Shown: one piece after another, positions 1 through 64,000 of the stretch
How positions within the stretch are numbered: position 1 is the stretch's first letter
Layout of the letters: the number at the start of each line of letters is the position of its first letter
Source of the DNA: Flavobacteriales bacterium
Lineage (GTDB): Bacteria; Bacteroidota; Bacteroidia; Flavobacteriales_E; Vicingaceae
Direction: 5' to 3'
Assembly (NCBI GenBank): GCA_029262875.1
Contig: JAJCYO010000008.1
Coordinates: 1-64,000 of the forward strand
DNA: 64,000 nt
The notes under the pieces: model-generated
What the model saw: the letters and a program-made list of their open reading frames with translations, nothing else
Database searches by the model: none
What the model was told of the DNA's origin: nothing
Translations under genes and position numbers: made by a program

Positions 1-54
1 TTATTGTTATTTTTTTTTTTATCATTTTCTTTTGTTTTATAATCCATATGTTTG

Positions 55-94
55 AAAAAAAAAAGCCATTCTCGATATCGAGAATGGCTTTTTT
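55..94 (-). terminator. Intrinsic terminator, possibly bidirectional
   Basis: A perfect 24-base palindrome at 65-88 (gccattctcgat and its complement) is flanked by an A run before and a T run after, so it can end transcription on either strand. It lies just past the stop of the minus-strand lipoprotein at 110-292. With no spacer, the centre of the palindrome must form the loop. Confidence 0.85.
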
Positions 95-109
95 CGATAT
101 TAAAATATC

Positions 110-292
110 TTAGTCGATTGTTCCACCACAAGCAGAACAGCTACTTTCGAAAAGAGAAACTCCTAAAACACTTCCAGCTTCATCTTCAGTAAACGTTGTT
201 CCATCAGCACATGTACATTCTTTGTCTTTACTACATGAAGTAAAAGCTATTGAACCACCAACGATTATAGCTAATAATAATAATTTTTTCAT
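110..292 (-). CDS. Small Cys-rich lipoprotein (paralog A)
   Basis: A 60-residue predicted lipoprotein of unknown function. It has a short basic start (MKKLLLL), a hydrophobic stretch and the lipobox FTSC at residues 17-20, so the mature protein would be only about 41 residues with an acylated Cys20. The mature part has further cysteines (CTC near residues 26-28 and a C-x2-C near 52-55), which could form disulfides or bind a metal. It is clearly paralogous to the neighbour at 451-642: the signal peptides are nearly identical (IAFTSC) and both have a following K-D-x-E-C-x-C motif. The separate terminator suggests its own transcript. No function is assigned. Confidence 0.7.
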   Translation of the reverse strand: MKKLLLLAIIVGGSIAFTSCSKDKECTCADGTTFTEDEAGSVLGVSLFESSCSACGGTID

Positions 293-407
293 AACAATTC
301 TTATTTAGTTAATAATAATGAGGTGCAAGATATAATATTTTTTCAGGAAATACAATGAAAATAGTAATAAAATAATGCAAGGCCCTTAGTGGCAACCACC
401 GCAAACA

Positions 408-436
408 AAAAAAGCTACCAATAAAGTAGCTCTTTT
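408..436 (-). terminator. Intrinsic terminator
   Basis: A 6-bp stem (agctac at 413-418, gtagct at 426-431) with a 7-base loop is followed, in the minus direction, by a run of T. It sits directly downstream of the minus-strand lipoprotein at 451-642. Confidence 0.7.
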
Positions 437-450
437 ATCAAAGGTTTCAA

Positions 451-642
451 TTATTTTATTGAGCAGCTCTCATCTCCTATCTTAGCAACATCACATAAAG
501 TTTGTAAACTAGTGCCTGCGTCTTCTGCATCAGATTCAGTAATATTTGCATAAGTATCGCATACACATTCCTCATCTTTTGCACAAGAAGTAAAAGCTAT
601 AGTCCCACCCATTATAATTGCAACGTATAATAACTTTTTCAT
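451..642 (-). CDS. Small Cys-rich lipoprotein (paralog B)
   Basis: A 63-residue predicted lipoprotein of unknown function, the tandem paralog of the gene at 110-292. It starts MKKLLYVAII, has the lipobox FTSC (Cys20) and then K-D-E-E-C-V-C, matching the spacing in the neighbour. The C-terminal halves have diverged, though both keep extra cysteines and an acidic E/D-rich middle. It is flanked by terminators on both sides, so it is probably a single-gene transcript. A TAGTTTTG element at 678-685 could be its -7 box. Confidence 0.68.
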   Translation of the reverse strand: MKKLLYVAIIMGGTIAFTSCAKDEECVCDTYANITESDAEDAGTSLQTLCDVAKIGDESCSIK

Positions 643-677
643 AATTACATTTTTAATTAATAGTTAAATATATTATT

Positions 678-685
678 CAAAACTA
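678..685 (-). promoter_or_regulatory. Candidate -7 element (TAGTTTTG)
   Basis: Read on the minus strand this is TAGTTTTG, an exact match to the Bacteroidota TAnnTTTG consensus, 35 bases before the lipoprotein start at 642. No TTTG is present at the ideal -33 distance, which falls inside the upstream terminator hairpin (TTTC is there instead). It is therefore only a candidate. Confidence 0.35.
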
Positions 686-689
686 TACA

Positions 690-725
690 AAAAAAAAGGC
701 TCTTGAAACATCAAGAGCCTTTTTT
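690..725 (-). terminator. Intrinsic terminator of the OmpA/TPR lipoprotein gene
   Basis: A 9-bp perfect stem (ggctcttga at 698-706, tcaagagcc at 711-719) with a 4-base loop is flanked by A and T runs. It lies just beyond the stop of the minus-strand gene ending at 742 and would work on either strand. Confidence 0.88.
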
Positions 726-741
726 CAACTATTTTATTTTC

Positions 742-2463
742 TTAGTTAACAGCAGATTGGAAATCAGCGTTATCTCTAAATTTAATAAATTCAGCATCTC
801 CTTTAGCTTTAGCTTTTAAAGCAGCATCTTTAGAAGTAGCTGTTTTTAAATTGTTAATCATCATATCATTGTCAGCACCTCTTGCTCCTGCAATTGCCTT
901 CAAGTAATAAGACAATGCTTCGTCTTTATCATCAGATCCATCAACAACAGCTCCTATTGAGTTATTTCCATTTAACAATTGTGCTAATGCAGAGTTAAAT
1001 GAATTCACTCCTGAATAGTTTGATGATGCAGAAACATAGTCACCTTGAATGATGTTTATAATTCCTTTATTTTGTGCAACTTCTTCACCTGCACCAGAAG
1101 CATTGTTATAATACTCCATAGCTCCATCCAAGTTTCCATTTAACCTCTCAATAACTCCTAAGTTGTTTTGGATAATAGGATTGTTAGCAGAAAGTCCATT
1201 TGCTTTATCAAACTCAGCTTTAGCATCAGCCAATTTGTTTTGAGACACATAGATGTAACCAACATTGTTTGGTCCTCTCCAGTCACCTGAGTGAATAGAT
1301 GAAACACTCTTGTAAATAGATTCTTTCTTCGCTACATCATCATACAACGTAGCTGCGTAAAGCATTTGCTCAACATCTAAAGAATCGATTTTTGTATCAA
1401 CTAATGCCTTAATCTCATCATCAGTTAAGTTATGGTGTTTCATCACCAAGTTACATTGTGATCTTCTTAACTCAGGAAGAATCTTCTTAGATACTTCAGT
1501 ATAAGTAGCTCCAATGTTTTTAATCTCTTCTTCTCTTTTTGCTCCATCTTGGTAAGTTTCTAAAACTCTAATGATTAATTCTTTGTCAGCAATATCAGAT
1601 GCTTGCATCATTGTTTTAAAACCATTCCAATCTTCACCTTTTCCAACTGCAGTTGTAAACCCTGTTTCAGGCAATTCAACTTTTGCTCTCTTTAAAAGAG
1701 ACTCAATTGATTTACCAGCAGAAGCAGCTCTCTCGTTAGCTAAGTTCTCATTTTTACTTAACTCACCTTCAGGAGAAGCGTATGCGCTAATGGATAATCC
1801 ATTAAATTCCATCTTAACATCTTCGTTCCATCCTTTTAGTTTAGACTTTAAATCCTTAATGTCAGCATCACTCAATTCGCTCCCTCTAACAGTAGAGTTA
1901 CTTACCAAGTAATGAATTTCAACATTATTATCTTCTAACGTGAACTTAACGAATTTATCAGCTCCCATAATCGCTTTATCAGATGACATTACCAGCTTAG
2001 GTGTGATGATTGTACCATCTCCAACTTTTCTTGGGTCTAAATCTTTTGTTTTCTCTTTGTACTCACCAGTTACTCTTAATTCAACAGTAGCAACCTCCAT
2101 TCCATCTTTGTAAGGAATTTTAGCTGAATGAGAAAAACTTCCTCCTGATTCATACTTAATTGTAGTTCCTTCCGCTTCAGAAACTTCACCTTTTAATTTT
2201 AAAGGTTCAAACGACTCAGAGTTCTCTCCATAAACTAATACAGGAGTAATTGTTGCAGATACTTTCTTATTAAAATATTTTTCAGGGAAACTTCCTGAAA
2301 ATGTGATTGCAATAGTATCTCCATGCATTTCAACTGGATTTGGAGTAAGCTCGTAATTTACTTCTCCTTGTCTTTTAATCATTTTGTTTAATGGGTTACA
2401 TGCCATTAATACAGTAGATGCAACAACAACTAATGCCAATAATTTTGAGTTTCGATTCTTCAT
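742..2463 (-). CDS. Outer-membrane lipoprotein with OmpA-like and TPR regions
   Basis: A 573-residue predicted lipoprotein, probably held on the periplasmic face of an envelope membrane. The signal peptide ends in a lipobox at about residues 19-22 (LMAC). Residues about 35-190 look like beta-rich Ig-like domains. Residues about 205-310 resemble an OmpA-type peptidoglycan-binding fold: the strand LSISAYASPEGE takes the place of the usual GHTD motif and is followed by the helix LANERAASAGKSI. Residues about 385-545 contain TPR-like helices (for example NNPIIQNNLGVIERLNGNLD). It is followed by its own terminator. Architecture and lipoprotein status are seen in the sequence; a role linking the membrane to peptidoglycan is inferred from the OmpA-like region. 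I do not recognise a named gene. Confidence 0.72.
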   Translation of the reverse strand: MKNRNSKLLALVVVASTVLMACNPLNKMIKRQGEVNYELTPNPVEMHGDTIAITFSGSFPEKYFNKKVSATITPVLVYGENSESFEPLKLKGEVSEAEGTTIKYESGGSFSHSAKIPYKDGMEVATVELRVTGEYKEKTKDLDPRKVGDGTIITPKLVMSSDKAIMGADKFVKFTLEDNNVEIHYLVSNSTVRGSELSDADIKDLKSKLKGWNEDVKMEFNGLSISAYASPEGELSKNENLANERAASAGKSIESLLKRAKVELPETGFTTAVGKGEDWNGFKTMMQASDIADKELIIRVLETYQDGAKREEEIKNIGATYTEVSKKILPELRRSQCNLVMKHHNLTDDEIKALVDTKIDSLDVEQMLYAATLYDDVAKKESIYKSVSSIHSGDWRGPNNVGYIYVSQNKLADAKAEFDKANGLSANNPIIQNNLGVIERLNGNLDGAMEYYNNASGAGEEVAQNKGIINIIQGDYVSASSNYSGVNSFNSALAQLLNGNNSIGAVVDGSDDKDEALSYYLKAIAGARGADNDMMINNLKTATSKDAALKAKAKGDAEFIKFRDNADFQSAVN

Positions 2464-2571
2464 CTTTATAAGGTTATGCTTTAAAAATCTATTTTTTAGT
2501 TAACTTTTTCAACTGCAATGATAGTCAATACTTTTTATATTTAAAAAACTATTTAACATTATATGTATTAT

Positions 2572-3057
2572 TTAACCTAAAGTTTTGATTACTGGTAACT
2601 TATCATCACAAGAATTTTTAAGTTCCAATACCGTTTTACTCAATAAAGGGTGAATAAAACCGGGAAGTATTTCCGCCAGGGGAAAAAGTACAAAGTTTCT
2701 GTCTTGTATATATGGGTGTGGAACTTTTAAATCAATCGTATCAATTATTGAGTCTCCATAAAAGAGTAGATCAATGTCAATAACACGTTGTTGCCATTTT
2801 TTCTTACCTAATCTTTCTCTTCCTTGCTGTTTTTCAACACTTAAACAAGTATTTAAAACTTCTTCTGGGTTTAAACCCGTCTCCACAACAATGACTTGAT
2901 TTAAAAAGTTTGGTTGATTTTCTGCGCCCCAGGCTTTTGTTTCATACAACGAGGAAGACAAAATAAGTCTTCCTACACGATCTTCTATGGAAGCAATCGA
3001 ATTCCTAAAAGTCTGATTTACATCACCTACATTGCCACCTAATGATAAAACCACCAT
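2572..3057 (-). CDS. folK: 2-amino-4-hydroxy-6-hydroxymethyldihydropteridine diphosphokinase
   Basis: HPPK transfers pyrophosphate from ATP to 6-hydroxymethyl-dihydropterin in folate synthesis, in the cytoplasm. The protein opens with the family signature LSLGGNVGD, has LYETKAWG and NFLNQVIVVET in the pterin-binding part, and contains VIDIDLLFYGD, whose aspartates D94 and D96 match the Mg-binding pair. The conserved VPHP follows. I start at the ATG at 3057 (161 residues) because the family begins directly with this strand; an upstream in-frame ATG at 3087 would add ten unconserved residues. It is divergent from sppA, and the OmpA/TPR lipoprotein gene lies about 110 bases downstream on the same strand. 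Confidence 0.93.
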   Translation of the reverse strand: MVVLSLGGNVGDVNQTFRNSIASIEDRVGRLILSSSLYETKAWGAENQPNFLNQVIVVETGLNPEEVLNTCLSVEKQQGRERLGKKKWQQRVIDIDLLFYGDSIIDTIDLKVPHPYIQDRNFVLFPLAEILPGFIHPLLSKTVLELKNSCDDKLPVIKTLG

Positions 3058-3124
3058 ATTATTCCGTTTATCAATTTCCACAACCATTGGTGTATTTATT
3101 AAATAATGTGAGCATCTCTTATTC

Positions 3125-3132
3125 TACTTTTG
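3125..3132 (+). promoter_or_regulatory. Candidate -7 promoter element for sppA (TACTTTTG)
   Basis: TACTTTTG matches TAnnTTTG exactly and would give a leader of roughly 20-25 bases before the sppA ATG at 3162. There is no good TTTG at the -33 position. The same octamer precedes rsmE at 5013-5020. Confidence 0.5.
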
Positions 3133-3161
3133 TAAATGTAAAACAACTAAACTAAATAATA

Positions 3162-4958
3162 ATGAAACAATTTTTTAAATTCATGTTCGCCAGTATGCTG
3201 GGAACTTTTATTACCATAATGCTTGCGAGCTTCTTTTCAATGGTTATCTTTTTTGCTATGCTTAGCGGAGTTATTTCTTCTGCATCTGAAGACACCCAAA
3301 AAGTAACTAAAGTAGAAGACAACTCCGTTCTTCACATTAAATTGAGTAATGCTATTCAGGATAGAACTTCTGACAATCCGTTTGAAAATTTCAATTTTCA
3401 AACCTTTGAGCCTGCGAATAATTTAGGATTAGATCAAATTTTAGAAAGTATAGAAAAAGCCAAAAATGATGATCGAATTGAAGGTATTTACCTTGATTTA
3501 ACATCAATCAACACGGGTATGGCAACAGTTGAGGAAATTAGAGACGCTTTGAATGATTTCAAAAAATCCAAGAAATGGATTATTAGTTATTCTGAGGTTT
3601 ACACTCAAAAAACTTACTATTTAGCCTCTGTTGCTGATAAGGTTTATTTAAATCCTGCAGGTATAATGGAACTTAGAGGTTTGGCAAATCAATTGATGTT
3701 CTTCAAAAACATGTTGGAAAAGTTAGAGATTGATGTTCAAATTATTCGTCATGGTAAATTTAAAAGTGCCGTTGAGCCATTTATGTTAGAAAAAATGAGT
3801 GATTCGAATAGAGAACAAATGCAAAAGATTTTAAATACAATGTGGGGAAGCATGCTTAACCAAGTATCTGGAAGTAGAAGCATTAAAATTTCTAAAATCA
3901 ATAAATTGGCTGACGAACTTAAAATACAGGATGCTAAAGATGCCAAAAAATACAATTTTGTTGATGGGTTGATGTATAAGGATGAGCTTTTGGCTGAGCT
4001 AAGAAAAAAACTAAAGGTTGGTGAAGATGATGAAATTCAGTATGTGAGTTTAGGAAAATACATGAAAGCTAAATCAAAGAAAAAGAAAAAGAAAACATCT
4101 TCTGACAATAAAATAGCGGTTGTTTATGCAAGTGGAAGTATTGTGAGTGGCACCAGTGACAAAGACAACATGGGCTCTGAAACGATTTCTAAAGCTATTA
4201 GAGAAGCGAGATTAGATGATGATGTAAAAGCAATCGTACTAAGAGTTAATTCTCCTGGAGGAAGTGCTTTAGCTTCTGATGTAATGTGGAGAGAAGTTGT
4301 CTTGGCTAAAAAAGCAAAACCGGTAGTTGTCTCTATGGGGGATGTAGCCGCTTCTGGTGGTTATTATATTGCTTGTGCAGCTGACAAAATTGTTGCAAGT
4401 GAAAAAACAATTACTGGATCTATTGGCGTTTTTGGAGTAATTCCAAACATGCAAGGATTCTTTAATAACAAAATGGGAATTACTTTTGACGGTGTTAAAA
4501 CCAATGAACATGGTGATATCATGACTGTTTTCAGGCCTTTAACTGCTGAAGAAAAGGACATTATTCAATTAGGAGTTGAAAAAATTTACGATGATTTTAT
4601 TACTAAAGTTGCTGATGGAAGAGGGATGACCAAAGAAGAAATTGATGCGATAGGTCAAGGTCGAGTTTGGGTTGGTGCTGATGCATTGGAAATTGGATTA
4701 GTTGATGAAATTGGCGGATTAACTAAAGCGATTGATATTGCTAAAGGGTTAGCTAAAATAGAAGACTTCGAAACTGAAGCTTATCCTAAAAGAAAAGATC
4801 CTTTTGAGGAACTTATTAAAGAATTATCTGGTGATATTGAGACTAGGATGCTAAAAAACAACTTGGGTGAAAACTACAAGTACTATCAAAAAATGCAATC
4901 CATAAGCAACCAATCAGGAGTTATGGCTCGTCTACCATTTGATATGGACATTCATTAA
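3162..4958 (+). CDS. sppA: Signal peptide peptidase SppA, 67K type
   Basis: A membrane-anchored serine/lysine protease that degrades cleaved signal peptides. It has 598 residues, typical of the long two-half form. One N-terminal membrane segment (about residues 10-40) is followed by two ClpP-like halves. The first half carries the catalytic lysine in FKSAVEPFM (about K201). The second carries the serine nucleophile in DVAASGGYYIA (S398). The halves are joined by a lysine-rich linker around residues 302-312. Both key residues are present, so it should be active. The gene is monocistronic or nearly so: a candidate promoter lies upstream and a strong hairpin terminator directly after. Confidence 0.95.
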   Translation: MKQFFKFMFASMLGTFITIMLASFFSMVIFFAMLSGVISSASEDTQKVTKVEDNSVLHIKLSNAIQDRTSDNPFENFNFQTFEPANNLGLDQILESIEKAKNDDRIEGIYLDLTSINTGMATVEEIRDALNDFKKSKKWIISYSEVYTQKTYYLASVADKVYLNPAGIMELRGLANQLMFFKNMLEKLEIDVQIIRHGKFKSAVEPFMLEKMSDSNREQMQKILNTMWGSMLNQVSGSRSIKISKINKLADELKIQDAKDAKKYNFVDGLMYKDELLAELRKKLKVGEDDEIQYVSLGKYMKAKSKKKKKKTSSDNKIAVVYASGSIVSGTSDKDNMGSETISKAIREARLDDDVKAIVLRVNSPGGSALASDVMWREVVLAKKAKPVVVSMGDVAASGGYYIACAADKIVASEKTITGSIGVFGVIPNMQGFFNNKMGITFDGVKTNEHGDIMTVFRPLTAEEKDIIQLGVEKIYDDFITKVADGRGMTKEEIDAIGQGRVWVGADALEIGLVDEIGGLTKAIDIAKGLAKIEDFETEAYPKRKDPFEELIKELSGDIETRMLKNNLGENYKYYQKMQSISNQSGVMARLPFDMDIH

Positions 4959-4976
4959 TCATTAGAATTAATTATA

Positions 4977-5007
4977 AAAAAGGAGTTGAGTTTCAACTCC
5001 TTTTTTT
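4977..5007 (+). terminator. Intrinsic terminator of sppA
   Basis: A 9-bp perfect stem (aggagttga at 4981-4989, tcaactcct at 4993-5001) with a 3-base loop is followed by a T run. It lies 19 bases after the sppA stop and rules out an upstream start for rsmE at 4986. Confidence 0.9.
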
Positions 5008-5012
5008 ATTTC

Positions 5013-5020
5013 TACTTTTG
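5013..5020 (+). promoter_or_regulatory. Candidate -7 promoter element for the rsmE cluster (TACTTTTG)
   Basis: An exact TAnnTTTG match immediately after the sppA terminator and 17 bases before the rsmE ATG. The -33 position falls in the terminator stem and reads GTTT/TTTC, a weak match. It is well placed to restart transcription for the rsmE-to-7.9 kb cluster. Confidence 0.5.
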
Positions 5021-5036
5021 TTGTTCTGATTCGGTT

Positions 5037-5738
5037 ATGAATATATTTTACACTCCAGACATTAGCAACGAAAAAACTTACACGTTAAGTGAAAGTGAAT
5101 CAAAACATGCTATTCGTGTGCTTCGATTAAAAAAAGATAACAACATTATTTTAGTTGATGGAAAAGGAAACTTTTTTGAATCTACAATTATTAATGATCA
5201 TCCAAAAAAATGTGAAGTAAGCATTTTAAAAATCAGAAAAGAGAAAAAATTAAAACCCAAGCTTCACATCGCAATTGCTCCAACTAAGAATAACGACAGA
5301 ACGGAATGGTTTATAGAAAAATGTACTGAAATAGGGATTAAAGAAATTACTCCAATCTTGTGTAGCCATTCTGAACGAAAACAAATTAAACAGGAGCGTT
5401 TAATAAAAACAGCAATCTCAGCGATGAAACAATCACTGAAAGCAACATTACCTTTGATAAATGAGTTAACCAGTATTAGTGATATCATAGACCTACCCTT
5501 TGATGGAGAGAAATACATTGCCCATTGTTATAAAGAAAATCAAAAGCACTTTAAAGCAGTTTATACTAAAGAAAAAAATAGCTTAATTTTGATAGGACCA
5601 GAAGGAGATTTTAGTGAAGAAGAAGTTACATTAGCTATTGAAAAAGGATTTGAACCAATAAGTTTTGGAGAAAATCGTTTAAGAACAGAAACAGCAGGAG
5701 TTGTAGCGTGTACTGCATTTAATTTAATGAATGAATAG
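5037..5738 (+). CDS. rsmE: 16S rRNA (uracil(1498)-N(3))-methyltransferase
   Basis: Methylates N3 of U1498 in 16S rRNA using S-adenosylmethionine. It has 233 residues. The N-terminal RNA-binding barrel includes HAIRVLRL, and the C-terminal SPOUT knot shows LIGPEGDFSEEE and FGENRLRTETAG, the two SAM-binding loops of this family. I start at the ATG at 5037, giving MNIFYTPD, which fits the family; the open frame reaches back to 4986, but that start lies inside the sppA terminator. The stop overlaps the next start by 8 bases, so translation of the DUF4159 gene is probably coupled. Confidence 0.95.
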   Translation: MNIFYTPDISNEKTYTLSESESKHAIRVLRLKKDNNIILVDGKGNFFESTIINDHPKKCEVSILKIRKEKKLKPKLHIAIAPTKNNDRTEWFIEKCTEIGIKEITPILCSHSERKQIKQERLIKTAISAMKQSLKATLPLINELTSISDIIDLPFDGEKYIAHCYKENQKHFKAVYTKEKNSLILIGPEGDFSEEEVTLAIEKGFEPISFGENRLRTETAGVVACTAFNLMNE

Positions 5739-6387
5739 AGTTATAAGTATACTGTTAGTATTTGCAAGCTTAACTTGTTTTAGCCAAACCTCGAGCTATC
5801 AAATCGCATTGTTAAAATACAATGGTGGTGGTGATTGGTATGCTAATTTAGAAACCTCTCTACCCAACCTAATCACTTTTTGCAATAAAAATTTAAATAC
5901 AACTATTAATCCTGATCAAGCCATTGTGGATGTTGGTAGTAAAGAAATATTCAATTATCCTTTTGTGCACATTACTGGCCATGGAAATATTATTTTAAAT
6001 GGTGATGAGGCTGAAAACTTGAGAAACTATCTGATTGGTGGTGGATTTTTACACATTTCTGACAACTATGGAATGGATAAATTTCTCAGACCACAAATAA
6101 AAAAAGTATTTCCCGAATTGGAATTTGTTGAAATCCCTTACTCCCACCCTATTTATCATCAGAAGTACGATTTCAACAATGGTCTTCCTAAAATACATGA
6201 GCACGATGATAAACCTCCTCAAGGTTTTGGGCTAATTTATGAAGGAAGATTAGTGTGTTTTTATGATGTTGAATGCGACTTAGGGGATGGCTGGGAAGAT
6301 CAAGAAGTACACAACGATTCTGAAGAGAACAGACTTAAGGCGCTTAAAATGGGTGCCAATCTTATTCAGTATGCCTTTTCACAATAA
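5731..6387 (+). CDS. Secreted DUF4159 domain protein
   Basis: A 218-residue protein with a cleavable signal peptide (about residues 1-18, ending CFSQ). The mature part matches DUF4159, a family common in Bacteroidota with a glutamine-amidotransferase-like fold, recognisable from IALLKYNGGGDWYAN, FVHITGHG and GGGFLHISDNYG. Its biochemical role is not known. It overlaps rsmE by 8 bases and is followed without a gap by the 6388 gene, so it belongs to the same operon. Family call is confident; function unknown. Confidence 0.85.
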   Translation: MNRVISILLVFASLTCFSQTSSYQIALLKYNGGGDWYANLETSLPNLITFCNKNLNTTINPDQAIVDVGSKEIFNYPFVHITGHGNIILNGDEAENLRNYLIGGGFLHISDNYGMDKFLRPQIKKVFPELEFVEIPYSHPIYHQKYDFNNGLPKIHEHDDKPPQGFGLIYEGRLVCFYDVECDLGDGWEDQEVHNDSEENRLKALKMGANLIQYAFSQ

Positions 6388-6780
6388 ATGAAAAAGTCCA
6401 TAAGAAATATGTCTAATGCCGAGTTGATTGAATTCTATACAACCAAAAGATTAAACGGAATGGATTTCTCAATAATGAGAAAAGACATGGAAAGAAAAGA
6501 AGTTGAGCCTTCTATTATCAAAGAAGTTATTTGGGAAATTGATCATCAAATGTTGATTCTCCCTAAAATTGAAAAAGAATACAATACCGCCAAATGGGTA
6601 TATTCGTTATCAATTGTTTTTTTAATAATTCCAACATTATTTTTGGTTTACCTCTTAGTAGATGGTGAGGAATTAAATACCAGAATGTTCCTAATTGTCC
6701 CAATACAATTAATCGCTTTTTATACCGCTAAAACCAAATTCAAAAGAGCAAAGTTTAATAGGGATAGAAAAGGTTTATGA
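6388..6780 (+). CDS. Uncharacterised protein with two C-terminal membrane segments
   Basis: A 130-residue protein of unknown function. Residues 1-65 are charged and helical, and residues about 72-92 and 98-116 are hydrophobic, so it is probably an inner-membrane protein with a cytoplasmic N-terminal domain. The ATG follows the preceding stop directly (TAA ATG), and its own stop overlaps the next start in an ATGA arrangement, showing tight operon packing between the DUF4159 and methyltransferase genes. Confidence 0.65.
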   Translation: MKKSIRNMSNAELIEFYTTKRLNGMDFSIMRKDMERKEVEPSIIKEVIWEIDHQMLILPKIEKEYNTAKWVYSLSIVFLIIPTLFLVYLLVDGEELNTRMFLIVPIQLIAFYTAKTKFKRAKFNRDRKGL

Positions 6781-7934
6781 ACTCAGATGAACAAACCTTT
6801 ATAGAAGCTAACAAGCAAAAATCAGTAGCAGCATTAGCCCTGCTGTTGAGTAAAAAACCAGCACTGAACAAAGAATTTATTCTTAGCCAAATTAACGGCA
6901 TTCAAAAAGCCAAAACGAAACTTCCAGAATTCTTCAACACCCCTAACATTATCTATCCATCCAAATTATCTATGGAGCAATGTTCTTCCGAAAAAACTGG
7001 AACATACAAAAGTGAACTGGTGAAAGGTGAAAAGATGATTGACTTAACTGGAGGTTTCGGAATTGACAGTTATTACTTTTCTAAAAAGTTTGATCAGGTT
7101 ACCTACATAGAACAAAACAAAGCGTTAGTTGAAACAACTAAGCACAACTTTAGTTTATTGAAAGCTGACAACATTAAATTAATTAATGTTACCGCAGAGG
7201 AATTCATCAATACTACAGAAGGTATTGTAGACCTTATTTACATTGATCCAAGCAGAAGAAGTGAAAACGAGCGTATTTTCATGTTAAAGGAGTGTGCACC
7301 AAACATCATTGATTTAGCACCAAAACTATTTTCCATTACCAATAAAATTTTAGTTAAAACTGCCCCTCTTTTAGACATTAAACAAACCTTAAGAGATTTA
7401 AAACACGTTACTAAAGTTTGGGTTGTTTCTGTTAAAAATGACTGTAAAGAAGTATTGTACTTATTAGAAAAAGATGCAAAGGTTGAGCCTGAAATTTACA
7501 CCGTAAACTTTTTGGAAAGTAATCAAGAATTTCACTTTAATTTTCAAGAAGAAAGTGATACCAATTCGAGTTATTCAGAACCTCTCAACTATTTATACGA
7601 ACCCAATGCATCTGTTTTAAAAGCAGGGGCCTTTAAGAGTATTGGTGAAAATTACAAAGCGAATAAACTGGCTTCCAGCACCCACCTCTATACTTCTACA
7701 GAACTCATTGAAGATTTTCCTGGTAGGATATTTAAAATAGCAAAGGTACTCCCCTATCAACCAAAAGATTTTAAAAAATTGGGATTAGCAAAAGCCAACG
7801 TAAGTACTCGTAATTTTAAAGATAATCCAGAACAAGTAAAAAAGAAACTGAAATTAAAAGATGGTGGGGAACATTATCTTTTTGCAACCACTGATTTAAA
7901 TGGTAAACCTATTTTAATTATTTGCGTAAAATAA
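6777..7934 (+). CDS. SAM-dependent methyltransferase with THUMP-like domain
   Basis: A 385-residue class I methyltransferase of the PG_1098/THUMP-like group found in Bacteroidota. The SAM-binding motif I is MIDLTGGFGIDS, followed by the acidic end of strand 2 in VTYIEQN. Motif IV-like IYIDPSRR resembles the N6-adenine or RNA-methylating loops. The C-terminal THUMP-like region ends in NVSTRNFKDNPEQVKKKL and GGEHYLF. An RNA substrate is likely from the THUMP-like domain, but the site is unknown. Its ATG overlaps the previous stop by 4 bases. The neighbour rsmE is also an RNA methyltransferase. Confidence 0.85.
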   Translation: MNSDEQTFIEANKQKSVAALALLLSKKPALNKEFILSQINGIQKAKTKLPEFFNTPNIIYPSKLSMEQCSSEKTGTYKSELVKGEKMIDLTGGFGIDSYYFSKKFDQVTYIEQNKALVETTKHNFSLLKADNIKLINVTAEEFINTTEGIVDLIYIDPSRRSENERIFMLKECAPNIIDLAPKLFSITNKILVKTAPLLDIKQTLRDLKHVTKVWVVSVKNDCKEVLYLLEKDAKVEPEIYTVNFLESNQEFHFNFQEESDTNSSYSEPLNYLYEPNASVLKAGAFKSIGENYKANKLASSTHLYTSTELIEDFPGRIFKIAKVLPYQPKDFKKLGLAKANVSTRNFKDNPEQVKKKLKLKDGGEHYLFATTDLNGKPILIICVK

Positions 7935-7937
7935 GGT

Positions 7938-8216
7938 ATGACTTCAGCCTTAGATATGATTAATTCGTTAAAGTTTAACAACAGACGTAAATCTGTTCAT
8001 ACTCCTTTTTCGAAAGACAAAAAATCATATGAAAAGGGGCAACCTGTAGTTTCGAAAGACTTATCACAATTTGAAAAAGACCTATTACTTAAAAAGCTTA
8101 AAGAAAATAGAGTGATGGAGAATAAACACAGAGTTTATAAAATGATTATCTCCTTTGGCCTTACCATAATTGTTATTGGTGGAATCGTTTTTATCATCAA
8201 ATTCACTTTTTTCTAA
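7938..8216 (+). CDS. Small single-pass membrane protein
   Basis: A 92-residue protein of unknown function. Residues 1-65 are polar and lysine-rich with no signal peptide, and residues about 69-90 form one membrane helix at the C-terminus, ending KFTFF. This is a tail-anchored arrangement with the bulk in the cytoplasm. It starts 3 bases after the methyltransferase stop and is the last gene of the rsmE cluster. Confidence 0.6.
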   Translation: MTSALDMINSLKFNNRRKSVHTPFSKDKKSYEKGQPVVSKDLSQFEKDLLLKKLKENRVMENKHRVYKMIISFGLTIIVIGGIVFIIKFTFF

Positions 8217-8245
8217 TCTGAAGATATTTTTCCTTTAAATTCAGT

Positions 8246-8253
8246 TACCTTCG
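8246..8253 (+). promoter_or_regulatory. Candidate -7 element (TACCTTCG)
   Basis: This matches TAnnTTTG at seven of eight positions (C for T at position 7), 16 bases before the ATG at 8269, after the previous operon ends. It would drive the 8269-8594-9508 set. No -33 TTTG is visible, so support is modest. Confidence 0.35.
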
Positions 8254-8268
8254 TTTTAAACTTTTTTT

Positions 8269-8592
8269 ATGTGGAAAGAAAGATTAAAGCTTTATGACGA
8301 ACTTGTTGCACAGTGCACGAGATTTGAAAGAAAAGGCAAAACCATGCCCTATACTTCGGCTAATGGCTACATGTTTTCTTTGTTAAACAAGGATGCACAG
8401 TTTGGCATTCGGTTCTCTAAAGAGGTGCAAGAGAACTATTTTCAAAAATTTGAGACTACCTTCTACAAGTCTTATGGAGCAACAATGAAAGGATACATCT
8501 TAATTCCAGATGCGCTCTTAGAAGACCAAAAATTATTTTGTGAGCTATTGGATGAGAGCTATGATTACGTAATGACATTAGAACCAAAATAA
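8269..8592 (+). CDS. Uncharacterised cytoplasmic protein
   Basis: A 107-residue soluble protein with no signal peptide or membrane segment. I do not recognise the family. The pattern of a helix, then YTSANGYMFSLLNKD, then FGIRFSKE faintly recalls TfoX-N/YjbR-like small alpha-beta proteins, but this is a weak impression. It lies one base before the aminotransferase gene, so it is probably the first gene of the aminotransferase/sulfotransferase operon and may be functionally linked to it. Confidence 0.6.
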   Translation: MWKERLKLYDELVAQCTRFERKGKTMPYTSANGYMFSLLNKDAQFGIRFSKEVQENYFQKFETTFYKSYGATMKGYILIPDALLEDQKLFCELLDESYDYVMTLEPK

Positions 8593-8593
8593 T

Positions 8594-9511
8594 ATGGTAC
8601 ACGGAACACACAATGCAGAGGCAGACAAAAGAAATGCAGCCATTAAAATCTTTATTAATGGAGAATTATTAGCTAGAGATGACGCTAAAATTTCCGTTTT
8701 TGATAGTGGCTATTTAGTAGGTGACGGAATATGGGAAGCGCTTCGTTTACATAATGACAAATTGGTTTTCTTGGATTTACACCTCAACAGAATGTGGGAG
8801 GCTGCAGCCACTATTGGCATGAATTTACCGTTTACAAAAGAGGAACTCACTGAGAATATATGGAAGACAATTAATGCTAACGATATGCACGACAATGTTC
8901 ATGTCCGTACCATGATAACCCGCGGCATAAAAAAGACACCTTCTCAAGATCCTCGATTAACAATTTCAGGCCCGAATGTGGTCATTATTGCAGAACATAA
9001 AAAAGCTTCAACAGAAAGCCAAGAAAAAGGAATTACATTATTTACATCAACTGTTAGGAGAGGCTCCCCAGATTACCTTGACCCAAGATTAAACTGTCAT
9101 AGTAAACTTCATGAAGTCCAAGCTTTGGTTCAGGCCATTGAAGCTGGAGCAGATGAAGCTCTAATGTTAGACGCCAATGGGTTTGTTGCTACATGTAATG
9201 CCACTAACTTTTTCATTGTAAAAGACAATGAAGTATGGACTTCTACTGGTCAATATTGTATGAATGGGATTACAAGAGCCAAAGTGATTGAAGCTTGTGC
9301 TAAAAACAACATCCCCTGTAAACAAAAGAATTTCTCTTTATATGATATTTATGGTGCTCAGGAAGCATTCGTAACTGGCACTTTTGGAGGATTAACACCC
9401 GTAACTAAAATTGATGGGAGAACTATCGGTGAAGGAAATTATGGCGATTTTACAAAAAAACTGAGTAAATTGTATCACCAATTGATTCAAGAAGAAATTG
9501 ATAAAAAATGA
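8594..9511 (+). CDS. Class IV PLP-dependent aminotransferase (BCAT-like)
   Basis: A 305-residue fold-type IV aminotransferase, the superfamily of branched-chain and D-amino-acid aminotransferases and aminodeoxychorismate lyase. The PLP lysine is K171 in LNCHSKLHEVQ. FDSGYLVGDGIWEALR and the phosphate-binding GITRAKVIEA and VTGTFGGLTPVT are present. The conserved glutamate that normally contacts the pyridine nitrogen (motif E-x-[STAGC]-x2-N) is replaced by T200 in ATCNATNFF. The next gene overlaps its stop by 4 bases (ATGA) and encodes a sulfotransferase-like protein; homologous halves are joined in plant BCAT-like proteins. The true substrate is unknown, so I give no gene symbol. Confidence 0.85.
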   Translation: MVHGTHNAEADKRNAAIKIFINGELLARDDAKISVFDSGYLVGDGIWEALRLHNDKLVFLDLHLNRMWEAAATIGMNLPFTKEELTENIWKTINANDMHDNVHVRTMITRGIKKTPSQDPRLTISGPNVVIIAEHKKASTESQEKGITLFTSTVRRGSPDYLDPRLNCHSKLHEVQALVQAIEAGADEALMLDANGFVATCNATNFFIVKDNEVWTSTGQYCMNGITRAKVIEACAKNNIPCKQKNFSLYDIYGAQEAFVTGTFGGLTPVTKIDGRTIGEGNYGDFTKKLSKLYHQLIQEEIDKK

Positions 9512-10242
9512 AATCAAAAGATGGTATAACAAGAATATGTTTGTGGTCTGGGCCAAGAAACATCTCAACCACCCTTATGTATTCTTTTGCTCAGAGAAAT
9601 GACACTACTGTTTTTGACGAACCATTATATGCGTATTACCTGTGCAATACCAACGCTGATGAATATCACCCTGGAGCTGATGATGTAATCGCTTCACAAG
9701 AAAATAATGGAAAAAAAGTAATTGAAATGATGATGGGTTACCATGACAAATCAGTTCTTTTCTTCAAGAACATGACACACCATTTATTAGGTTTAGATCG
9801 TTCTTTTATGAAAGATGTAGTGAACGTAATTCTAACTCGCGATCCGAAAGAAATGATACCCTCATTTGCAAAAGTTATTGAAAACCCTACAATCAATGAC
9901 ATTGGTTATGCCTTACATACTGAATTAGTGGATTATTTCGATAAGCATCAAATCAAGTATGTCATTTTAGATTCTAAAAAGATATTACTCAACCCAGAAA
10001 AGGTGCTCACTCAATTTTGTGAACAGATTGGAATTAATTTTGACCAAAATATGCTAAGGTGGGTTCCTGGTGCTCGAAAAGAAGATGGCGTATGGGCTAA
10101 ATATTGGTATCATAATGTACATCAATCGACCGGCTACATTCCTTATAAACCCAAGACTGAGCATTTTCCTGAGTCATTAAATCCTTTATTAGAGGAATGC
10201 ACACCCCATTATGAGAAGTTAGCGAAAAATGCCATTGGTTAA
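9508..10242 (+). CDS. Sulfotransferase-like P-loop protein
   Basis: A 244-residue cytosolic protein of the sulfotransferase-like P-loop superfamily. LWSGPRNISTTLMYSF at residues 12-27 corresponds to the 5'-phosphosulfate loop, and RDPKEMIPSF (R111, S119) to the 3'-phosphate-binding motif of PAPS enzymes. A later conserved block includes GVWAKYWYHNVHQSTGY. Real PAPS use is inferred, not shown. It is translationally coupled to the class IV aminotransferase by an ATGA overlap. Its 3' end overlaps the convergent DUF6973 gene by 4 bases. Confidence 0.78.
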   Translation: MKSKDGITRICLWSGPRNISTTLMYSFAQRNDTTVFDEPLYAYYLCNTNADEYHPGADDVIASQENNGKKVIEMMMGYHDKSVLFFKNMTHHLLGLDRSFMKDVVNVILTRDPKEMIPSFAKVIENPTINDIGYALHTELVDYFDKHQIKYVILDSKKILLNPEKVLTQFCEQIGINFDQNMLRWVPGARKEDGVWAKYWYHNVHQSTGYIPYKPKTEHFPESLNPLLEECTPHYEKLAKNAIG

Positions 10243-10853
10243 TCATCTGAATTAACTAAACATTTCTCATTTTCCCATTTTCCTTTAAGGTGTTCCTCTG
10301 GGATAATACTTCCATCACAATTTAAAAAATTACCCACTTCATCTTTTTTAATAATTTTACACCTTCCTTCCTTAACGGCTTCTATTACTAAGTATTTAAA
10401 TTCAAAAGTATCCGTCATTCGTCCAATTTTTATACCTACTCCATTATTAAAAAAATCCATATCAGAAGCAGCTTTATCGGGAAGCACCCCATCTTCTAAT
10501 TCTCCTTTCTTATAGGTTTTATAATTCCCTTTTTCATGTGCTTTTCCTAATTTTTTCGCTCTTTTCCATCCTATTTCATGTGTTAAACTTGCCATCCAAA
10601 AAGCATGTCTAAAAGCATCTATTTGTCCACTATTTCCGTTCCCACTCAGCAACTTTTCTTGCATCACAGATTTTGTTACTTTTCTTGCTTCCTCGGTAAT
10701 CTTCAACGCTTTTTTAGCCACAAAAGGATGGCAAATTACCCAGCACTTTTCTGGAGAGCTCAATTGCTTGAACTTCTTCACCTTAGATTTTTGAGCTGAC
10801 ACGTCCAAAATCAAAAGGAAAAATAGGGGAATGATCAAATATTTTAACCTCAT
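10239..10853 (-). CDS. Secreted DUF6973-type protein
   Basis: A 204-residue protein with an N-terminal signal peptide (residues 1-20, ending VSAQ). The core has the motif GQIDAFRHAFWMASLTHEIG, which I recognise as the DUF6973 signature (N/G-x-x-DAFRHAxW), and a later DKAASDMDFFNNGVG. The paired His and acidic residues suggest a metal site or hydrolase, but no activity is established. It is convergent with the sulfotransferase-like gene (4-base overlap) and divergent from the E2 gene. Confidence 0.65.
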   Translation of the reverse strand: MRLKYLIIPLFFLLILDVSAQKSKVKKFKQLSSPEKCWVICHPFVAKKALKITEEARKVTKSVMQEKLLSGNGNSGQIDAFRHAFWMASLTHEIGWKRAKKLGKAHEKGNYKTYKKGELEDGVLPDKAASDMDFFNNGVGIKIGRMTDTFEFKYLVIEAVKEGRCKIIKKDEVGNFLNCDGSIIPEEHLKGKWENEKCLVNSDD

Positions 10854-10894
10854 TCTTAATCCATTATTAAACCACTAAATTATAGCCAAAATAC

Positions 10895-10925
10895 TTAGAA
10901 AAATAGATTTTTTAAGCTATTTTTG
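10895..10925 (+). promoter_or_regulatory. Candidate promoter of the 2-oxoacid dehydrogenase E2 gene
   Basis: TTAG at 10895-10898, a 19-base spacer and TATTTTTG at 10918-10925 match the Bacteroidota promoter pattern (one mismatch in the -33 box, none in the -7 box). The -7 element lies within the inverted repeat aagcta-tttttg-tagctt (10914-10931), which could be an operator or chance. The ATG is at 10967. Confidence 0.55.
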
Positions 10926-10966
10926 TAGCTTTCAGAAAAATACAATTTAAAAGGATTAAATAGCAT

Positions 10967-12313
10967 ATGGCGCAAGTTGAATTGATAATGCCTAAAATGG
11001 GTGAAAGTGTAGCAGAAGCAACTATTACAAGTTGGTTGAAGGAGGTAGGTGATACCATTGAGGCAGATGAATCTGTAGTAGAAATTGCAACTGACAAAGT
11101 GGATTCTGAAGTTCCTTCGACCGCTGAAGGAGTTTTGATTAAAAAACTATTTAATGAAGGTGATGTTGTTCAAGTAGGTGAAGCAATTGCTATAATTGGC
11201 GCTGAAGGTGAAGCTGCTGCTGATGCACCAAGTGCTGAACCTCAAAAAGAAGTCGTAAAAGAAGAAACGTCAGCTCCAGTGCTTGAAACACCAGTAGTTG
11301 CTGAAAGCGCTACAATAACTGCTCCTGCTATTGCAGAAAAAATCGGAAAGAATTCAGATACAGGTAAATTTTATTCACCATTGGTGAGAAGTATTGCCGA
11401 AAAAGAAGGTGTTTCGCTTAATGAGCTTGAAACAATTAATGGTTCTGGTAAAGATGGAAGAGTGACGAAAAAAGACATTCTAAATTACTTGCCAAATAGA
11501 ACACAAGAGGTTGCTACTTCTACCTCAACTTCAACAAATGGAGCTGCAAAGCCACAACCTCAGGTTAAATCTGAACCACAACAGGCTAATGTTTCTGTTT
11601 CTGCTGGTGATGAAATCATTGAGATGGATAGAATGAGAAAACTCATTGCTAATCATATGGTGATGTCTAAACAAACATCCCCTCATGTAACTTCATATGT
11701 GGAAGCAGACATGACGAACATAGTAAACTGGAGAAACAAAGTTAAAAACGAATTTATAACAAGAGAAAACGAAAAAATCACTTTCACTCCAATTATCATG
11801 GAGGCCATTGTAAAAGCGATTAAAGATTTTCCTATGATTAACATTTCTGTTGATGGCGACAACATCATTAAAAGAAAAAACATCAACTTAGGTATGGCTA
11901 CTGCTCTACCTTCTGGTAATTTAATTGTTCCTGTTATTAAAAATGCGGATCAATTAAATTTAGTTGGTTTAACCAAAGCGGTCAATGATTTAGCAAACAG
12001 AGCAAGAAATAATCAACTTAATCCTGATGATATTGCTGGAGGAACTTATACGGTAACCAATGTAGGTTCTTTTGGAAATGTTATGGGAACACCAATTATA
12101 AATCAACCACAAGTAGCTATTATGGCTGTGGGAGCAATACAAAAGAAGCCAGCTGTTATTGAGACACCAAGTGGAGATGCCATTGCTATTCGCCATAAAA
12201 TGTTCTTATCACATGCCTATGACCATAGAGTTGTAGATGGTGCTTTAGGCGGCATGTTTGTTAGAAAAGTAGCTGATTATCTTGAAGAATTTGATGTTAA
12301 TCGAGAATTTTAA
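10967..12313 (+). CDS. 2-oxo acid dehydrogenase E2 (dihydrolipoamide acyltransferase)
   Basis: The E2 core of a 2-oxoacid dehydrogenase complex, which moves acyl groups from lipoamide to CoA. The 448-residue protein shows a lipoyl domain with the lipoylated lysine K44 in EIATDKVDSE, an Ala/Glu/Pro-rich linker, an E1/E3-binding domain near residues 132-168 (SPLVRSIAEKEGV), a second linker and the catalytic acyltransferase domain ending in HAYDHRVVDG (H420, D424). One lipoyl domain and overall similarity favour a branched-chain 2-oxoacid E2 (bkdB type), but pyruvate or 2-oxoglutarate cannot be excluded. No E1 or E3 gene is adjacent, and the flanking genes are unrelated. Confidence 0.88.
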   Translation: MAQVELIMPKMGESVAEATITSWLKEVGDTIEADESVVEIATDKVDSEVPSTAEGVLIKKLFNEGDVVQVGEAIAIIGAEGEAAADAPSAEPQKEVVKEETSAPVLETPVVAESATITAPAIAEKIGKNSDTGKFYSPLVRSIAEKEGVSLNELETINGSGKDGRVTKKDILNYLPNRTQEVATSTSTSTNGAAKPQPQVKSEPQQANVSVSAGDEIIEMDRMRKLIANHMVMSKQTSPHVTSYVEADMTNIVNWRNKVKNEFITRENEKITFTPIIMEAIVKAIKDFPMINISVDGDNIIKRKNINLGMATALPSGNLIVPVIKNADQLNLVGLTKAVNDLANRARNNQLNPDDIAGGTYTVTNVGSFGNVMGTPIINQPQVAIMAVGAIQKKPAVIETPSGDAIAIRHKMFLSHAYDHRVVDGALGGMFVRKVADYLEEFDVNREF

Positions 12314-12346
12314 TAAATTGGTAGAACTTATTGTTGACATTTATAA

Positions 12347-12377
12347 TTTGAAATAAGGTACAAATAAAATATATTTG
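12347..12377 (+). promoter_or_regulatory. Promoter of the PorE-like gene cluster
   Basis: TTTG at 12347-12350, exactly 19 bases, then TATATTTG at 12370-12377: a full match to the Bacteroidota consensus TTTG-N19-TAnnTTTG. The first gene starts at 12411, implying a leader of about 25 bases. Confidence 0.75.
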
Positions 12378-12410
12378 CAACTATATATAAAATACGAGAG
12401 GATTTAACTC

Positions 12411-14726
12411 ATGAAAAAGATAGCCCTAATAATTACTTTTAGCTTTGCATTGATCAACCTTAATGCTCAAGACGAGACATTTAGACAAAGTTTTTTGGAA
12501 GCCAATACGTTGATGGAAGAAAACCAATACAATGTGGCTTTACCCATATGGTTAAAATTACAAGCTGAACAACCGGCTAACTTCAACGTGAACTACAAAG
12601 TTGGTGTTTGTTATATCCATTCTGCAAACGATAAAAGAAAAGCTTTGAACTACCTGGTAAAGGCGGTTCAAAACACAACAAAGAATTACGACCCATTTTC
12701 ATCTTCAGAAAAAAAATCACCCATCGAATCTTACTTTTATTTAGCAAGGGCTTACCATATCAACTATGAATTGGATAACGCAATGCTTAATTATAACTCG
12801 TTTAAAGAAAAGATTACAAAAAAACATTACCTGTTTAACGAAGTTGACCACCATATTGATCAATGTAAAAATGCAAAAATTGCTGTAGAGAACCCTGTTA
12901 ACATTAAAGTTAGTAACATGGGAAGTTTGATTAACTCTCCTGCTGGAGATTATAGCCCAGTTTTGTCAATTGATGAATCTACAATATATTTTACTTCACG
13001 TAGAATTAGAAAAGACAGTTCTAATTACTACATCAAAGATGTTTCAGATGGTAAGCATTATGAAGACATTTATGTATCTCACAATTATGATGGAGTATGG
13101 ACAGAACCAGAATTATTAGGAATTAATACAGAAGGTCATGAGGCCACAGTAAATATTTCAACTGATGGGCAAACATTATTCATTTACAAGGATGATGATG
13201 GAGATGGTAATATCTATATCAGTAATTTAGAAGATGGAGAATGGTCTATTCCAAGTAAATTAGGATCAGACATTAATCTTGAATCAAGAGAAACTCATGC
13301 TCACATCTCTCCTGATGGTGATTTTCTTTATTTCGTTAGTGATCGAAAAAAGGGACTGGGAGGACAAGATATTTACATGTGTAAAAAATTGCCAAATGGT
13401 GAATGGGCAAAAGCTCAAAATATTGGAGATGTAATTAATACACCATATGACGAAGATGGAGTGTTTATTCACCCTGATGGAAAAACCATGTACTTTAGTT
13501 CTAAAGGACACAATAGCATAGGTGCTTACGATATTTTTTATTCTATAAAAGATGATGCTGGAAACTGGTCTAAACCGGTAAACATGGGATACCCAGTGAA
13601 CTCAACTGACAATGATGTATTTTTTGTAACCTCAGCAGATGGAAAAAGAGGTTATTATTCTTCTTTTCAAGAAAAAGGGTATGGAGAAAAAGATATTTAT
13701 AAAATATCCTTAGAAGATGCTTCTGCCAAACCATTAACACTGTTAACTGGTTACATTAAAGTTATCGGACAAGAACAAACACCAGATGATGCTGTTATCA
13801 CTGTTACAAATAACGAAACAGATGAAAGAGAAAAAATATACAAACCACGTAAGAAAGATGGTAAATTCAGTATTATTTTAGAACCAGGAAATGATTATCA
13901 CATTGTTTATTCCGCTGCCGGATTTAAACAAGAAGAGGACTTATACATTCCGCCAATTTCTGCTTATCAAGAAATTAATAGAGGGATTAATTTAGATGAT
14001 GTTGTATTTGGTGATCCTGGAGACACAAGCAATGTTGCTAATAACAACAATAATACAAATACCAACAACAATAATTCTAACACTAATAATAATGATAACA
14101 ACTGGAATTATGATAAAAATGCAGAGTTAGAAAAATTAAAAGCGGTAATAAACACTTTAAAAGCTCAAATTGAAGAACTTAAAGACCAATTGGCTAAAAG
14201 TTTAAACAATACCAATACAGCAACAGATAATACGAACGACAGTAGAGTTGCTGCTTTAGAAGCAATTATAGATGATCTTAAGAAACAAATTGAAGGTTTA
14301 TCGGCTAATAACAGTACAAACGATGTTAATACAAACTATACGCCAACTGGAAATATCATAGCTTCTTACCAAGAGTACTTTAATTATAACGTTAAAAGTG
14401 TAAACACTTCTAATGCAAAATATAAAGACATGGTAAACAAAGCCTATGATAAGTTAAAATCAACTGGTAAAATTACTATTGAAATCGAATCTAGTGCGTC
14501 TCATGTTCCAACGAAAACCTATGGAACAAATTCTAATTTAGCTTCAAAAAGGGCTAATGCTGCAAAAGAGAGCATTATGAAATCGTTATTAGCAAAAGGC
14601 GTTAAAAAAGAAAACATCATCATTACTAACGTTAATTCTAATGTTGCTGGCCCCAAGTATAACAGCGACTTTAATAATACAAGTGTGTATGAAAAATACC
14701 AGTATGTTATTATTAAGATAAGATAA
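12411..14726 (+). CDS. PorE-like TPR / PD40 propeller / OmpA protein (paralog 1)
   Basis: A 771-residue exported protein with the domain order of the T9SS component PorE: signal peptide (residues 1-19, LNAQ), TPR helices (about 20-165), a PD40 beta-propeller (about 170-430; for example SPDGDFLYFVSDRKKGLGG and YFSSKGHNSIGAYDIF), a carboxypeptidase-regulatory-like fold (about 440-520), an Asn/Thr-rich linker (about 540-570), coiled coil, and an OmpA-like C-terminus (about 645-771). In the OmpA part ESSASHVP replaces the usual GHTD, but LASKRANAAKESI keeps the Arg helix. It is likely periplasmic and anchored to peptidoglycan. It is first of three tandem paralogs with a strong promoter upstream. 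Which, if any, is the true porE is uncertain. Confidence 0.8.
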   Translation: MKKIALIITFSFALINLNAQDETFRQSFLEANTLMEENQYNVALPIWLKLQAEQPANFNVNYKVGVCYIHSANDKRKALNYLVKAVQNTTKNYDPFSSSEKKSPIESYFYLARAYHINYELDNAMLNYNSFKEKITKKHYLFNEVDHHIDQCKNAKIAVENPVNIKVSNMGSLINSPAGDYSPVLSIDESTIYFTSRRIRKDSSNYYIKDVSDGKHYEDIYVSHNYDGVWTEPELLGINTEGHEATVNISTDGQTLFIYKDDDGDGNIYISNLEDGEWSIPSKLGSDINLESRETHAHISPDGDFLYFVSDRKKGLGGQDIYMCKKLPNGEWAKAQNIGDVINTPYDEDGVFIHPDGKTMYFSSKGHNSIGAYDIFYSIKDDAGNWSKPVNMGYPVNSTDNDVFFVTSADGKRGYYSSFQEKGYGEKDIYKISLEDASAKPLTLLTGYIKVIGQEQTPDDAVITVTNNETDEREKIYKPRKKDGKFSIILEPGNDYHIVYSAAGFKQEEDLYIPPISAYQEINRGINLDDVVFGDPGDTSNVANNNNNTNTNNNNSNTNNNDNNWNYDKNAELEKLKAVINTLKAQIEELKDQLAKSLNNTNTATDNTNDSRVAALEAIIDDLKKQIEGLSANNSTNDVNTNYTPTGNIIASYQEYFNYNVKSVNTSNAKYKDMVNKAYDKLKSTGKITIEIESSASHVPTKTYGTNSNLASKRANAAKESIMKSLLAKGVKKENIIITNVNSNVAGPKYNSDFNNTSVYEKYQYVIIKIR

Positions 14727-14736
14727 GGAGCCATCT

Positions 14737-16899
14737 ATGAAAAATCAATCTTTCGGTGTTCATAATTCTAAAAGCCTGCTTACAACTGTTTTTGGAACAG
14801 TACTAAGCATTTTGTTATTGGCTGGTACTTGTTACTCCCAAAAACCGACTAAAGAGGAAAAAAGATTGTATAAAAAAGCTAAAAAACAGCTTGCCAACGA
14901 AGATTTTAAAAACGCACAGGCTAACTATTTAAAGTTAGTTGAAATGAATGCAACAGATGAAATTTATAATTTTGAAGGAGGCTTAAGTTTTTATTTTGCA
15001 GATTTTGAAAGAGCTAAATGTATTCCACTCTTCGAAGCAACTTTAGCTAACTCTAAAGAAGACACTATCCCGGAAATATATTATTACTTAGCAAGAGCAT
15101 ATCACTTTAATGGTGAGTATGAAAAATCAAGAGAAGCTTTTAATAAATTTAAGCCCTTTATTAAGACGAATTCTAAATCTGGGCAAGAGCTCATGAAACA
15201 ATCAGAATATTACATTAAGATTAGTGACAATGGAAAAAAGTATTTAGCTGACAAAAATGAAAATATTGTTGTTACCAATTTATCCAATAAAATTAACTCC
15301 TCTTATGGCGAATATGCACCTGTATTAAAAGAAAATGATAACGTACTTCTTTTTACTTCTAGAAGAAAAATAGGTAATAGTAAAAAAACAGATAAAGATT
15401 TACTACCATACGAAAATGTGTATGTTGCGAAAAAAGCAAATGATGAATGGGAATTAATAACGGATCAAGCTGAAATTGAAAAATATATTCCTAAGAATTT
15501 AAACTCAAAAAAACACGATGCTGGTATAATCTACTCTTCAGATGGAAAAACATTATACACTTACAAAGATGATGTTATCTGGAAATCAATTTTAGAAAAT
15601 GGTAAGTGGTCAAAATTAGTCGAATTAGATAAAAATATAAACTCTAGTCAATATAACATTCCTAGTGTTTGTCTTTCAAAAGATGGGAACACCATTTTCT
15701 TTGTATCCTATCGTAAAGATGGAATAGGTGGAAAAGACATTTATAAATCTGTAAAAAATAGCGAGGGGAATTGGAGTACAGCGGAAAATTTGGGTGAAAC
15801 AATTAATACTAAATTTGATGAAGACTCCCCTTATCTTTCAGAAGATGGTAATACACTTTATTTTTCATCGAAAGGTCACGAAGGTATTGGTGGATATGAC
15901 ATCTTTAAAAGCCAACTGACAAACGGTAACTGGGGTTCTCCTGAAAACATGGGGATTCCTATTAATTCCGCTGTAGATGATATCTATATGGTTTTAGATA
16001 AGGATGCAAAAAATGGGTTTTTCGCCTCTGCTCGAGATGGAGGAATAGGTGGAATGGACATTTATAGCTTATGCATGCACTGTCCAACAAAAATTACAAA
16101 TGCTGTAAATGGATTATTAGTTGATAATAGTGATGCTCCTCTTAACAATGGATCCATCACAATGAAAAACGTTAGTTCAGATAACACTTTAGGAACATAC
16201 CAAACTGATGAAGGTAAATTTTCTATCACAACTGAAAACACAGGAAAACATGAGTTAATAGTTGAAGCTCCAGAATATGAAAAACAAATCGTCTTCATTG
16301 AATTGCCAAACACTTCATCAGAGTCTGATGTAAAAATCCAATTAAATCAATTTCAAAAAGAAGAAGAGACCTATCAAATTATAACCTTAACCAGTAATAA
16401 ACTTGGGCTAAATGAATCTGACACCATTAAGGTAGCAAAAATCATTGCAGATGTTCCAACAAATGTAGATGTTCCAACAAATAATGACTCTAATTTAATA
16501 AATGATGTTAATCTATCATCAGGAGAGATTATTGGTTCATATCAAGAGTTCTTTGGTTACAATCTAAAGGAGATAAATGCTTCGAATGCTGAATTCTTGA
16601 AAATGTTGAATGCTGCTACGAATAAAACCAAAAATGGAAAGAAAATATTCATAAGCATAGAATCGAGTGCGTCAAGAGTATCAACAAAAGAATTTAGAAC
16701 CAATATTAAATTGGCTTCAGAAAGGGGTGACGATGCAAAAAAATTAATCGTTAAACTGTTAACTGATAAAGGCGTAAATAAAGACGATATTGTTGTCAAC
16801 GCTATTAATTCTTATGTAAGTGGTCCAAAGTATAGTGGAGATTATAAAAACACTGAGAAGTACAAAAAATTCCAATACGTTAAAATAGATATAAAGTAA
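14737..16899 (+). CDS. PorE-like TPR / PD40 propeller / OmpA protein (paralog 2)
   Basis: A 720-residue paralog of the upstream gene, 10 bases after it and surely in the same operon. The order is signal sequence (about residues 1-35; LLLAGTCYSQ, not a good lipobox), TPR (about 40-165), PD40 propeller (about 175-440; LYFSSKGHEGIGGYDIF is nearly identical to its neighbours), a carboxypeptidase-regulatory-like domain (about 450-530), a short linker without the poly-Asn tract, and an OmpA-like C-terminus (about 590-720) with ESSASRVS and LASERGDDAKKLI. It has no coiled coil like that of paralog 1. A role in T9SS or envelope anchoring is inferred from architecture. Confidence 0.8.
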   Translation: MKNQSFGVHNSKSLLTTVFGTVLSILLLAGTCYSQKPTKEEKRLYKKAKKQLANEDFKNAQANYLKLVEMNATDEIYNFEGGLSFYFADFERAKCIPLFEATLANSKEDTIPEIYYYLARAYHFNGEYEKSREAFNKFKPFIKTNSKSGQELMKQSEYYIKISDNGKKYLADKNENIVVTNLSNKINSSYGEYAPVLKENDNVLLFTSRRKIGNSKKTDKDLLPYENVYVAKKANDEWELITDQAEIEKYIPKNLNSKKHDAGIIYSSDGKTLYTYKDDVIWKSILENGKWSKLVELDKNINSSQYNIPSVCLSKDGNTIFFVSYRKDGIGGKDIYKSVKNSEGNWSTAENLGETINTKFDEDSPYLSEDGNTLYFSSKGHEGIGGYDIFKSQLTNGNWGSPENMGIPINSAVDDIYMVLDKDAKNGFFASARDGGIGGMDIYSLCMHCPTKITNAVNGLLVDNSDAPLNNGSITMKNVSSDNTLGTYQTDEGKFSITTENTGKHELIVEAPEYEKQIVFIELPNTSSESDVKIQLNQFQKEEETYQIITLTSNKLGLNESDTIKVAKIIADVPTNVDVPTNNDSNLINDVNLSSGEIIGSYQEFFGYNLKEINASNAEFLKMLNAATNKTKNGKKIFISIESSASRVSTKEFRTNIKLASERGDDAKKLIVKLLTDKGVNKDDIVVNAINSYVSGPKYSGDYKNTEKYKKFQYVKIDIK

Positions 16900-16999
16900 T
16901 CGCCTTTACAGTCTCTCATTTTCTTTTTAAATACCCAAAAAAGTAATACATTTATGTTTTGGTATTGATTTTGCAATTTAACTAATCAAATTTGTTTAT

Positions 17000-18532
17000 T
17001 TGAGGACCTACAAACGATACATATTAAGTTTATTGTCAGTAATGCTTTTGCATTCTGCTATGGCTCAAAAGGCGGTACCAGAAGATGCAAAAGAACATTT
17101 TAAATTTGGGAATTACATTGACGCATTAAAAGTGTATGTAAAATTGATGGATAAAGATCCTAAGAATGATGAATATCCTTACAAAGCAGGATTATGTGTA
17201 TTATTCACCGAAAGAGATAAAACTGATGCCATTAAATACTTAGAAAAAGCTGCAGAACGTAAATCTGATCCAGATGTTAAGTTCTATCTTGGAAAAGCCT
17301 ATCATTATAATTTGCAATTTGAAGAAGCTCTTGATGTTTTTAACCAATACATAACTGAAGGACAAGGAACTAAAATTCATCAAGTTGATAGAGAAATGCA
17401 GATGGTTAAGAATGCGATGAAAATTATGCAAGCTCCGGTTGATGTAACATTTGAAAATGCTGGCGATAATATAAATTCTGAGTACCCAGACTACTACCCT
17501 TTTGTAACTCCAGATGAATCGTTTATGGTATTTACTTCAAGAAGAAAAAGTGGGGTAAAAGAATTTGATGGTTACTACCCTTCAGCAATTAACTATAGTA
17601 AAGTAGTCAACGGTGAATTTAGTGTGGCGAAAAAAGGGAACTCAATGATTAATTCAACTTATGATGACCAAGCCGTAGGTTTATCATACAATGCAGATAA
17701 GCTCTTTATTTATTTCGATGACATCAAAAACAAAGGTGACATCTATGAAGCCAGTATCAAAGATTTTAAGTTTAAGAAAAAAGTAAAAATGGGTGACAAT
17801 GTAAATTCAAAGGGATTTGAGAGTGCTGCAACCGTTTCCGCTGATGGAAATACACTGTTTTTTGCTAGTCATAGAGAAAATGGTTTAGGAGGAAAAGACA
17901 TTTATATGACCCGTAAATTACCAACAGGTGAATGGGCCCTACCCCAAAACTTAGGCGAAAATGTAAATACAAAATATGATGAGGATTTTCCTAATCTATT
18001 TTATGATGGAACAACACTTTATTTTTCTTCAAAAGGACATAATAGTATTGGTGGTTATGATTATTTTAAATCTACATGGGACCCTGAAACGAATAAATGG
18101 AGTAAAGCCGAGAATCTTGGTTATCCATTAAACACTACACGAGATGACATTTGCATCTCTTTTACTGAAGATAAAAGGCATGCTTACGTTTCTGCCTGGA
18201 GAAAAGATAGTAAAGGGTTTCAAGATATTTATAAGGTGACTTTTAATGAGTTTGATGCTAGAGAGACTATCATCAAATCTAAAATATTAGAAATGGGATC
18301 TACAGAGGCGATTAAAGATGCTTTTGTAATCATTACCAACAACAGAACTCAAGAAGAAAGGCATTACACCCCAAGCTCTAAAAATGGTGGACTATTGATA
18401 ACACTTCTTCCAGGAAGCTATACCATTATGATAGATGCTCCCGGATTCGCCCCAAAAAATGAAGACATTGTTATAAAAGGTAAAAGTGATTTTGTTCCTT
18501 TTATGACAAAAGAGTTTACTGTTACAAAATAA
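17000..18532 (+). CDS. PorE-like TPR / PD40 propeller protein lacking OmpA (paralog 3)
   Basis: A 510-residue third paralog. I start at TTG 17000 because it restores a complete signal peptide (RYILSLLSVMLLHSAMAQ); the first ATG at 17042 would cut into it. The TPR region (about 25-140), PD40 propeller (about 150-410; LYFSSKGHNSIGGYDYF) and carboxypeptidase-regulatory-like domain (about 420-500) are present, but the chain ends there, with no OmpA peptidoglycan-binding domain. It lies 100 bases after paralog 2, so it may have its own weak promoter or be read through. It may act as a soluble partner of the anchored paralogs (inference). Confidence 0.75.
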   Translation: MRTYKRYILSLLSVMLLHSAMAQKAVPEDAKEHFKFGNYIDALKVYVKLMDKDPKNDEYPYKAGLCVLFTERDKTDAIKYLEKAAERKSDPDVKFYLGKAYHYNLQFEEALDVFNQYITEGQGTKIHQVDREMQMVKNAMKIMQAPVDVTFENAGDNINSEYPDYYPFVTPDESFMVFTSRRKSGVKEFDGYYPSAINYSKVVNGEFSVAKKGNSMINSTYDDQAVGLSYNADKLFIYFDDIKNKGDIYEASIKDFKFKKKVKMGDNVNSKGFESAATVSADGNTLFFASHRENGLGGKDIYMTRKLPTGEWALPQNLGENVNTKYDEDFPNLFYDGTTLYFSSKGHNSIGGYDYFKSTWDPETNKWSKAENLGYPLNTTRDDICISFTEDKRHAYVSAWRKDSKGFQDIYKVTFNEFDARETIIKSKILEMGSTEAIKDAFVIITNNRTQEERHYTPSSKNGGLLITLLPGSYTIMIDAPGFAPKNEDIVIKGKSDFVPFMTKEFTVTK

Positions 18533-18546
18533 ATACCTTACCCTTC

Positions 18547-19419
18547 ATGAACTTAAAACTTACAAAACCACTTGCTTTCTTTGACTTAGAAACAACAGGT
18601 TTGAATATTGCTTCTGATAGAATTGTAGAAATTTCTATCGTTAAAATTATGCCTAATGGCGATAAAGAAGTTAAAACAAAGCTCCTTAACCCTACTATTC
18701 CTATTTCTAAAGAAGCTGCTGAAATTCATGGCATTAAAGATGAAGATGTAAAAGGTAAGGCTACATTCAATGATGTTGCAAATGAACTAAATGAGTTTAT
18801 TAATGGATGTGACTTAGCAGGTTATAATTCGAACAGGTTCGATATCCCACTTTTAGCAGAAGAATTTTTAAGAGCAAAAATTGATTTTAATGTAGCTAAT
18901 AGAAAGTTAGTTGATGTACAAAATATCTTTCATAAAATGGAGCAACGTACGTTAGTTGCGGCTTATAAGTTTTATTGCAACAAAGACTTAACCGATGCCC
19001 ACAGTGCTGAAGCTGATACAACAGCTACTTATGAAATTTTAGAGGCTCAGATAGAAAAGTACAGTGATTTAAAAAACGATACCGAGTTTTTGAGTCAGTT
19101 TTCTCAGATGACTAACAATGTTGATTTACTTGGAAGAATTGTTTACAATAGTAAAAACATAGAAGTTTTTAACTTTGGAAAGCATAAAGGAAAGGCTGTT
19201 ACAGAAATCCTTGAAAAAGAACCAGGTTACTTTAACTGGATGATGAATGGTGACTTCCCATTATACACTAAAAAAGTATTAAAAGAAATTAAAAGTAAGA
19301 TGAAGCCCGCTTCAAAACCAACTTTTAAGCCTAAACCCCAAGCAAAAAAATCAAAGCCTAATTCTACAGAAGTTACTGCAGATAAATTAGACATGCTTAA
19401 AAACAAATTTAATTCATAA
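18547..19419 (+). CDS. DnaQ-family 3'-5' exonuclease with ExoX-like C-terminal domain
   Basis: A 290-residue DEDDh exonuclease. The catalytic set is visible: D13 and E15 in FFDLETTG, D99 in NRFDIPLL, and H152 and D157 in AHSAEADTT. Residues about 207-250 form a small second domain (FNFGKHKGKAV and FNWMMNGDFP) like that of ExoX/DUF3820 proteins, thought to help nucleic acid binding. The tail from about 255 is Lys/Pro-rich. It probably acts in DNA repair or as a proofreading-like nuclease. It starts 14 bases after PorE-like paralog 3 and directly abuts the next gene, so it may be co-transcribed with both. Confidence 0.88.
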   Translation: MNLKLTKPLAFFDLETTGLNIASDRIVEISIVKIMPNGDKEVKTKLLNPTIPISKEAAEIHGIKDEDVKGKATFNDVANELNEFINGCDLAGYNSNRFDIPLLAEEFLRAKIDFNVANRKLVDVQNIFHKMEQRTLVAAYKFYCNKDLTDAHSAEADTTATYEILEAQIEKYSDLKNDTEFLSQFSQMTNNVDLLGRIVYNSKNIEVFNFGKHKGKAVTEILEKEPGYFNWMMNGDFPLYTKKVLKEIKSKMKPASKPTFKPKPQAKKSKPNSTEVTADKLDMLKNKFNS

Positions 19420-20031
19420 ATGAAAATCATTTGTATAGGAAGGAATTACATTGACCATGCAAAGGAATTAAACAATCCTATACCTAAAGAACCCGTATTC
19501 TTTTTAAAGCCAGATACATCTCTATTACCCAAGAAAAATCCTTTCGTCTATCCAAGTTTCTCTAAAGATGTTCAGCACGAAGTTGAAGTTGTAATTAAAA
19601 TTAGTCGTTTGGGAAAACACATAGAAGAAAAATTTGCACATAAATATTATAATGAGATTGCGGTTGGCGTAGATTTTACTGCTCGAGACATTCAACAACA
19701 GTGTAAGGAAAAAGGGTTGCCATGGGAGAAAGCAAAAGCATTTGATGGCTCTGCTCCTATTAGTAAGTTTGTAAGCATTGATCAATTTGAAGACATCAAT
19801 AACCTTAATTTTAGTTTACAGGTAAACGGAGTATCTAAACAACAAGGAAATACAAAAGACATGCTCTTTAACTTTAATCAAGTTGTATCACATGTTTCTA
19901 AATTTTTTACCTTAAAAATTGGCGACATTATCTTTACAGGAACGCCTGTTGGTGTTGGTCCAGTTAAAATTAATGATAAAATAGAATGTTTTATTGAGGA
20001 TAAAAAGCTATTGAGTTTCAATGTAAAATAA
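19420..20031 (+). CDS. Fumarylacetoacetate hydrolase family protein
   Basis: A 203-residue member of the FAH superfamily, which cleaves C-C bonds or hydrates/decarboxylates oxo acids using a divalent metal. It opens with IICIGRNYIDHAKEL and has the metal ligands E54 and E56 (HEVEVV) and D85 (GVDFTARDIQ), followed by KAFDGSAPI and IIFTGTPVGVGPV. The short length matches the YcgM/oxaloacetate tautomerase-acylpyruvase subgroup. The exact substrate is not determined. The ATG immediately follows the exonuclease stop (TAA ATG). Confidence 0.88.
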   Translation: MKIICIGRNYIDHAKELNNPIPKEPVFFLKPDTSLLPKKNPFVYPSFSKDVQHEVEVVIKISRLGKHIEEKFAHKYYNEIAVGVDFTARDIQQQCKEKGLPWEKAKAFDGSAPISKFVSIDQFEDINNLNFSLQVNGVSKQQGNTKDMLFNFNQVVSHVSKFFTLKIGDIIFTGTPVGVGPVKINDKIECFIEDKKLLSFNVK

Positions 20032-20033
20032 GC

Positions 20034-20573
20034 CTATAATTCTTCAAAAGTTAAAGGTATTTTTTTCAAAATTTTAGCATGCTGGTCCTTTTCATCTAAT
20101 AAAGTCCACGACAAAATTTGATAAAAATTGTTCTTCCCTTCAATAAAAGTATAGCAATAATAAACATCAAGACCTTCCATATATGCTTCTAATTCAACCT
20201 GCTTGGCTGGTAATCCATTAATCTCAAGATCTACAGGTTCTGATTCATTTGTAATGTCTACTTCCATGGCAAAAGCATCTATTAATAGGTTACAATGTCC
20301 CTCTAAATCAGCCGAATAAAGTTCCTCTAATTCATTTTCTTCTAAAGAAGCATTAAAATCAGCTAAATCTTCATCAATAACAATCAAATACAATTCATTG
20401 AATAGGTTTTGGTATTGTAGCGAGGCATCATCATTTAAATCAAAGGTCTCACTCATATTAGTAGGTACCTTCATTTTATACTTCCCTTCTATGATCACTT
20501 CTTCTTTCTCTCTTCCTAACCCACAAGAAGAAATAATTAAAACGATAACCGATAAGACAATTGTATTTTTCAT
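20034..20573 (-). CDS. Predicted lipoprotein of unknown function
   Basis: A 179-residue lipoprotein. The start at 20573 gives MKNTIVLSVIVLIISSCG, a good signal peptide with lipobox ISSC (Cys17); an upstream in-frame ATG at 20600 would place nine extra residues before it and begins in the terminator region. The mature protein is very acidic, with no recognisable domain; the pattern GLPAKQVELEA followed by YCYTFIEGKNNFYQI resembles stress-type lipoproteins with a PsbP/DUF1795-like fold, but I cannot confirm this. It lies downstream of the prohibitin-like gene beyond a terminator. Confidence 0.68.
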   Translation of the reverse strand: MKNTIVLSVIVLIISSCGLGREKEEVIIEGKYKMKVPTNMSETFDLNDDASLQYQNLFNELYLIVIDEDLADFNASLEENELEELYSADLEGHCNLLIDAFAMEVDITNESEPVDLEINGLPAKQVELEAYMEGLDVYYCYTFIEGKNNFYQILSWTLLDEKDQHAKILKKIPLTFEEL

Positions 20574-20586
20574 ATTGTTATATATT

Positions 20587-20613
20587 AAAAATCCCCTCAT
20601 AAAATGAGGGGAT
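20587..20613 (-). terminator. Intrinsic terminator of the prohibitin-like gene
   Basis: A 10-bp perfect stem (atcccctcat at 20591-20600, atgaggggat at 20604-20613) with a 3-base loop, followed on the minus strand by TTTTA. It lies between the prohibitin-like gene and the lipoprotein gene. Confidence 0.8.
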
Positions 20614-20633
20614 TACTTGTTTATAGTAAAACT

Positions 20634-21476
20634 CTAATTATTCCCTAAAATTAATGGCAATCCATCCTTACCACCAACAACAACAACTTTGGTGTTTGGT
20701 GATTTGGATAATTTTAATGTCGCCTCAATACCTTTTTCTTTCAAAATATTAGGTGTTAAAGATGCATTTAAGATTCTATTTGCATCCGCCTTACCTTGTG
20801 CAGCAATTTTAACCCTTTCTGCTTCTTTCTTCTCTTTCTGAAGCTTAAACTCATATTCTAATGATTCTTGTTCTTGTTTCAGTTTACTCTCAATAGCCGT
20901 TTTAATAGTAGGAGGTAAAGTAATGTCTCTTACCAATACTTCATTTAATTGTATGTATTGCTTATCTAATATTTTTTTAGTCTCTACAAAAATTTCTGAT
21001 TGTATTGCATCTCTCTTCGTTGAATAAATTTCTTCTGGAGTATACCTTCCAATAACACTTCTACTTGCAGAACGAATTGCTGGTTTTATAACCCTATCTA
21101 AATAACTACTTCCTTTTTCTTTGTGCAATTTAGGTAAATCTGCAGAAATTGGTTGATACCATGAAGAAACTTCTAATGATATTTCCAATCCATTTGAAGA
21201 AAGAACTGCCATATCCTCTAATACTTCTTGCTGTCTAACTTCATAAGTAATCATATCATTCCATGGAGCAATTAGATGCCACCCTTCACCATAAGTATTC
21301 TCTGTATCAATACCTCCGCTAAATGTTTTAAATAGCACCCCTGACTCTCCTGCTCCTATTGTTACAGAGCTTTTCCAAAACCCAATTATTAAAAATATTA
21401 CTATAACTACAGTTATTATAATTTTTTTCCCGTTTTTTGGAAATTCGGGCATGTCCATTTGTTGATATTCAGCCAT
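20634..21476 (-). CDS. Prohibitin / SPFH-domain membrane protein
   Basis: A 280-residue SPFH (band-7) protein. One membrane segment (about residues 17-36) is followed by the SPFH domain beginning SVTIGAGESGVLFKTFSGG, with prohibitin-type IRSASRSVIGRYTPEEIYS and VLVRDITLPPTIKTAIE. A charged coiled coil (about 190-225) is followed by a C-terminal oligomerisation segment. Such proteins form large membrane rings linked to protease control and lipid microdomains. A TATTTTTG element at 21501-21508 (minus strand) is a candidate -7 box. It is divergent from clpB, another quality-control protein, and the two share the 181-base intergenic region. Confidence 0.88.
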   Translation of the reverse strand: MAEYQQMDMPEFPKNGKKIIITVVIVIFLIIGFWKSSVTIGAGESGVLFKTFSGGIDTENTYGEGWHLIAPWNDMITYEVRQQEVLEDMAVLSSNGLEISLEVSSWYQPISADLPKLHKEKGSSYLDRVIKPAIRSASRSVIGRYTPEEIYSTKRDAIQSEIFVETKKILDKQYIQLNEVLVRDITLPPTIKTAIESKLKQEQESLEYEFKLQKEKKEAERVKIAAQGKADANRILNASLTPNILKEKGIEATLKLSKSPNTKVVVVGGKDGLPLILGNN

Positions 21477-21545
21477 TTTATTTTGTTTTTAAATTTTTAT
21501 CAAAAATATCAATTCTTATTGGATTAAAATTAAAATGAATGAATA

Positions 21546-21582
21546 TGTCAATTTAACATAATGTCAGCCTTTTTTCTGACAT
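21546..21582 (+). promoter_or_regulatory. Inverted repeat upstream of clpB (candidate stress operator)
   Basis: ATGTCAG at 21561-21567 and CTGACAT at 21576-21582 form a perfect 7-bp inverted repeat with an 8-base spacer. An additional TGTCA half-site lies at 21546-21550. The array is 76 bases before the clpB ATG and also upstream of the divergent prohibitin-like gene. There is no T run, so it is not a terminator. Binding by a regulator is inferred. Confidence 0.45.
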
Positions 21583-21657
21583 ATTTTCTGAAAAAAGCTC
21601 AAAAACTCAATTGGATTGCATTTTGATGGGTATTAAATGAACTAAAACTTAGATGCT

Positions 21658-24273
21658 ATGAACTTTAACAATTTTACAATAAAATCACAAGAAGCAGTTC
21701 AGCAGGCACAACAAATCGCTACTGGAATGCAGCAACAGTCTATTGAGACTGGTCATATATTAAAGGGTATCATGGAAGTTGACGAAAATGTGACTCCATT
21801 TATCTTACAAAAATTAGGCGTTAACCTAAATACGCTCAAATTAGCATTGGATAAAATAGTAGAATCCTACCCTAAAGTTACTGGAGGAGATCAATATTTA
21901 TCTCAAAATTCAAATAAAGCTTTGCAAAAAGCATCATCCTTACTAAAAGAGTTTAAGGATGAATATGTTTCTATTGAACACCTTTTATTAGGCCTATTAA
22001 GTACAGGAGATACCATTTCTCAATTAATAAAGGATAGTGGTGTAAAAGAAAAAGAAATGAAAGCTGCCATCAAAGAATTAAGAAAAGGTGGTAATGTAAC
22101 TTCTCAAAGTCAAGAAGAACAATATAATGCTTTGAAAAAATATGCAAAGAACCTAAACGAGTTAGCCAAGGAAAATAAATTAGATCCCGTTATTGGTCGA
22201 GATGAAGAAATACGTAGAGTTCTACAAATCTTATCAAGAAGAACTAAGAACAATCCGATATTAATAGGAGAACCAGGCGTTGGTAAAACAGCTATTGCTG
22301 AGGGATTAGCCCATCGAATAATCACTGGCGATGTTCCTGAGAATTTAAAAGACAAACAAATATTTTCATTAGACATGGGAGCCCTAATTGCTGGAGCTAA
22401 ATACAAAGGTGAGTTTGAAGAAAGATTAAAAGCTGTAGTAAAAGAAGTAACCAGTGCTGAAGGAGATATTGTTATGTTTATTGATGAAATCCATACCCTG
22501 GTTGGAGCCGGTGGCGGAGAAGGAGCTATGGATGCCGCTAACATTTTAAAACCGGCATTGGCTCGAGGTGAACTAAAAGCAATTGGTGCAACAACATTGA
22601 ATGAATACCAAAAATATTTTGAGAAAGATAAAGCCTTGGAAAGACGTTTTCAAAAAGTGGTGATTGATGAACCAAATACGGAAGATGCCATTTCTATTTT
22701 AAGAGGAATTAAAGAAAAATACGAGAATCATCATAAGGTACAAATAAAAGATGCTGCCATTATCTCTGCTGTAGAACTTTCACAGCGCTATATTTCTGAT
22801 CGTTTTTTACCAGACAAAGCCATTGATTTAATTGATGAGGCAGCTTCAAAATTACGGATGGAAATCAATTCGAAACCTGAGGCATTGGATGAAATTGAAC
22901 GAAAAATAATGCAGTTGGAAATTGAGCGTGAAGCCATTAAAAGGGAAAAAGACGATAAAAAACTAAAAAAGATAAAAGAAGAATTAGCAAACCTTAATGA
23001 AGAAAAAAATAGTTTAAGTGCCAAATGGCAAGCAGAAAAAGATGTAGTTGAAGGCATTCAAAAAGCCAAAGAAGATTTAGAAAATTTAAAATACGAAGCA
23101 GAACAAGCTGAACGCTCTGGTGATTTTGGAAAAGTTGCTGAAATACGTTACGGAAAAACCAAAGAAGCCGAAGAGCGGTTGGAAAATTTTAAATCAGATT
23201 TAATAGAAATACAAGCCAATTCTAAAATGATTAAGGAGGAAGTTTCTACGGAAGAAATTGCAGAAGTCATTTCAAAATGGACAGGAATTCCAGTTTCTAA
23301 AATGATAGAAAGTGAGCGAGAAAAATTACTTCGTCTGGAAGAAGAGTTACATAAAAGGGTAATTGGCCAAGAAGAAGCAATAACTGCAGTAGCTGATGCC
23401 GTAAGAAGAAGCAGGGCTGGCTTACAAGATGAAAAAAGGCCTATAGGATCTTTCATTTTTTTGGGCACCACAGGAGTTGGTAAAACAGAATTGGCAAAAA
23501 CATTAAGTGAATTTTTGTTTAATGATGAAAATGCCATGACAAGAATTGACATGAGCGAATATCAAGAAAAACATTCTGTATCTCGATTGTTGGGGGCCCC
23601 TCCTGGGTATGTTGGATATGATGAAGGCGGACAACTTACAGAAGCCGTTAGAAGAAAACCTTATTCCGTTATTCTCTTAGATGAAATTGAAAAAGCTCAT
23701 CCGGATGTTTTTAATGTTTTATTACAAGTGTTGGATGATGGAAGATTAACAGATAATAAAGGGAGAGTCGTCAATTTTAAAAACACCATTATTATTATGA
23801 CTTCCAATTTGGGCTCACATTTAATTCAAGAAAATTTTGAAGATTTAGGTGAAGTCGATAGAGATAATATTATTGAAAGAACAAAAATTGAAGTATTTGG
23901 TTTGTTGAAGAAAACCATAAGACCTGAGCTTTTAAACAGAATTGATGAGACAATTATGTTCACTCCTTTAACTAAAGAAGACATTCACAAAATAGTGGTA
24001 TTGCAGTTAAAAGGTTTAGCAAACATGCTAACAAAAAATGATGTCCAACTTGATTTCACAGATGAAGCTGTAGCTACGATAGCTGAATTGGGTTATGATC
24101 CTCAATTTGGTGCCAGACCAGTTAAAAGAGTGCTTCAAAAGAGGGTGTTAAATGAACTATCCAAAGAAATATTAGCTGGAAAAGTAAAACCTGATGCTAA
24201 AATATTGTTAGACGAGTTTGATGGAAAATTTGTCTTCAGAAACAAAAAAGAAAAGGAAAAAGTTGAGAAGTAA
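21658..24273 (+). CDS. clpB: ATP-dependent disaggregase ClpB
   Basis: An 871-residue Hsp100 disaggregase that threads aggregated proteins, with DnaK. It has an N-terminal repeat domain (FTIKSQEAVQQAQQIA), the first AAA+ module with Walker A GEPGVGKT (204-211) and FIDEIHTLVGAGG, the coiled-coil M-domain (about 410-525) that separates ClpB from ClpA/ClpC, and the second AAA+ module with GTTGVGKT (603-610), ILLDEIEKAHPDVFNVLLQ and the sensor-2 motif GARPVKR. The pore loop KYKGEFEER is intact. Length is typical. It is monocistronic: a candidate operator lies upstream and a terminator directly follows. Confidence 0.97.
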   Translation: MNFNNFTIKSQEAVQQAQQIATGMQQQSIETGHILKGIMEVDENVTPFILQKLGVNLNTLKLALDKIVESYPKVTGGDQYLSQNSNKALQKASSLLKEFKDEYVSIEHLLLGLLSTGDTISQLIKDSGVKEKEMKAAIKELRKGGNVTSQSQEEQYNALKKYAKNLNELAKENKLDPVIGRDEEIRRVLQILSRRTKNNPILIGEPGVGKTAIAEGLAHRIITGDVPENLKDKQIFSLDMGALIAGAKYKGEFEERLKAVVKEVTSAEGDIVMFIDEIHTLVGAGGGEGAMDAANILKPALARGELKAIGATTLNEYQKYFEKDKALERRFQKVVIDEPNTEDAISILRGIKEKYENHHKVQIKDAAIISAVELSQRYISDRFLPDKAIDLIDEAASKLRMEINSKPEALDEIERKIMQLEIEREAIKREKDDKKLKKIKEELANLNEEKNSLSAKWQAEKDVVEGIQKAKEDLENLKYEAEQAERSGDFGKVAEIRYGKTKEAEERLENFKSDLIEIQANSKMIKEEVSTEEIAEVISKWTGIPVSKMIESEREKLLRLEEELHKRVIGQEEAITAVADAVRRSRAGLQDEKRPIGSFIFLGTTGVGKTELAKTLSEFLFNDENAMTRIDMSEYQEKHSVSRLLGAPPGYVGYDEGGQLTEAVRRKPYSVILLDEIEKAHPDVFNVLLQVLDDGRLTDNKGRVVNFKNTIIIMTSNLGSHLIQENFEDLGEVDRDNIIERTKIEVFGLLKKTIRPELLNRIDETIMFTPLTKEDIHKIVVLQLKGLANMLTKNDVQLDFTDEAVATIAELGYDPQFGARPVKRVLQKRVLNELSKEILAGKVKPDAKILLDEFDGKFVFRNKKEKEKVEK

Positions 24274-24303
24274 AAAAAAGGAGCAAAATGCTCCTTTTTT
24301 TTT
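24272..24303 (+). terminator. Intrinsic terminator of clpB
   Basis: A stem ggagca (24280-24285) and tgctcc (24289-24294) with a 3-base loop, extended by flanking A and T runs, overlaps the clpB stop codon region and ends in nine T. Confidence 0.88.
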
Positions 24304-24379
24304 ATGCTTTAATGATGCCCATCATTTTAATCATCAACAATTAAATCCAACTTTATAGCCAACATTAAACTCATTAAAA

Positions 24380-24754
24380 ATGAAGCTACACATAGATGAC
24401 TCAAAGACGATTAAAGAAATTCAAGACGAATTTTTAGATGTATTTAAATTCATAAAAATTGAATTTTTTACCAAGCCTCATAAGACTGGAGAAAGTTCTA
24501 CGAAGAAGGATTTAATTGAAAACACTAAAAAATTAGGAGATATTAGAACCATCCATAACGAAGGTGATATTATAATTACCAAAGATATGCTTGTAAGTGA
24601 TGTGGAGAATACTTTTGAAAATACTTTTGGAGTTCATGTCCAAGTATTTAGAAAACAAAACAATGTTTGGCTATTAACTACCAATACGGATGGTTGGACA
24701 TTAGCAAAACAAATAGAAACTGCTGAAGAAATGGATAAACCTGTTGAGGAATAA
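24380..24754 (+). CDS. Uncharacterised cytoplasmic protein
   Basis: A 124-residue soluble acidic protein without signal peptide or membrane segments. I recognise the type as a conserved hypothetical of Bacteroidota but know no function. The second half (MLVSDVENTFENTFGVHVQVFRKQNNVWLLTT) looks like a small alpha/beta fold. It is convergent with the MBL-fold gene; the two stop codons are adjacent (24754/24755). Confidence 0.65.
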   Translation: MKLHIDDSKTIKEIQDEFLDVFKFIKIEFFTKPHKTGESSTKKDLIENTKKLGDIRTIHNEGDIIITKDMLVSDVENTFENTFGVHVQVFRKQNNVWLLTTNTDGWTLAKQIETAEEMDKPVEE

Positions 24755-25516
24755 TTAAATATCCAATACTAATCCATCATGAGCTATCTGAATAAAATCA
24801 GGTAGCTCTTTTTGTACCTCATCGTGTTTTCCTAAATAATGACTGATATGTGTCAAGTAGGCCTTTTTAGGCTTCAATTTTTCAAGTAATGCAACTGCCT
24901 CGGATAATTTAAAATGAGAAATATGATCTGTTTTTCTTAAGGCATTAATCACAATAACCTCTGAACCTTTTATTTTTTCCAGCTCATCATCCTCTATCCT
25001 ATTTGCATCAGTGATGTAGGTAAAGTTGTTCACTCTAAATGCTTTAACTGGCATTTTATAATGCCATACATTTATCGGGTTTAACGCTATATCACCAATA
25101 TTGAACACATCATCTTCAATAGTATGCAACGCTAAACTTGGTACTCCGGGATATTTAAACTCAGCAAATGCGTAGTGAAATTCCCTGATTAAAGCAGTTT
25201 GGACTTCAGGTGTAGCATAAATGTCCATATCCTTTTTCTGCTTAAAATTAAAAGCACGAACATCGTCTAACCCTGCAATGTGATCTTTATGTTCATGAGT
25301 AAATACTACGGCATCTAACTGCTGTACCTTTGCTCTAAGCATTTGTTGCCTGAAATCTGGGCCCGTATCAACTACAATTACTTTCCCTTTATCTTCTATC
25401 ATAATAGAAGTTCTGAGTCGTTTATCTTTTTCATTCTCAGATAAACAGACCTCACAATCACAAGCAATAACTGGTACGCCTTGTGATGTTCCGGTTCCTA
25501 AAAAAGTAATCTTCAT
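24755..25516 (-). CDS. MBL-fold metallohydrolase (PhnP-like)
   Basis: A 253-residue metallo-beta-lactamase-fold hydrolase. It begins ITFLGTGTSQGVPVIACDCEVC, a PhnP/YycJ-like opening, has VDTGPDFRQQ, the metal motif THEHKDHIAGLD and a late TDANRIED and THISHYLGKHDE. PhnP acts on cyclic phosphodiesters, and related proteins act on small cyclic nucleotides, so phosphodiesterase activity is the best guess, without a proven substrate. It is followed 9 bases upstream by the cysteine desulfurase gene in the same direction, so they are probably co-transcribed. Confidence 0.85.
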   Translation of the reverse strand: MKITFLGTGTSQGVPVIACDCEVCLSENEKDKRLRTSIMIEDKGKVIVVDTGPDFRQQMLRAKVQQLDAVVFTHEHKDHIAGLDDVRAFNFKQKKDMDIYATPEVQTALIREFHYAFAEFKYPGVPSLALHTIEDDVFNIGDIALNPINVWHYKMPVKAFRVNNFTYITDANRIEDDELEKIKGSEVIVINALRKTDHISHFKLSEAVALLEKLKPKKAYLTHISHYLGKHDEVQKELPDFIQIAHDGLVLDI

Positions 25517-25525
25517 AGAGTTTTA

Positions 25526-26665
25526 TTAAACAGTAACTGCAAAAAGCTCTTTAATTACGTTAACAGTATAATCAATTTCTTCTTTGGTGTTGTATTTACT
25601 AAATGAAAAACGGATTGAAGGACTATCCATATCAACTCCCATATGGTTTAAAACATGAGACCCAACAGCACTCCCTGAAGAACAAGCACTTCCTCCAGAG
25701 GCAGCAATTCCTTCAATATCTAAATTATAGATAAACATTTCATCCATTTCTGATGATGGGAAATGTACGTTTAAAACAGTGTATAAACTTTCTCCTAAAG
25801 GGTCTCCATTAAACTCAATTTCTGGAAGTACTTCTTTAAGTCGTTCAACCATATAATACTTTAATCCTTTAATGTGTTTTTCATGACCCTCCATATCTCT
25901 ATGAGCAATTTCCATCGCTTTAAGTAACCCTACTATTCCATGTATGTTCTCTGTACCTGCACGCATATTACGTTCTTGTGCTCCACCAGTTATCATGGGT
26001 TTAATTTGAATATTCTCATTAATGTATAAGAATCCTACTCCTTTCGGTCCATGAAATTTATGAGCAGAACAAGTAACAAAATGGATGTCTAACTCCTTAA
26101 CATCAATTTTATAATGACACATTGTTTGAACTGTATCAGAATGAAAATAAGCTCCATGCTCATTGCACAAATCTGCTACTTTTTTCAAGGGCAAGAGACT
26201 TCCAATTTCATTATTGGCATGCATCAAAGAAACCAATGTTTTTAAATCCTTATTCTCCTCTAAAAGCTGTGTTAAGTGATTAATATCTACAAACCCTTTG
26301 TCATCAACATTAACAATGCTAAGCTTAACCCCTTTTCTCTCATTCATTAACTCTGCAGTATCAATAACAGCATGATGTTCAATCTGTGATGTAATGATAT
26401 GGTTTACCTCTAAATCATCAATAGCACTTCTCAGCACCATGTTGTCCGCCTCAGTTCCTCCTGCAGTAAAAAATATTTCTGATGGTGCTGCATTAATAAA
26501 TGAAGCTACTTTTTTTCGTGCTTTTTCAATAATTGCCCTACTTTTCCTCCCATAATTATGTATCGATGATGGATTCCCATAGTTTTCTTTCATAACGGGA
26601 ATCATCGCTTCAACTACTTCAGGATCAATTGGTGTTGTTGCCGCATTATCTAAATAAACTTTCAT
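25526..26665 (-). CDS. Cysteine desulfurase (IscS/NifS class I-like)
   Basis: A PLP enzyme that removes sulfur from cysteine and passes it as persulfide for Fe-S clusters or tRNA thiolation. With the start at 26665 (MKVYLDNAATTP, the family's usual start) it has 379 residues; four further residues would be added by an upstream start at 26677. The PLP lysine is K203 in CSAHKFHGPKGVG, and the catalytic cysteine is C328 in GGSACSSGS, on the long flexible loop typical of the NifS/IscS group. No scaffold gene (iscU or sufE) lies next to it, so I do not choose between iscS and nifS. Confidence 0.92.
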   Translation of the reverse strand: MKVYLDNAATTPIDPEVVEAMIPVMKENYGNPSSIHNYGRKSRAIIEKARKKVASFINAAPSEIFFTAGGTEADNMVLRSAIDDLEVNHIITSQIEHHAVIDTAELMNERKGVKLSIVNVDDKGFVDINHLTQLLEENKDLKTLVSLMHANNEIGSLLPLKKVADLCNEHGAYFHSDTVQTMCHYKIDVKELDIHFVTCSAHKFHGPKGVGFLYINENIQIKPMITGGAQERNMRAGTENIHGIVGLLKAMEIAHRDMEGHEKHIKGLKYYMVERLKEVLPEIEFNGDPLGESLYTVLNVHFPSSEMDEMFIYNLDIEGIAASGGSACSSGSAVGSHVLNHMGVDMDSPSIRFSFSKYNTKEEIDYTVNVIKELFAVTV

Positions 26666-26749
26666 ATTCTTTACCATTTGTAGTACAAAGAAAAATATTT
26701 ATGCTAAATATAACTTTCTAAGTAATAGAAATTAATGGATTCCTAAACC

Positions 26750-28135
26750 CTAAATAAACCCTTTTATATCACTTATTATCTGCTGAGCTAATTCATCAGC
26801 AGCTCCCATCGTTTTACTTTCTGAATAAATTCTAATAATTGGTTCAGTATTAGATTTTCTCAAATGAACCCATTCTTTTTCAAAATTTATTTTAACTCCG
26901 TCAATATCGTTCACGTCTTCATCACAGTATTTGTTCTTCATCTTATCTAAGATATCATCGACATTGATTTCTGGTGTTAACTGAATCTTATTTTTAGAGA
27001 TATAGTAATCCGGATAAGTAGCCCTTAATGCCGAGCAAGTCGATGCTTCCGATTTTGCAAAATGAGATAAAAACAGTGCTATACCAACTAAAGCATCCCT
27101 ACCATAATGAGATGCAGGATAAATCACTCCTCCGTTTCCTTCTCCTCCAATTACCGCGTTTTTTTCCTTCATCATGGTTACAACATTTACCTCACCTACG
27201 GATGATGCAAAGTATTCTCCTCCATTTTTTTCTGTCACATCTCTCAATGCTCTTGTCGATGAAAGATTAGAAACTGTGTTTCCTGGTGTATGTTTTAAGA
27301 TATAATCTGCAATTGATACTAAGGTATACTCTTCACCAAACATCTCTCCATTTTCGCAAACCATACACAATCGATCTACATCTGGATCTACAACAAATCC
27401 CAAATCAGCTCCTTGCTCAACAACCTGCTTAGCTATTTCAGTTAAGTTTTCTGGTAACGGTTCAGGGTTATGTGGAAACTCTCCATTTGGTTCACAATAC
27501 AATTCAACAATATCATTTACACACAAAGCCTTAAGTAAAGCTGGTAAAAATATACCACCGGTAGAATTAACACAATCTAATGCTACTTTAAAATTCCTAC
27601 TTTTTATTGCTTCAACGTCAACCAATTCCATATCCAAAATTGACTGTATGTGTTTTTCCATGTAGGTCTCATCTTTGGTATATGATCCTAAGTCATCTAC
27701 ATCAGCATAGTTAAATGCATTTTCTTCAGCTATTTGAAGCAATGTCGTTCCATCCTCTCCGGAGATAAATTCTCCCTTCTCATTTAGTAATTTCAAAGCA
27801 TTCCATTGTTTTGGATTATGACTAGCCGTTAAAATAATTCCTCCATCAGCTTCTTCCATAGGAACTGCTACTTCAACAGTTGGTGTGGTACTAAAACCTA
27901 AATCAATCACATCTATTCCCAAACCTTGTAAGGTACCAACAACAATATTAGAAACCATTTCGCCTGATATTCTTGCATCCCTACCAATCACAACTTTTAG
28001 CTTTTTGCTACTATTGTTTTTTAACCACGTTCCATATGCCGATGTAAATCGAACAATATCAACAGGGGAAAGTCCCTCATCTGGTCTCCCTCCAATTGTT
28101 CCTCTAATACCAGAAATAGATTTTATTAATGTCAT
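26750..28135 (-). CDS. glmM: Phosphoglucosamine mutase
   Basis: Interconverts glucosamine-6-phosphate and glucosamine-1-phosphate on the way to UDP-GlcNAc, feeding peptidoglycan and surface glycans. It has 461 residues from the ATG at 28135, which begins MTLIKSISGIRGT as in relatives; the frame opens further up to 28213, but the extra N-terminus is unlike the family. Motifs: phosphoserine S105 in TASHNPKQWNAL, metal-binding DPDVDRL, sugar-binding GGEGNGGVIYP and phosphate-binding RKSNTEPIIR. A TAAATTTG element at 28156-28163 (minus strand) is a plausible -7 box. Phosphomannomutase/phosphoglucomutase activity is the main alternative. Confidence 0.9.
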   Translation of the reverse strand: MTLIKSISGIRGTIGGRPDEGLSPVDIVRFTSAYGTWLKNNSSKKLKVVIGRDARISGEMVSNIVVGTLQGLGIDVIDLGFSTTPTVEVAVPMEEADGGIILTASHNPKQWNALKLLNEKGEFISGEDGTTLLQIAEENAFNYADVDDLGSYTKDETYMEKHIQSILDMELVDVEAIKSRNFKVALDCVNSTGGIFLPALLKALCVNDIVELYCEPNGEFPHNPEPLPENLTEIAKQVVEQGADLGFVVDPDVDRLCMVCENGEMFGEEYTLVSIADYILKHTPGNTVSNLSSTRALRDVTEKNGGEYFASSVGEVNVVTMMKEKNAVIGGEGNGGVIYPASHYGRDALVGIALFLSHFAKSEASTCSALRATYPDYYISKNKIQLTPEINVDDILDKMKNKYCDEDVNDIDGVKINFEKEWVHLRKSNTEPIIRIYSESKTMGAADELAQQIISDIKGFI

Positions 28136-28218
28136 ATGCTTGTTTTTTTGCTGAACAAATTTAATTGATTTTTTGATATAAATGGTGTTAACTTTTTTGT
28201 TAATAACAAACAAGAGAG

Positions 28219-28251
28219 TTTGTCTATATTAATAGTAAAAAACTAACTTTA
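28219..28251 (+). promoter_or_regulatory. Candidate promoter of the TPR / phosphosulfolactate synthase cluster
   Basis: TTTG at 28219-28222, a 21-base spacer and TAACTTTA at 28244-28251 (one mismatch to TAnnTTTG) lie just before the ATG at 28263, giving a very short leader. It is divergent from glmM. Confidence 0.5.
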
Positions 28252-28262
28252 CATATAAGGGA

Positions 28263-29678
28263 ATGGAAGATAATTTTAGTCAACATAGTGAAGAAAGCGA
28301 TTATGCAGCATCGCTGAATCGATTTGAACAAATGCTTAAAAAAAATGAGCAGTATTTTTTTGACGTTGAAATATTCGAAACCTTAATAGACCATTACCTT
28401 GATAAGAGTGATGTCGCTAAAGCAAAAAAAGCGATTGACATTTCTTTATTGCAACATCCAACATCTTCTACATTAAAACTAAAAAAAGCACAGTTCTTAG
28501 CTGCTATACACAAGCCTAACAAGGCCTTGGAGATACTAAGCTCTTTAGAACTACTTGAACCTTTTAATTCAGAAATTTTCTCAATAAAAGCGAGTATTCA
28601 TAGCCAACTGAGACAACACAATAAAGCCATAGAGAATTTTTATAAAGCACTGAAATTGATTAGCGGTGATTCGGAAAAAGCTAACATTAAAATTAACATT
28701 GCTTTTGAATACGAGAACCTTAATCAATTTGATAAAGCCATAGAGATTCTCAAAAAGTTATTGAGAAAAAACCCAGAAAATGAAACCGTTATATATGAAT
28801 TAGCATTCTGTTATAACCTTAAAAATGATACCGATAGCAGTATTAAATTCTTTAATGAATTTATAGAAGAACATCCGTATAGTTTTTCAGCTTGGTACAA
28901 CTTAGGTGTTGCGTATAATAGGGCAAGCTTATTTGAAAAAGCAATTAGTGCTTATGATTTTACAATTGCCATAAAAGAAGATTTTGCTTCAGCTTATTTC
29001 AATAAGGCGAACTCTTTGGCCTTGTTAGAAGAATATGAGAAAGCAATTGAAACTTACAAAGAGACCTTTAATTATGAAGAGCCAGATGCTACGACATATT
29101 ATTATATTGGAGAGTGCTATGAAAAATTAGGCGACCCTAAATTGGCTTTATCCAATTATTATAAAGCAACAAAATTAGATGCTTTCCATGCAGATGCTTG
29201 GGCTGGGATGGCGGTCATTAATGAGGCTGAAAACAAAAGTCAATCCGCTATTTTTTACATAAAAAAAGCATTGGAATTAGAAAATAACAATTCAGAGTAT
29301 TGGTACATCTATGGAGATATCTTAGCTAAAACTGGATTATTTGATGAAGCCATTACTGCTTACGATAAAGTAGTAGAATATGACGAAGAAAATGAAGATA
29401 TCTGGATAGATAAAGCCGAAGTGGTTAAGGATTATGAAAACCTCGGAAAAGCTATCATCACTTTATATGAAGGATTAGAAAAACAACCCAAAAATAACTT
29501 GATTAATGCAAGATTAGTTGCATATTTGCTGATGAATGGAAAAGTTGATGAAGCTATTCAAAACCTTATCATTCTTATGACGAATAATAAAGAGCATTTA
29601 GCTGAATTAATTGAATATTACCCAGAGATTGTCAACTTCCAAAAAGTAATTGATATAATAGAAAATTTTAACGATTAG
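28263..29678 (+). CDS. Tetratricopeptide repeat protein
   Basis: A 471-residue cytoplasmic protein (no signal peptide) made almost wholly of about twelve TPR-like helical hairpins from residue 30 to the end, with typical blocks such as AWYNLGVAYNRASLFEKAI and AYFNKANSLALLEEYEKAI. TPR proteins are protein-interaction scaffolds; no enzymatic part is visible. It is the first gene of a plus-strand run that continues with phosphosulfolactate synthase 2 bases after its stop, rhodanese, the DUF368 transporter and a MORN lipoprotein. Confidence 0.85.
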   Translation: MEDNFSQHSEESDYAASLNRFEQMLKKNEQYFFDVEIFETLIDHYLDKSDVAKAKKAIDISLLQHPTSSTLKLKKAQFLAAIHKPNKALEILSSLELLEPFNSEIFSIKASIHSQLRQHNKAIENFYKALKLISGDSEKANIKINIAFEYENLNQFDKAIEILKKLLRKNPENETVIYELAFCYNLKNDTDSSIKFFNEFIEEHPYSFSAWYNLGVAYNRASLFEKAISAYDFTIAIKEDFASAYFNKANSLALLEEYEKAIETYKETFNYEEPDATTYYYIGECYEKLGDPKLALSNYYKATKLDAFHADAWAGMAVINEAENKSQSAIFYIKKALELENNNSEYWYIYGDILAKTGLFDEAITAYDKVVEYDEENEDIWIDKAEVVKDYENLGKAIITLYEGLEKQPKNNLINARLVAYLLMNGKVDEAIQNLIILMTNNKEHLAELIEYYPEIVNFQKVIDIIENFND

Positions 29679-29680
29679 TA

Positions 29681-30463
29681 ATGAATTTTGAATTACCGCA
29701 TATCCCAAGTAGGGAGAGTTCTCCTCGTGAAACAGGGTTAACAATGATGATGGATAAAGGATTAAGTTGGAGAGAAGCAGAAAACTTTGTTGACTCATCT
29801 TCACATTTAACAGATTTGGTGAAATTTGGATTTGGAACATCTTATGTTACCAAGGATTTAGAAAAAAAGCTTAGCATATATAAAGAAGCTGGAATAAGAA
29901 CATATTTCGGAGGAACACTTTTTGAAGCATTTATTGCTCGAGGAATGTTTGATGATTACCGAAAATTAATGGATAAATATAACATGGAAACTTGTGAAGT
30001 TTCTGATGGATCCATTGAATTGACTCAAGAAAAAAAATGTGAGTACATCACTGATCTTGCCAAAGATTTTACGGTTTTATCAGAAGTTGGTTCTAAAGAA
30101 GAAGGTATTTTTATTAGTCCTGCGAAGTGGATTTCTATGATGCAAACCGAATTGGCTGCAGGATCATGGAAAGTAATTGCTGAAGCCAGAGAAAGTGGAA
30201 ATGTAGGTATTTACAGGCCAAACGGAACTGCTCATGTCTCTTTAGTGAACAAAATAATAGCTAATGTAAAAGTTGAGAACATACTTTGGGAAGCTCCAAA
30301 AAAAGCGCAACAAGTTTGGTTTATTAAACAATTTGGAGCCAATGTAAATCTTGGAAACATTGCTTTTAATGAAGTTATTCCTTTAGAGTGCCTAAGGTTA
30401 GGTTTAAGGGGAGACACTTTCTTTGACAATATCCCACAAGAAATAGTAGCTAAATTTAAATAA
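29681..30463 (+). CDS. Phosphosulfolactate synthase (ComA family)
   Basis: A 260-residue TIM-barrel protein of the ComA family, which adds sulfite to phosphoenolpyruvate to give (R)-2-phospho-3-sulfolactate, first described in coenzyme M synthesis. Family features seen: RETGLTMMMDKG, DLVKFGFGTSYV, GIRTYFGGTLFEAF, CEVSDGSIEL and VLSEVGSKEEG. Bacteroidota do not make coenzyme M, so here the product would feed another sulfonate, or the enzyme may have a different role as in the bacterial YitD-type relatives. It is tightly linked to the TPR gene before it and a rhodanese 7 bases after it, hinting at sulfur handling (inference). Confidence 0.88.
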   Translation: MNFELPHIPSRESSPRETGLTMMMDKGLSWREAENFVDSSSHLTDLVKFGFGTSYVTKDLEKKLSIYKEAGIRTYFGGTLFEAFIARGMFDDYRKLMDKYNMETCEVSDGSIELTQEKKCEYITDLAKDFTVLSEVGSKEEGIFISPAKWISMMQTELAAGSWKVIAEARESGNVGIYRPNGTAHVSLVNKIIANVKVENILWEAPKKAQQVWFIKQFGANVNLGNIAFNEVIPLECLRLGLRGDTFFDNIPQEIVAKFK

Positions 30464-30470
30464 TAGCCAA

Positions 30471-30773
30471 ATGAAATTTTTAACTGCTCAAGAATTAAAG
30501 GTTAAGTTTGATAATAATGAAGATTTTCAATTGATAGATCTTCGAGAAGATTATGAATTTGAAGATCTTAATGTTGGTGGAATAAATATCCCATTAGCAA
30601 CTGTGTTTTCATCATTGGATAAAATAGCTACAGATAAGCCTGTAATTTTCATCTGCAACAGTGGCAGAAAATCAGCCGCAGTTATTCATACCATTAAAAG
30701 GAAATTAAACTTAAATAACGAAGATGTATACTCCATAAAAGGTGGTGTACCAGCTTACCTCGAAGAAATTTAA
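30471..30773 (+). CDS. Single-domain rhodanese-like protein
   Basis: A 100-residue rhodanese domain. Motifs are FQLIDLREDYEFE, and the active-site loop CNSGRKSA with persulfide-forming C62; GGVPAYLEE closes the fold. It has no signal peptide, so it should carry sulfur, or reduce thiols, in the cytoplasm. It lies 7 bases after phosphosulfolactate synthase and 7 bases before the DUF368 gene. Confidence 0.9.
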   Translation: MKFLTAQELKVKFDNNEDFQLIDLREDYEFEDLNVGGINIPLATVFSSLDKIATDKPVIFICNSGRKSAAVIHTIKRKLNLNNEDVYSIKGGVPAYLEEI

Positions 30774-30780
30774 TTTATCG

Positions 30781-31695
30781 ATGGAAAGATCCCTAAAAGA
30801 TTATTTTATCCTTTGCCTTAAAGGAATTGCCATGGGAGCTGCAAATGTTATTCCAGGAGTATCTGGAGGGACAATAGCACTTATTACAGGTATATTTGAG
30901 ACGCTGATAAATTCCATCAAATCTTTTGATCTAACAGCTGTTAAATTGCTCTTTACTGGAAAATTCAAAGCATTTGCCCAGCATATCAATCTTGGTTTTT
31001 TAGTTGCGGTCTTCTTAGGTATAGGAATTAGCATCATTACTTTGGCCAAACTCTTAGACTACCTTTTTATCAACCACCCTATTTACATATGGGCCTTCTT
31101 TTTTGGATTAATATTGGCATCCGTTTATTCGGTTGCAAAAACCATTTCAAAAATATCCATAAGTGTATTGCTTACTTTTATAATAGGTGCTGCAAGTGCA
31201 ATTTTAATCACCTTTCTAACACCTGCAACAGAAAACAGTGAACTGTGGTATCTCTTCATGTGTGGTGTAATTGCTGCCTGTAGTATGATACTACCAGGTC
31301 TTTCTGGATCATTTATTTTAATCCTTCTTGGAAATTATCAATTGGTAATGATTGAGGCCGTGAACAAATTAGATATTAAAACTCTTGCTCCCGTTGCTAT
31401 CGGTGCTGGAGTTGGTTTATTAGGATTTTCGCATGTTTTAGCATGGGTGTTTAAAAAATTTAAAGATCAAACCATCTCTTTACTTTCCGGTTTTATTTTG
31501 GGCTCTCTTCCCATTTTATGGCCCTGGAAAGAAGAGATAATTGAAGTATTTGGTGAAAAATCTAAAGTCGTGGGCTATCAATGGTCCCTGCCATCAGAAT
31601 TTAACCAAGAAGTAATTTTTGCCATTGGACTAATGATAATTGGTATTATTTCAATATGGTTCTTAGAAAAAGTGGCTACTAAAAAAGAGTCATGA
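30781..31695 (+). CDS. DUF368 family polyprenyl-phosphate transporter (PopT-like)
   Basis: A 304-residue polytopic inner-membrane protein (about eight to ten hydrophobic segments). The DUF368 signature GIAMGAANVIPGVSGGTIAL is at residues about 15-34, and an internal repeat of it, IAACSMILPGLSGSFILI, occurs near residue 165. DUF368 proteins were shown in other bacteria to recycle undecaprenyl phosphate across the membrane, supporting wall and glycan synthesis. I start at the ATG at 30781 (MERSLKDY); the frame opens at 30742, but that would overlap the rhodanese gene. It overlaps the MORN lipoprotein gene by 4 bases. Confidence 0.87.
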   Translation: MERSLKDYFILCLKGIAMGAANVIPGVSGGTIALITGIFETLINSIKSFDLTAVKLLFTGKFKAFAQHINLGFLVAVFLGIGISIITLAKLLDYLFINHPIYIWAFFFGLILASVYSVAKTISKISISVLLTFIIGAASAILITFLTPATENSELWYLFMCGVIAACSMILPGLSGSFILILLGNYQLVMIEAVNKLDIKTLAPVAIGAGVGLLGFSHVLAWVFKKFKDQTISLLSGFILGSLPILWPWKEEIIEVFGEKSKVVGYQWSLPSEFNQEVIFAIGLMIIGIISIWFLEKVATKKES

Positions 31696-32435
31696 AATCT
31701 CCTTACATACTCATATTATTTACAATTCTCCTTTGCTCTTGTGAATATATTCAACCCTCTACAGAGTCCTCAGAAAATGATAAATCTAAAAAAGTATATA
31801 ACGGGATAAGAAAAAATTATCTGGATGGAAAAATTGCTTCCACAGTTACTTATAAGGATAGTTTAAAAAATGGTGCTGCAATAAATTATTATCCAGATGG
31901 TAAGGTTAACATGGAGTTTAACTATAAAGACAACCTCAAACATGGCGCATATAAATGGTATTATGAAAATGGAAAACTTTACTTAGAGGGGAATTATTTA
32001 AGAGGAGAAAAAGATGGTGTTTTTAAGATGTACCGAGAAAATGGAACATTAAAATCGGAAATGCCTTGGAGTGACGGCAACCCATGTATTGGTCTTAAAG
32101 AATATACGGAATCTGGTAAACTGAAACCATCACCTATAATCAAGGTGAAAAAAATCAACACCGTTAAATTAAATGGTCAATGTGAATTCCATTTCAAATT
32201 ATCGGATGGGAGTAAAACAGCAAAATTTTATGAAGCTAAGTTAAATGAAGACAAGTCTTTTGCCCCTTATTTCCCAGGAATCAAAGGAAAGAATGGAAAA
32301 GCTAAATTAATTGAGTATGTGCCAAGAGGATCATATGTTATGAAAACGTTATCAATAGTTGCCTCACTTAAAACTAGAGATAAGAACTTCTACATCATAG
32401 AAAAGAAAATTAATGTGGCAATAGAAAATAGATAG
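31692..32435 (+). CDS. MORN-repeat lipoprotein
   Basis: A 247-residue predicted lipoprotein: signal peptide MKSPYILILFTILLCSC with lipobox LCSC at residues 14-17. Residues about 40-135 hold four MORN-type repeats of the YwqK kind (GAAINYYPDGKVNMEFNYKD, GAYKWYYENGKLYLEGNY, GVFKMYRENGTLKSE). The C-terminal 100 residues are lysine-rich without a recognised domain. MORN proteins are often annotated as YwqK-family antitoxins, but nothing here suggests a toxin partner, so I do not use that name. It is translationally coupled to DUF368 (ATGA). Confidence 0.78.
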   Translation: MKSPYILILFTILLCSCEYIQPSTESSENDKSKKVYNGIRKNYLDGKIASTVTYKDSLKNGAAINYYPDGKVNMEFNYKDNLKHGAYKWYYENGKLYLEGNYLRGEKDGVFKMYRENGTLKSEMPWSDGNPCIGLKEYTESGKLKPSPIIKVKKINTVKLNGQCEFHFKLSDGSKTAKFYEAKLNEDKSFAPYFPGIKGKNGKAKLIEYVPRGSYVMKTLSIVASLKTRDKNFYIIEKKINVAIENR

Positions 32436-34025
32436 TTAATAATTCAGCATTTGCAACCTTGATTCTAACTCATAGTTTCCTGGAGAATACTCTAACCCTT
32501 TTTTAAATAATTGACGAGCCTTTGTTCTATTTCCTTTTCTGAAATAATAAGAACCTGCCTGTGCATAGGCTATTCCAACATTTGTTTCGTTTATTTTAAT
32601 GTCAAAATCACTATAGATAGCTTCTAACTGTGCCCTATAATTTTCACCTAATTTACCTTTATTTCTCTCAAAATTTCTCATCATTAAGAGACTAATTACC
32701 TCAGCTTTATAACTCATAAACAACCTATTTTTTTTGAGGTCTTCGTAATTATTTTCAGCACTATTTAAATGTTCGAGAGCTTTTTCTTTATTATTAAAAT
32801 CATCAACATATAAAATAGTTGACCTCACATAAGATTCAAGTAAATTTAGAGTATCACCTCCTACTTTAATAGCATCCAAAAAATATTCTGAAGCAATACC
32901 GTATTCAACCATTTTAATATAATACTCTCCCATCGCACCTAAGAATACAAAGTTTAACTTTTTCTTTAATTCAACATCACTAATATTTGAGTCCAATTTC
33001 ACATAAAATGATTTGAAAAAAGAAGTATCTTTTTTATTTAGTAATTGATGACTCGCAACCTTTCCTAAAGCGTAGACCACATTATTCTCATCAATTTTTA
33101 ACTCCTTATACCGGGAAAACCGTATTAAATAATTAAAATGTTCTAATTTGGAATAATCAGAGTCCTTTAATTCATTAGAATAGAGCGACACCAGTATTCT
33201 ACCTGTATTTAAACTAAGATATATGGCAATTGACTTTTCCAATTGTTCTATGGCCTCAATATAATTTTCTTTTTGCATCAAATACAATCCATCATTATAG
33301 TACTGAGCCCCAACAAGCTCTTTAATATTAACAATCTCATTAGTATTATAATATGTATCAAAAACTTCATCTATCGACTTAAGGCTTAACTCTGATTTCT
33401 CAATAAATTTATATGTTACCAGACTATTTACATATTGCTCTTTAAATTTTCTATCAAACGTAAAATAACCTTTAACTGGATCAGTTGTTTCTAGTAATAT
33501 ATTATGTGAGTGAGGGTAAGCGGTTAGGTTGACATGATTGGGTAAAATATTAATTTGATACGGTATTTTAAGTTCCTCCAGAATTAAGCTATATAAAAAT
33601 GTTGACGATAAACAGTTATAATAACCTTTCGTGAATACATCATCAAAATGATTATTTGATTGGTATTTCTTGAAAAACTCTTCATGAACATCTTTATATA
33701 TTTTTTTGATGAATTTTTTTTCAGCTTTGACATTTGTAACTTTCTTATTTTTAAAAGTTGTAATTTGATTTTCGAGTTTCAATTTAGCACTCTTTACCCC
33801 TTCAGCATTCACACCTTTTTTAACTAAATAAATAAGGGTGAAATAATCATCACTTTTGTTATTGATCACTTTTTCAAAAGTGTTTTTTTCTTGATTACTA
33901 TTAAACGTGAGTTCATTAAAATAAATCAGCGTGTCACCTAAAGTAAATTTCTTTAATTCTTGACTAAAGAATGAAAAAGAAAAAACAAAGAAAAATATAG
34001 TAAATAAGCACGTTCTCATAATCAT
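32436..34025 (-). CDS. Secreted transglutaminase-like / TPR protein
   Basis: A 529-residue exported protein: signal peptide about residues 1-22 (FSFFSQE; a second ATG two codons in works equally well). Residues about 95-230 look like a transglutaminase-core fold: Cys in GYYNCLSSTFLYSLILEEL, His in YPHSHNILLETTDP and a nearby Asp, the order of a Cys-His-Asp triad of the SirB1-like group. From about 240 on there are TPR-like helices (LYLMQKENYIEAIEQLEKSI; AGSYYFRKGNRTKARQLFKK). Peptidase or crosslinking activity is only inferred. Its stop is adjacent to the stop of the convergent MORN gene. Confidence 0.68.
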   Translation of the reverse strand: MIMRTCLFTIFFFVFSFSFFSQELKKFTLGDTLIYFNELTFNSNQEKNTFEKVINNKSDDYFTLIYLVKKGVNAEGVKSAKLKLENQITTFKNKKVTNVKAEKKFIKKIYKDVHEEFFKKYQSNNHFDDVFTKGYYNCLSSTFLYSLILEELKIPYQINILPNHVNLTAYPHSHNILLETTDPVKGYFTFDRKFKEQYVNSLVTYKFIEKSELSLKSIDEVFDTYYNTNEIVNIKELVGAQYYNDGLYLMQKENYIEAIEQLEKSIAIYLSLNTGRILVSLYSNELKDSDYSKLEHFNYLIRFSRYKELKIDENNVVYALGKVASHQLLNKKDTSFFKSFYVKLDSNISDVELKKKLNFVFLGAMGEYYIKMVEYGIASEYFLDAIKVGGDTLNLLESYVRSTILYVDDFNNKEKALEHLNSAENNYEDLKKNRLFMSYKAEVISLLMMRNFERNKGKLGENYRAQLEAIYSDFDIKINETNVGIAYAQAGSYYFRKGNRTKARQLFKKGLEYSPGNYELESRLQMLNY

Positions 34026-34093
34026 AAGCTAAACTTACATTAAAAATAAGATAATTTACAATCTAATATAATTACAAAAGGTAATTTTACCAA

Positions 34094-36103
34094 ATGGCAT
34101 TTAAAATTGTATCCAACTTCCAACCAACAGGTGATCAACCCCAAGCAATAGAACAGCTGACTGAAGGAATTAATACTGGAACTAAAGCTCAAACGCTTTT
34201 GGGTGTTACAGGATCTGGTAAAACATTCACAATCGCCAATGTCATTGAAAATTTACAGCGTCCGACACTTATCTTAAGCCATAATAAAACATTAGCTGCC
34301 CAACTCTATGGTGAGTTTAAGCAGTTTTTTCCGGAAAATGCTGTAGAGTATTTTGTGTCATATTATGACTATTATCAACCAGAAGCTTATTTACCTGTTA
34401 CTGATACCTACATCGAAAAGGACATGTCCATTAACGATGAGATAGAAAAATTAAGATTAAGTACGACCACTTCCCTTCTTTCTGGTAGACAAGATGTAAT
34501 TGTAATTGCCTCAGTTTCATGTATTTATGGTATTGGAAATCCTGATGATTTTAAAGAAAATATTATCAAGATAAAAACTGGGGACGTCATTAGTCGGAAT
34601 AAATTTTTGCTGCAATTGGTTCAGAGTTTATATTCAAGAACGGAAAGCGATTTTCAAAGAGGGAATTTTAGGGTAAAAGGTGATACCGTAGACATTTATC
34701 CTGCATATGCTGAAATTGCCTATCGGGTTTACTTTTTTGGTGATGAGATTGAAGAAATAGAATCTTTCGATCCAATAAACGGAACAACATTAGAAGAATT
34801 TAAGTATTTAAATATTTATCCGGCCAATATCTTTAACACCACAAAAGATAGAATGCAAGGTGCCATTCATGAAATACAAGACGACTTGGTGAAGCAAGTG
34901 GAGTATTATAAGGAAATTGGAAAGCACCTTGAAGCCAAACGTTTAGAAGACAGAGTAACTTATGATTTAGAAATGATGCGAGAATTAGGCTATTGTTCTG
35001 GAATAGAAAATTATTCTCGTTATTTTGATAGAAGAGCCGAAGGAACAAGGCCTTTCTGCTTATTGGATTATTTTCCAAATGACTTCTTAATGGTTGTAGA
35101 TGAGAGCCACGTAACCGTTTCTCAGGTTGGAGCAATGTATGGAGGTGATCGATCTCGTAAACAAAATTTAGTAGAATACGGTTTCAGATTGCCTTCTGCT
35201 ATGGACAATAGACCACTAAAATTTGAAGAGTTTTCTTCTTTATTGGGCCAAGTAATTTACTTAAGTGCCACTCCAGCAGATTATGAATTGGAGCAATCAG
35301 AAGGTGTGATTGTTGAACAGATTATTCGCCCTACAGGTTTATTAGAACCAGAAATAGAAATTAGACCTAGCTTAAATCAGATAGATGATTTGATGGAAGA
35401 AATTGTTATCAGAGCAGAAAAGGATGAACGTGTTTTAGTAACGACACTTACCAAAAGAATGGCTGAAGAATTGGATAAATATTTTGACAATGCTGGGTTA
35501 AGGTGTCGTTACATCCATTCTGAAGTAGACACCTTGGATCGTGTAGAAATCCTGAGAGACTTACGTTTAGGAGTTTTTGATGTACTAATTGGCGTAAATC
35601 TTTTACGAGAAGGCTTAGATTTACCTGAAGTTTCTTTGGTAGCCATTTTAGATGCTGATAAAGAAGGTTTTTTACGTTCTGAACGCTCTCTTACACAAAC
35701 TGCGGGAAGGGCTGCTCGTAACATCAACGGTTTGGTAATCATGTACGCTGATAAGGTAACCAAATCGATGCAAAAGACCATTGACGAAACCAACAGAAAA
35801 AGAGAAAAGCAAGCAAACTATAATGCTGAAAATGGAATTACACCACAAGCCTTAAACAAATCTAAAGTCCAAATATTAGGTCAAACTAAAGTAATAGAAG
35901 ATGCTTATGATCTTGATGCTATTGACGAAAAACCTAACATTGCTGCAGATCCAGTTGTTCAATACATGAACAAAGAACAGATTCAAAAGCTACTGGAAGA
36001 AACCCAACGTAAAATGAAGAAAGCTGCAAAAGAAGAAGATTTTATCGAAGCAGCTCGTTTACGTGATGAAATGATGGAGTTAGGAAAGATGCTTAAGCAA
36101 TAA
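34094..36103 (+). CDS. uvrB: Excinuclease ABC subunit B
   Basis: The damage-verification helicase of nucleotide excision repair, with 669 residues as usual. Walker A is GVTGSGKT (37-44), the beta-hairpin region is SYYDYYQPEAYLP, the DEAD-like box is VVDESHVTV, helicase motif VI is TQTAGRAARN, and the C-terminal UVR domain that binds UvrC ends EEDFIEAARLRDEMM. All key motifs are intact. It is transcribed alone, convergent with the rhomboid genes, whose first stop is 1 base away. Confidence 0.98.
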   Translation: MAFKIVSNFQPTGDQPQAIEQLTEGINTGTKAQTLLGVTGSGKTFTIANVIENLQRPTLILSHNKTLAAQLYGEFKQFFPENAVEYFVSYYDYYQPEAYLPVTDTYIEKDMSINDEIEKLRLSTTTSLLSGRQDVIVIASVSCIYGIGNPDDFKENIIKIKTGDVISRNKFLLQLVQSLYSRTESDFQRGNFRVKGDTVDIYPAYAEIAYRVYFFGDEIEEIESFDPINGTTLEEFKYLNIYPANIFNTTKDRMQGAIHEIQDDLVKQVEYYKEIGKHLEAKRLEDRVTYDLEMMRELGYCSGIENYSRYFDRRAEGTRPFCLLDYFPNDFLMVVDESHVTVSQVGAMYGGDRSRKQNLVEYGFRLPSAMDNRPLKFEEFSSLLGQVIYLSATPADYELEQSEGVIVEQIIRPTGLLEPEIEIRPSLNQIDDLMEEIVIRAEKDERVLVTTLTKRMAEELDKYFDNAGLRCRYIHSEVDTLDRVEILRDLRLGVFDVLIGVNLLREGLDLPEVSLVAILDADKEGFLRSERSLTQTAGRAARNINGLVIMYADKVTKSMQKTIDETNRKREKQANYNAENGITPQALNKSKVQILGQTKVIEDAYDLDAIDEKPNIAADPVVQYMNKEQIQKLLEETQRKMKKAAKEEDFIEAARLRDEMMELGKMLKQ

Positions 36104-36104
36104 A

Positions 36105-37001
36105 CTATTTTTTACTCGCATCAAATAAAATGGCCTTTTCTTCAGCTGACAAGCTATCGTAACCAGACTTAGAAATCTTATCTAAAATAGCGTCTACTTT
36201 TCTCTGGTTATCGGCTTTTTGATTGTTGTACGCTTGATCTGTTTTTGTCTTTCGCTGTTTTTTGTAGACTACCTTCATTTTCTTTCGTGGCTTAAACAGT
36301 GCTTTTAAATAATCTAAAAAACGGCTAAATCCAACAGTAAAATCTTTCCCCTTTTTTAACTGCTGGATGTAAAAAAATCCGAACAAAGCTCCACCAAGAT
36401 GAGCAATATGTCCGCCAGAATTCTCGCCTTGAATGCTGATTAAATCTAAAACAACATATCCTATGGCGATGAATTTAAACTTCACATTACCAATAAAGAT
36501 TAGTCTCACTATAAAATTAGGAACGTAAGTTGCAGCCGCGACCAAAACTGCCATTACAGAAGCCGAAGCCCCTAAAGCGATTGATTTAGATAATATTCCT
36601 TCAAATACTGGAAATGAATTAAACGACAGAATGTAAACCAATCCTCCTAACAATCCACCCAACAGGTAAGTGATGACTAATTTTTTCTCACTTAAAAATT
36701 GAATAAATATTCTTCCTCCAAAATAGAGTACCAACAAATTAAAGAAAATATGCATGAGTTGTTCATGAAGAAACATGTATGAAAGTATGGTCCAAGGTTT
36801 ACTTACAAGAAAGCTAAAGTCTGCTGGAAGGGCTAACCAAGCAATAATAGTTGAGCTTCCTTCTCCAATGTTAAAAAAGAACAAAACATTTCCAACAATA
36901 TGCACTACTAAAAAAACGGCAACATTAACAAATATCAATTTGATTAATGCCGATCCATTTTTGTACTGGTTTTTTATGTCATCAATAAAAGGATTACTCA
37001 T
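36105..37001 (-). CDS. Rhomboid family intramembrane serine protease (second of pair)
   Basis: A 298-residue polytopic rhomboid. About six membrane segments precede a cytoplasmic Lys/Arg-rich tail of about 75 residues. The nucleophile is S146 in ALGASASVM, where the usual GxSG has Ala after the serine, and the partner is H201 in GHIAHLGGALFG. HEQLMHIFFNLL gives the conserved His and Asn of TM2. I start at ATG 37001, 2 bases after the stop of the partner rhomboid; the open frame begins at TTG 37007. It is likely active, but the GASA motif is a deviation. The mutL-rhomboid-rhomboid order is familiar in Bacteroidota. Confidence 0.88.
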   Translation of the reverse strand: MSNPFIDDIKNQYKNGSALIKLIFVNVAVFLVVHIVGNVLFFFNIGEGSSTIIAWLALPADFSFLVSKPWTILSYMFLHEQLMHIFFNLLVLYFGGRIFIQFLSEKKLVITYLLGGLLGGLVYILSFNSFPVFEGILSKSIALGASASVMAVLVAAATYVPNFIVRLIFIGNVKFKFIAIGYVVLDLISIQGENSGGHIAHLGGALFGFFYIQQLKKGKDFTVGFSRFLDYLKALFKPRKKMKVVYKKQRKTKTDQAYNNQKADNQRKVDAILDKISKSGYDSLSAEEKAILFDASKK

Positions 37002-37003
37002 TG

Positions 37004-37831
37004 TCAATAAAAATTCCCCCTATCTTTTTTCCAAATCTTTATGAGAATAAACCCAAACAGCATACCGCCTAAATGAGCAAAATGGGCCACATTATCGTTA
37101 GGGTTATTTGCAAAACCAGAATACAACTCTAACGCTCCATATCCAATAACAAACCATTTTGCTTTTATTGGAATTGGTGGAAAGAGTAACATTAGCTCTG
37201 TATTAGGAAATAACATTCCAAAGGCTAAAAGAATTCCAAAAACTGCTCCTGAAGCTCCTACCATAGGAACATCTTTTTTCAGGTTGATAAACGTTTCTGA
37301 TATGTATATAGCTTCTTGAGCAAATCTTGTATTATCTGGAGACTTAACCCACCTATTAATTGTTTCTTTTATCGCTATTCTAAACTCAGAATTTAGATTT
37401 TCGACAGGTATATATTTATCCACGAATTCTGAAAATAGTTGAGGACTTGGAACATTTTTAAGTTCGGCTAAAGCATTACTCATCACGTGAAAGTCATAAG
37501 AGAGATACAAAAGATAGATACCTGCTGCACCAATTGCAGATACAACATAGTAAATTAAAAATTTCTTTCCACCCCATACGCCTTCCAATACCCTACCAAA
37601 CATCCACAAAGCAAACATGTTAAATAAGATATGTGTAAATGATATATCACTATGCATAAAAAAATGAGTAACAAACTGATGTACTTGGAATTTATCACTT
37701 GACCAATGGTGAAGTCCCAAATAATCTGCTAAATCTATTCCTTGATTTTTAAGCAAAATCGTAGCTAAGAAAAACAACCCATTAATGATTAATAGATTTT
37801 TTACAACCGGTGGTATGTTCTTAAAATTCAT
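37004..37831 (-). CDS. Rhomboid family intramembrane serine protease (first of pair)
   Basis: A 275-residue rhomboid with the standard catalytic dyad: S194 in VGASGAVFG and H253 in VAHFAHLGG, plus the TM2 motif HILFNMFALWMFGR. Between the third membrane segment (about residue 110) and the serine-bearing helix (about 190) is a long polar insertion of about 75 residues, unusual for a compact bacterial rhomboid. It lies 2 bases downstream of mutL on the same strand, so the three genes probably form one transcript. Confidence 0.9.
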   Translation of the reverse strand: MNFKNIPPVVKNLLIINGLFFLATILLKNQGIDLADYLGLHHWSSDKFQVHQFVTHFFMHSDISFTHILFNMFALWMFGRVLEGVWGGKKFLIYYVVSAIGAAGIYLLYLSYDFHVMSNALAELKNVPSPQLFSEFVDKYIPVENLNSEFRIAIKETINRWVKSPDNTRFAQEAIYISETFINLKKDVPMVGASGAVFGILLAFGMLFPNTELMLLFPPIPIKAKWFVIGYGALELYSGFANNPNDNVAHFAHLGGMLFGFILIKIWKKDRGNFY

Positions 37832-37833
37832 AT

Positions 37834-39663
37834 TTAATAATCAAATTGCTGATTTAAATCCTCTAAATTCAAGGTGATGATGGTTGGCTTTCCATTTGGT
37901 AAACTGTAAGGCATTTCGCATGCAAAGAGTTGATCGACAAGAGCTTTCATCTCTTCATAAGATAAATTCTTTCCAGATTTAATACTCGCACTTCGTGCCA
38001 TAGAAATGGCTAAATTTTCATGTTTTTTTAATTTCAGCTCACTTTCATTCAACTTAAATTGTTCCAATAAACCCTCTAATATTTTTTTGACATTTTGCTC
38101 ATTTAATTCTGTAGGAACCCCACTCACCACAAAACTGCTTTTACCCATCTTATCAATATCAAAACCTAAGTTCTTTATTTCGGTATTCAATTCATTCAAT
38201 AGTTCGGCATCAGCAGTGGTGAAATCAATTGTTTCTGGGAATAACAGTTGTTGTGTATTCCCTTTTCCTTGTTCCAAGTTTTTAGAAAAATCCTCAAACA
38301 AAATACGTTCATGTGCTCTTTGTTGATCAATGATTAAACTACCTGACTTTAATTGAGTTAATATGTATTTTGAATGCAGCTGAAGTAATGTTTGTTTTAC
38401 TTCTTCTTCTTCATCCCATTGAGGTGAAATAACTTGTTGTTCTCCTTTTTTCTCTTGGTGTTCAATTATTTCAGCACTATCCTTTTCAAATGAACTGTAA
38501 AGCGACTCCCAATTTTCGGTAGACTGTTTCTTTACTTCTGGCGCAACAGTCTTTGTTTCAAAAGGGTTGTAATCTTTGTTTACCTTAATTGATGGCGTTT
38601 TAATACTATCCGTACTTTTCAATAAAGGGACATTAAAACTTGATTCTTGTTCAAAGTCTAATGTTGGTGAAATGTTAAATTTACCTAAAGCCTGTTTAAC
38701 TGCCGTTCTAATAATTGCATAGATGGCACGCTCGTCTTCAAATTTAATCTCTGTTTTTGTTGGATGGATATTGATGTCAATTTTCGAAGGATCGATTGTC
38801 AGTTTCAAGAAGTAAGATGGAAACTGATCTTTACTTAACAGCTGATCAAAAGCATTTTGAACGGCATGATTTAGATAAGCATTTTTTATAAATCGATCAT
38901 TTACAAAAAAGTATTGCTCACCTCTTGTCTTCTTAGCAAACTCAGGTTTGCTTACAAATCCTTCAACAGTAACGATATCCGTATTTTCAGTTACAGGCAC
39001 TAACTTCTGGTTGATTTTATCTCCAAAAATTCCTGTAATGCGCTGCCTGAAACTCCCCTTGTTTAAATTAAAAACTTCATTTCCATTGTTGTACATGCTA
39101 AAAGCGATTTCTGCATGTACCATTGCTACCCGTTGAAATTCTTCAATGATGTGCTTCACCTCAACTGGATTTGATTTTAGGAAATTTCTTCTGGCTGGAA
39201 CATTAAAAAATAAATTTTTAATGGAAAAAGAAGTCCCTTTAGAACAATTACAAACCTCTTGCTCCTTTACCTCGCTTCCCTCTATAATAATTTGAGTACC
39301 TAAGTCATTGTCCTCAACTTTTGTTTTTAATTCTACTTGAGCAATTGCAGCAATCGAAGCCAATGCTTCCCCCCTAAAACCTTTGGTATTGATGTTGAAT
39401 AAATCATCTGCACTTTTAATTTTAGAAGTCGCATGTCTTTCAAAGCTCAAACGAGCATCTGTTTCTGACATGCCAAAACCATTATCGTTTACCTGAATCA
39501 ATGCTTTCCCAGCGTCTTTTATTACCAATGAAATTGTATCACTCCCTGCGTCTATTGCATTTTCAAGCAATTCTTTTACCGCACTGGCAGGTCGTTGTAT
39601 GACCTCCCCCGCAGCAATTTGATTGGCAACAGCATCAGGTAATAATTTAATAATATCAGACAT
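37834..39663 (-). CDS. mutL: DNA mismatch repair protein MutL
   Basis: The matchmaker ATPase of mismatch repair, with 609 residues. The N-terminal GHKL ATPase is complete: ELLENAIDAGSD, VNDNGFGM and GFRGEALASI. The transducer domain and a variable linker (about 335-410) follow, then the C-terminal dimerisation domain. There the endonuclease motif DQHA-x2-E-x4-E appears as DQQRAHERILFE (446-457), and the CPHGRP motif appears as LPNGKP (588-593), so several metal-binding residues are replaced. A TAATTTTG element at 39687-39694 may be its -7 box. It is divergent from the RluA-type gene. Confidence 0.97.
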   Translation of the reverse strand: MSDIIKLLPDAVANQIAAGEVIQRPASAVKELLENAIDAGSDTISLVIKDAGKALIQVNDNGFGMSETDARLSFERHATSKIKSADDLFNINTKGFRGEALASIAAIAQVELKTKVEDNDLGTQIIIEGSEVKEQEVCNCSKGTSFSIKNLFFNVPARRNFLKSNPVEVKHIIEEFQRVAMVHAEIAFSMYNNGNEVFNLNKGSFRQRITGIFGDKINQKLVPVTENTDIVTVEGFVSKPEFAKKTRGEQYFFVNDRFIKNAYLNHAVQNAFDQLLSKDQFPSYFLKLTIDPSKIDINIHPTKTEIKFEDERAIYAIIRTAVKQALGKFNISPTLDFEQESSFNVPLLKSTDSIKTPSIKVNKDYNPFETKTVAPEVKKQSTENWESLYSSFEKDSAEIIEHQEKKGEQQVISPQWDEEEEVKQTLLQLHSKYILTQLKSGSLIIDQQRAHERILFEDFSKNLEQGKGNTQQLLFPETIDFTTADAELLNELNTEIKNLGFDIDKMGKSSFVVSGVPTELNEQNVKKILEGLLEQFKLNESELKLKKHENLAISMARSASIKSGKNLSYEEMKALVDQLFACEMPYSLPNGKPTIITLNLEDLNQQFDY

Positions 39664-39686
39664 TAATTTCTTTAAAATTCGACTTT

Positions 39687-39694
39687 CAAAATTA
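39687..39694 (-). promoter_or_regulatory. Candidate -7 element for mutL (TAATTTTG)
   Basis: On the minus strand this reads TAATTTTG, an exact TAnnTTTG match 23 bases before the mutL ATG. No TTTG is seen at the -33 spacing, so support is limited. Confidence 0.35.
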
Positions 39695-39803
39695 CTAAGA
39701 AGAATAGTGTAATTTATGAAATTTTTCCGTTTTGTTATTCGATTTATGTTTTATTAACACATCAATGAAATTGACTACTTTCGCAAAGTAAATTTCATTC
39801 AAA

Positions 39804-40727
39804 ATGGCTAAGAAATTCAATTCGAAAAAAACGGGTAAAAAAAGTAGGCAAAGTACTTACACTGTTACCGAGGATACAGAATTGCTTAAATTTTTACTGA
39901 TTACAGTAAAAGATAAAAGTCGAAATAAAGTGAAAGCCATGCTTACCCATAAGCAGTTTAAAGTGGGCAAGGAAATTACCACTCAATACAATCATCCACT
40001 TAAAAAAGGTGATGAAGTCACCGTAAGTTGGGATGGTGCTTTCAAAAAAGAAAGTTACGAAGGGGTTAAAATTATTTTTGAAGATGATGACATTATTGTT
40101 ATTAATAAGCGAAGTGGGCTGCTATCAATAGGATCTCAGAAGGAGAAAAGACAAACCGCTTATCGAATTATTACCCACCACATTCAGCAAGAAAATCCTG
40201 TTGCTCGACTTTTTGTAATTCATCGATTGGATAGAGAAGCCTCTGGTCTAATGGTTTTTGCTAAAAACAAACAGACTCAAGTTGACCTGAAAGACAGCTG
40301 GACAGATACATTTTCAAAAAACCTCTATTTGGCTGTTACTGAAGGTACCATTGAAAAAGATAAAGATATTATTAGCTCATTTTTAAATGAAAGTAAAGCA
40401 TTGATTGTTTATTCTGGTAACAATCCTAAAGTTGGTAAAAAAGCCATTACAAAATATAGCGTGGTTAAAAAAAATGAATTTTATAGCCTTGTAGAAGCTA
40501 CACAAGAAACAGAGCGTAAGAATCAAATTCGCGTTCATTTAAACAGTATTGGACATCCAATATTAGGAGATAAAAAATACGATTCAAAACAAAACCCATT
40601 AAACAGAACAGCTTTACACCTAAGAAGGATTAATTTCATTCATCCAGCTTCTGGTCAAAAAATGGAGTTTGAAACCAAAGTACCAGAAGACTTTTTGAAA
40701 ATTTTTAGGCATAAGTTTTACGATTGA
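39804..40727 (+). CDS. RluA-family 23S rRNA/tRNA pseudouridine synthase
   Basis: A 307-residue pseudouridine synthase of the RluA/RluD family. A basic N-terminal tail and an S4-like RNA-binding domain (about 25-75) precede the catalytic domain with D143 in HRLDREASGLMVFAK. RKNQIRVHLNSIGHPILGDKKY is the typical C-terminal family block (I quote only its key part: QIRVHL and GHPILGD). Exact target uridines cannot be told from sequence. TACTTTCG at 39776-39783 is a seven-of-eight match to the -7 box. Confidence 0.92.
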   Translation: MAKKFNSKKTGKKSRQSTYTVTEDTELLKFLLITVKDKSRNKVKAMLTHKQFKVGKEITTQYNHPLKKGDEVTVSWDGAFKKESYEGVKIIFEDDDIIVINKRSGLLSIGSQKEKRQTAYRIITHHIQQENPVARLFVIHRLDREASGLMVFAKNKQTQVDLKDSWTDTFSKNLYLAVTEGTIEKDKDIISSFLNESKALIVYSGNNPKVGKKAITKYSVVKKNEFYSLVEATQETERKNQIRVHLNSIGHPILGDKKYDSKQNPLNRTALHLRRINFIHPASGQKMEFETKVPEDFLKIFRHKFYD

Positions 40728-40760
40728 CCTTAAACGCAACTTAATGTGAACATTTCTCGT

Positions 40761-40780
40761 CTAAATAATACCTTATTTAG
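40761..40780 (+). promoter_or_regulatory. Hairpin in the leader of the SprB-repeat gene
   Basis: A perfect 8-bp inverted repeat (ctaaataa, loop tacc, ttatttag) 12 bases before the ATG at 40793. There is no T run, so it is not a standard terminator for the upstream RluA gene. It could be an operator or an mRNA structure near the translation start. Confidence 0.45.
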
Positions 40781-40792
40781 AAAACAAGCATT

Positions 40793-43252
40793 ATGAAACA
40801 AGTTGTACTACTTCTTACCCTATCCTTAATTTCAATATTTTCAATCGCACAGGTCCAAATCGACTCTGTAATTGTAACAGATGAAACTTGCCCAGGAGAT
40901 TGTGATGGAACATTAACCGTTTACACCACCGGAGGAACGGCTCCTGAAATGTATGACATTGGTGGTGCTCCACAGGCAAGTAATATTTTTACTGGACTAT
41001 GCCCTTCAACATATACAGTCACAGTTAATGATGCTTTACCAAGTTCTGATGTTACAACTGCAACTGTTTCTGCTCCGACCCCATTAACATTTACCTTATC
41101 CACTTTCAATTGTTCTGCTTTTGGACTTTGTGATGGCCAAGCCACAGTCACCATTAATGGAGGAACTCCTCCCTATTTAATTACTTATGGCTCATCTCCG
41201 GTTCAATCAGGTACTCAAACTTCGTACATCAATCTATGTGCAGGAAACTATACCGTAAGTGTTACAGATGCTAATAGTTGTCCTGGGACTGGACCAGGAG
41301 GCCCAGGTGTTACACCATTTACCATTACACAACCACCACCTCCACCACCAATTTCAGGCTGGTGGGATTCTATGCCAACTAGTTGCTCGGCAGTATGTAA
41401 TGGATATGCTACAGCTATGGCTTCTGGAGGTGTTCCTCCTTTGACTTTCTCAAGTCCAGGTTCTGGTTTAGTATGTGATGGACAACCTGTCCCTTCTGTA
41501 ACAGTAACTGATGCCATTGGTCAAACATTTATTATCCCAGGATTTACAATGGGAGCTCATCCCCTACCGAGTGCTTGGGGTAACCTCCCAGTAACTAATG
41601 AATCTTGCCCTGGACTTTGTGATGGAACATTAGATGCGTCTAACGTCACTGGTTTTGATCCGCCTTTTCAATATTCTATAGATGGAATTACGTTCCAATC
41701 AGGCACATTATTTACAGGGCTTTGTCCAGGAAATTATACGTTGTACATTTCTAATGCAGTACCCGGCTGTGTAGGTCAAGATCCTTTTACCATTGCTGCA
41801 GCTATTCCGCTTGCAGCATCAGTTAATACAATTACTAATGCCTCTTGTCCAGGAAGCTGTGATGGCGATGCGACACTTAATGTAACTGGTGGCCAACCAC
41901 CTTATACTTACCTATGGAATCCAAGTGGATGTACTTCCCCTAACCTTGGTACCTGTGGTGCTTGTGCGGGGAATTATTCCTGCATTGTTACGGATTCAAA
42001 GGGTTGTTCTATCGTAATTAATAATATCATCATTACTCAACCTCCTGGAACACCTATAATAACTACTTGGAGTACTACTCCCGAATCCTGCGCTGGTGCA
42101 TGTGATGGAACAGCAACTGTTATTGCAGCAGGTGGGGTTCCTCCTTATACTTATATATGGAATGATCCCTGTCTATCTACTACTGCAACTTCACTTTGTG
42201 CTGGTTGTCCTGGGGTTTATGAATGTGTTGTTACAGATTTTAACGGCTGTAGTACAACGGTAACTGGAATTACAGTTACGGGTCCTCCCCCTATTATTAT
42301 ATCAGCAGTAACTATTAATCCAAGTTGTCCTGGCTCATGTGATGGAAGCATAGCAGCCAATGTCTCTGGTGGAACTCCACCGTATACCTATATCTGGAAT
42401 ACAGGTAATCCAGCTGATACGAATCAAACGATTACAGGTCTATGCGCTGGAATTTATATTGTATCAATTACAGATGCTATGGGTTGTACTGCTTTAGACA
42501 CTGTACTTCTTGTTGATCCTCCGCCAATAATTATTCTCTCTACTGTTATTACTCACCCTTCTTGCAATGGCTTTTGTGATGGATCAGCAATTGTTACTGT
42601 AACAGGTGGAACTTCTCCTTATGTTTATTCTTGGTCACCGGCTACTCCAACCTGTGCTGGAACCTATACATTGACTACAATGGATGCCATGGGATGTATA
42701 TTGGTAACACCTGTTACGTTGATTGATCCTCCACCAGTGATTGCGACTGCCGCATTTGTCAGCAATCCAAGTGCAATTGGAGCATGCGATGGGGCAGCAA
42801 CAGGAACAGCGACAGGAGGAACACCAGGTTACGTATTTCAGTGGATGGGTTGCGCCCCAACTGTTTTTACCTCTCCAGTGAGTGGAACAGCGAATATTAA
42901 TACTTTGTGCGATGGAGATTATCAATTGGTTGCTACAGATAATAATGGTTGCGTTGGTGTAAGTAGTTGTATCACCATTGTTGATCCACCTACAAGTATT
43001 GCAAAAAACACTAACAATATGGTTAATATGATTTATCCAAACCCTACAGGTGGTATCGTTAATCTTAAATTTTCAGAGGAAGTAAAATTCCCTATAGAGG
43101 TTGTCGTTATTGATGCAAGCGGGAAAATAGTCCGTAAAAAAGCATTCAATAGTAAAAATGATGGAAAAATGGATATTTCTACACTTCCAAAGGGAGTTTA
43201 TGTTTTAAATAATGAAAAAATTGGCCTTAGCGCAACCATTGTATTGGAGTAA
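40793..43252 (+). CDS. Secreted SprB-repeat protein with T9SS type A sorting domain
   Basis: An 819-residue exported protein: signal peptide (residues 1-19, IFSIAQ), nine SprB-type Ig-like repeats and a C-terminal T9SS sorting domain. Each repeat begins near a C-x-G-x-C-D/N-G motif (for example SCPGSCDG) and has GGxPPYTYIW about 12 residues later; the ninth has lost the first Cys. The last about 80 residues (IYPNPTGGIVNLKF, then DISTLPKGVYVL) are the type A sorting signal for secretion through the type IX system. It is related by repeat type to the gliding adhesin SprB, though far smaller. A role in surface adhesion or matrix is inferred. It is monocistronic, with a hairpin just before the ATG. 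Confidence 0.88.
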   Translation: MKQVVLLLTLSLISIFSIAQVQIDSVIVTDETCPGDCDGTLTVYTTGGTAPEMYDIGGAPQASNIFTGLCPSTYTVTVNDALPSSDVTTATVSAPTPLTFTLSTFNCSAFGLCDGQATVTINGGTPPYLITYGSSPVQSGTQTSYINLCAGNYTVSVTDANSCPGTGPGGPGVTPFTITQPPPPPPISGWWDSMPTSCSAVCNGYATAMASGGVPPLTFSSPGSGLVCDGQPVPSVTVTDAIGQTFIIPGFTMGAHPLPSAWGNLPVTNESCPGLCDGTLDASNVTGFDPPFQYSIDGITFQSGTLFTGLCPGNYTLYISNAVPGCVGQDPFTIAAAIPLAASVNTITNASCPGSCDGDATLNVTGGQPPYTYLWNPSGCTSPNLGTCGACAGNYSCIVTDSKGCSIVINNIIITQPPGTPIITTWSTTPESCAGACDGTATVIAAGGVPPYTYIWNDPCLSTTATSLCAGCPGVYECVVTDFNGCSTTVTGITVTGPPPIIISAVTINPSCPGSCDGSIAANVSGGTPPYTYIWNTGNPADTNQTITGLCAGIYIVSITDAMGCTALDTVLLVDPPPIIILSTVITHPSCNGFCDGSAIVTVTGGTSPYVYSWSPATPTCAGTYTLTTMDAMGCILVTPVTLIDPPPVIATAAFVSNPSAIGACDGAATGTATGGTPGYVFQWMGCAPTVFTSPVSGTANINTLCDGDYQLVATDNNGCVGVSSCITIVDPPTSIAKNTNNMVNMIYPNPTGGIVNLKFSEEVKFPIEVVVIDASGKIVRKKAFNSKNDGKMDISTLPKGVYVLNNEKIGLSATIVLE
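40860..42990 (+). repeat. Nine tandem coding repeats (SprB type)
   Basis: The coding repeats are about 70-90 codons each, anchored by a Cys-Asp-Gly motif and a Gly-Gly-x-Pro-Pro-Tyr-x-Tyr motif. Repeats 5-8 are most alike; 1-4 and 9 are more diverged. The nucleotide sequences differ throughout, so they look old and not freshly duplicated. Confidence 0.75.
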
Positions 43253-43328
43253 TTAATGATTTTTAACATTCTGATAACAAGCAGATTAAGTGGTATTTGG
43301 TAAAAATCACTACATTTACTCTTAATTA

Positions 43329-43802
43329 ATGGCTAAAAAAGCACTCATATCACTACTATTATTGTTGACCTATTCTTTAGGCTTTGCACATAATTTTATT
43401 CCTCATAGCCATGATACGGATACTGAAGCGCATTTAGTTGCTCATGAAAAAGGTGAACATCACCATCATCATCATGCGGTAAAGCATTCGGAATCAAACC
43501 ATAAACATGTTTCTCATGGAGATCATTATGATAAGGGGTTCTATGATTTACTTCTTTGTTTTATGCATGATAGTCATGATCATCAGAATGATTGTAAAGA
43601 TCAACACTATATTCCTGCTAAAACGAATACGGTAACCATGAACAAATTTCAAGCAAACAAACTTGTTGCTGTATTGTTTTCTTTTGATTTAGAAATAGAA
43701 AAAAGTGAATTCACTTCTGACCATTATTTCAATTCAGATATTGCTTATCTATCGCCTTCGATAGAAGATACGCCTCTCCGAGGACCACCATCTAATTCTT
43801 AA
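43329..43802 (+). CDS. Exported histidine-rich metal-binding protein
   Basis: A 157-residue protein with a signal peptide (residues about 1-20, ending GFAH) and a very His/Asp-rich mature part (about residues 21-97), including a run of six His near residues 45-50 and motifs HSHD, HKH, HGDH and HDHQND. Two cysteines are present (FLLCF-type and DCKD). It should bind Cu, Zn, Co or Ni in the periplasm. It lies just upstream of a heavy-metal RND efflux set, so it is probably a metallochaperone or sensor-like component. The C-terminal half has no recognised domain. Confidence 0.75.
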   Translation: MAKKALISLLLLLTYSLGFAHNFIPHSHDTDTEAHLVAHEKGEHHHHHHAVKHSESNHKHVSHGDHYDKGFYDLLLCFMHDSHDHQNDCKDQHYIPAKTNTVTMNKFQANKLVAVLFSFDLEIEKSEFTSDHYFNSDIAYLSPSIEDTPLRGPPSNS

Positions 43803-43808
43803 TAAAAT

Positions 43809-43854
43809 AAGACAATCATTGTCTTAGATTCTTCAATCTTTACTGTAAAGATTG
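43809..43854 (+). promoter_or_regulatory. Two tandem hairpins before the efflux adaptor gene
   Basis: Hairpin 1: aagacaat (43809-43816), 1-base spacer, attgtctt (43818-43825). Hairpin 2: caatcttta (43834-43842), loop ctg, taaagattg (43846-43854). Both stems are perfect and lie between the His-rich gene stop and the adaptor ATG at 43897. The short T stretches do not make a clear terminator. They may stabilise or process the mRNA, attenuate the operon, or act as a weak terminator. Confidence 0.5.
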
Positions 43855-43896
43855 AGGTCTTAGTACACAACCATTTTACATTTTAAAACATTAACG

Positions 43897-45399
43897 ATGA
43901 ATAAAGTATTGATTTTATTCACTTGCATTACCACAATATTTGTTGGTTGCAAAAGTGATAACCAAGAAGACAACAATAGTAATCATGGTCATTCTCACAT
44001 AGAGCCTTTGGCTTATACTATCTATTCTGATAAGTCAGAATTGTTTGTGGAGTTTGAACCTTTAGTTATTGGAAAAACGACAAAATTTGCTGCTCATTTT
44101 ACCAAATTGGGAGAGAATTTTGTTGCTATTGAGGAGGGCACAGTTTCCATTCATTTAATTGGAAAAAAGGATCAGCCAACCTACAACGCAAGTAATCCAT
44201 CTTCTCCAGGGATATTTCGTTTAAAGCTTAAACCCATCAACACTGGGAACTATAAATTAGTATTTCACATCGTTACTAAAGCTTTTTCTGATACCATCAC
44301 AATTGATGATGTTAAGGTATATTCTGATGAAGAAACGGCTGAAGCGAGTCAAAAGAAAAACACAGTGGAAGAGATTGTTTACTTAAAAGAACAAGCATGG
44401 AAAGTAGAATTTGCTAATGCTGAAGTAACAAAACAACCATTTGCTGAAATCATCAAAACCACTGGGCACATTTTGACTGCCCAAGGAGATGAAGTCATTA
44501 TTACAGCTAAAAATAAAGGAATTGTCACTTTTGGAAATAATAAAAAACAAGTTGGTTCTGCAGTTAATTCTGGTGAAACATTGTTTATTATTACCGGAGG
44601 AGGTTTAACCGAAGATAATATCGATAACGATTTTATCGATGCAAAAGCCAGTTTTGAAAAAAGTAAAGCCGATTATGAAAGGGCTCAAAAATTAATTAAT
44701 GAAAAAATTATTTCACAAAAGGAATATCAAGAAATAGAAGTTCAGTATAAAAATACTCAAGCAAAGTACAACACGATTGCCAAAAATTATTCATCTAATG
44801 GTAAGAAAATAAGCACTCCATTAACAGGTTTTATAAAGAACATTTTAGTCAGTGAAGGACAGTATGTAGAAATTGGTCAGCCAATAGCCAGTGTTTCTCA
44901 AAACCGCAGGCTAATGCTAAAAGCAGAGGTTCCTCAAAAGCATTACTCTAAACTCAAAAGCATTTCCTCAGCAAACTTTATTACCGCTTATGATGATAGA
45001 GTTTATGATACAGATAGTCTAAATGGGCAATTCATTTCTTATGGAAAAAGTACTGATGAACATGCTTTTTATATACCAGTCACCTTTGAAATTGATAATA
45101 AAGGAGACATTATACCTGGTTCTTTTATAGAGATTTTCTTAAAAACCAATGTTATTAATGATGTCTTGACCATACCCTTTTCTGCTCTGTTAGAAGAACA
45201 GGGTCATTATTATGCTTTCGTTCAAACATCTGGAGAAGGATTCCAAAAGAGGGAATTGAAAATAGGTGCCAATGATGGGATGAATGTTCAAATTTTATCG
45301 GGCATTAACGAAAACGAAAGGGTAGTAACGAAAGGTGCATACCAAATAAAATTAGCAACAATGTCAGGTAAAATGCCAGCGCACGGTCATGAACATTAA
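43897..45399 (+). CDS. Heavy-metal efflux RND periplasmic adaptor (CusB/CzcB-like)
   Basis: A 500-residue membrane-fusion lipoprotein: signal peptide with lipobox FVGC (Cys18), then a His-rich stretch HGHSH near residue 30. An extra N-terminal domain (about 38-145) precedes the standard adaptor core: barrel-sandwich and coiled-coil hairpin (about 185-310, ASFEKSKADYERAQKLI) and beta-barrel/membrane-proximal domains. It ends in AHGHEH, a second His-rich tag. It joins the inner-membrane pump (next gene) to the TolC-like channel. Metal specificity is not certain. It lies 12 bases before the pump gene, and a common operon is clear. Confidence 0.88.
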   Translation: MNKVLILFTCITTIFVGCKSDNQEDNNSNHGHSHIEPLAYTIYSDKSELFVEFEPLVIGKTTKFAAHFTKLGENFVAIEEGTVSIHLIGKKDQPTYNASNPSSPGIFRLKLKPINTGNYKLVFHIVTKAFSDTITIDDVKVYSDEETAEASQKKNTVEEIVYLKEQAWKVEFANAEVTKQPFAEIIKTTGHILTAQGDEVIITAKNKGIVTFGNNKKQVGSAVNSGETLFIITGGGLTEDNIDNDFIDAKASFEKSKADYERAQKLINEKIISQKEYQEIEVQYKNTQAKYNTIAKNYSSNGKKISTPLTGFIKNILVSEGQYVEIGQPIASVSQNRRLMLKAEVPQKHYSKLKSISSANFITAYDDRVYDTDSLNGQFISYGKSTDEHAFYIPVTFEIDNKGDIIPGSFIEIFLKTNVINDVLTIPFSALLEEQGHYYAFVQTSGEGFQKRELKIGANDGMNVQILSGINENERVVTKGAYQIKLATMSGKMPAHGHEH

Positions 45400-45411
45400 A
45401 AAGAAAAAATT

Positions 45412-48400
45412 ATGTTGAATAGAATTATACAATATGCCCTGGATAATCGCTTGATGATTATTGCAGCTTCTGTATTGCTTTTAATGGCAGGTATTTACAC
45501 CTCTTCCAAAATGGAAGTAGACGTCTTTCCAGATCTTACTGCACCAACTGTTGTAGTACTAACAGAAGCTCATGGAATGGCTCCCGAAGAAGTAGAGAAG
45601 ATGGTTACGTTTCAGATCGAAACATCTGTAAATGGTGCCACTAACGTAAGAAGAGTTCGATCTTCTTCTGCTGCTGGAATATCTATCATTTGGGTAGAAT
45701 TTGAATGGGGAACTGATATTTTTAAAGCAAGGCAAATCGTCAGCGAAAAACTACTAGCAATCAAAGAAAATTTACCATTGGGTGTTGGGAATCCGACCCT
45801 TGCTCCGCAATCATCTATAATGGGAGAAATAATGTTCATTAGCCTCTCTTCTGACAGCACTTCACCTATGGACTTAAGAACTATTGCCGATTGGAACATC
45901 CGACCCCGATTATTAGCTACAGGAGGTGTTTCTCAGGTGGTTATCATTGGTGGTGAATACAAACAATATCAAATATTGGCATCTCCACAAAAGATGAAAC
46001 ATTACGACATTTCATTAAATGAACTGTTAAAAGCCAGTGAGGAGTCTAACCTCAATGCTTCAGGTGGTTTTATGAATGAATATGGAAGTGAATACATCAT
46101 TAGAGGAATCGGAAGAACAAACAACATTGATGATATTGGTAATACCGTTATTAAAGTCATCAACGATATTCCTATTAAAATTGCTGATGTCGCAAGCGTT
46201 AAAGTTGGTGGGTCAATTCCAAAAATTGGAGATGCCTCATTAAAAGCAACTCCCGCAGTTTTATTGACCATAGCTAAACAACCTGGAACAAATACAATTG
46301 AACTGACTAAAAAAGTTGACGATGCATTGTTGGAATTATCAAAGACATTACCTTCCGATATAAAGATTAACAGCAACATCTTTCGACAAGCAGATTTCAT
46401 TCAAGCTTCGGTGAGTAACATCCAAAAAGCATTAATTGAAGGGTCTGTTTTTGTCGTCATCATCATGTTTTTATTTTTAATGAATTTCCGAACAACAATT
46501 ATCTCTTTAATTGCCATTCCGCTTTCATTAATCGTTTCCATCATTACACTTAAATATTTAGGGTTAACCATAAATACGATGTCATTGGGAGGTATGGCAA
46601 TTGCTATAGGTTCATTAGTTGATGATGCTGTTATTGATGTAGAGAATGTTTTCAAACGATTAAAAGAAAACGCACTGCGAAGTGTTGAAGACAAAAAAAG
46701 CACCATTACAGTTGTTTACAATGCCTCTAAAGAAATTCGTTCTTCCATTTTTAATGCAACACTTATCATTATTGTCGCTTTTATCCCATTGTTTTTCTTG
46801 AGTGGATTAGAAGGAAGAATGTTACGCCCATTAGGAATATCATTTATCGTATCCTTATTTGCATCTTTAATTGTAGCAGTTACCCTTACACCTGTTCTAT
46901 GCAGTTATATGCTTGCCAATGAAAACAAATTACTGAAACAAGCAAAAGGTAGTTGGTTAGAGAACTTCTTAAGCAATCATTATAAAATGGCTTTAAGCAA
47001 AGTAATGAAATTCAAAAAGACAATGCTTGGATTATCTTTAGCCTTGCTAATTTTGGTTGTGTTTCTAATGTTTGGCTTAGGAAGAAGTTTTCTACCAGAA
47101 TTCAATGAAGGAAGTCTAACTATATCGGCTGTGAGTGTCCCTGGCATATCATTGGATGAATCTAATAAAATTGGAAATCGAATTGAAAAAGCACTTTTAA
47201 CCATTCCTGAAATTTCCATTACATCAAGACGAACGGGTAGAGCAGAATTAGATGAGCACGCTCAAGGAGTTAACGCTGCTGAAATAGATGTTCCTTTTAA
47301 TTTAACAGAAAGGAGTCGAGAAGAATTTATGAAGGAGGTTCGTGAAAAATTAGCTTCAATATCTGAGGCGAACATTACGATTGGACAACCTATTGGGCAT
47401 CGAATTGACCATATGCTTTCAGGTACCAGAGCAAATATTGCCATTAAACTTTTTGGTAGTGACTTAAACAAGATGTTTCAATTTGCCAACCAAATAAAAA
47501 ATAACATTGAGGGTATAGAAGGCTTAGTGGATGTTAATGTAGAACAACAAGTAGAAATTCCTCAAATACAACTAAAAGCTAAACGAGATATGTTGGCAAA
47601 ATATGGGATAACCATTGGAGAATTCACCGAATTTATTGACATTGCTTTTGCTGGTGAAAAGGTGTCTCAGGTATTTGAAAGTGATAAAAATTTCGATTTA
47701 ATACTTCGTTTTGATGATGAAAACAGAGGGAAAATAGAGAACATTAAGAATGTCTTGATTGATTCTCGTACTGGAAAAATTCCTTTACATTATGTTTCTA
47801 ACATTATCTCTACAAGTGGTCCAAACACTGTTAATCGTGAAAATGTAAAACGTAAAATAGTCATTTCAGCTAATGTTGCTGAACGTGATTTAAGAAGTGT
47901 TGTGAATGAGATAAAAGAAAAAGTAGATCAAAACATTTCACTTCCAGAAAATTATCACATCCAATATGGTGGACAATTTGAAAGTGAAGAAAAGGCTTCT
48001 AAGATTTTATTCTTTACTTCTTTAATGTCATTACTCATTATCTTTTTACTGTTGTATCAAGAATTTAAAGATATAAAAATAGCTGGTATCATTCTCCTCA
48101 ATTTACCATTGGCATTGATTGGTGGAGTATTGAGTATTTGGTTCACATCTGGTATCATAAGTATTCCTGCAATAATTGGATTTATCACGCTGTTTGGAAT
48201 AGCCACCAGAAATGGGATATTATTGGTTTCACGATACAATACCTTAAAAAAGAAAGGGCTTGATTTATATGATACAATTATTGTCGGATCATTAGACAGA
48301 CTTAATCCTATTTTAATGACCGCATTAACTACGGCATTGGCATTAATACCATTAGCATTAACTGGCGATTTAGCCGGTAATGAAATACAAAGTCCAATGG

Positions 48401-48501
48401 CAAAAGTGATTTTGGGAGGGCTCTTAAGCTCTACCCTCTTAAATATTTTTATAGTACCTATCGTGTACTATTATTCAAACATTAAAAATCAAAAACAATG
48501 A
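45412..48501 (+). CDS. Heavy-metal efflux RND pump (CzcA/CusA family)
   Basis: A 1029-residue inner-membrane proton-driven pump with 12 membrane segments and two large periplasmic loops. Family hallmarks: ALDNRLMIIAASVLLLMAG at the first helix, EVDVFPDLTAPTVVVLTEA, and TM4 SLVDDAVIDVENVF (V403-F413) with acidic residues D404, D405, D409 and E411 in the proton relay region. The VDDAVIDVEN form differs from the classic CzcA (VDGAVIIVEN) and CusA (VDAAIVMIEN) motifs, so the substrate (Cu/Ag or Zn/Co/Cd/Ni) is open. The stop overlaps the outer-membrane gene by 4 bases. Confidence 0.93.
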   Translation: MLNRIIQYALDNRLMIIAASVLLLMAGIYTSSKMEVDVFPDLTAPTVVVLTEAHGMAPEEVEKMVTFQIETSVNGATNVRRVRSSSAAGISIIWVEFEWGTDIFKARQIVSEKLLAIKENLPLGVGNPTLAPQSSIMGEIMFISLSSDSTSPMDLRTIADWNIRPRLLATGGVSQVVIIGGEYKQYQILASPQKMKHYDISLNELLKASEESNLNASGGFMNEYGSEYIIRGIGRTNNIDDIGNTVIKVINDIPIKIADVASVKVGGSIPKIGDASLKATPAVLLTIAKQPGTNTIELTKKVDDALLELSKTLPSDIKINSNIFRQADFIQASVSNIQKALIEGSVFVVIIMFLFLMNFRTTIISLIAIPLSLIVSIITLKYLGLTINTMSLGGMAIAIGSLVDDAVIDVENVFKRLKENALRSVEDKKSTITVVYNASKEIRSSIFNATLIIIVAFIPLFFLSGLEGRMLRPLGISFIVSLFASLIVAVTLTPVLCSYMLANENKLLKQAKGSWLENFLSNHYKMALSKVMKFKKTMLGLSLALLILVVFLMFGLGRSFLPEFNEGSLTISAVSVPGISLDESNKIGNRIEKALLTIPEISITSRRTGRAELDEHAQGVNAAEIDVPFNLTERSREEFMKEVREKLASISEANITIGQPIGHRIDHMLSGTRANIAIKLFGSDLNKMFQFANQIKNNIEGIEGLVDVNVEQQVEIPQIQLKAKRDMLAKYGITIGEFTEFIDIAFAGEKVSQVFESDKNFDLILRFDDENRGKIENIKNVLIDSRTGKIPLHYVSNIISTSGPNTVNRENVKRKIVISANVAERDLRSVVNEIKEKVDQNISLPENYHIQYGGQFESEEKASKILFFTSLMSLLIIFLLLYQEFKDIKIAGIILLNLPLALIGGVLSIWFTSGIISIPAIIGFITLFGIATRNGILLVSRYNTLKKKGLDLYDTIIVGSLDRLNPILMTALTTALALIPLALTGDLAGNEIQSPMAKVILGGLLSSTLLNIFIVPIVYYYSNIKNQKQ

Positions 48502-49673
48502 GATATATCGTCATCATCACGGCATTCTTTGTAATGACTACCACTAATGCTCAAAACGGCATTGAAAAGGTGCTTACAGACATAGCAAAAAACAACAAAT
48601 CAATAATTGCCAATCAACAGTATTGGGAGGCTAAAAAGTTATTGTACAAAACAGGTATAAATCCTTCTAACCCAAAATTTGAATACGAATATTTAGCGGG
48701 ACCGGCATCAGCGGGAGGAAATCAAACTGATATTTCGGTGATTCAATCTTTCGATTTCCCAACTTCTTACATCAAGAAAAATCAGGTAGCTAACCAACAA
48801 ATCGTTCAATCAGATTTTCAAGTAACGGCTTACCGTCAAGATGTTTTATTGAAAGCAAAACAATACTGCATGGAGCTGATTTACCTTAATAAAAAACAAA
48901 TAGGATTAAAGAATCAAGTGGAGTTTATTAAAAAAATCTATACTGCATACCAGCTTAAACTAAAACAAGGAGATGTTGGCCTCTTAGCTATTAATAAAAT
49001 AAAACTGCAAGTATTCAATTGGGAAAATGAATTGAGACTGAATACGATTGAAATTAAACAGTATACTCAAAAACTTTCTGAATTAAACGGAGGATCTGAT
49101 ATCGCATTTACTGAAACCAATTATCCAATAATTCCAACAGTTCCGGATTTTGCTACATTAGAAAATACTATAGAGGCCAATGACCCTAACTTAAAATCGA
49201 TACACCAGCAAAATGAAATAGATCAAAAAAAACTGGAGTTAAGTAGAGCTATGGCCCTACCCAAATTAGAAGGAGGCTATCGTTCACAAGATGTTTCTGG
49301 GCAAAAAATCCAAGGAATACACCTTGGAATAACAATTCCTTTATGGGAAAATAAGAACAAAGTGAAACATCGAAAAGCGCATTTGCAGTTTAATGATTTG
49401 CAAATAGAAGAACACCAAAATGAACATTTTAATGAAATCCAACAACTGTACGAAAAGTACCAAGGATTATCCGTTTCTATTGAAGAATATCAAAAACTAA
49501 TGGGTACGGTAAAAAGTAATCATCTACTCGATAAAGCATTAGAGCTTGAAGAAATTTCGTTTATCCAGTATATTATGGAAATCAACTATTTCTACGATGC
49601 ACATAATACTTATTTGGCTTTAGAAAAAGAGTACCATCAGGTCATTGCTGAATTGTACAAATATGAATTGTAG
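48498..49673 (+). CDS. TolC-family outer-membrane efflux channel (CusC/CzcC-like)
   Basis: A 391-residue outer-membrane channel subunit: signal peptide (residues 1-18, TTNAQ) followed by two long-helix repeats typical of TolC-like proteins, with PSNPKFEYEYLAGPASAGG near the first strand and GIHLGITIPLWENKNKVKH in the second. It is shorter than E. coli TolC, as expected for the CzcC type. It completes the tripartite efflux set and is coupled to the pump gene (ATGA). It is convergent with the RDD gene, 8 bases away. Confidence 0.88.
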   Translation: MRYIVIITAFFVMTTTNAQNGIEKVLTDIAKNNKSIIANQQYWEAKKLLYKTGINPSNPKFEYEYLAGPASAGGNQTDISVIQSFDFPTSYIKKNQVANQQIVQSDFQVTAYRQDVLLKAKQYCMELIYLNKKQIGLKNQVEFIKKIYTAYQLKLKQGDVGLLAINKIKLQVFNWENELRLNTIEIKQYTQKLSELNGGSDIAFTETNYPIIPTVPDFATLENTIEANDPNLKSIHQQNEIDQKKLELSRAMALPKLEGGYRSQDVSGQKIQGIHLGITIPLWENKNKVKHRKAHLQFNDLQIEEHQNEHFNEIQQLYEKYQGLSVSIEEYQKLMGTVKSNHLLDKALELEEISFIQYIMEINYFYDAHNTYLALEKEYHQVIAELYKYEL

Positions 49674-49681
49674 GCTATAGA

Positions 49682-50269
49682 CTATTTTCTTGACACCACC
49701 GTTTTGGCAATAATGTCGTGCAGTGTTTGTTTCTTATCGGCAAAGACAAAGAAGAAACCTATAAAAATAATAAAACCCATTATACTGGCTATTGTTCCTA
49801 TAAATGCTAAGGCTGTTACTCCTCCAATCAAGGATAAAATAGAGCTCCCATACTTTAAGAAGGACCTTAACCAGAGCTTACCCGCACTGGCCGGAGTACC
49901 GTCAACATTGGTATTAATAATTTTCAACAACATCTTTCCAAATGACTGACCAAATGCCCCTTCCATAAAAAATAGAATTAATCCTGTAACAGAAATACCT
50001 GCAGATATTTCCATGGTTTTTTCTATCATTACCGAGAACTTGTCCCCTAACTGTCCAGAAAGCTGCTCTGATACTTGCTCCATTTCAGCTATTTGATCAC
50101 CAAAAAATAATGAAACCAAAGAATCTCCAAAAAGCACCCCTACAATTGAGCCTAAGATCATAATTACTAATGTATCAAGCATATAAGCTCCTAAACGCCT
50201 ACCAAAACCAATGCGTTCATTCTCTGGATTATTTTGATCTTCGCTTAATTGTTCATTTGAATCGTTCAT
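49682..50269 (-). CDS. RDD family membrane protein
   Basis: A 195-residue membrane protein of the RDD family. The N-terminus is polar and acidic, then GFGRRLGAYMLDTLVIMILG carries the Arg and Asp residues that name the family. SFGKMLLKIINT and LWLRSFLKYG follow, then a last pair of membrane helices and a basic tail with LHDIIAKTVVVS-like end. I start at ATG 50269 (MNDSNEQ); an ATG sits one codon before, and an open frame extends to 50323. RDD proteins are poorly understood; some exchange Na+/H+ or act in compatible-solute transport. Confidence 0.82.
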   Translation of the reverse strand: MNDSNEQLSEDQNNPENERIGFGRRLGAYMLDTLVIMILGSIVGVLFGDSLVSLFFGDQIAEMEQVSEQLSGQLGDKFSVMIEKTMEISAGISVTGLILFFMEGAFGQSFGKMLLKIINTNVDGTPASAGKLWLRSFLKYGSSILSLIGGVTALAFIGTIASIMGFIIFIGFFFVFADKKQTLHDIIAKTVVSRK

Positions 50270-50415
50270 CATCTTTTGATTTATATGAAAAGGAAAATTA
50301 TTGATATTTCCACGATAAAACAAATTAAGATTACCAAAGGCTTTTAACAGATGTTAACGCTTTTGATTGCATTCCTGATGTAATCAAGAATGTTTTTTGT
50401 TACATTTATCCAACC

Positions 50416-51438
50416 ATGAAAAACACCGCTTACTTTTTTATCACTACCATAGGCATAATTGTTACGCTCATTTACGGTAAGAGCTTATTAATTCCTTTTG
50501 TTTTTGCGCTGTTGTTTTGGTTCATCGTAAGAAAAATTCGTCTTTTAGCTGATAAAGTTCCCTTCCTTAAAAAACGAGGGCCTTTATGGTTAAAGAACTT
50601 AATCATCACTTTAGGCTTCATTACTATTTTTGGATTTATCTCAAAACTATTGTTGTATAACATTAATTCATTAGCCAAATCCTATCCTGTTTATGAAGAA
50701 AACATAGGGAATGTTATCGCTCAGTTAAATGATTTACTTCAAATCAACATTTTTGATTATTTTAAACAACATGCTGGTGATTTTGATTTTGGAACCATTC
50801 TAAAACAATTGTTTAAGTCATTAACAGACCTACTAAGTAATGCATTTATCATTTTGTTTTATGCCTTGTTTATCTTTTTGGAAGAAGCAAATTTTTATTC
50901 TAAATTAAAGACTCTCCTGAATAAAAAAGGTGATTCTGATACCACGAATGACATTATGGGGAAAATTGAATCTTCCATTTCTAAATACATTGGGCTAAAG
51001 ACATTGGTTAGTTTAATAACTGGTATTGCTAGCTACATTGTATTATTAATAATTGGAATAGATGCACCCATATTTTGGGCTTTTTTAATTTTCATCCTAA
51101 ATTTTATCCCAACTATTGGCTCCCTAATTGGTACATTATTCCCGGCTATTTTCTGCATGCTTCAATTCGGAGATGTGACCCACTGTTTAATGGTGATAGG
51201 GTTTGTGGGGGCAATTCAAATTCTTGTTGGCAATTTACTGGAACCAAAATTAATGGGAAACTCACTCAACATTAGTCCGTTAGTAGCTATTATTGCCTTG
51301 TCTTTCTGGGGTTCTCTTTGGGGAGTTACAGGTATGTTGTTAAGCGTTCCTATTACCGTAATTATGGTGATTATTTTTTCTCATTTCGAGAAGACGAAAT
51401 CAATTGCAATAATGCTTTCTGAAAAGGGGAAAATTTAG
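50416..51438 (+). CDS. AI-2E family transporter (UPF0118)
   Basis: A 340-residue inner-membrane protein of the AI-2E/PerM family with about seven to eight membrane segments. Characteristic parts are LLIPFVFALLFWFIVRKI in the first pair of helices, and the conserved late block FILNFIPTIGSLIGTLFPA followed by GNLLEPKLMG. Members transport diverse small solutes; the name does not prove AI-2 export. The gene is divergent from RDD, and its stop overlaps the stop of the convergent wecB-like gene by 4 bases. Confidence 0.9.
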   Translation: MKNTAYFFITTIGIIVTLIYGKSLLIPFVFALLFWFIVRKIRLLADKVPFLKKRGPLWLKNLIITLGFITIFGFISKLLLYNINSLAKSYPVYEENIGNVIAQLNDLLQINIFDYFKQHAGDFDFGTILKQLFKSLTDLLSNAFIILFYALFIFLEEANFYSKLKTLLNKKGDSDTTNDIMGKIESSISKYIGLKTLVSLITGIASYIVLLIIGIDAPIFWAFLIFILNFIPTIGSLIGTLFPAIFCMLQFGDVTHCLMVIGFVGAIQILVGNLLEPKLMGNSLNISPLVAIIALSFWGSLWGVTGMLLSVPITVIMVIIFSHFEKTKSIAIMLSEKGKI

Positions 51439-52535
51439 CTCAGCTCTTTCTTTAGTACCTCAACGATACGTTTGGTGGCTTGCCCATCCCAATGAGGAGG
51501 TATAGCGCCAGTTTTATAGGTGCCATTTTCAATTTGATTAATTTTTTCAGCTACAGCTTCAAAATTATATTCAACCAACTCGTTAGTGCCAATTGTAATG
51601 GTGCTTGGCCTTTCGGTGTTATCTCGTAAGGTAAGACAAGGAACTCTTCTATAAGTTGTTTCTTCCTGTATTCCTCCACTATCGGTTAACACATATTTAC
51701 AGGTGCTTATCAATTTTTGAAATGCCAAATAATTCAAAGCCTCGGTAATGATAACCTTCGGGTTACTTTGCAAATTTTCAAACAATCCATGTTTTATTAA
51801 ACTGTTTTTTGTTCGGTGATGTATTGGTAATATCAAATGGCTATCTTCTGCTACCTTACCAATAATATTTAGCAATATTTGCAATCGTTCTTTCGTGTCT
51901 ACATTACTTGGACGGTGCATGGTCATCAACACAAAACTCTTCTCCTCCACTCCAAGCTCTTCTAAAATATTATTTTCCTGGATTACATCATCAAAAGCTA
52001 CCAATGTATCGATCATGGTATTTCCAACAAAGTGAATTTGATCTTCATTTTTTCCAGCTTCTACTAAATTGTCGTAACCACTTTGTTCAGTAACAAAAAA
52101 TCCATCGGAAACTAAATCGGTTATCAAACGATTTATTTCTTCAGGCATTTCATTGTCATAACTTCTTAACCCACTCTCTAAGTGAAACAACTTGGTATTC
52201 GTTTTATTTCCAACAATTGCTCCTGCCAATGTAGAATTAACATCTCCGACAACGATTAGTGCGTCAGGACTATGATGATTTACTGCTTTTTCAATTTCTA
52301 TAATTGCCTGCCCGATTTGATTTGATGGAGAAGCTGGTGTAACATTAAGGTATTCTGGTTCTTTTAGTTTGAGTTGTTTAAAAAATATGTCAGACATATT
52401 TTCATCATAATGTTGATTTGTATGAACTAAAATGTATTCAAACTCATCTCCATAGACTTTAAATTCTTTTTCAAATTGTGTGATTTTAATAAAGTTGGGG
52501 CGAGTCCCCACAACTATCATTACTTTTTTTGACAT
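51435..52535 (-). CDS. wecB: UDP-N-acetylglucosamine 2-epimerase (non-hydrolysing)
   Basis: Converts UDP-GlcNAc to UDP-ManNAc for surface polysaccharide synthesis. It has 366 residues. Family motifs: VGTRPNFIKIT at the start, VHTNQHYDENMSD, VVGDVNSTLAGA, HLESGLRSYDNEMPEEINR and LTDSGGIQEET. All align with the non-hydrolysing WecB/MnaA group. No ManNAc dehydrogenase is next to it, so the sugar's destination is unknown; it does not sit in an obvious capsule cluster. GlmM elsewhere in this window supplies the upstream precursor. Confidence 0.93.
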   Translation of the reverse strand: MSKKVMIVVGTRPNFIKITQFEKEFKVYGDEFEYILVHTNQHYDENMSDIFFKQLKLKEPEYLNVTPASPSNQIGQAIIEIEKAVNHHSPDALIVVGDVNSTLAGAIVGNKTNTKLFHLESGLRSYDNEMPEEINRLITDLVSDGFFVTEQSGYDNLVEAGKNEDQIHFVGNTMIDTLVAFDDVIQENNILEELGVEEKSFVLMTMHRPSNVDTKERLQILLNIIGKVAEDSHLILPIHHRTKNSLIKHGLFENLQSNPKVIITEALNYLAFQKLISTCKYVLTDSGGIQEETTYRRVPCLTLRDNTERPSTITIGTNELVEYNFEAVAEKINQIENGTYKTGAIPPHWDGQATKRIVEVLKKELS

Positions 52536-52569
52536 AGTAAAATTTTAAAGCCTCTACGAAAATACCAAT

Positions 52570-52845
52570 TTAATCTACCTCTTCATAATCCACGAAATCT
52601 CCCATATCCCCTGTCTCTGATTTAGTCTTATTTCCTCTGGACTTAATTTTCACCTCTCCTTCATGTTCTTTAGCAAACTCTTGTGCTTGTTGGCGTTCTT
52701 GAAATTGAGTATTTCCTTGATTTTGAAATTGTCCCATCTTTTTTTTCATCCATCTTTTCAACAACCACGGAAAAACATACCTGGCCAAAAGCCTAAATCC
52801 ATAGATGATAATGAAAATAATTGCTATGGTTCTTAATATCTGCAT
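52570..52845 (-). CDS. DUF4834 family small membrane protein
   Basis: A 91-residue protein. One N-terminal membrane helix (about residues 4-24) is followed by a strongly basic stretch KRWMKKKMGQF, then a Gln-rich and acidic tail. This matches DUF4834, a family restricted to Bacteroidota with no known role. It lies 34 bases upstream of wecB and 66 bases after carB on the same strand. Confidence 0.8.
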   Translation of the reverse strand: MQILRTIAIIFIIIYGFRLLARYVFPWLLKRWMKKKMGQFQNQGNTQFQERQQAQEFAKEHEGEVKIKSRGNKTKSETGDMGDFVDYEEVD

Positions 52846-52911
52846 AATTTATTCTTTGGATTAGAATTTTACAATATCCTTACCAATTAAAAATTTCAGT
52901 CAAATTGTCAC

Positions 52912-55731
52912 CTACCTGCTCAAATACAAGTTACGTTCTGAATAAATATCTCTAAAGAATTTATCTTTTAAGTCATCAATAAAGTAAATAGCTTCTCCTG
53001 TTGATTTCATCTCAGGACCCAATTCTTTATCTACGTTTGGAAATTTGTTGAACGAAAACACTGGAATCTTTATAGCATAACCTTCTTTTTTCGGTTGAAA
53101 GTTAAAATCTTTTATCTTTTTATCACCCAACATTACCTTTGTTGCATATTTCACATAAGGTTCTTCGTATGCCTTGGCAATAAATGGGACTGTTCTAGAA
53201 GCTCTTGGGTTAGCCTCAATCACATAAACCACATCATCTTTTATAGCAAATTGCATATTAATTAAACCAACTGTCTTCAATTCAACTGCCACTTTTTTAG
53301 TAATTTCTTCTATTTGAGAGATAATCATATCACCCAAATTATATGGTGGTAGTACTGCATAAGAATCACCCGAATGAATTCCTGCAGGTTCAATGTGTTG
53401 CATGATTCCGATGATGTAAACATCTTCCCCATCACATATAGCATCAGCTTCTGCCTCTATTGCTCCTCCTAAAAAGTGGTCTAATAAAATCTGGTTGTTC
53501 GGCATAGAGCGAAGAATATCTACAACGTGGTGTTCCAACTCTTCTTCATTAATTACTATCTTCATCTTTTGCCCACCTAAGACATATGATGGTCTAACTA
53601 ACAATGGAAAACCTAAATTCTTAGATAATTCCAAAGCTTGTTCAGCACTTTCTACCACCCCATATTTCGGAAAAGGGATTTCTAATTTCTCTAAGGCAGC
53701 AGAAAAACGACCTCTATCCTCAGCAATATCTAATGCCTCAAAAGAAGTTCCCATTACCTTAATTCCATACTTCTCTAATTTCTCTGCCAATTTCAATGCC
53801 GTTTGCCCTCCTAACTGGACAATAACACCTTCTGGTTTTTCATGTTTAATAATATCATATATATGCTCCCAAAAAACCGGTTCAAAATACAGTTTATCAG
53901 CAGTATCTGAGTCTGTAGAAACCGTTTCGGGATTACAATTAATCATTATCGTTTCGTAACCTGCTTCTTTTGCAGCCATAATTCCGTGCACACAACTGTA
54001 ATCAAACTCAATTCCTTGTCCTATCCTATTTGGTCCAGAACCCAATACTACAATTGACTTTTTATCAGATACAACAGACTCGTTTTCATCCTCAAAAGTT
54101 GAATAATAGTAAGGTGTTTCTGCAGGGAATTCAGCAGCACAAGTATCAACCAGCTTATAGACACGGTTAATGTTCATTTCAGTTCTTTTTGCATAGACTT
54201 CACTTTCTAAACATTTCAGTAAATGAGCAACTTGTCTATCTGCCAACCCTTTTTGCTTCGCCTCTTTCATTAACTCTTTCGGAAGCGTATCAATTGTAAA
54301 CTGTTCTATTTTTCGCTCTAACTTCACAGAGTTTTCTATCTGGCGCAAGAACCAATGATCAATTTTTGTTTTTTCAAAAATCGTGTTAAAAGGAATCCCC
54401 AACTTAATGGCATCATATACATGGAATAGTCTGTCCCAACTTGGATTCTCTAAACTGTGTAAAATTTCATTTTGATTGGTTAATTCTTTACCATCAGCGC
54501 CCAATCCGTTTCTATTTATCTCTAAACTCTGACAAGCTTTTTGAAGCGCTTCTTGAAAGCACCTTCCGATACCCATAGTCTCTCCAACTGACTTCATAGA
54601 GAAACCTAACCTTCTTTCTGATCCTTTAAATTTATCAAAATTAAAGCGAGGAACTTTTACAATAACATAATCCAATGTTGGTTCAAACAACGCTGAAGTT
54701 GTCCCTGTAATAGGGTTTTTTAATTCATCTAAGGTATAACCAATAGCTAATTTTGAAGATATCTTAGCAATCGGATATCCTGTGGCTTTAGATGCTAATG
54801 CCGATGATCGAGAAACCCTTGGATTAATTTCAATTGCTATAATTTCTTCTTTATCATCATTACTTACTGAGAATTGAACATTACAACCCCCAGCAAAATT
54901 TCCGATTGAACGAATCATCTTTATAGATAAATCCCTCATTTTTTGAAAGGTAGTGTCTGACAGAGTCATTGCCGGAGCAACGGTTATAGAATCTCCTGTA
55001 TGAATTCCCATTGGATCAAAATTCTCTATCGAACATATAATCACAACATTATCATTGCTATCTCGTAATAATTCCAGCTCGTATTCTTTCCAACCAATCA
55101 CTGCTTTATCAATCATCACCTCATGAATAGGCGAAGCTTTTAATCCGACATGTAAAGCATCTTCATATTTTTCTGGATCATAGATTACAGCTCCACCTGT
55201 TCCTCCCAAAGTAAATGATGGACGAATAACCAATGGAAAACCTATTTTTTGAGCTACCTCTTTTCCTTCTAAATATGATTTCGCTGTCTCTGATGGAGCC
55301 ATTCCTACTCCTATTTCCTCCATTTTTTGACGAAACAATTCTCTATCTTCAGTAATTTCTATGGCTTTGGTATCCACACCTATCATCTTCACGTCATGAT
55401 CTTTCCAAATCCCCATATCTTCACACTCAATCGACAAGTTTAATGCTGTTTGTCCACCCATAGAAGGAAGCACTGCGTCAATGTCTGGATGTTCTTCTAA
55501 AATTTGAATAATTGAAGCACTTTCCAGTGGCAATAAATAAACATTATCTGCTGTTACTTTATCCGTCATTATTGTTGCCGGATTTGAGTTGATTAAAGAA
55601 ACTATAATTCCTTCTTCTCTCAATGAACGAGATGCTTGAGAACCTGAGTAATCAAATTCACAGGCCTGTCCAATAATAATTGGACCACTACCTATAATCA
55701 GTACATGTTTAATGCTATTATCTCTTGGCAT
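52912..55731 (-). CDS. carB: Carbamoyl-phosphate synthase large subunit
   Basis: Makes carbamoyl phosphate from bicarbonate, ATP and glutamine-derived ammonia for arginine and pyrimidines. The two ATP-grasp halves are visible as repeated blocks: VLIIGSGPIIIGQACEFDYS and, in the second half, VVLGSGPNRIGQGIEFDYS; PLVIRPSFTLGGTGG and PLLVRPSYVLGGQKM; and AIEINPRVSRSSALASKATG with VIEANPRASRTVPF. It has 939 residues, about 130 fewer than E. coli CarB, ending soon after the second ATP-grasp, so the C-terminal allosteric (MGS-like) domain is absent. This short form is usual in Flavobacteriia. No carA is adjacent. Confidence 0.96.
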   Translation of the reverse strand: MPRDNSIKHVLIIGSGPIIIGQACEFDYSGSQASRSLREEGIIVSLINSNPATIMTDKVTADNVYLLPLESASIIQILEEHPDIDAVLPSMGGQTALNLSIECEDMGIWKDHDVKMIGVDTKAIEITEDRELFRQKMEEIGVGMAPSETAKSYLEGKEVAQKIGFPLVIRPSFTLGGTGGAVIYDPEKYEDALHVGLKASPIHEVMIDKAVIGWKEYELELLRDSNDNVVIICSIENFDPMGIHTGDSITVAPAMTLSDTTFQKMRDLSIKMIRSIGNFAGGCNVQFSVSNDDKEEIIAIEINPRVSRSSALASKATGYPIAKISSKLAIGYTLDELKNPITGTTSALFEPTLDYVIVKVPRFNFDKFKGSERRLGFSMKSVGETMGIGRCFQEALQKACQSLEINRNGLGADGKELTNQNEILHSLENPSWDRLFHVYDAIKLGIPFNTIFEKTKIDHWFLRQIENSVKLERKIEQFTIDTLPKELMKEAKQKGLADRQVAHLLKCLESEVYAKRTEMNINRVYKLVDTCAAEFPAETPYYYSTFEDENESVVSDKKSIVVLGSGPNRIGQGIEFDYSCVHGIMAAKEAGYETIMINCNPETVSTDSDTADKLYFEPVFWEHIYDIIKHEKPEGVIVQLGGQTALKLAEKLEKYGIKVMGTSFEALDIAEDRGRFSAALEKLEIPFPKYGVVESAEQALELSKNLGFPLLVRPSYVLGGQKMKIVINEEELEHHVVDILRSMPNNQILLDHFLGGAIEAEADAICDGEDVYIIGIMQHIEPAGIHSGDSYAVLPPYNLGDMIISQIEEITKKVAVELKTVGLINMQFAIKDDVVYVIEANPRASRTVPFIAKAYEEPYVKYATKVMLGDKKIKDFNFQPKKEGYAIKIPVFSFNKFPNVDKELGPEMKSTGEAIYFIDDLKDKFFRDIYSERNLYLSR

Positions 55732-55766
55732 AAATGATGGTGTTTTTACGTCTTAAAAAATCTTTA

Positions 55767-55798
55767 CGAAAGTACTTCAAATCCACTAAAATTCTCAA
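55767..55798 (-). promoter_or_regulatory. Candidate promoter of carB
   Basis: On the minus strand, TTG (55798-55796), 21 bases and TACTTTCG (55774-55767) give a seven-of-eight match to the -7 box at acceptable spacing. It lies between the rpmH terminator and the carB ATG at 55731. Confidence 0.4.
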
Positions 55799-55830
55799 GT
55801 AACTTTTCAACATTCAAAAAAAATTTGTTC

Positions 55831-55859
55831 AAAAAAAAAGGATGCTAATGCATCCTTTT
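55831..55859 (-). terminator. Intrinsic terminator of rpmH
   Basis: A stem ggatgc (55840-55845) and gcatcc (55850-55855) with a 4-base loop, extended by an A run and T run. In the minus direction it is followed by nine T. It separates rpmH from carB. Confidence 0.85.
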
Positions 55860-55880
55860 CATATATAAATAATTTAATCA

Positions 55881-56039
55881 CTATTTTTTGTGTCTTGGCT
55901 CGTCAGAAACAGTTAATTTTTTTCTGCCTTTAGCTCTTCTTTTATTCAACACTTTTCTTCCATTAGCAGTTTCCATTCTACTTCTAAAACCGTGCTTGTT
56001 TCTTCTTTTTCTCTTTGATGGTTGAAATGTACGTTTCAT
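55881..56039 (-). CDS. rpmH: 50S ribosomal protein L34
   Basis: A 52-residue, extremely basic ribosomal protein. The translation opens [20 protein letters not shown], the nearly universal L34 sequence, followed by [20 protein letters not shown]. The C-terminus ([12 protein letters not shown]) is a few residues longer than the 44-46 of many bacteria, as in relatives. It has a consensus promoter upstream and a terminator downstream, so it is transcribed alone here; rnpA and dnaA are not neighbours. Confidence 0.97.
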
Positions 56040-56072
56040 CTTATTCTAATTTTATCCTTTAAATTCGGTCTG

Positions 56073-56103
56073 CAAAAATAGACTTTTTTCACTTACAGAC
56101 AAA
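56073..56103 (-). promoter_or_regulatory. Promoter of rpmH
   Basis: Read on the minus strand: TTTG (56103-56100), exactly 19 bases, TATTTTTG (56080-56073), a perfect match to the Bacteroidota housekeeping consensus. The ATG is at 56039. Confidence 0.78.
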
Positions 56104-56225
56104 CATTATCGAAAAAAAATAATTTTATTTAAAACGATCCAAATCTCAATGTTTTAAAGAATTGAACGTTAAAAAGTCGAAGTTCGCAATTTAAAAAGTA
56201 TAATCACTATTGATACCTTAGCAAA

Positions 56226-57026
56226 ATGAATTTATCTGGCAAAGTTATTTGGATTACTGGTGCTTCTTCCGGGATTGGGGAAGCCATCACATATGCTTTA
56301 GCAAAAGAAGGATGTAAATTGATTCTTTCTTCAAGAAGGATTGAAGAATTGAATCGAGTAAGGGGCAATCTTAAGTTAGCAGATAAAGACGTTTTAATTC
56401 TTCCGATAGACTTAGAACAGCATCAACATACTGATGAATGGGTAAAAAGAGTAATGGACAACTTTAACCGCATTGATATCTTAATTAATAATGGAGGAAT
56501 TAGTCAAAAAAGTTATGCTTTAGCAACAGATCCCGTTGTAGAAAGAAAAATAATGGATGTTAATTATTTTGGCAATGTTGCTTTATCTAAAGCCGTTGCA
56601 CGAATAATGCAACAGCAAAAAAATGGGAAAATTGCTGTTATTTCAAGTATTATTGGACGATTTGGATTACCTGATTTATCTACCTATTCAGCGTCTAAGC
56701 ATGCGCTTTATGGATTTTATGATTCGTTTAGGTTAGAAGTGAAAGATGATAACATTAAAATTTTGATTGTATCCCCTGGGTTTATTAACACTAATGTTGC
56801 TATTAATGCAGTTAAAGGCGATGGCAACTTGGTTAATGAAAATAGTCCTGCGATGGAAAAGGGAATGAAAACTAATGTCTTCGCCAAAAAATTTGTTAGC
56901 ACTTTAAAATCAAATAAAAACCATAAGTACATTGGTAAAAAAGAGATATATGCAGTTCCTTTTAAAATGATTTTTCCAAATACCTTTTACAATTTAATGC
57001 TTAAAATGAGTAAGAAAAATAAGTGA
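56226..57026 (+). CDS. Short-chain dehydrogenase/reductase
   Basis: A 266-residue classical SDR. The dinucleotide-binding motif is TGASSGIGEA (11-20), NNGG is at 88-91, and the catalytic set is S140/S141, Y154 and K158 (YSASKHALYGF). The arginines in SSRRIEEL after strand 2 favour NADP(H). The C-terminal extension (about 215-266) is basic, with a weak hydrophobic stretch (FKMIFPNTFYNLML), like the DHRS7-like/short-chain group that may touch the membrane. Substrate unknown. Its TGA overlaps the ATG of the next gene by one base. Confidence 0.9.
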   Translation: MNLSGKVIWITGASSGIGEAITYALAKEGCKLILSSRRIEELNRVRGNLKLADKDVLILPIDLEQHQHTDEWVKRVMDNFNRIDILINNGGISQKSYALATDPVVERKIMDVNYFGNVALSKAVARIMQQQKNGKIAVISSIIGRFGLPDLSTYSASKHALYGFYDSFRLEVKDDNIKILIVSPGFINTNVAINAVKGDGNLVNENSPAMEKGMKTNVFAKKFVSTLKSNKNHKYIGKKEIYAVPFKMIFPNTFYNLMLKMSKKNK

Positions 57027-57709
57027 TGACTGGTAAGAATCTCAGAAGTTACGTTGTTATTGTTATCATTGGTACCTTCTTCTCGTGTAAAACCAACAAA
57101 ATGGTCATAGATGATAAAATTGAATTACCTGAGGTAATTAAAATAACTCAGGTAGAACCTTCTAATGAAACCATTGCTAATTTTTTATCAGAATACTTAA
57201 AATTGAAATATAAAAACAGGTCATTTAAAAAATACATGTATGTATCAGTTAAGCACCAGCGATTGTACTTAATAAAAAATGATTCCACCATTAGAAAGTA
57301 TTCTATATCTACAGCAAAAAATGGTATTGGAAGTAAACGAGACAGTTATAAGACTCCACCAGGCCTACATACTGTAAAAAGAAAAATTGGTAGTGATGTT
57401 CCATATGGAGGAATAATGGTTTCAAGAGTATATGAAGGAAAGATTGCCACAATTTTAACCGAAAAAGAAAATGCTAAAAAAGACTATGTAACTTCTCGAA
57501 TTATGTGGTTGCAAGGAGAAGAACCTGGGATTAATAGAGGAAGGAACATTGATTCATACAACAGATACATATACATACATGGCACTCCAGAAGAAGGCTA
57601 TATAGGCCAACCAGCGTCTCATGGATGCATTAGAATGAAAAATACGGACGTGATTGAATTATATGATTTTGTTGATGAAGGAACACCAATTCTCATCTTA
57701 AAATATTAA
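57026..57709 (+). CDS. L,D-transpeptidase (YkuD) lipoprotein
   Basis: A 227-residue envelope protein. The start at ATG 57026 shares one base with the SDR stop (the frame opens one codon earlier with GTG). Signal peptide with lipobox FFSC (Cys21). The YkuD domain (about 70-227) ends in HGTPEEGYIGQPASHGCIRM, with H185, H199 and the catalytic C201. Such enzymes form 3-3 peptidoglycan crosslinks or attach proteins to the wall. The unusual feature is a lipid anchor. It is convergent with the AlgJ-like gene, 4 bases away. Confidence 0.9.
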   Translation: MTGKNLRSYVVIVIIGTFFSCKTNKMVIDDKIELPEVIKITQVEPSNETIANFLSEYLKLKYKNRSFKKYMYVSVKHQRLYLIKNDSTIRKYSISTAKNGIGSKRDSYKTPPGLHTVKRKIGSDVPYGGIMVSRVYEGKIATILTEKENAKKDYVTSRIMWLQGEEPGINRGRNIDSYNRYIYIHGTPEEGYIGQPASHGCIRMKNTDVIELYDFVDEGTPILILKY

Positions 57710-57713
57710 ATAA

Positions 57714-58826
57714 TCATAACAGCCTCTCCCCTAATTCTTGAATAACCAAATCAGGTTTTTCTTTTAATATCAACTCTTGATTGTAGTCGAGGTTTGAGTA
57801 AAAAACGGACACTCCAAAACTCTCTTTTAAATATTTCACCAATCCCGCTGAAAAAGAATCTCCAAAGACAAGAACTTTTAAGTTATTGGCAGATGATTGA
57901 TACCTATTTTCATAGTAAATGTGCTCATCAGAATCAGTATTATTAGACATCCGTTTTGAGGTTGGATTTTTTAACACCAAAAGCCTATTGGTTTCTCTTA
58001 CTTTAATGTTTAGCATTTTGGTTAAATCCTTTTGATAAGAGATCTCGATATCTTGATCAAAATCATTAAAATCAAATGGATCAATTTCTGGATATTGATT
58101 CTGTATTTCGCTCATTAGTCTTTTGTACCCCAAAAAGGCACCCAAATCATTCCAATGGGTATCTGTCTTATAGAATAATCTTTTATCTCTGTGCTCACTA
58201 TAATAATCAGCTAAATCAATTAATTTAAAATCTGTAGTTAAAAAAGCCTCTTTTAACTGTTCAAGCTTAGTTTCATTTTTTGATTTTTTAATGGGCAGGT
58301 ATTCCCCATAGATTGTATGTTTTCCAGGTGCTATAGACATAAAATACTTTATTCCGCTAGCTTTAAACCACTCATTCTTTGTTAAAAAGGACTTCTTTCT
58401 TTCTTCCAATTCGCTCGCTGAAAACGTTGACAACCCTATGGCTTCCATAACGGCATTAGAATAATGATCTCCTATAAACATCCATCCATCTTCACCGTTT
58501 ATTACTTTTTCGGGAATTGGATTTAGGTCAAACACTTTTGATCGTAAGGAAATAAATGGTTTCATTAATATTGGCCTCGCTACATTACTAAACTTATAAT
58601 GATTTTCAATCGTGTTCCTATAATTTGACAAGTCAGCATTGAGGTTTACCAAAAACCCAATGGATGAATTTGCTTTTAATGCTTGCCCTGCCTCTAACGA
58701 AAAAGGAGGGAACCTTCTTTCTTCATTTTTTCGTTGTTCATTGTTAAGTCCTATATCAAATAAGTCTAACAATCCAGGAAGGATAATAACAATTAAAAAT
58801 ACATATGTTACGTAGTGTTTTTTCAT
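57714..58826 (-). CDS. AlgJ/AlgX-like SGNH O-acyltransferase accessory protein
   Basis: A 370-residue protein with one N-terminal membrane anchor (about residues 5-22). The rest resembles the SGNH-like fold of AlgJ/AlgX/DHHW proteins: FYKTDTHWNDLGAFLGY supplies the Asp and His, and LKVLVFGDSFSAGLVKYL the Ser. In alginate and related systems this kind of protein finishes O-acetylation of a surface polymer. It is encoded 2 bases downstream of an MBOAT gene, the standard AlgI partner. The polymer acylated here is unknown. Confidence 0.82.
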   Translation of the reverse strand: MKKHYVTYVFLIVIILPGLLDLFDIGLNNEQRKNEERRFPPFSLEAGQALKANSSIGFLVNLNADLSNYRNTIENHYKFSNVARPILMKPFISLRSKVFDLNPIPEKVINGEDGWMFIGDHYSNAVMEAIGLSTFSASELEERKKSFLTKNEWFKASGIKYFMSIAPGKHTIYGEYLPIKKSKNETKLEQLKEAFLTTDFKLIDLADYYSEHRDKRLFYKTDTHWNDLGAFLGYKRLMSEIQNQYPEIDPFDFNDFDQDIEISYQKDLTKMLNIKVRETNRLLVLKNPTSKRMSNNTDSDEHIYYENRYQSSANNLKVLVFGDSFSAGLVKYLKESFGVSVFYSNLDYNQELILKEKPDLVIQELGERLL

Positions 58827-58828
58827 AA

Positions 58829-60229
58829 TTAAAACCTAAAGTAAAGAAATGGAATGTTCTTATCAGCATTCAAATAAATGATAGACAAAAACAAAAGTGA
58901 TACAACAATAATATTATGAGCCCATGAAAACTTACTATTTACAAATCTTTTGTAGATAGGGAAGCAAAAAACAATTGCTACTACAGCAAACAGTAGTGTA
59001 TGGGAATTGAAGTGGAAATAATTTAAATAACTGTTCATGGTTTCATTACCTCCTGAGTACACAAACATTTTTTTAATGTATAATAATGAGTCTGTTAGGT
59101 TTTCTGACCTGAAGAAAACGAAGCTCACCATTACGACAAGCAACGCATAGAAATGCCGAATAGGCCTCCATAGTGTTTTTAATATTTTAGCTAACCCCAT
59201 TTTCTCTAATAACATAAAGAATCCATGAAATAAACCAAAAACAATAAAATTCCAACTAGCACCATGCCATAACCCAGTAATAAAAAACACTATTAGCAAG
59301 TTTCGATATGTTATCAAGTTGCTTTTTCTATTCCCTCCTAATGATATATATACATAGTCTCTAAACCACGTGGAGAGTGAAATATGCCACCGTCTCCAAA
59401 ATTCTTGAATGGTCTTAGATAGGTAAGGGTAATTGAAATTTTCCAAAAAGTCAAAGCCAAACATCTTTCCTAACCCTATAGCCATATCTGAATATCCAGA
59501 AAAGTCAAAATAATACTGAATGGTAACTGAAGCTATCCCTACCCAAGCGTAAGGTGTAGACAAATCACCAATATCTTGTGTGAAAACACTGTCAGCAATC
59601 GAAGCAAAAGTGTCTGATATTAGCACTTTTTTAGCCAATCCAATGATGAATCGTTGAACGCCTGCATTAAATTTTTCAATCGAATGGTCTCTTGATTTTA
59701 ATTGAAGACTAATGTCTGCATACCTGATAATAGGGCCCGCAACCAATTGTGGAAACATACTAACATAAGCAGCAAAATCGATAAAATTCCGATTAGCTTT
59801 TACATTTCCTCGATAGACATCAATGGTATAGGACATTGTTTGGAAGGTGTAAAAGCTGATCCCTATCGGTAATACTATTCTTGGGATATTAAGTGCAGTA
59901 TTCGAATCAAAGCCTAAATACTCTAATAATGCAAACAGATTATCAAAGGTAAAATTGAGGTACTTGAATGAGAATAAGATAAAAAGGTTAAATAAAATTG
60001 AAACGGTTAGCCCTAATTTTCTTCTTCCACTCTCAATAATAAGCCCACAACTATAATCAAGTATGGATGAAGCAATAAGCAAAACTACAAGTAGATTCTC
60101 ACTCCATGCATAAAAGAATAAGCTGATAATAAGTAGTATGAAATTCTTAAACTTTTTAGGGGCGCAAAAGTAAAGCAGCAAAGCAATGGGTAAAAAGAGA
60201 AAAAGAAATATAAAACTGCTAAAGACCAT
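58829..60229 (-). CDS. MBOAT family O-acyltransferase (AlgI/DltB-like)
   Basis: A 466-residue polytopic inner-membrane acyltransferase. MBOAT features: PIGISFYTFQTMSYTIDVYRG (central part FYTFQTMSYTIDVY), PQLVAGPIIRY, EFWRRWHISLSTWFRDYVY (WRRWHISLS) and the catalytic histidine in ITGLWHGASWNF. It passes acyl groups across the membrane to an extracytoplasmic partner, here most likely the AlgJ-like protein 2 bases downstream. Alginate-type O-acetylation genes are otherwise absent. Confidence 0.92.
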   Translation of the reverse strand: MVFSSFIFLFLFLPIALLLYFCAPKKFKNFILLIISLFFYAWSENLLVVLLIASSILDYSCGLIIESGRRKLGLTVSILFNLFILFSFKYLNFTFDNLFALLEYLGFDSNTALNIPRIVLPIGISFYTFQTMSYTIDVYRGNVKANRNFIDFAAYVSMFPQLVAGPIIRYADISLQLKSRDHSIEKFNAGVQRFIIGLAKKVLISDTFASIADSVFTQDIGDLSTPYAWVGIASVTIQYYFDFSGYSDMAIGLGKMFGFDFLENFNYPYLSKTIQEFWRRWHISLSTWFRDYVYISLGGNRKSNLITYRNLLIVFFITGLWHGASWNFIVFGLFHGFFMLLEKMGLAKILKTLWRPIRHFYALLVVMVSFVFFRSENLTDSLLYIKKMFVYSGGNETMNSYLNYFHFNSHTLLFAVVAIVFCFPIYKRFVNSKFSWAHNIIVVSLLFLSIIYLNADKNIPFLYFRF

Positions 60230-60388
60230 AAATGATTACTTCAATTTTGACAATCTGTATTAAACATAAAAGATAAAGGTAAATAATAATTTAATTGCAC
60301 TTTTTTCTGCTTTTATGGAAATCATGATTGGTTTTTAACAATGCTCTTTCACTTATTTATCTTAACTTTATTGCCTTAGATTTTGAGA

Positions 60389-61711
60389 ATGGATTTAATG
60401 GGTATTTTACTTTTAATTATTGGAATTGCAGTCGGTTTTGCATTGGGTTGGTTGCTTAAAAAAGGCAATTCTAATATTGGAACAAGTAATGATTCAGGAG
60501 AGCTCATTAAATTAAATGAACGGTTAAAGAATGCTATAACAATCCATACCGAACAAAAGGAAAGCATTGAAAATCTATCTAAAGAAAAAGAACTATTGAT
60601 TTCCGAAAATTCTCAATTGAAAGAAGCCAACCAAAATTTGGAAGAAAAATTAAAAGAACACAAGGAAGAAGTTGAGCAATTACAGAAAAAATTTACGTTA
60701 GAATTTGAAAATATTGCCAATAAATTGCTCAAACAAAATTCATCAGAGTTTGCAGAGGCCAATCAAAAAAGATTGAACGATATTTTAAGCCCTCTAAAAG
60801 AAAATATTAAAACCTTTGAAAAGAAAGTTGATGACAACTATGAAAAAGAACTTAAAGAGCGTACTTCTTTAATCGAACAAATAAAATCTTTAGAAAAACT
60901 AAATACTCAAATGAGTGAAGATGCTCATAACCTTACCAAAGCATTAAAAGGAGACAATAAAGCACAAGGAAATTGGGGAGAGCTTATTTTAGAAAAAATA
61001 TTAGAAAGTTCTGGCTTAATAGAAGGTGAAGAATTTGAGACTCAGCATAGCACCACAAATGACGAAGGGTCAAGAATTCAGCCGGACATACTTATTAAAT
61101 TGCCAGACAACAAGCACATCGTTATTGATTCTAAAGTCTCATTAATTGCTTATCAAGAATACATTAACGCAGAAGATAGTGATAATCAAAAAAGTCATTT
61201 AAAAGATCATTTAACTTCTGTTAAAGCACATATTAAAGGATTAAGTGAGAAACATTATGTTACAGGAAAAGGAATAGATTCTCCAGACTTTGTCTTATTG
61301 TTTATGCCTATTGAATCTTCTTTTGGCTTAGCGATAAAGGCTGACAATGAATTGTATCAATATGCCTGGAATAAAAAAGTGGTGATTGTCACTCCTTCTA
61401 CCCTTTTAGCAACACTAAAAACGATAGCTTCTGTATGGAAACAAGATAAACAAACCAAGAATGCATGAGAGATTGCTGAACAAAGTGGCAGATTATATGA
61501 TAAATTTGTAGGCTTTATAGAAGATTTAGAAAAAATAGAACGTGGGCTAAACAGTTCTAAGGATGCTTATAATAATGCTGTAAACAAATTAAAAACTGGT
61601 TCAGGAAATTTAATCACACGTGTAGAAAAAATTAGAACTTTGGGAGCAAAAACGAAAAAAGAACTTCCGAGTGAATTTTTACCAAATGATACTAAACAAA
61701 TTGAAGAATAA
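60389..61711 (+). pseudogene. rmuC: DNA recombination protein RmuC, interrupted by an in-frame TGA
   Basis: RmuC-family protein: N-terminal membrane helix (about residues 4-22), long coiled coil (about 30-180), then the nuclease-like core (GNWGELILEKILESSGL, PDILIKLPDNKHIVIDSKVS, VLLFMPIESSFGLA, VVIVTPSTLLATLKT). At 61466-61468 a TGA interrupts the chain after the family's TKNA. The same frame then continues for 80 codons with clear RmuC sequence (EIAEQSGRLYDKFVGFIED; GSGNLITRVEKIRTLGAKTK) to TAA at 61709. Relatives normally have Leu at that point (NALEIA), so one base change (TTA to TGA) explains it. It may be a real nonsense mutation or a base-call error. I begin at ATG 60389; a TTG lies at 60383. 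Confidence 0.88.
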
Positions 61712-62966
61712 ACTTACCATCATATTATCCATAGTTGTTCTTACCCTTGGTTGCAAATCAGGAGAAAAGGCTGCAACGAATAAAAATGTTGCTGGAATTT
61801 ATATGCCAGGTTTAAATTTAATTGATCCTGACTATAAAGTTTTTCATAAAAATGACAGCCTAACTGAATTACATTTCAGGTTAAATTCTGAAAACATACT
61901 GTATACCAAAAAACGTAGTGACACTGCATTTAGCGCCAATATCTTGATAAAGTATGAGCTGACGGATAAAGGAACCGAAATGTTAGCGGATAGTGCTTCT
62001 ATTTTCTTTACAGATTATGGTAACAACAAACAAAAGAAGTATTTGGATGGGTTGATAAAACTAAAAACAGCAACAGCTAAAAATTACAATTTAGTTATCA
62101 CCGTTAATGACCTAACGAGAGATCACTATATTAGAAAACGTTTAACCATAAATAGATCTGATATTAATCATCCTCAAAACTATTTGATGTTAGATTCAAA
62201 CTATAGTGTCGTTTTTAAAAATCATTTTAACAGTAACGACATTGTTCACATTAAAAAAAATGAAACAAACCCTGCTAAATCAATTATTCTCAAATTTTAC
62301 AGTACGAAATTACCAATAGCTAAACCGCCTTTTTCTGTAGATGCAGAGACGGAAGCGATGGTGTTTAAACCCAAGTTTACTTCCCTAATAGATTTTGATT
62401 CTACCGGAATGCTTACTCATAGGGTTATAGATAAAGGGCTATATCATTTTCAAGGAACTGAAAATGTAAATTCAGGACCAACACTTTTTAATTTTCAGGA
62501 GCATTTCCCTAAAGTGTTAAGCCCTGAGAACATGATTGGTCCAATGCGATACATCTCCACTAAAAAAGAGTATGCAGCACTTAACGAAAGTGAAAATAAA
62601 AAAATAGCGGTAGATCAACACTGGATTAATGTCGCTGGAAGTAGTGAAAGAGCTAGAACATTAATTAGAGAGTATTATACACGTGTTGAAAGTGCTAACA
62701 ATTATTTTACATCCTACTTAGAAGGATGGAAAACAGACAGAGGATTGATCTACATTATTTATGGAACACCAAATGTAGTCTATAAAAACAAAGATTATGA
62801 AAATTGGATTTATGGTGAAGAAAATAATATGATGTCTATTAGTTTTGTCTTTCATAAAGTAAATAACCCAGTAAGTAACAATGATTATAGTTTAAGCAGG
62901 TCACCAATGTTTAAAAGTAGTTGGTTTAGAGCTGTAGATAGCTGGAGAAACGGAAGAATTTATTAA
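61686..62966 (+). CDS. GWxTD domain lipoprotein
   Basis: A 426-residue predicted lipoprotein: MILNKLKNKLTIILSIVVL followed by lipobox TLGC (Cys near residue 23). The C-terminal part holds the GWxTD motif as LEGWKTDRGLIYIIYGTP, with YENWIYG, typical of this Bacteroidota/Acidobacteriota family of unknown function. The start at ATG 61686 lies inside the last 26 bases of the rmuC frame; an alternative GTG is at 61671. The stop overlaps the rlmB start by 1 base. The overlap with the end of rmuC shows that the full-length rmuC frame is ancestral. Confidence 0.83.
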   Translation: MILNKLKNKLTIILSIVVLTLGCKSGEKAATNKNVAGIYMPGLNLIDPDYKVFHKNDSLTELHFRLNSENILYTKKRSDTAFSANILIKYELTDKGTEMLADSASIFFTDYGNNKQKKYLDGLIKLKTATAKNYNLVITVNDLTRDHYIRKRLTINRSDINHPQNYLMLDSNYSVVFKNHFNSNDIVHIKKNETNPAKSIILKFYSTKLPIAKPPFSVDAETEAMVFKPKFTSLIDFDSTGMLTHRVIDKGLYHFQGTENVNSGPTLFNFQEHFPKVLSPENMIGPMRYISTKKEYAALNESENKKIAVDQHWINVAGSSERARTLIREYYTRVESANNYFTSYLEGWKTDRGLIYIIYGTPNVVYKNKDYENWIYGEENNMMSISFVFHKVNNPVSNNDYSLSRSPMFKSSWFRAVDSWRNGRIY

Positions 62967-63706
62967 TGGAAAAAGAAAACATCATATTTGGTGTACGACC
63001 AGTTATTGAGGCTATAAATGCCGGTAAAGAAATTGACAAACTTTATATCCAAAGAGACATTAAAGGAAGTGGACTTTCTGAATTGCGCAATGCCGTGAAA
63101 AAAGGAAAAATTGCTTTCTCACATGTTCCTATTCAAAAAATAAACAGGCATACCTCTGGAAATCATCAAGGAGTTTTAGCATTTATTTCCCCAATTGAGC
63201 TATCCGATATTGAAACAATAATTCCTACCCTTTTTGATCAAGGTAAAACACCTTTTATTTTAGTGTTGGATAAATTAACTGATGTGAGAAATTTTGGGGC
63301 AATTGCCAGGACCGCGGAATGCGCTGGGGTTGATGCCATTGTAGTTCCCAAAAGAGAATCTGCTCAAATAAATGCCGATGCCATTAAAACATCTGCGGGA
63401 GCGTTGCATAAGATTCCAGTTTGTAAAGTAAATAACTTGACAGACACCATTATGTTTTTACAGGCAAGCGGATTAAATGTAGTTGGTTGTACAGAGAAAA
63501 CAGAACAAACTATTTATGATGCTGATTATACTACTCCAACTGTAGTAGTTATGGGCAGTGAAGAAAAAGGAATTTCTAATCAGATTTTAAAAATTTGCAA
63601 CAATAAAGCTAAAATACCAATGGCTGGAGAGATTTCTTCTTTAAATGTATCAGTTGCTGCAGGGATTATATTATATGAAGCAGTTAAACAAAGAACTAAT
63701 AGTTAA
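62966..63706 (+). CDS. rlmB: 23S rRNA (guanosine(2251)-2'-O)-methyltransferase
   Basis: A SPOUT methyltransferase that methylates the ribose of G2251 in 23S rRNA. It has 246 residues. The N-terminal substrate-binding domain (IIFGVRPVIEAI) precedes the three TrmH motifs: motif 1 DVRNFGAIARTAECAGVDAI, motif 2 VVMGSEEKGIS, motif 3 SLNVSVAAGIILYE, which form the SAM-binding knot. TrmH-type tRNA methylation is the alternative, but the domain plan fits RlmB. Confidence 0.93.
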   Translation: MEKENIIFGVRPVIEAINAGKEIDKLYIQRDIKGSGLSELRNAVKKGKIAFSHVPIQKINRHTSGNHQGVLAFISPIELSDIETIIPTLFDQGKTPFILVLDKLTDVRNFGAIARTAECAGVDAIVVPKRESAQINADAIKTSAGALHKIPVCKVNNLTDTIMFLQASGLNVVGCTEKTEQTIYDADYTTPTVVVMGSEEKGISNQILKICNNKAKIPMAGEISSLNVSVAAGIILYEAVKQRTNS

Positions 63707-63707
63707 T

Positions 63708-64000
63708 CTACTTCATTTTACTTTTCACTACTTTCTCAAATGTAGAATTTTCAATTTTAGACTCTAACCAAGAGATAAAATCAAAATATTTATTTGCAGG
63801 TTGTTCAAAAGGATCTTTCATAACTTCAGACAATTCATCTTTAAAGTCAATCAGTTTTTGTTGTAAATCATCTGTATTCTTAACCTTAAGCAACTTTCTA
63901 AAATCTTTCAAAAACACAGTTTCAAACTTGAAGTTTCTTTGGTTCTTAGTAACTGAACGTTTGGTAGATTTTATGGTATAATCTAATAGGTCATAATTAC
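63708..64000 (-). CDS. C-terminal fragment of an unidentified protein (runs off the window)
   Basis: The minus-strand frame is open from the right edge of the window to a TAG at 63708-63710, about 96 codons, with no stop upstream; the gene must start beyond position 64000. A GTG at 63915-63917 could be taken as a start, but the frame continues upstream with plausible protein (LLDYTIKSTKRSVTKNQRN), so I treat it as internal. The visible part is basic and helical (KYFDFISWLESKI) with no recognised motif. It is convergent with rlmB, 1 base away. Confidence 0.6.
   Translation of the reverse strand, partial: NYDLLDYTIKSTKRSVTKNQRNFKFETVFLKDFRKLLKVKNTDDLQQKLIDFKDELSEVMKDPFEQPANKYFDFISWLESKIENSTFEKVVKSKMK

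Follow-up and report, generated by a model that had tools for sequence, protein, structure and literature searches.

Among the enzymes of fold type IV, the residues that hold the cofactor are described for IlvE of Escherichia coli, where K160 forms the Schiff base, E194 and Y165 contact the cofactor, the former at the PLP pyridine nitrogen, and R60, G220, I221, T222 and T258 contact the phosphate (PMC9309667). A member of this fold that carries an Asn at the lysine position is the aminotransferase-like protein of Variovorax paradoxus (7z79); given that the mutant N174K of this protein has been deposited (9j32), the missing lysine of one family member had already been noticed by structural workers. 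In the open-access literature we found no paper on a lysine-less fold type IV protein or on 7z79.

On the sulfotransferase side, the sulfotransferase domains of olefin synthase (Ols) and of the curacin system (CurM) presumably sulfate a hydroxyl to allow elimination. These enzymes have PAPS-site motifs, and APS kinase is needed to make PAPS. For the family Sulfotransfer_5 (PF19798), no member with a known substrate was found in the open-access literature. In plants, the "branched-chain-amino-acid aminotransferase-like" proteins of Arabidopsis, which we take to be the products of At5g27410 and At3g05190, identifiers that occur in none of the open-access papers searched, presumably contain a sulfotransferase half of this kind fused to an aminotransferase-like half, the sulfotransferase being first and the second half carrying the His-type motif SKIHHN. 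A study in which plants were searched with PF19798 described an "NFST" class as NodH-like and mentioned no aminotransferase fusion (PMC12506393). An algal sulfotransferase that makes cysteate from 2-aminoacrylate was considered and set aside; it appears in one metabolic-model paper, with no gene link to this family. The original prediction for this locus, that the pair has no described function, agrees with our search of the open-access literature, in which no functional description of it was found.

The pair is located in a stretch of 64,000 nucleotides from a Flavobacteriales genome; this whole stretch is referred to here as the window. Both genes lie on the + strand. The first one (AT, positions 8594 to 9511) encodes a lysine-less class IV (fold type IV) aminotransferase-like protein of 305 residues that belongs to the N-type clade described below and matches Aminotran_4 with 147.8 bits (Pfam cut-off 28.5). 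The second one (ST, positions 9508 to 10242) encodes a Sulfotransfer_5 sulfotransferase of 244 residues, with a full-length match of 152.5 bits (cut-off 23.2) that fits PF19798 without deviation; it is the single ST copy of the source genome. As had been claimed, the stop of AT and the start of ST overlap by the four bases ATGA, which are read from the sequence at 9508 to 9511 (+ strand). Pfam likewise bears out the assignment of both proteins to their families; what was not supported is the view of AT as an ordinary aminotransferase, since its Schiff-base lysine is missing.

The catalytic segment of the archaeal branched-chain transaminases, PPNIKSLNYLNN, reads DPRLNCHSKLHE in the window AT, and the alignment places Asn167 (codon at 9092 to 9094, + strand) at the Schiff-base lysine, that is, at K160 of IlvE and N174 of 7z79. 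In an alignment of 55 sequences this position is occupied by Asn in 25 of 25 N-type proteins, by His in 27 of 27 H-type proteins, and by Lys in the three ordinary class IV homologues (3/3). In every paired AT copy that was read, the lysine is replaced by Asn or His. Compared with IlvE-type enzymes, AT lacks the Schiff-base lysine but conserves the positions that align with the PLP-phosphate contacts (R51, G225, I226, T227 and T263); in the window protein the ring Tyr is also replaced, there being no Tyr near residues 171-172. In addition, the N-type proteins lack the Glu that contacts the pyridine nitrogen: the position of IlvE E194 is a Thr in the displayed N-type rows (T200 in the window AT, codon at 9191 to 9193, + strand), whereas Glu is retained in the displayed H-type rows. 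In the tree, which has few outgroups and some long branches, the Asn-type and the His-type proteins form one clade each, apart from the lysine-bearing ones (supports 100/99, 100/97 and 96/95); therefore, the loss of the lysine is old and occurred once or twice.

The structural model of AT (pLDDT 90.5) matches fold type IV enzymes with Z values of 32-40. The top matches are 7z79 (Z 39.7), which belongs to the same family with 46% identity, and its N174K mutant 9j32; the fold is shared over approximately 285 residues with the branched-chain and D-amino-acid aminotransferases (5mqz, 5e25, 1daa and IlvE; Z 32-35). The top NCBIfam matches of the window AT are branched-chain transaminase models, and the cut-offs of all the transaminase models were missed (best score 254.3 against 363; TIGR01122, 203.5 against 245.55; TIGR01121, 174.5 against 277.45). 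Between the sister species, dN is 0.06-0.07 for AT versus 0.14-0.15 for ST, with dS near saturation; by this measure AT is under strong purifying selection, and neither protein is decaying. As none of the paired members read has the Schiff-base lysine, ordinary transamination by AT is unlikely; on this point the aminotransferase label and the PLP-dependent assay that had been proposed are not supported. For the lysine-less clade as a whole, the branched-chain aminotransferase name of the top NCBIfam models is very probably a misnomer.

The model of ST (pLDDT 96.3) has the fold of the PAPS sulfotransferases. The best structural matches come from the sulfotransferase domains of Ols and CurM and from tyrosylprotein sulfotransferases (Z 13.4-14.5, 10-18% identity), the top ones being 4gox and 5wrj (Z 14.5 each) and 4gbm (Z 14.1). 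ST shares with these proteins the fold and the PAPS-site motifs; in contrast, the identity is low, the context is different, and by sequence it is not of the same family (best phmmer E 0.017). The 5'-phosphosulfate-binding (P-loop-like) block WSGPRNISTTLM extends from W13 to M24 (9544 to 9579, + strand), with P16, R17, N18, S20 and T21 invariant in 61 of 61 sequences, and the 3'-phosphate-binding block RDPKEMIPS extends from R111 to S119 (9838 to 9864, + strand), with R111, P113 and S119 invariant in the same number (61/61). By these motifs, ST retains an intact PAPS-type site, and it looks competent. The source genome encodes an APS kinase (E 1.6e-64), and among 296 Bacteroidota genomes a full-length APS kinase is present in 40 of 41 that carry ST versus 65 of the 255 others (Fisher 9e-20, phylogeny ignored).

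The association of the two genes extends far beyond this genome. In the family to which the window belongs, ST is present in 13 of 46 genomes and AT adjoins it in 12 of the 13 loci. Among the best 80 ST loci from GTDB genomes, AT is adjacent in 66, which belong to Bacteroidota, Balneolota, Planctomycetota, Poribacteria, Chloroflexota, Acidobacteriota, Verrucomicrobiota, Actinomycetota, Deinococcota, Calditrichota, Latescibacterota and Pseudomonadota, many of them metagenome assemblies for which single assignments may be wrong. The 296 Bacteroidota genomes hold a full-length ST in 41 cases and AT in 45, and every ST genome (41/41) has AT (hypergeometric p 4e-46, relatedness ignored); in 38 of these 41 both genes are within 500 bp. 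When AT was not beside ST, a lysine-less partner was present elsewhere in 15 of 16 genomes; in one genome with ST (G347) the partner was undetected at E 1e-20. No relative was found in viral contigs, and plasmids yielded only four distant sulfotransferases with 26-30% identity. A remnant of Sulfotransfer_5 (a 92-residue frame, G153:C2:970153-970341) was observed in a genome that has no lysine-less partner, as if both genes had been lost together.

The genes are on the same strand in all 149 loci that hold both, with none on opposite strands, which is well beyond what chance would give. The order AT-ST is found in 100 loci, all of the N-type, and the order ST-AT in 47 H-type and two N-type loci; the existence of two opposite orders, each tightly linked, argues that it is function that keeps the two genes together. 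In a planctomycete locus (L069, from 5992) a single open frame, of 539 residues counted from its ATG, encodes ST followed by AT. The coupling put forward in the original prediction is therefore real, old and common to several phyla, with a natural bacterial fusion, and the possibility raised there that adjacency might be confined to this genome is clearly not the case. The plant proteins, if they are indeed built as outlined above, would share both domains with the pair, arranged as in the planctomycete fusion and the H-type loci. As judged from these genome comparisons, the pairing of AT and ST is ancient and co-inherited across about ten phyla, and sometimes fused. Strict co-divergence of AT and ST is not shown, because the partner label (N, H or orphan) needs 17 changes on the ST tree, compared with a mean of 37 for shuffled labels.

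The neighbours of the pair are less constant. Upstream of AT, an ORF of 107 residues (8269 to 8592, + strand) stops one base before the AT gene; it resembles TfoX_N (23.6 bits, under the cut-off of 30.1) and in this genome separates the pair from the genes further upstream, without being part of the module. The suggestion that its product may be a third part was not borne out: the gene is absent from the locus of the sister species (L002) and from beside the pair in all the other loci of the family, and as the pair stands without it in the sister species, the 107-residue protein is excluded as a partner. Across phyla we found no conserved neighbour beyond AT and ST, the neighbours that were found being local synteny, and in the AT-ST loci compared there was no conserved third gene that would name a pathway. 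Several individual loci have features of their own. In L038 the pair is directly followed by an ordinary class IV aminotransferase that has the lysine (6738-7595); in an Opitutaceae genome, an EamA-like permease named by eye (L089, 4052-5041) stops approximately 10 bases ahead of the start of AT; MmgE/PrpD-family genes adjoin AT in two Pseudomonadota genomes (L199, 4632-6047; L204, 8425-9780), which may be a pathway hint or chance; and in L007 (584-1499) the AT frame is broken into two overlapping ORFs by a frameshift or an assembly error.

AT also occurs without an adjacent ST. Of 299 Pseudomonadota genomes sampled, 25 have an Asn-type AT; ST is adjacent in 16 of them, a Sulfotransfer_5 gene is elsewhere in six, and three have none. 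In some alphaproteobacteria both genes are present and far apart: in L215, L245 and L212 ST stays between msrA-like and argG-like genes (named by eye) and AT has moved elsewhere. In G463 the msrA/argG locus, also named by eye, holds both genes, which suggests that the separation of the pair came later. Nine genomes carry AT and no Sulfotransfer_5 gene at all (G130, G228, G284, G287, G586, G611, G644, G712 and G810). In three of these (G130, G284 and G287) AT is beside an amino-acid permease, and in four (G586, G611, G712 and G810) it is inside a polar amino-acid ABC-transporter operon; this link to transporters, seen in seven of the nine, was noticed after looking and comes from a small number of independent lineages, and genes for amino-acid transporters are common in general. 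AT is also in an operon of this kind in G862, which has ST elsewhere in the genome. The relatives of 7z79 that share its VFDLRLNSHSRLN motif (L174 and L175) are found in amino-acid ABC-transporter operons without ST, unlike the pair of the window. The transporter neighbours of AT in the genomes without ST point to an amino-acid-like ligand. ST is almost never found without AT, while AT occurs without ST, then usually beside an amino-acid importer, which suggests that AT is the core of the module.

Since AT and ST travel together across many phyla and AT lacks the lysine, the pair probably carries out an undescribed sulfation-linked step and not an ordinary amino-acid transamination. The reading that we favour, for which the chances seem to us about even, is that AT and ST are the two proteins of one module, in which a small amino-acid-like compound is processed and sulfated, the lysine-less protein being a repurposed enzyme or a binding subunit, not a transaminase. 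The amino-acid-like ligand would be taken by AT into the former PLP/substrate pocket, and the product of AT, or the ligand held by it, would be sulfated by the PAPS-dependent ST; the two proteins may act in consecutive steps or inside one complex.

Of the alternatives, the one that fares best, although we consider it unlikely, is that AT is non-catalytic and serves as a scaffold, substrate-binding or regulatory subunit of ST. The loss of the catalytic lysine, together with that of the pyridine-contacting Glu in the N-type, the near-obligate pairing and the existence of a fusion are what would be expected of such a subunit; against it, AT is more conserved than ST, retains a consistent set of pocket residues, and persists in the nine genomes that have no Sulfotransfer_5 gene. 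A somewhat less probable alternative is that sulfate is a leaving group, so that ST would act first, activating a hydroxyl on an amino-acid-like compound, from which AT, the lysine-less protein, would then eliminate the sulfate. The top bacterial matches of the ST model, which are the Ols and CurM domains, fit this scheme, as do the importers beside AT in the genomes without ST, as if the substrate were imported rather than synthesized, and the His of the H-type exactly at the lysine position, where the fold type I dehydratase ColD likewise has a His. However, the N-type has an Asn there and no longer has the Glu and the Tyr that hold the ring of PLP; a PLP electron sink is therefore not evident in it. 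In addition, a tyrosylprotein sulfotransferase reaches the same score as Ols (Z 14.5 for both). That AT is an ordinary branched-chain or D-amino-acid transaminase co-transcribed with ST by happenstance is very hard to sustain, given that its fold, its Pfam family and its top NCBIfam models speak in favour but every transaminase cut-off is missed, the Schiff-base lysine is lost in every paired copy read, and the pairing crosses phyla.

Returning to the two-protein module, a broader interpretation, which we offer tentatively and hold to be less probable than the module itself, is that a PLP-enzyme fold, after one or two ancient losses of its lysine, acquired a new chemistry on amino-acid-like compounds and, coupled to a PAPS-dependent sulfotransferase, may produce a sulfated metabolite that is conserved across many bacterial phyla, and in plants as well if the fusions described above are right; this would represent an undescribed branch of sulfur metabolism. 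A tightly coupled and widespread pair in which a catalytic residue is missing offers a direct way in to a still unknown sulfated metabolite and to the reuse of the PLP fold, and the question would extend to plants if the fusions there are of this kind.
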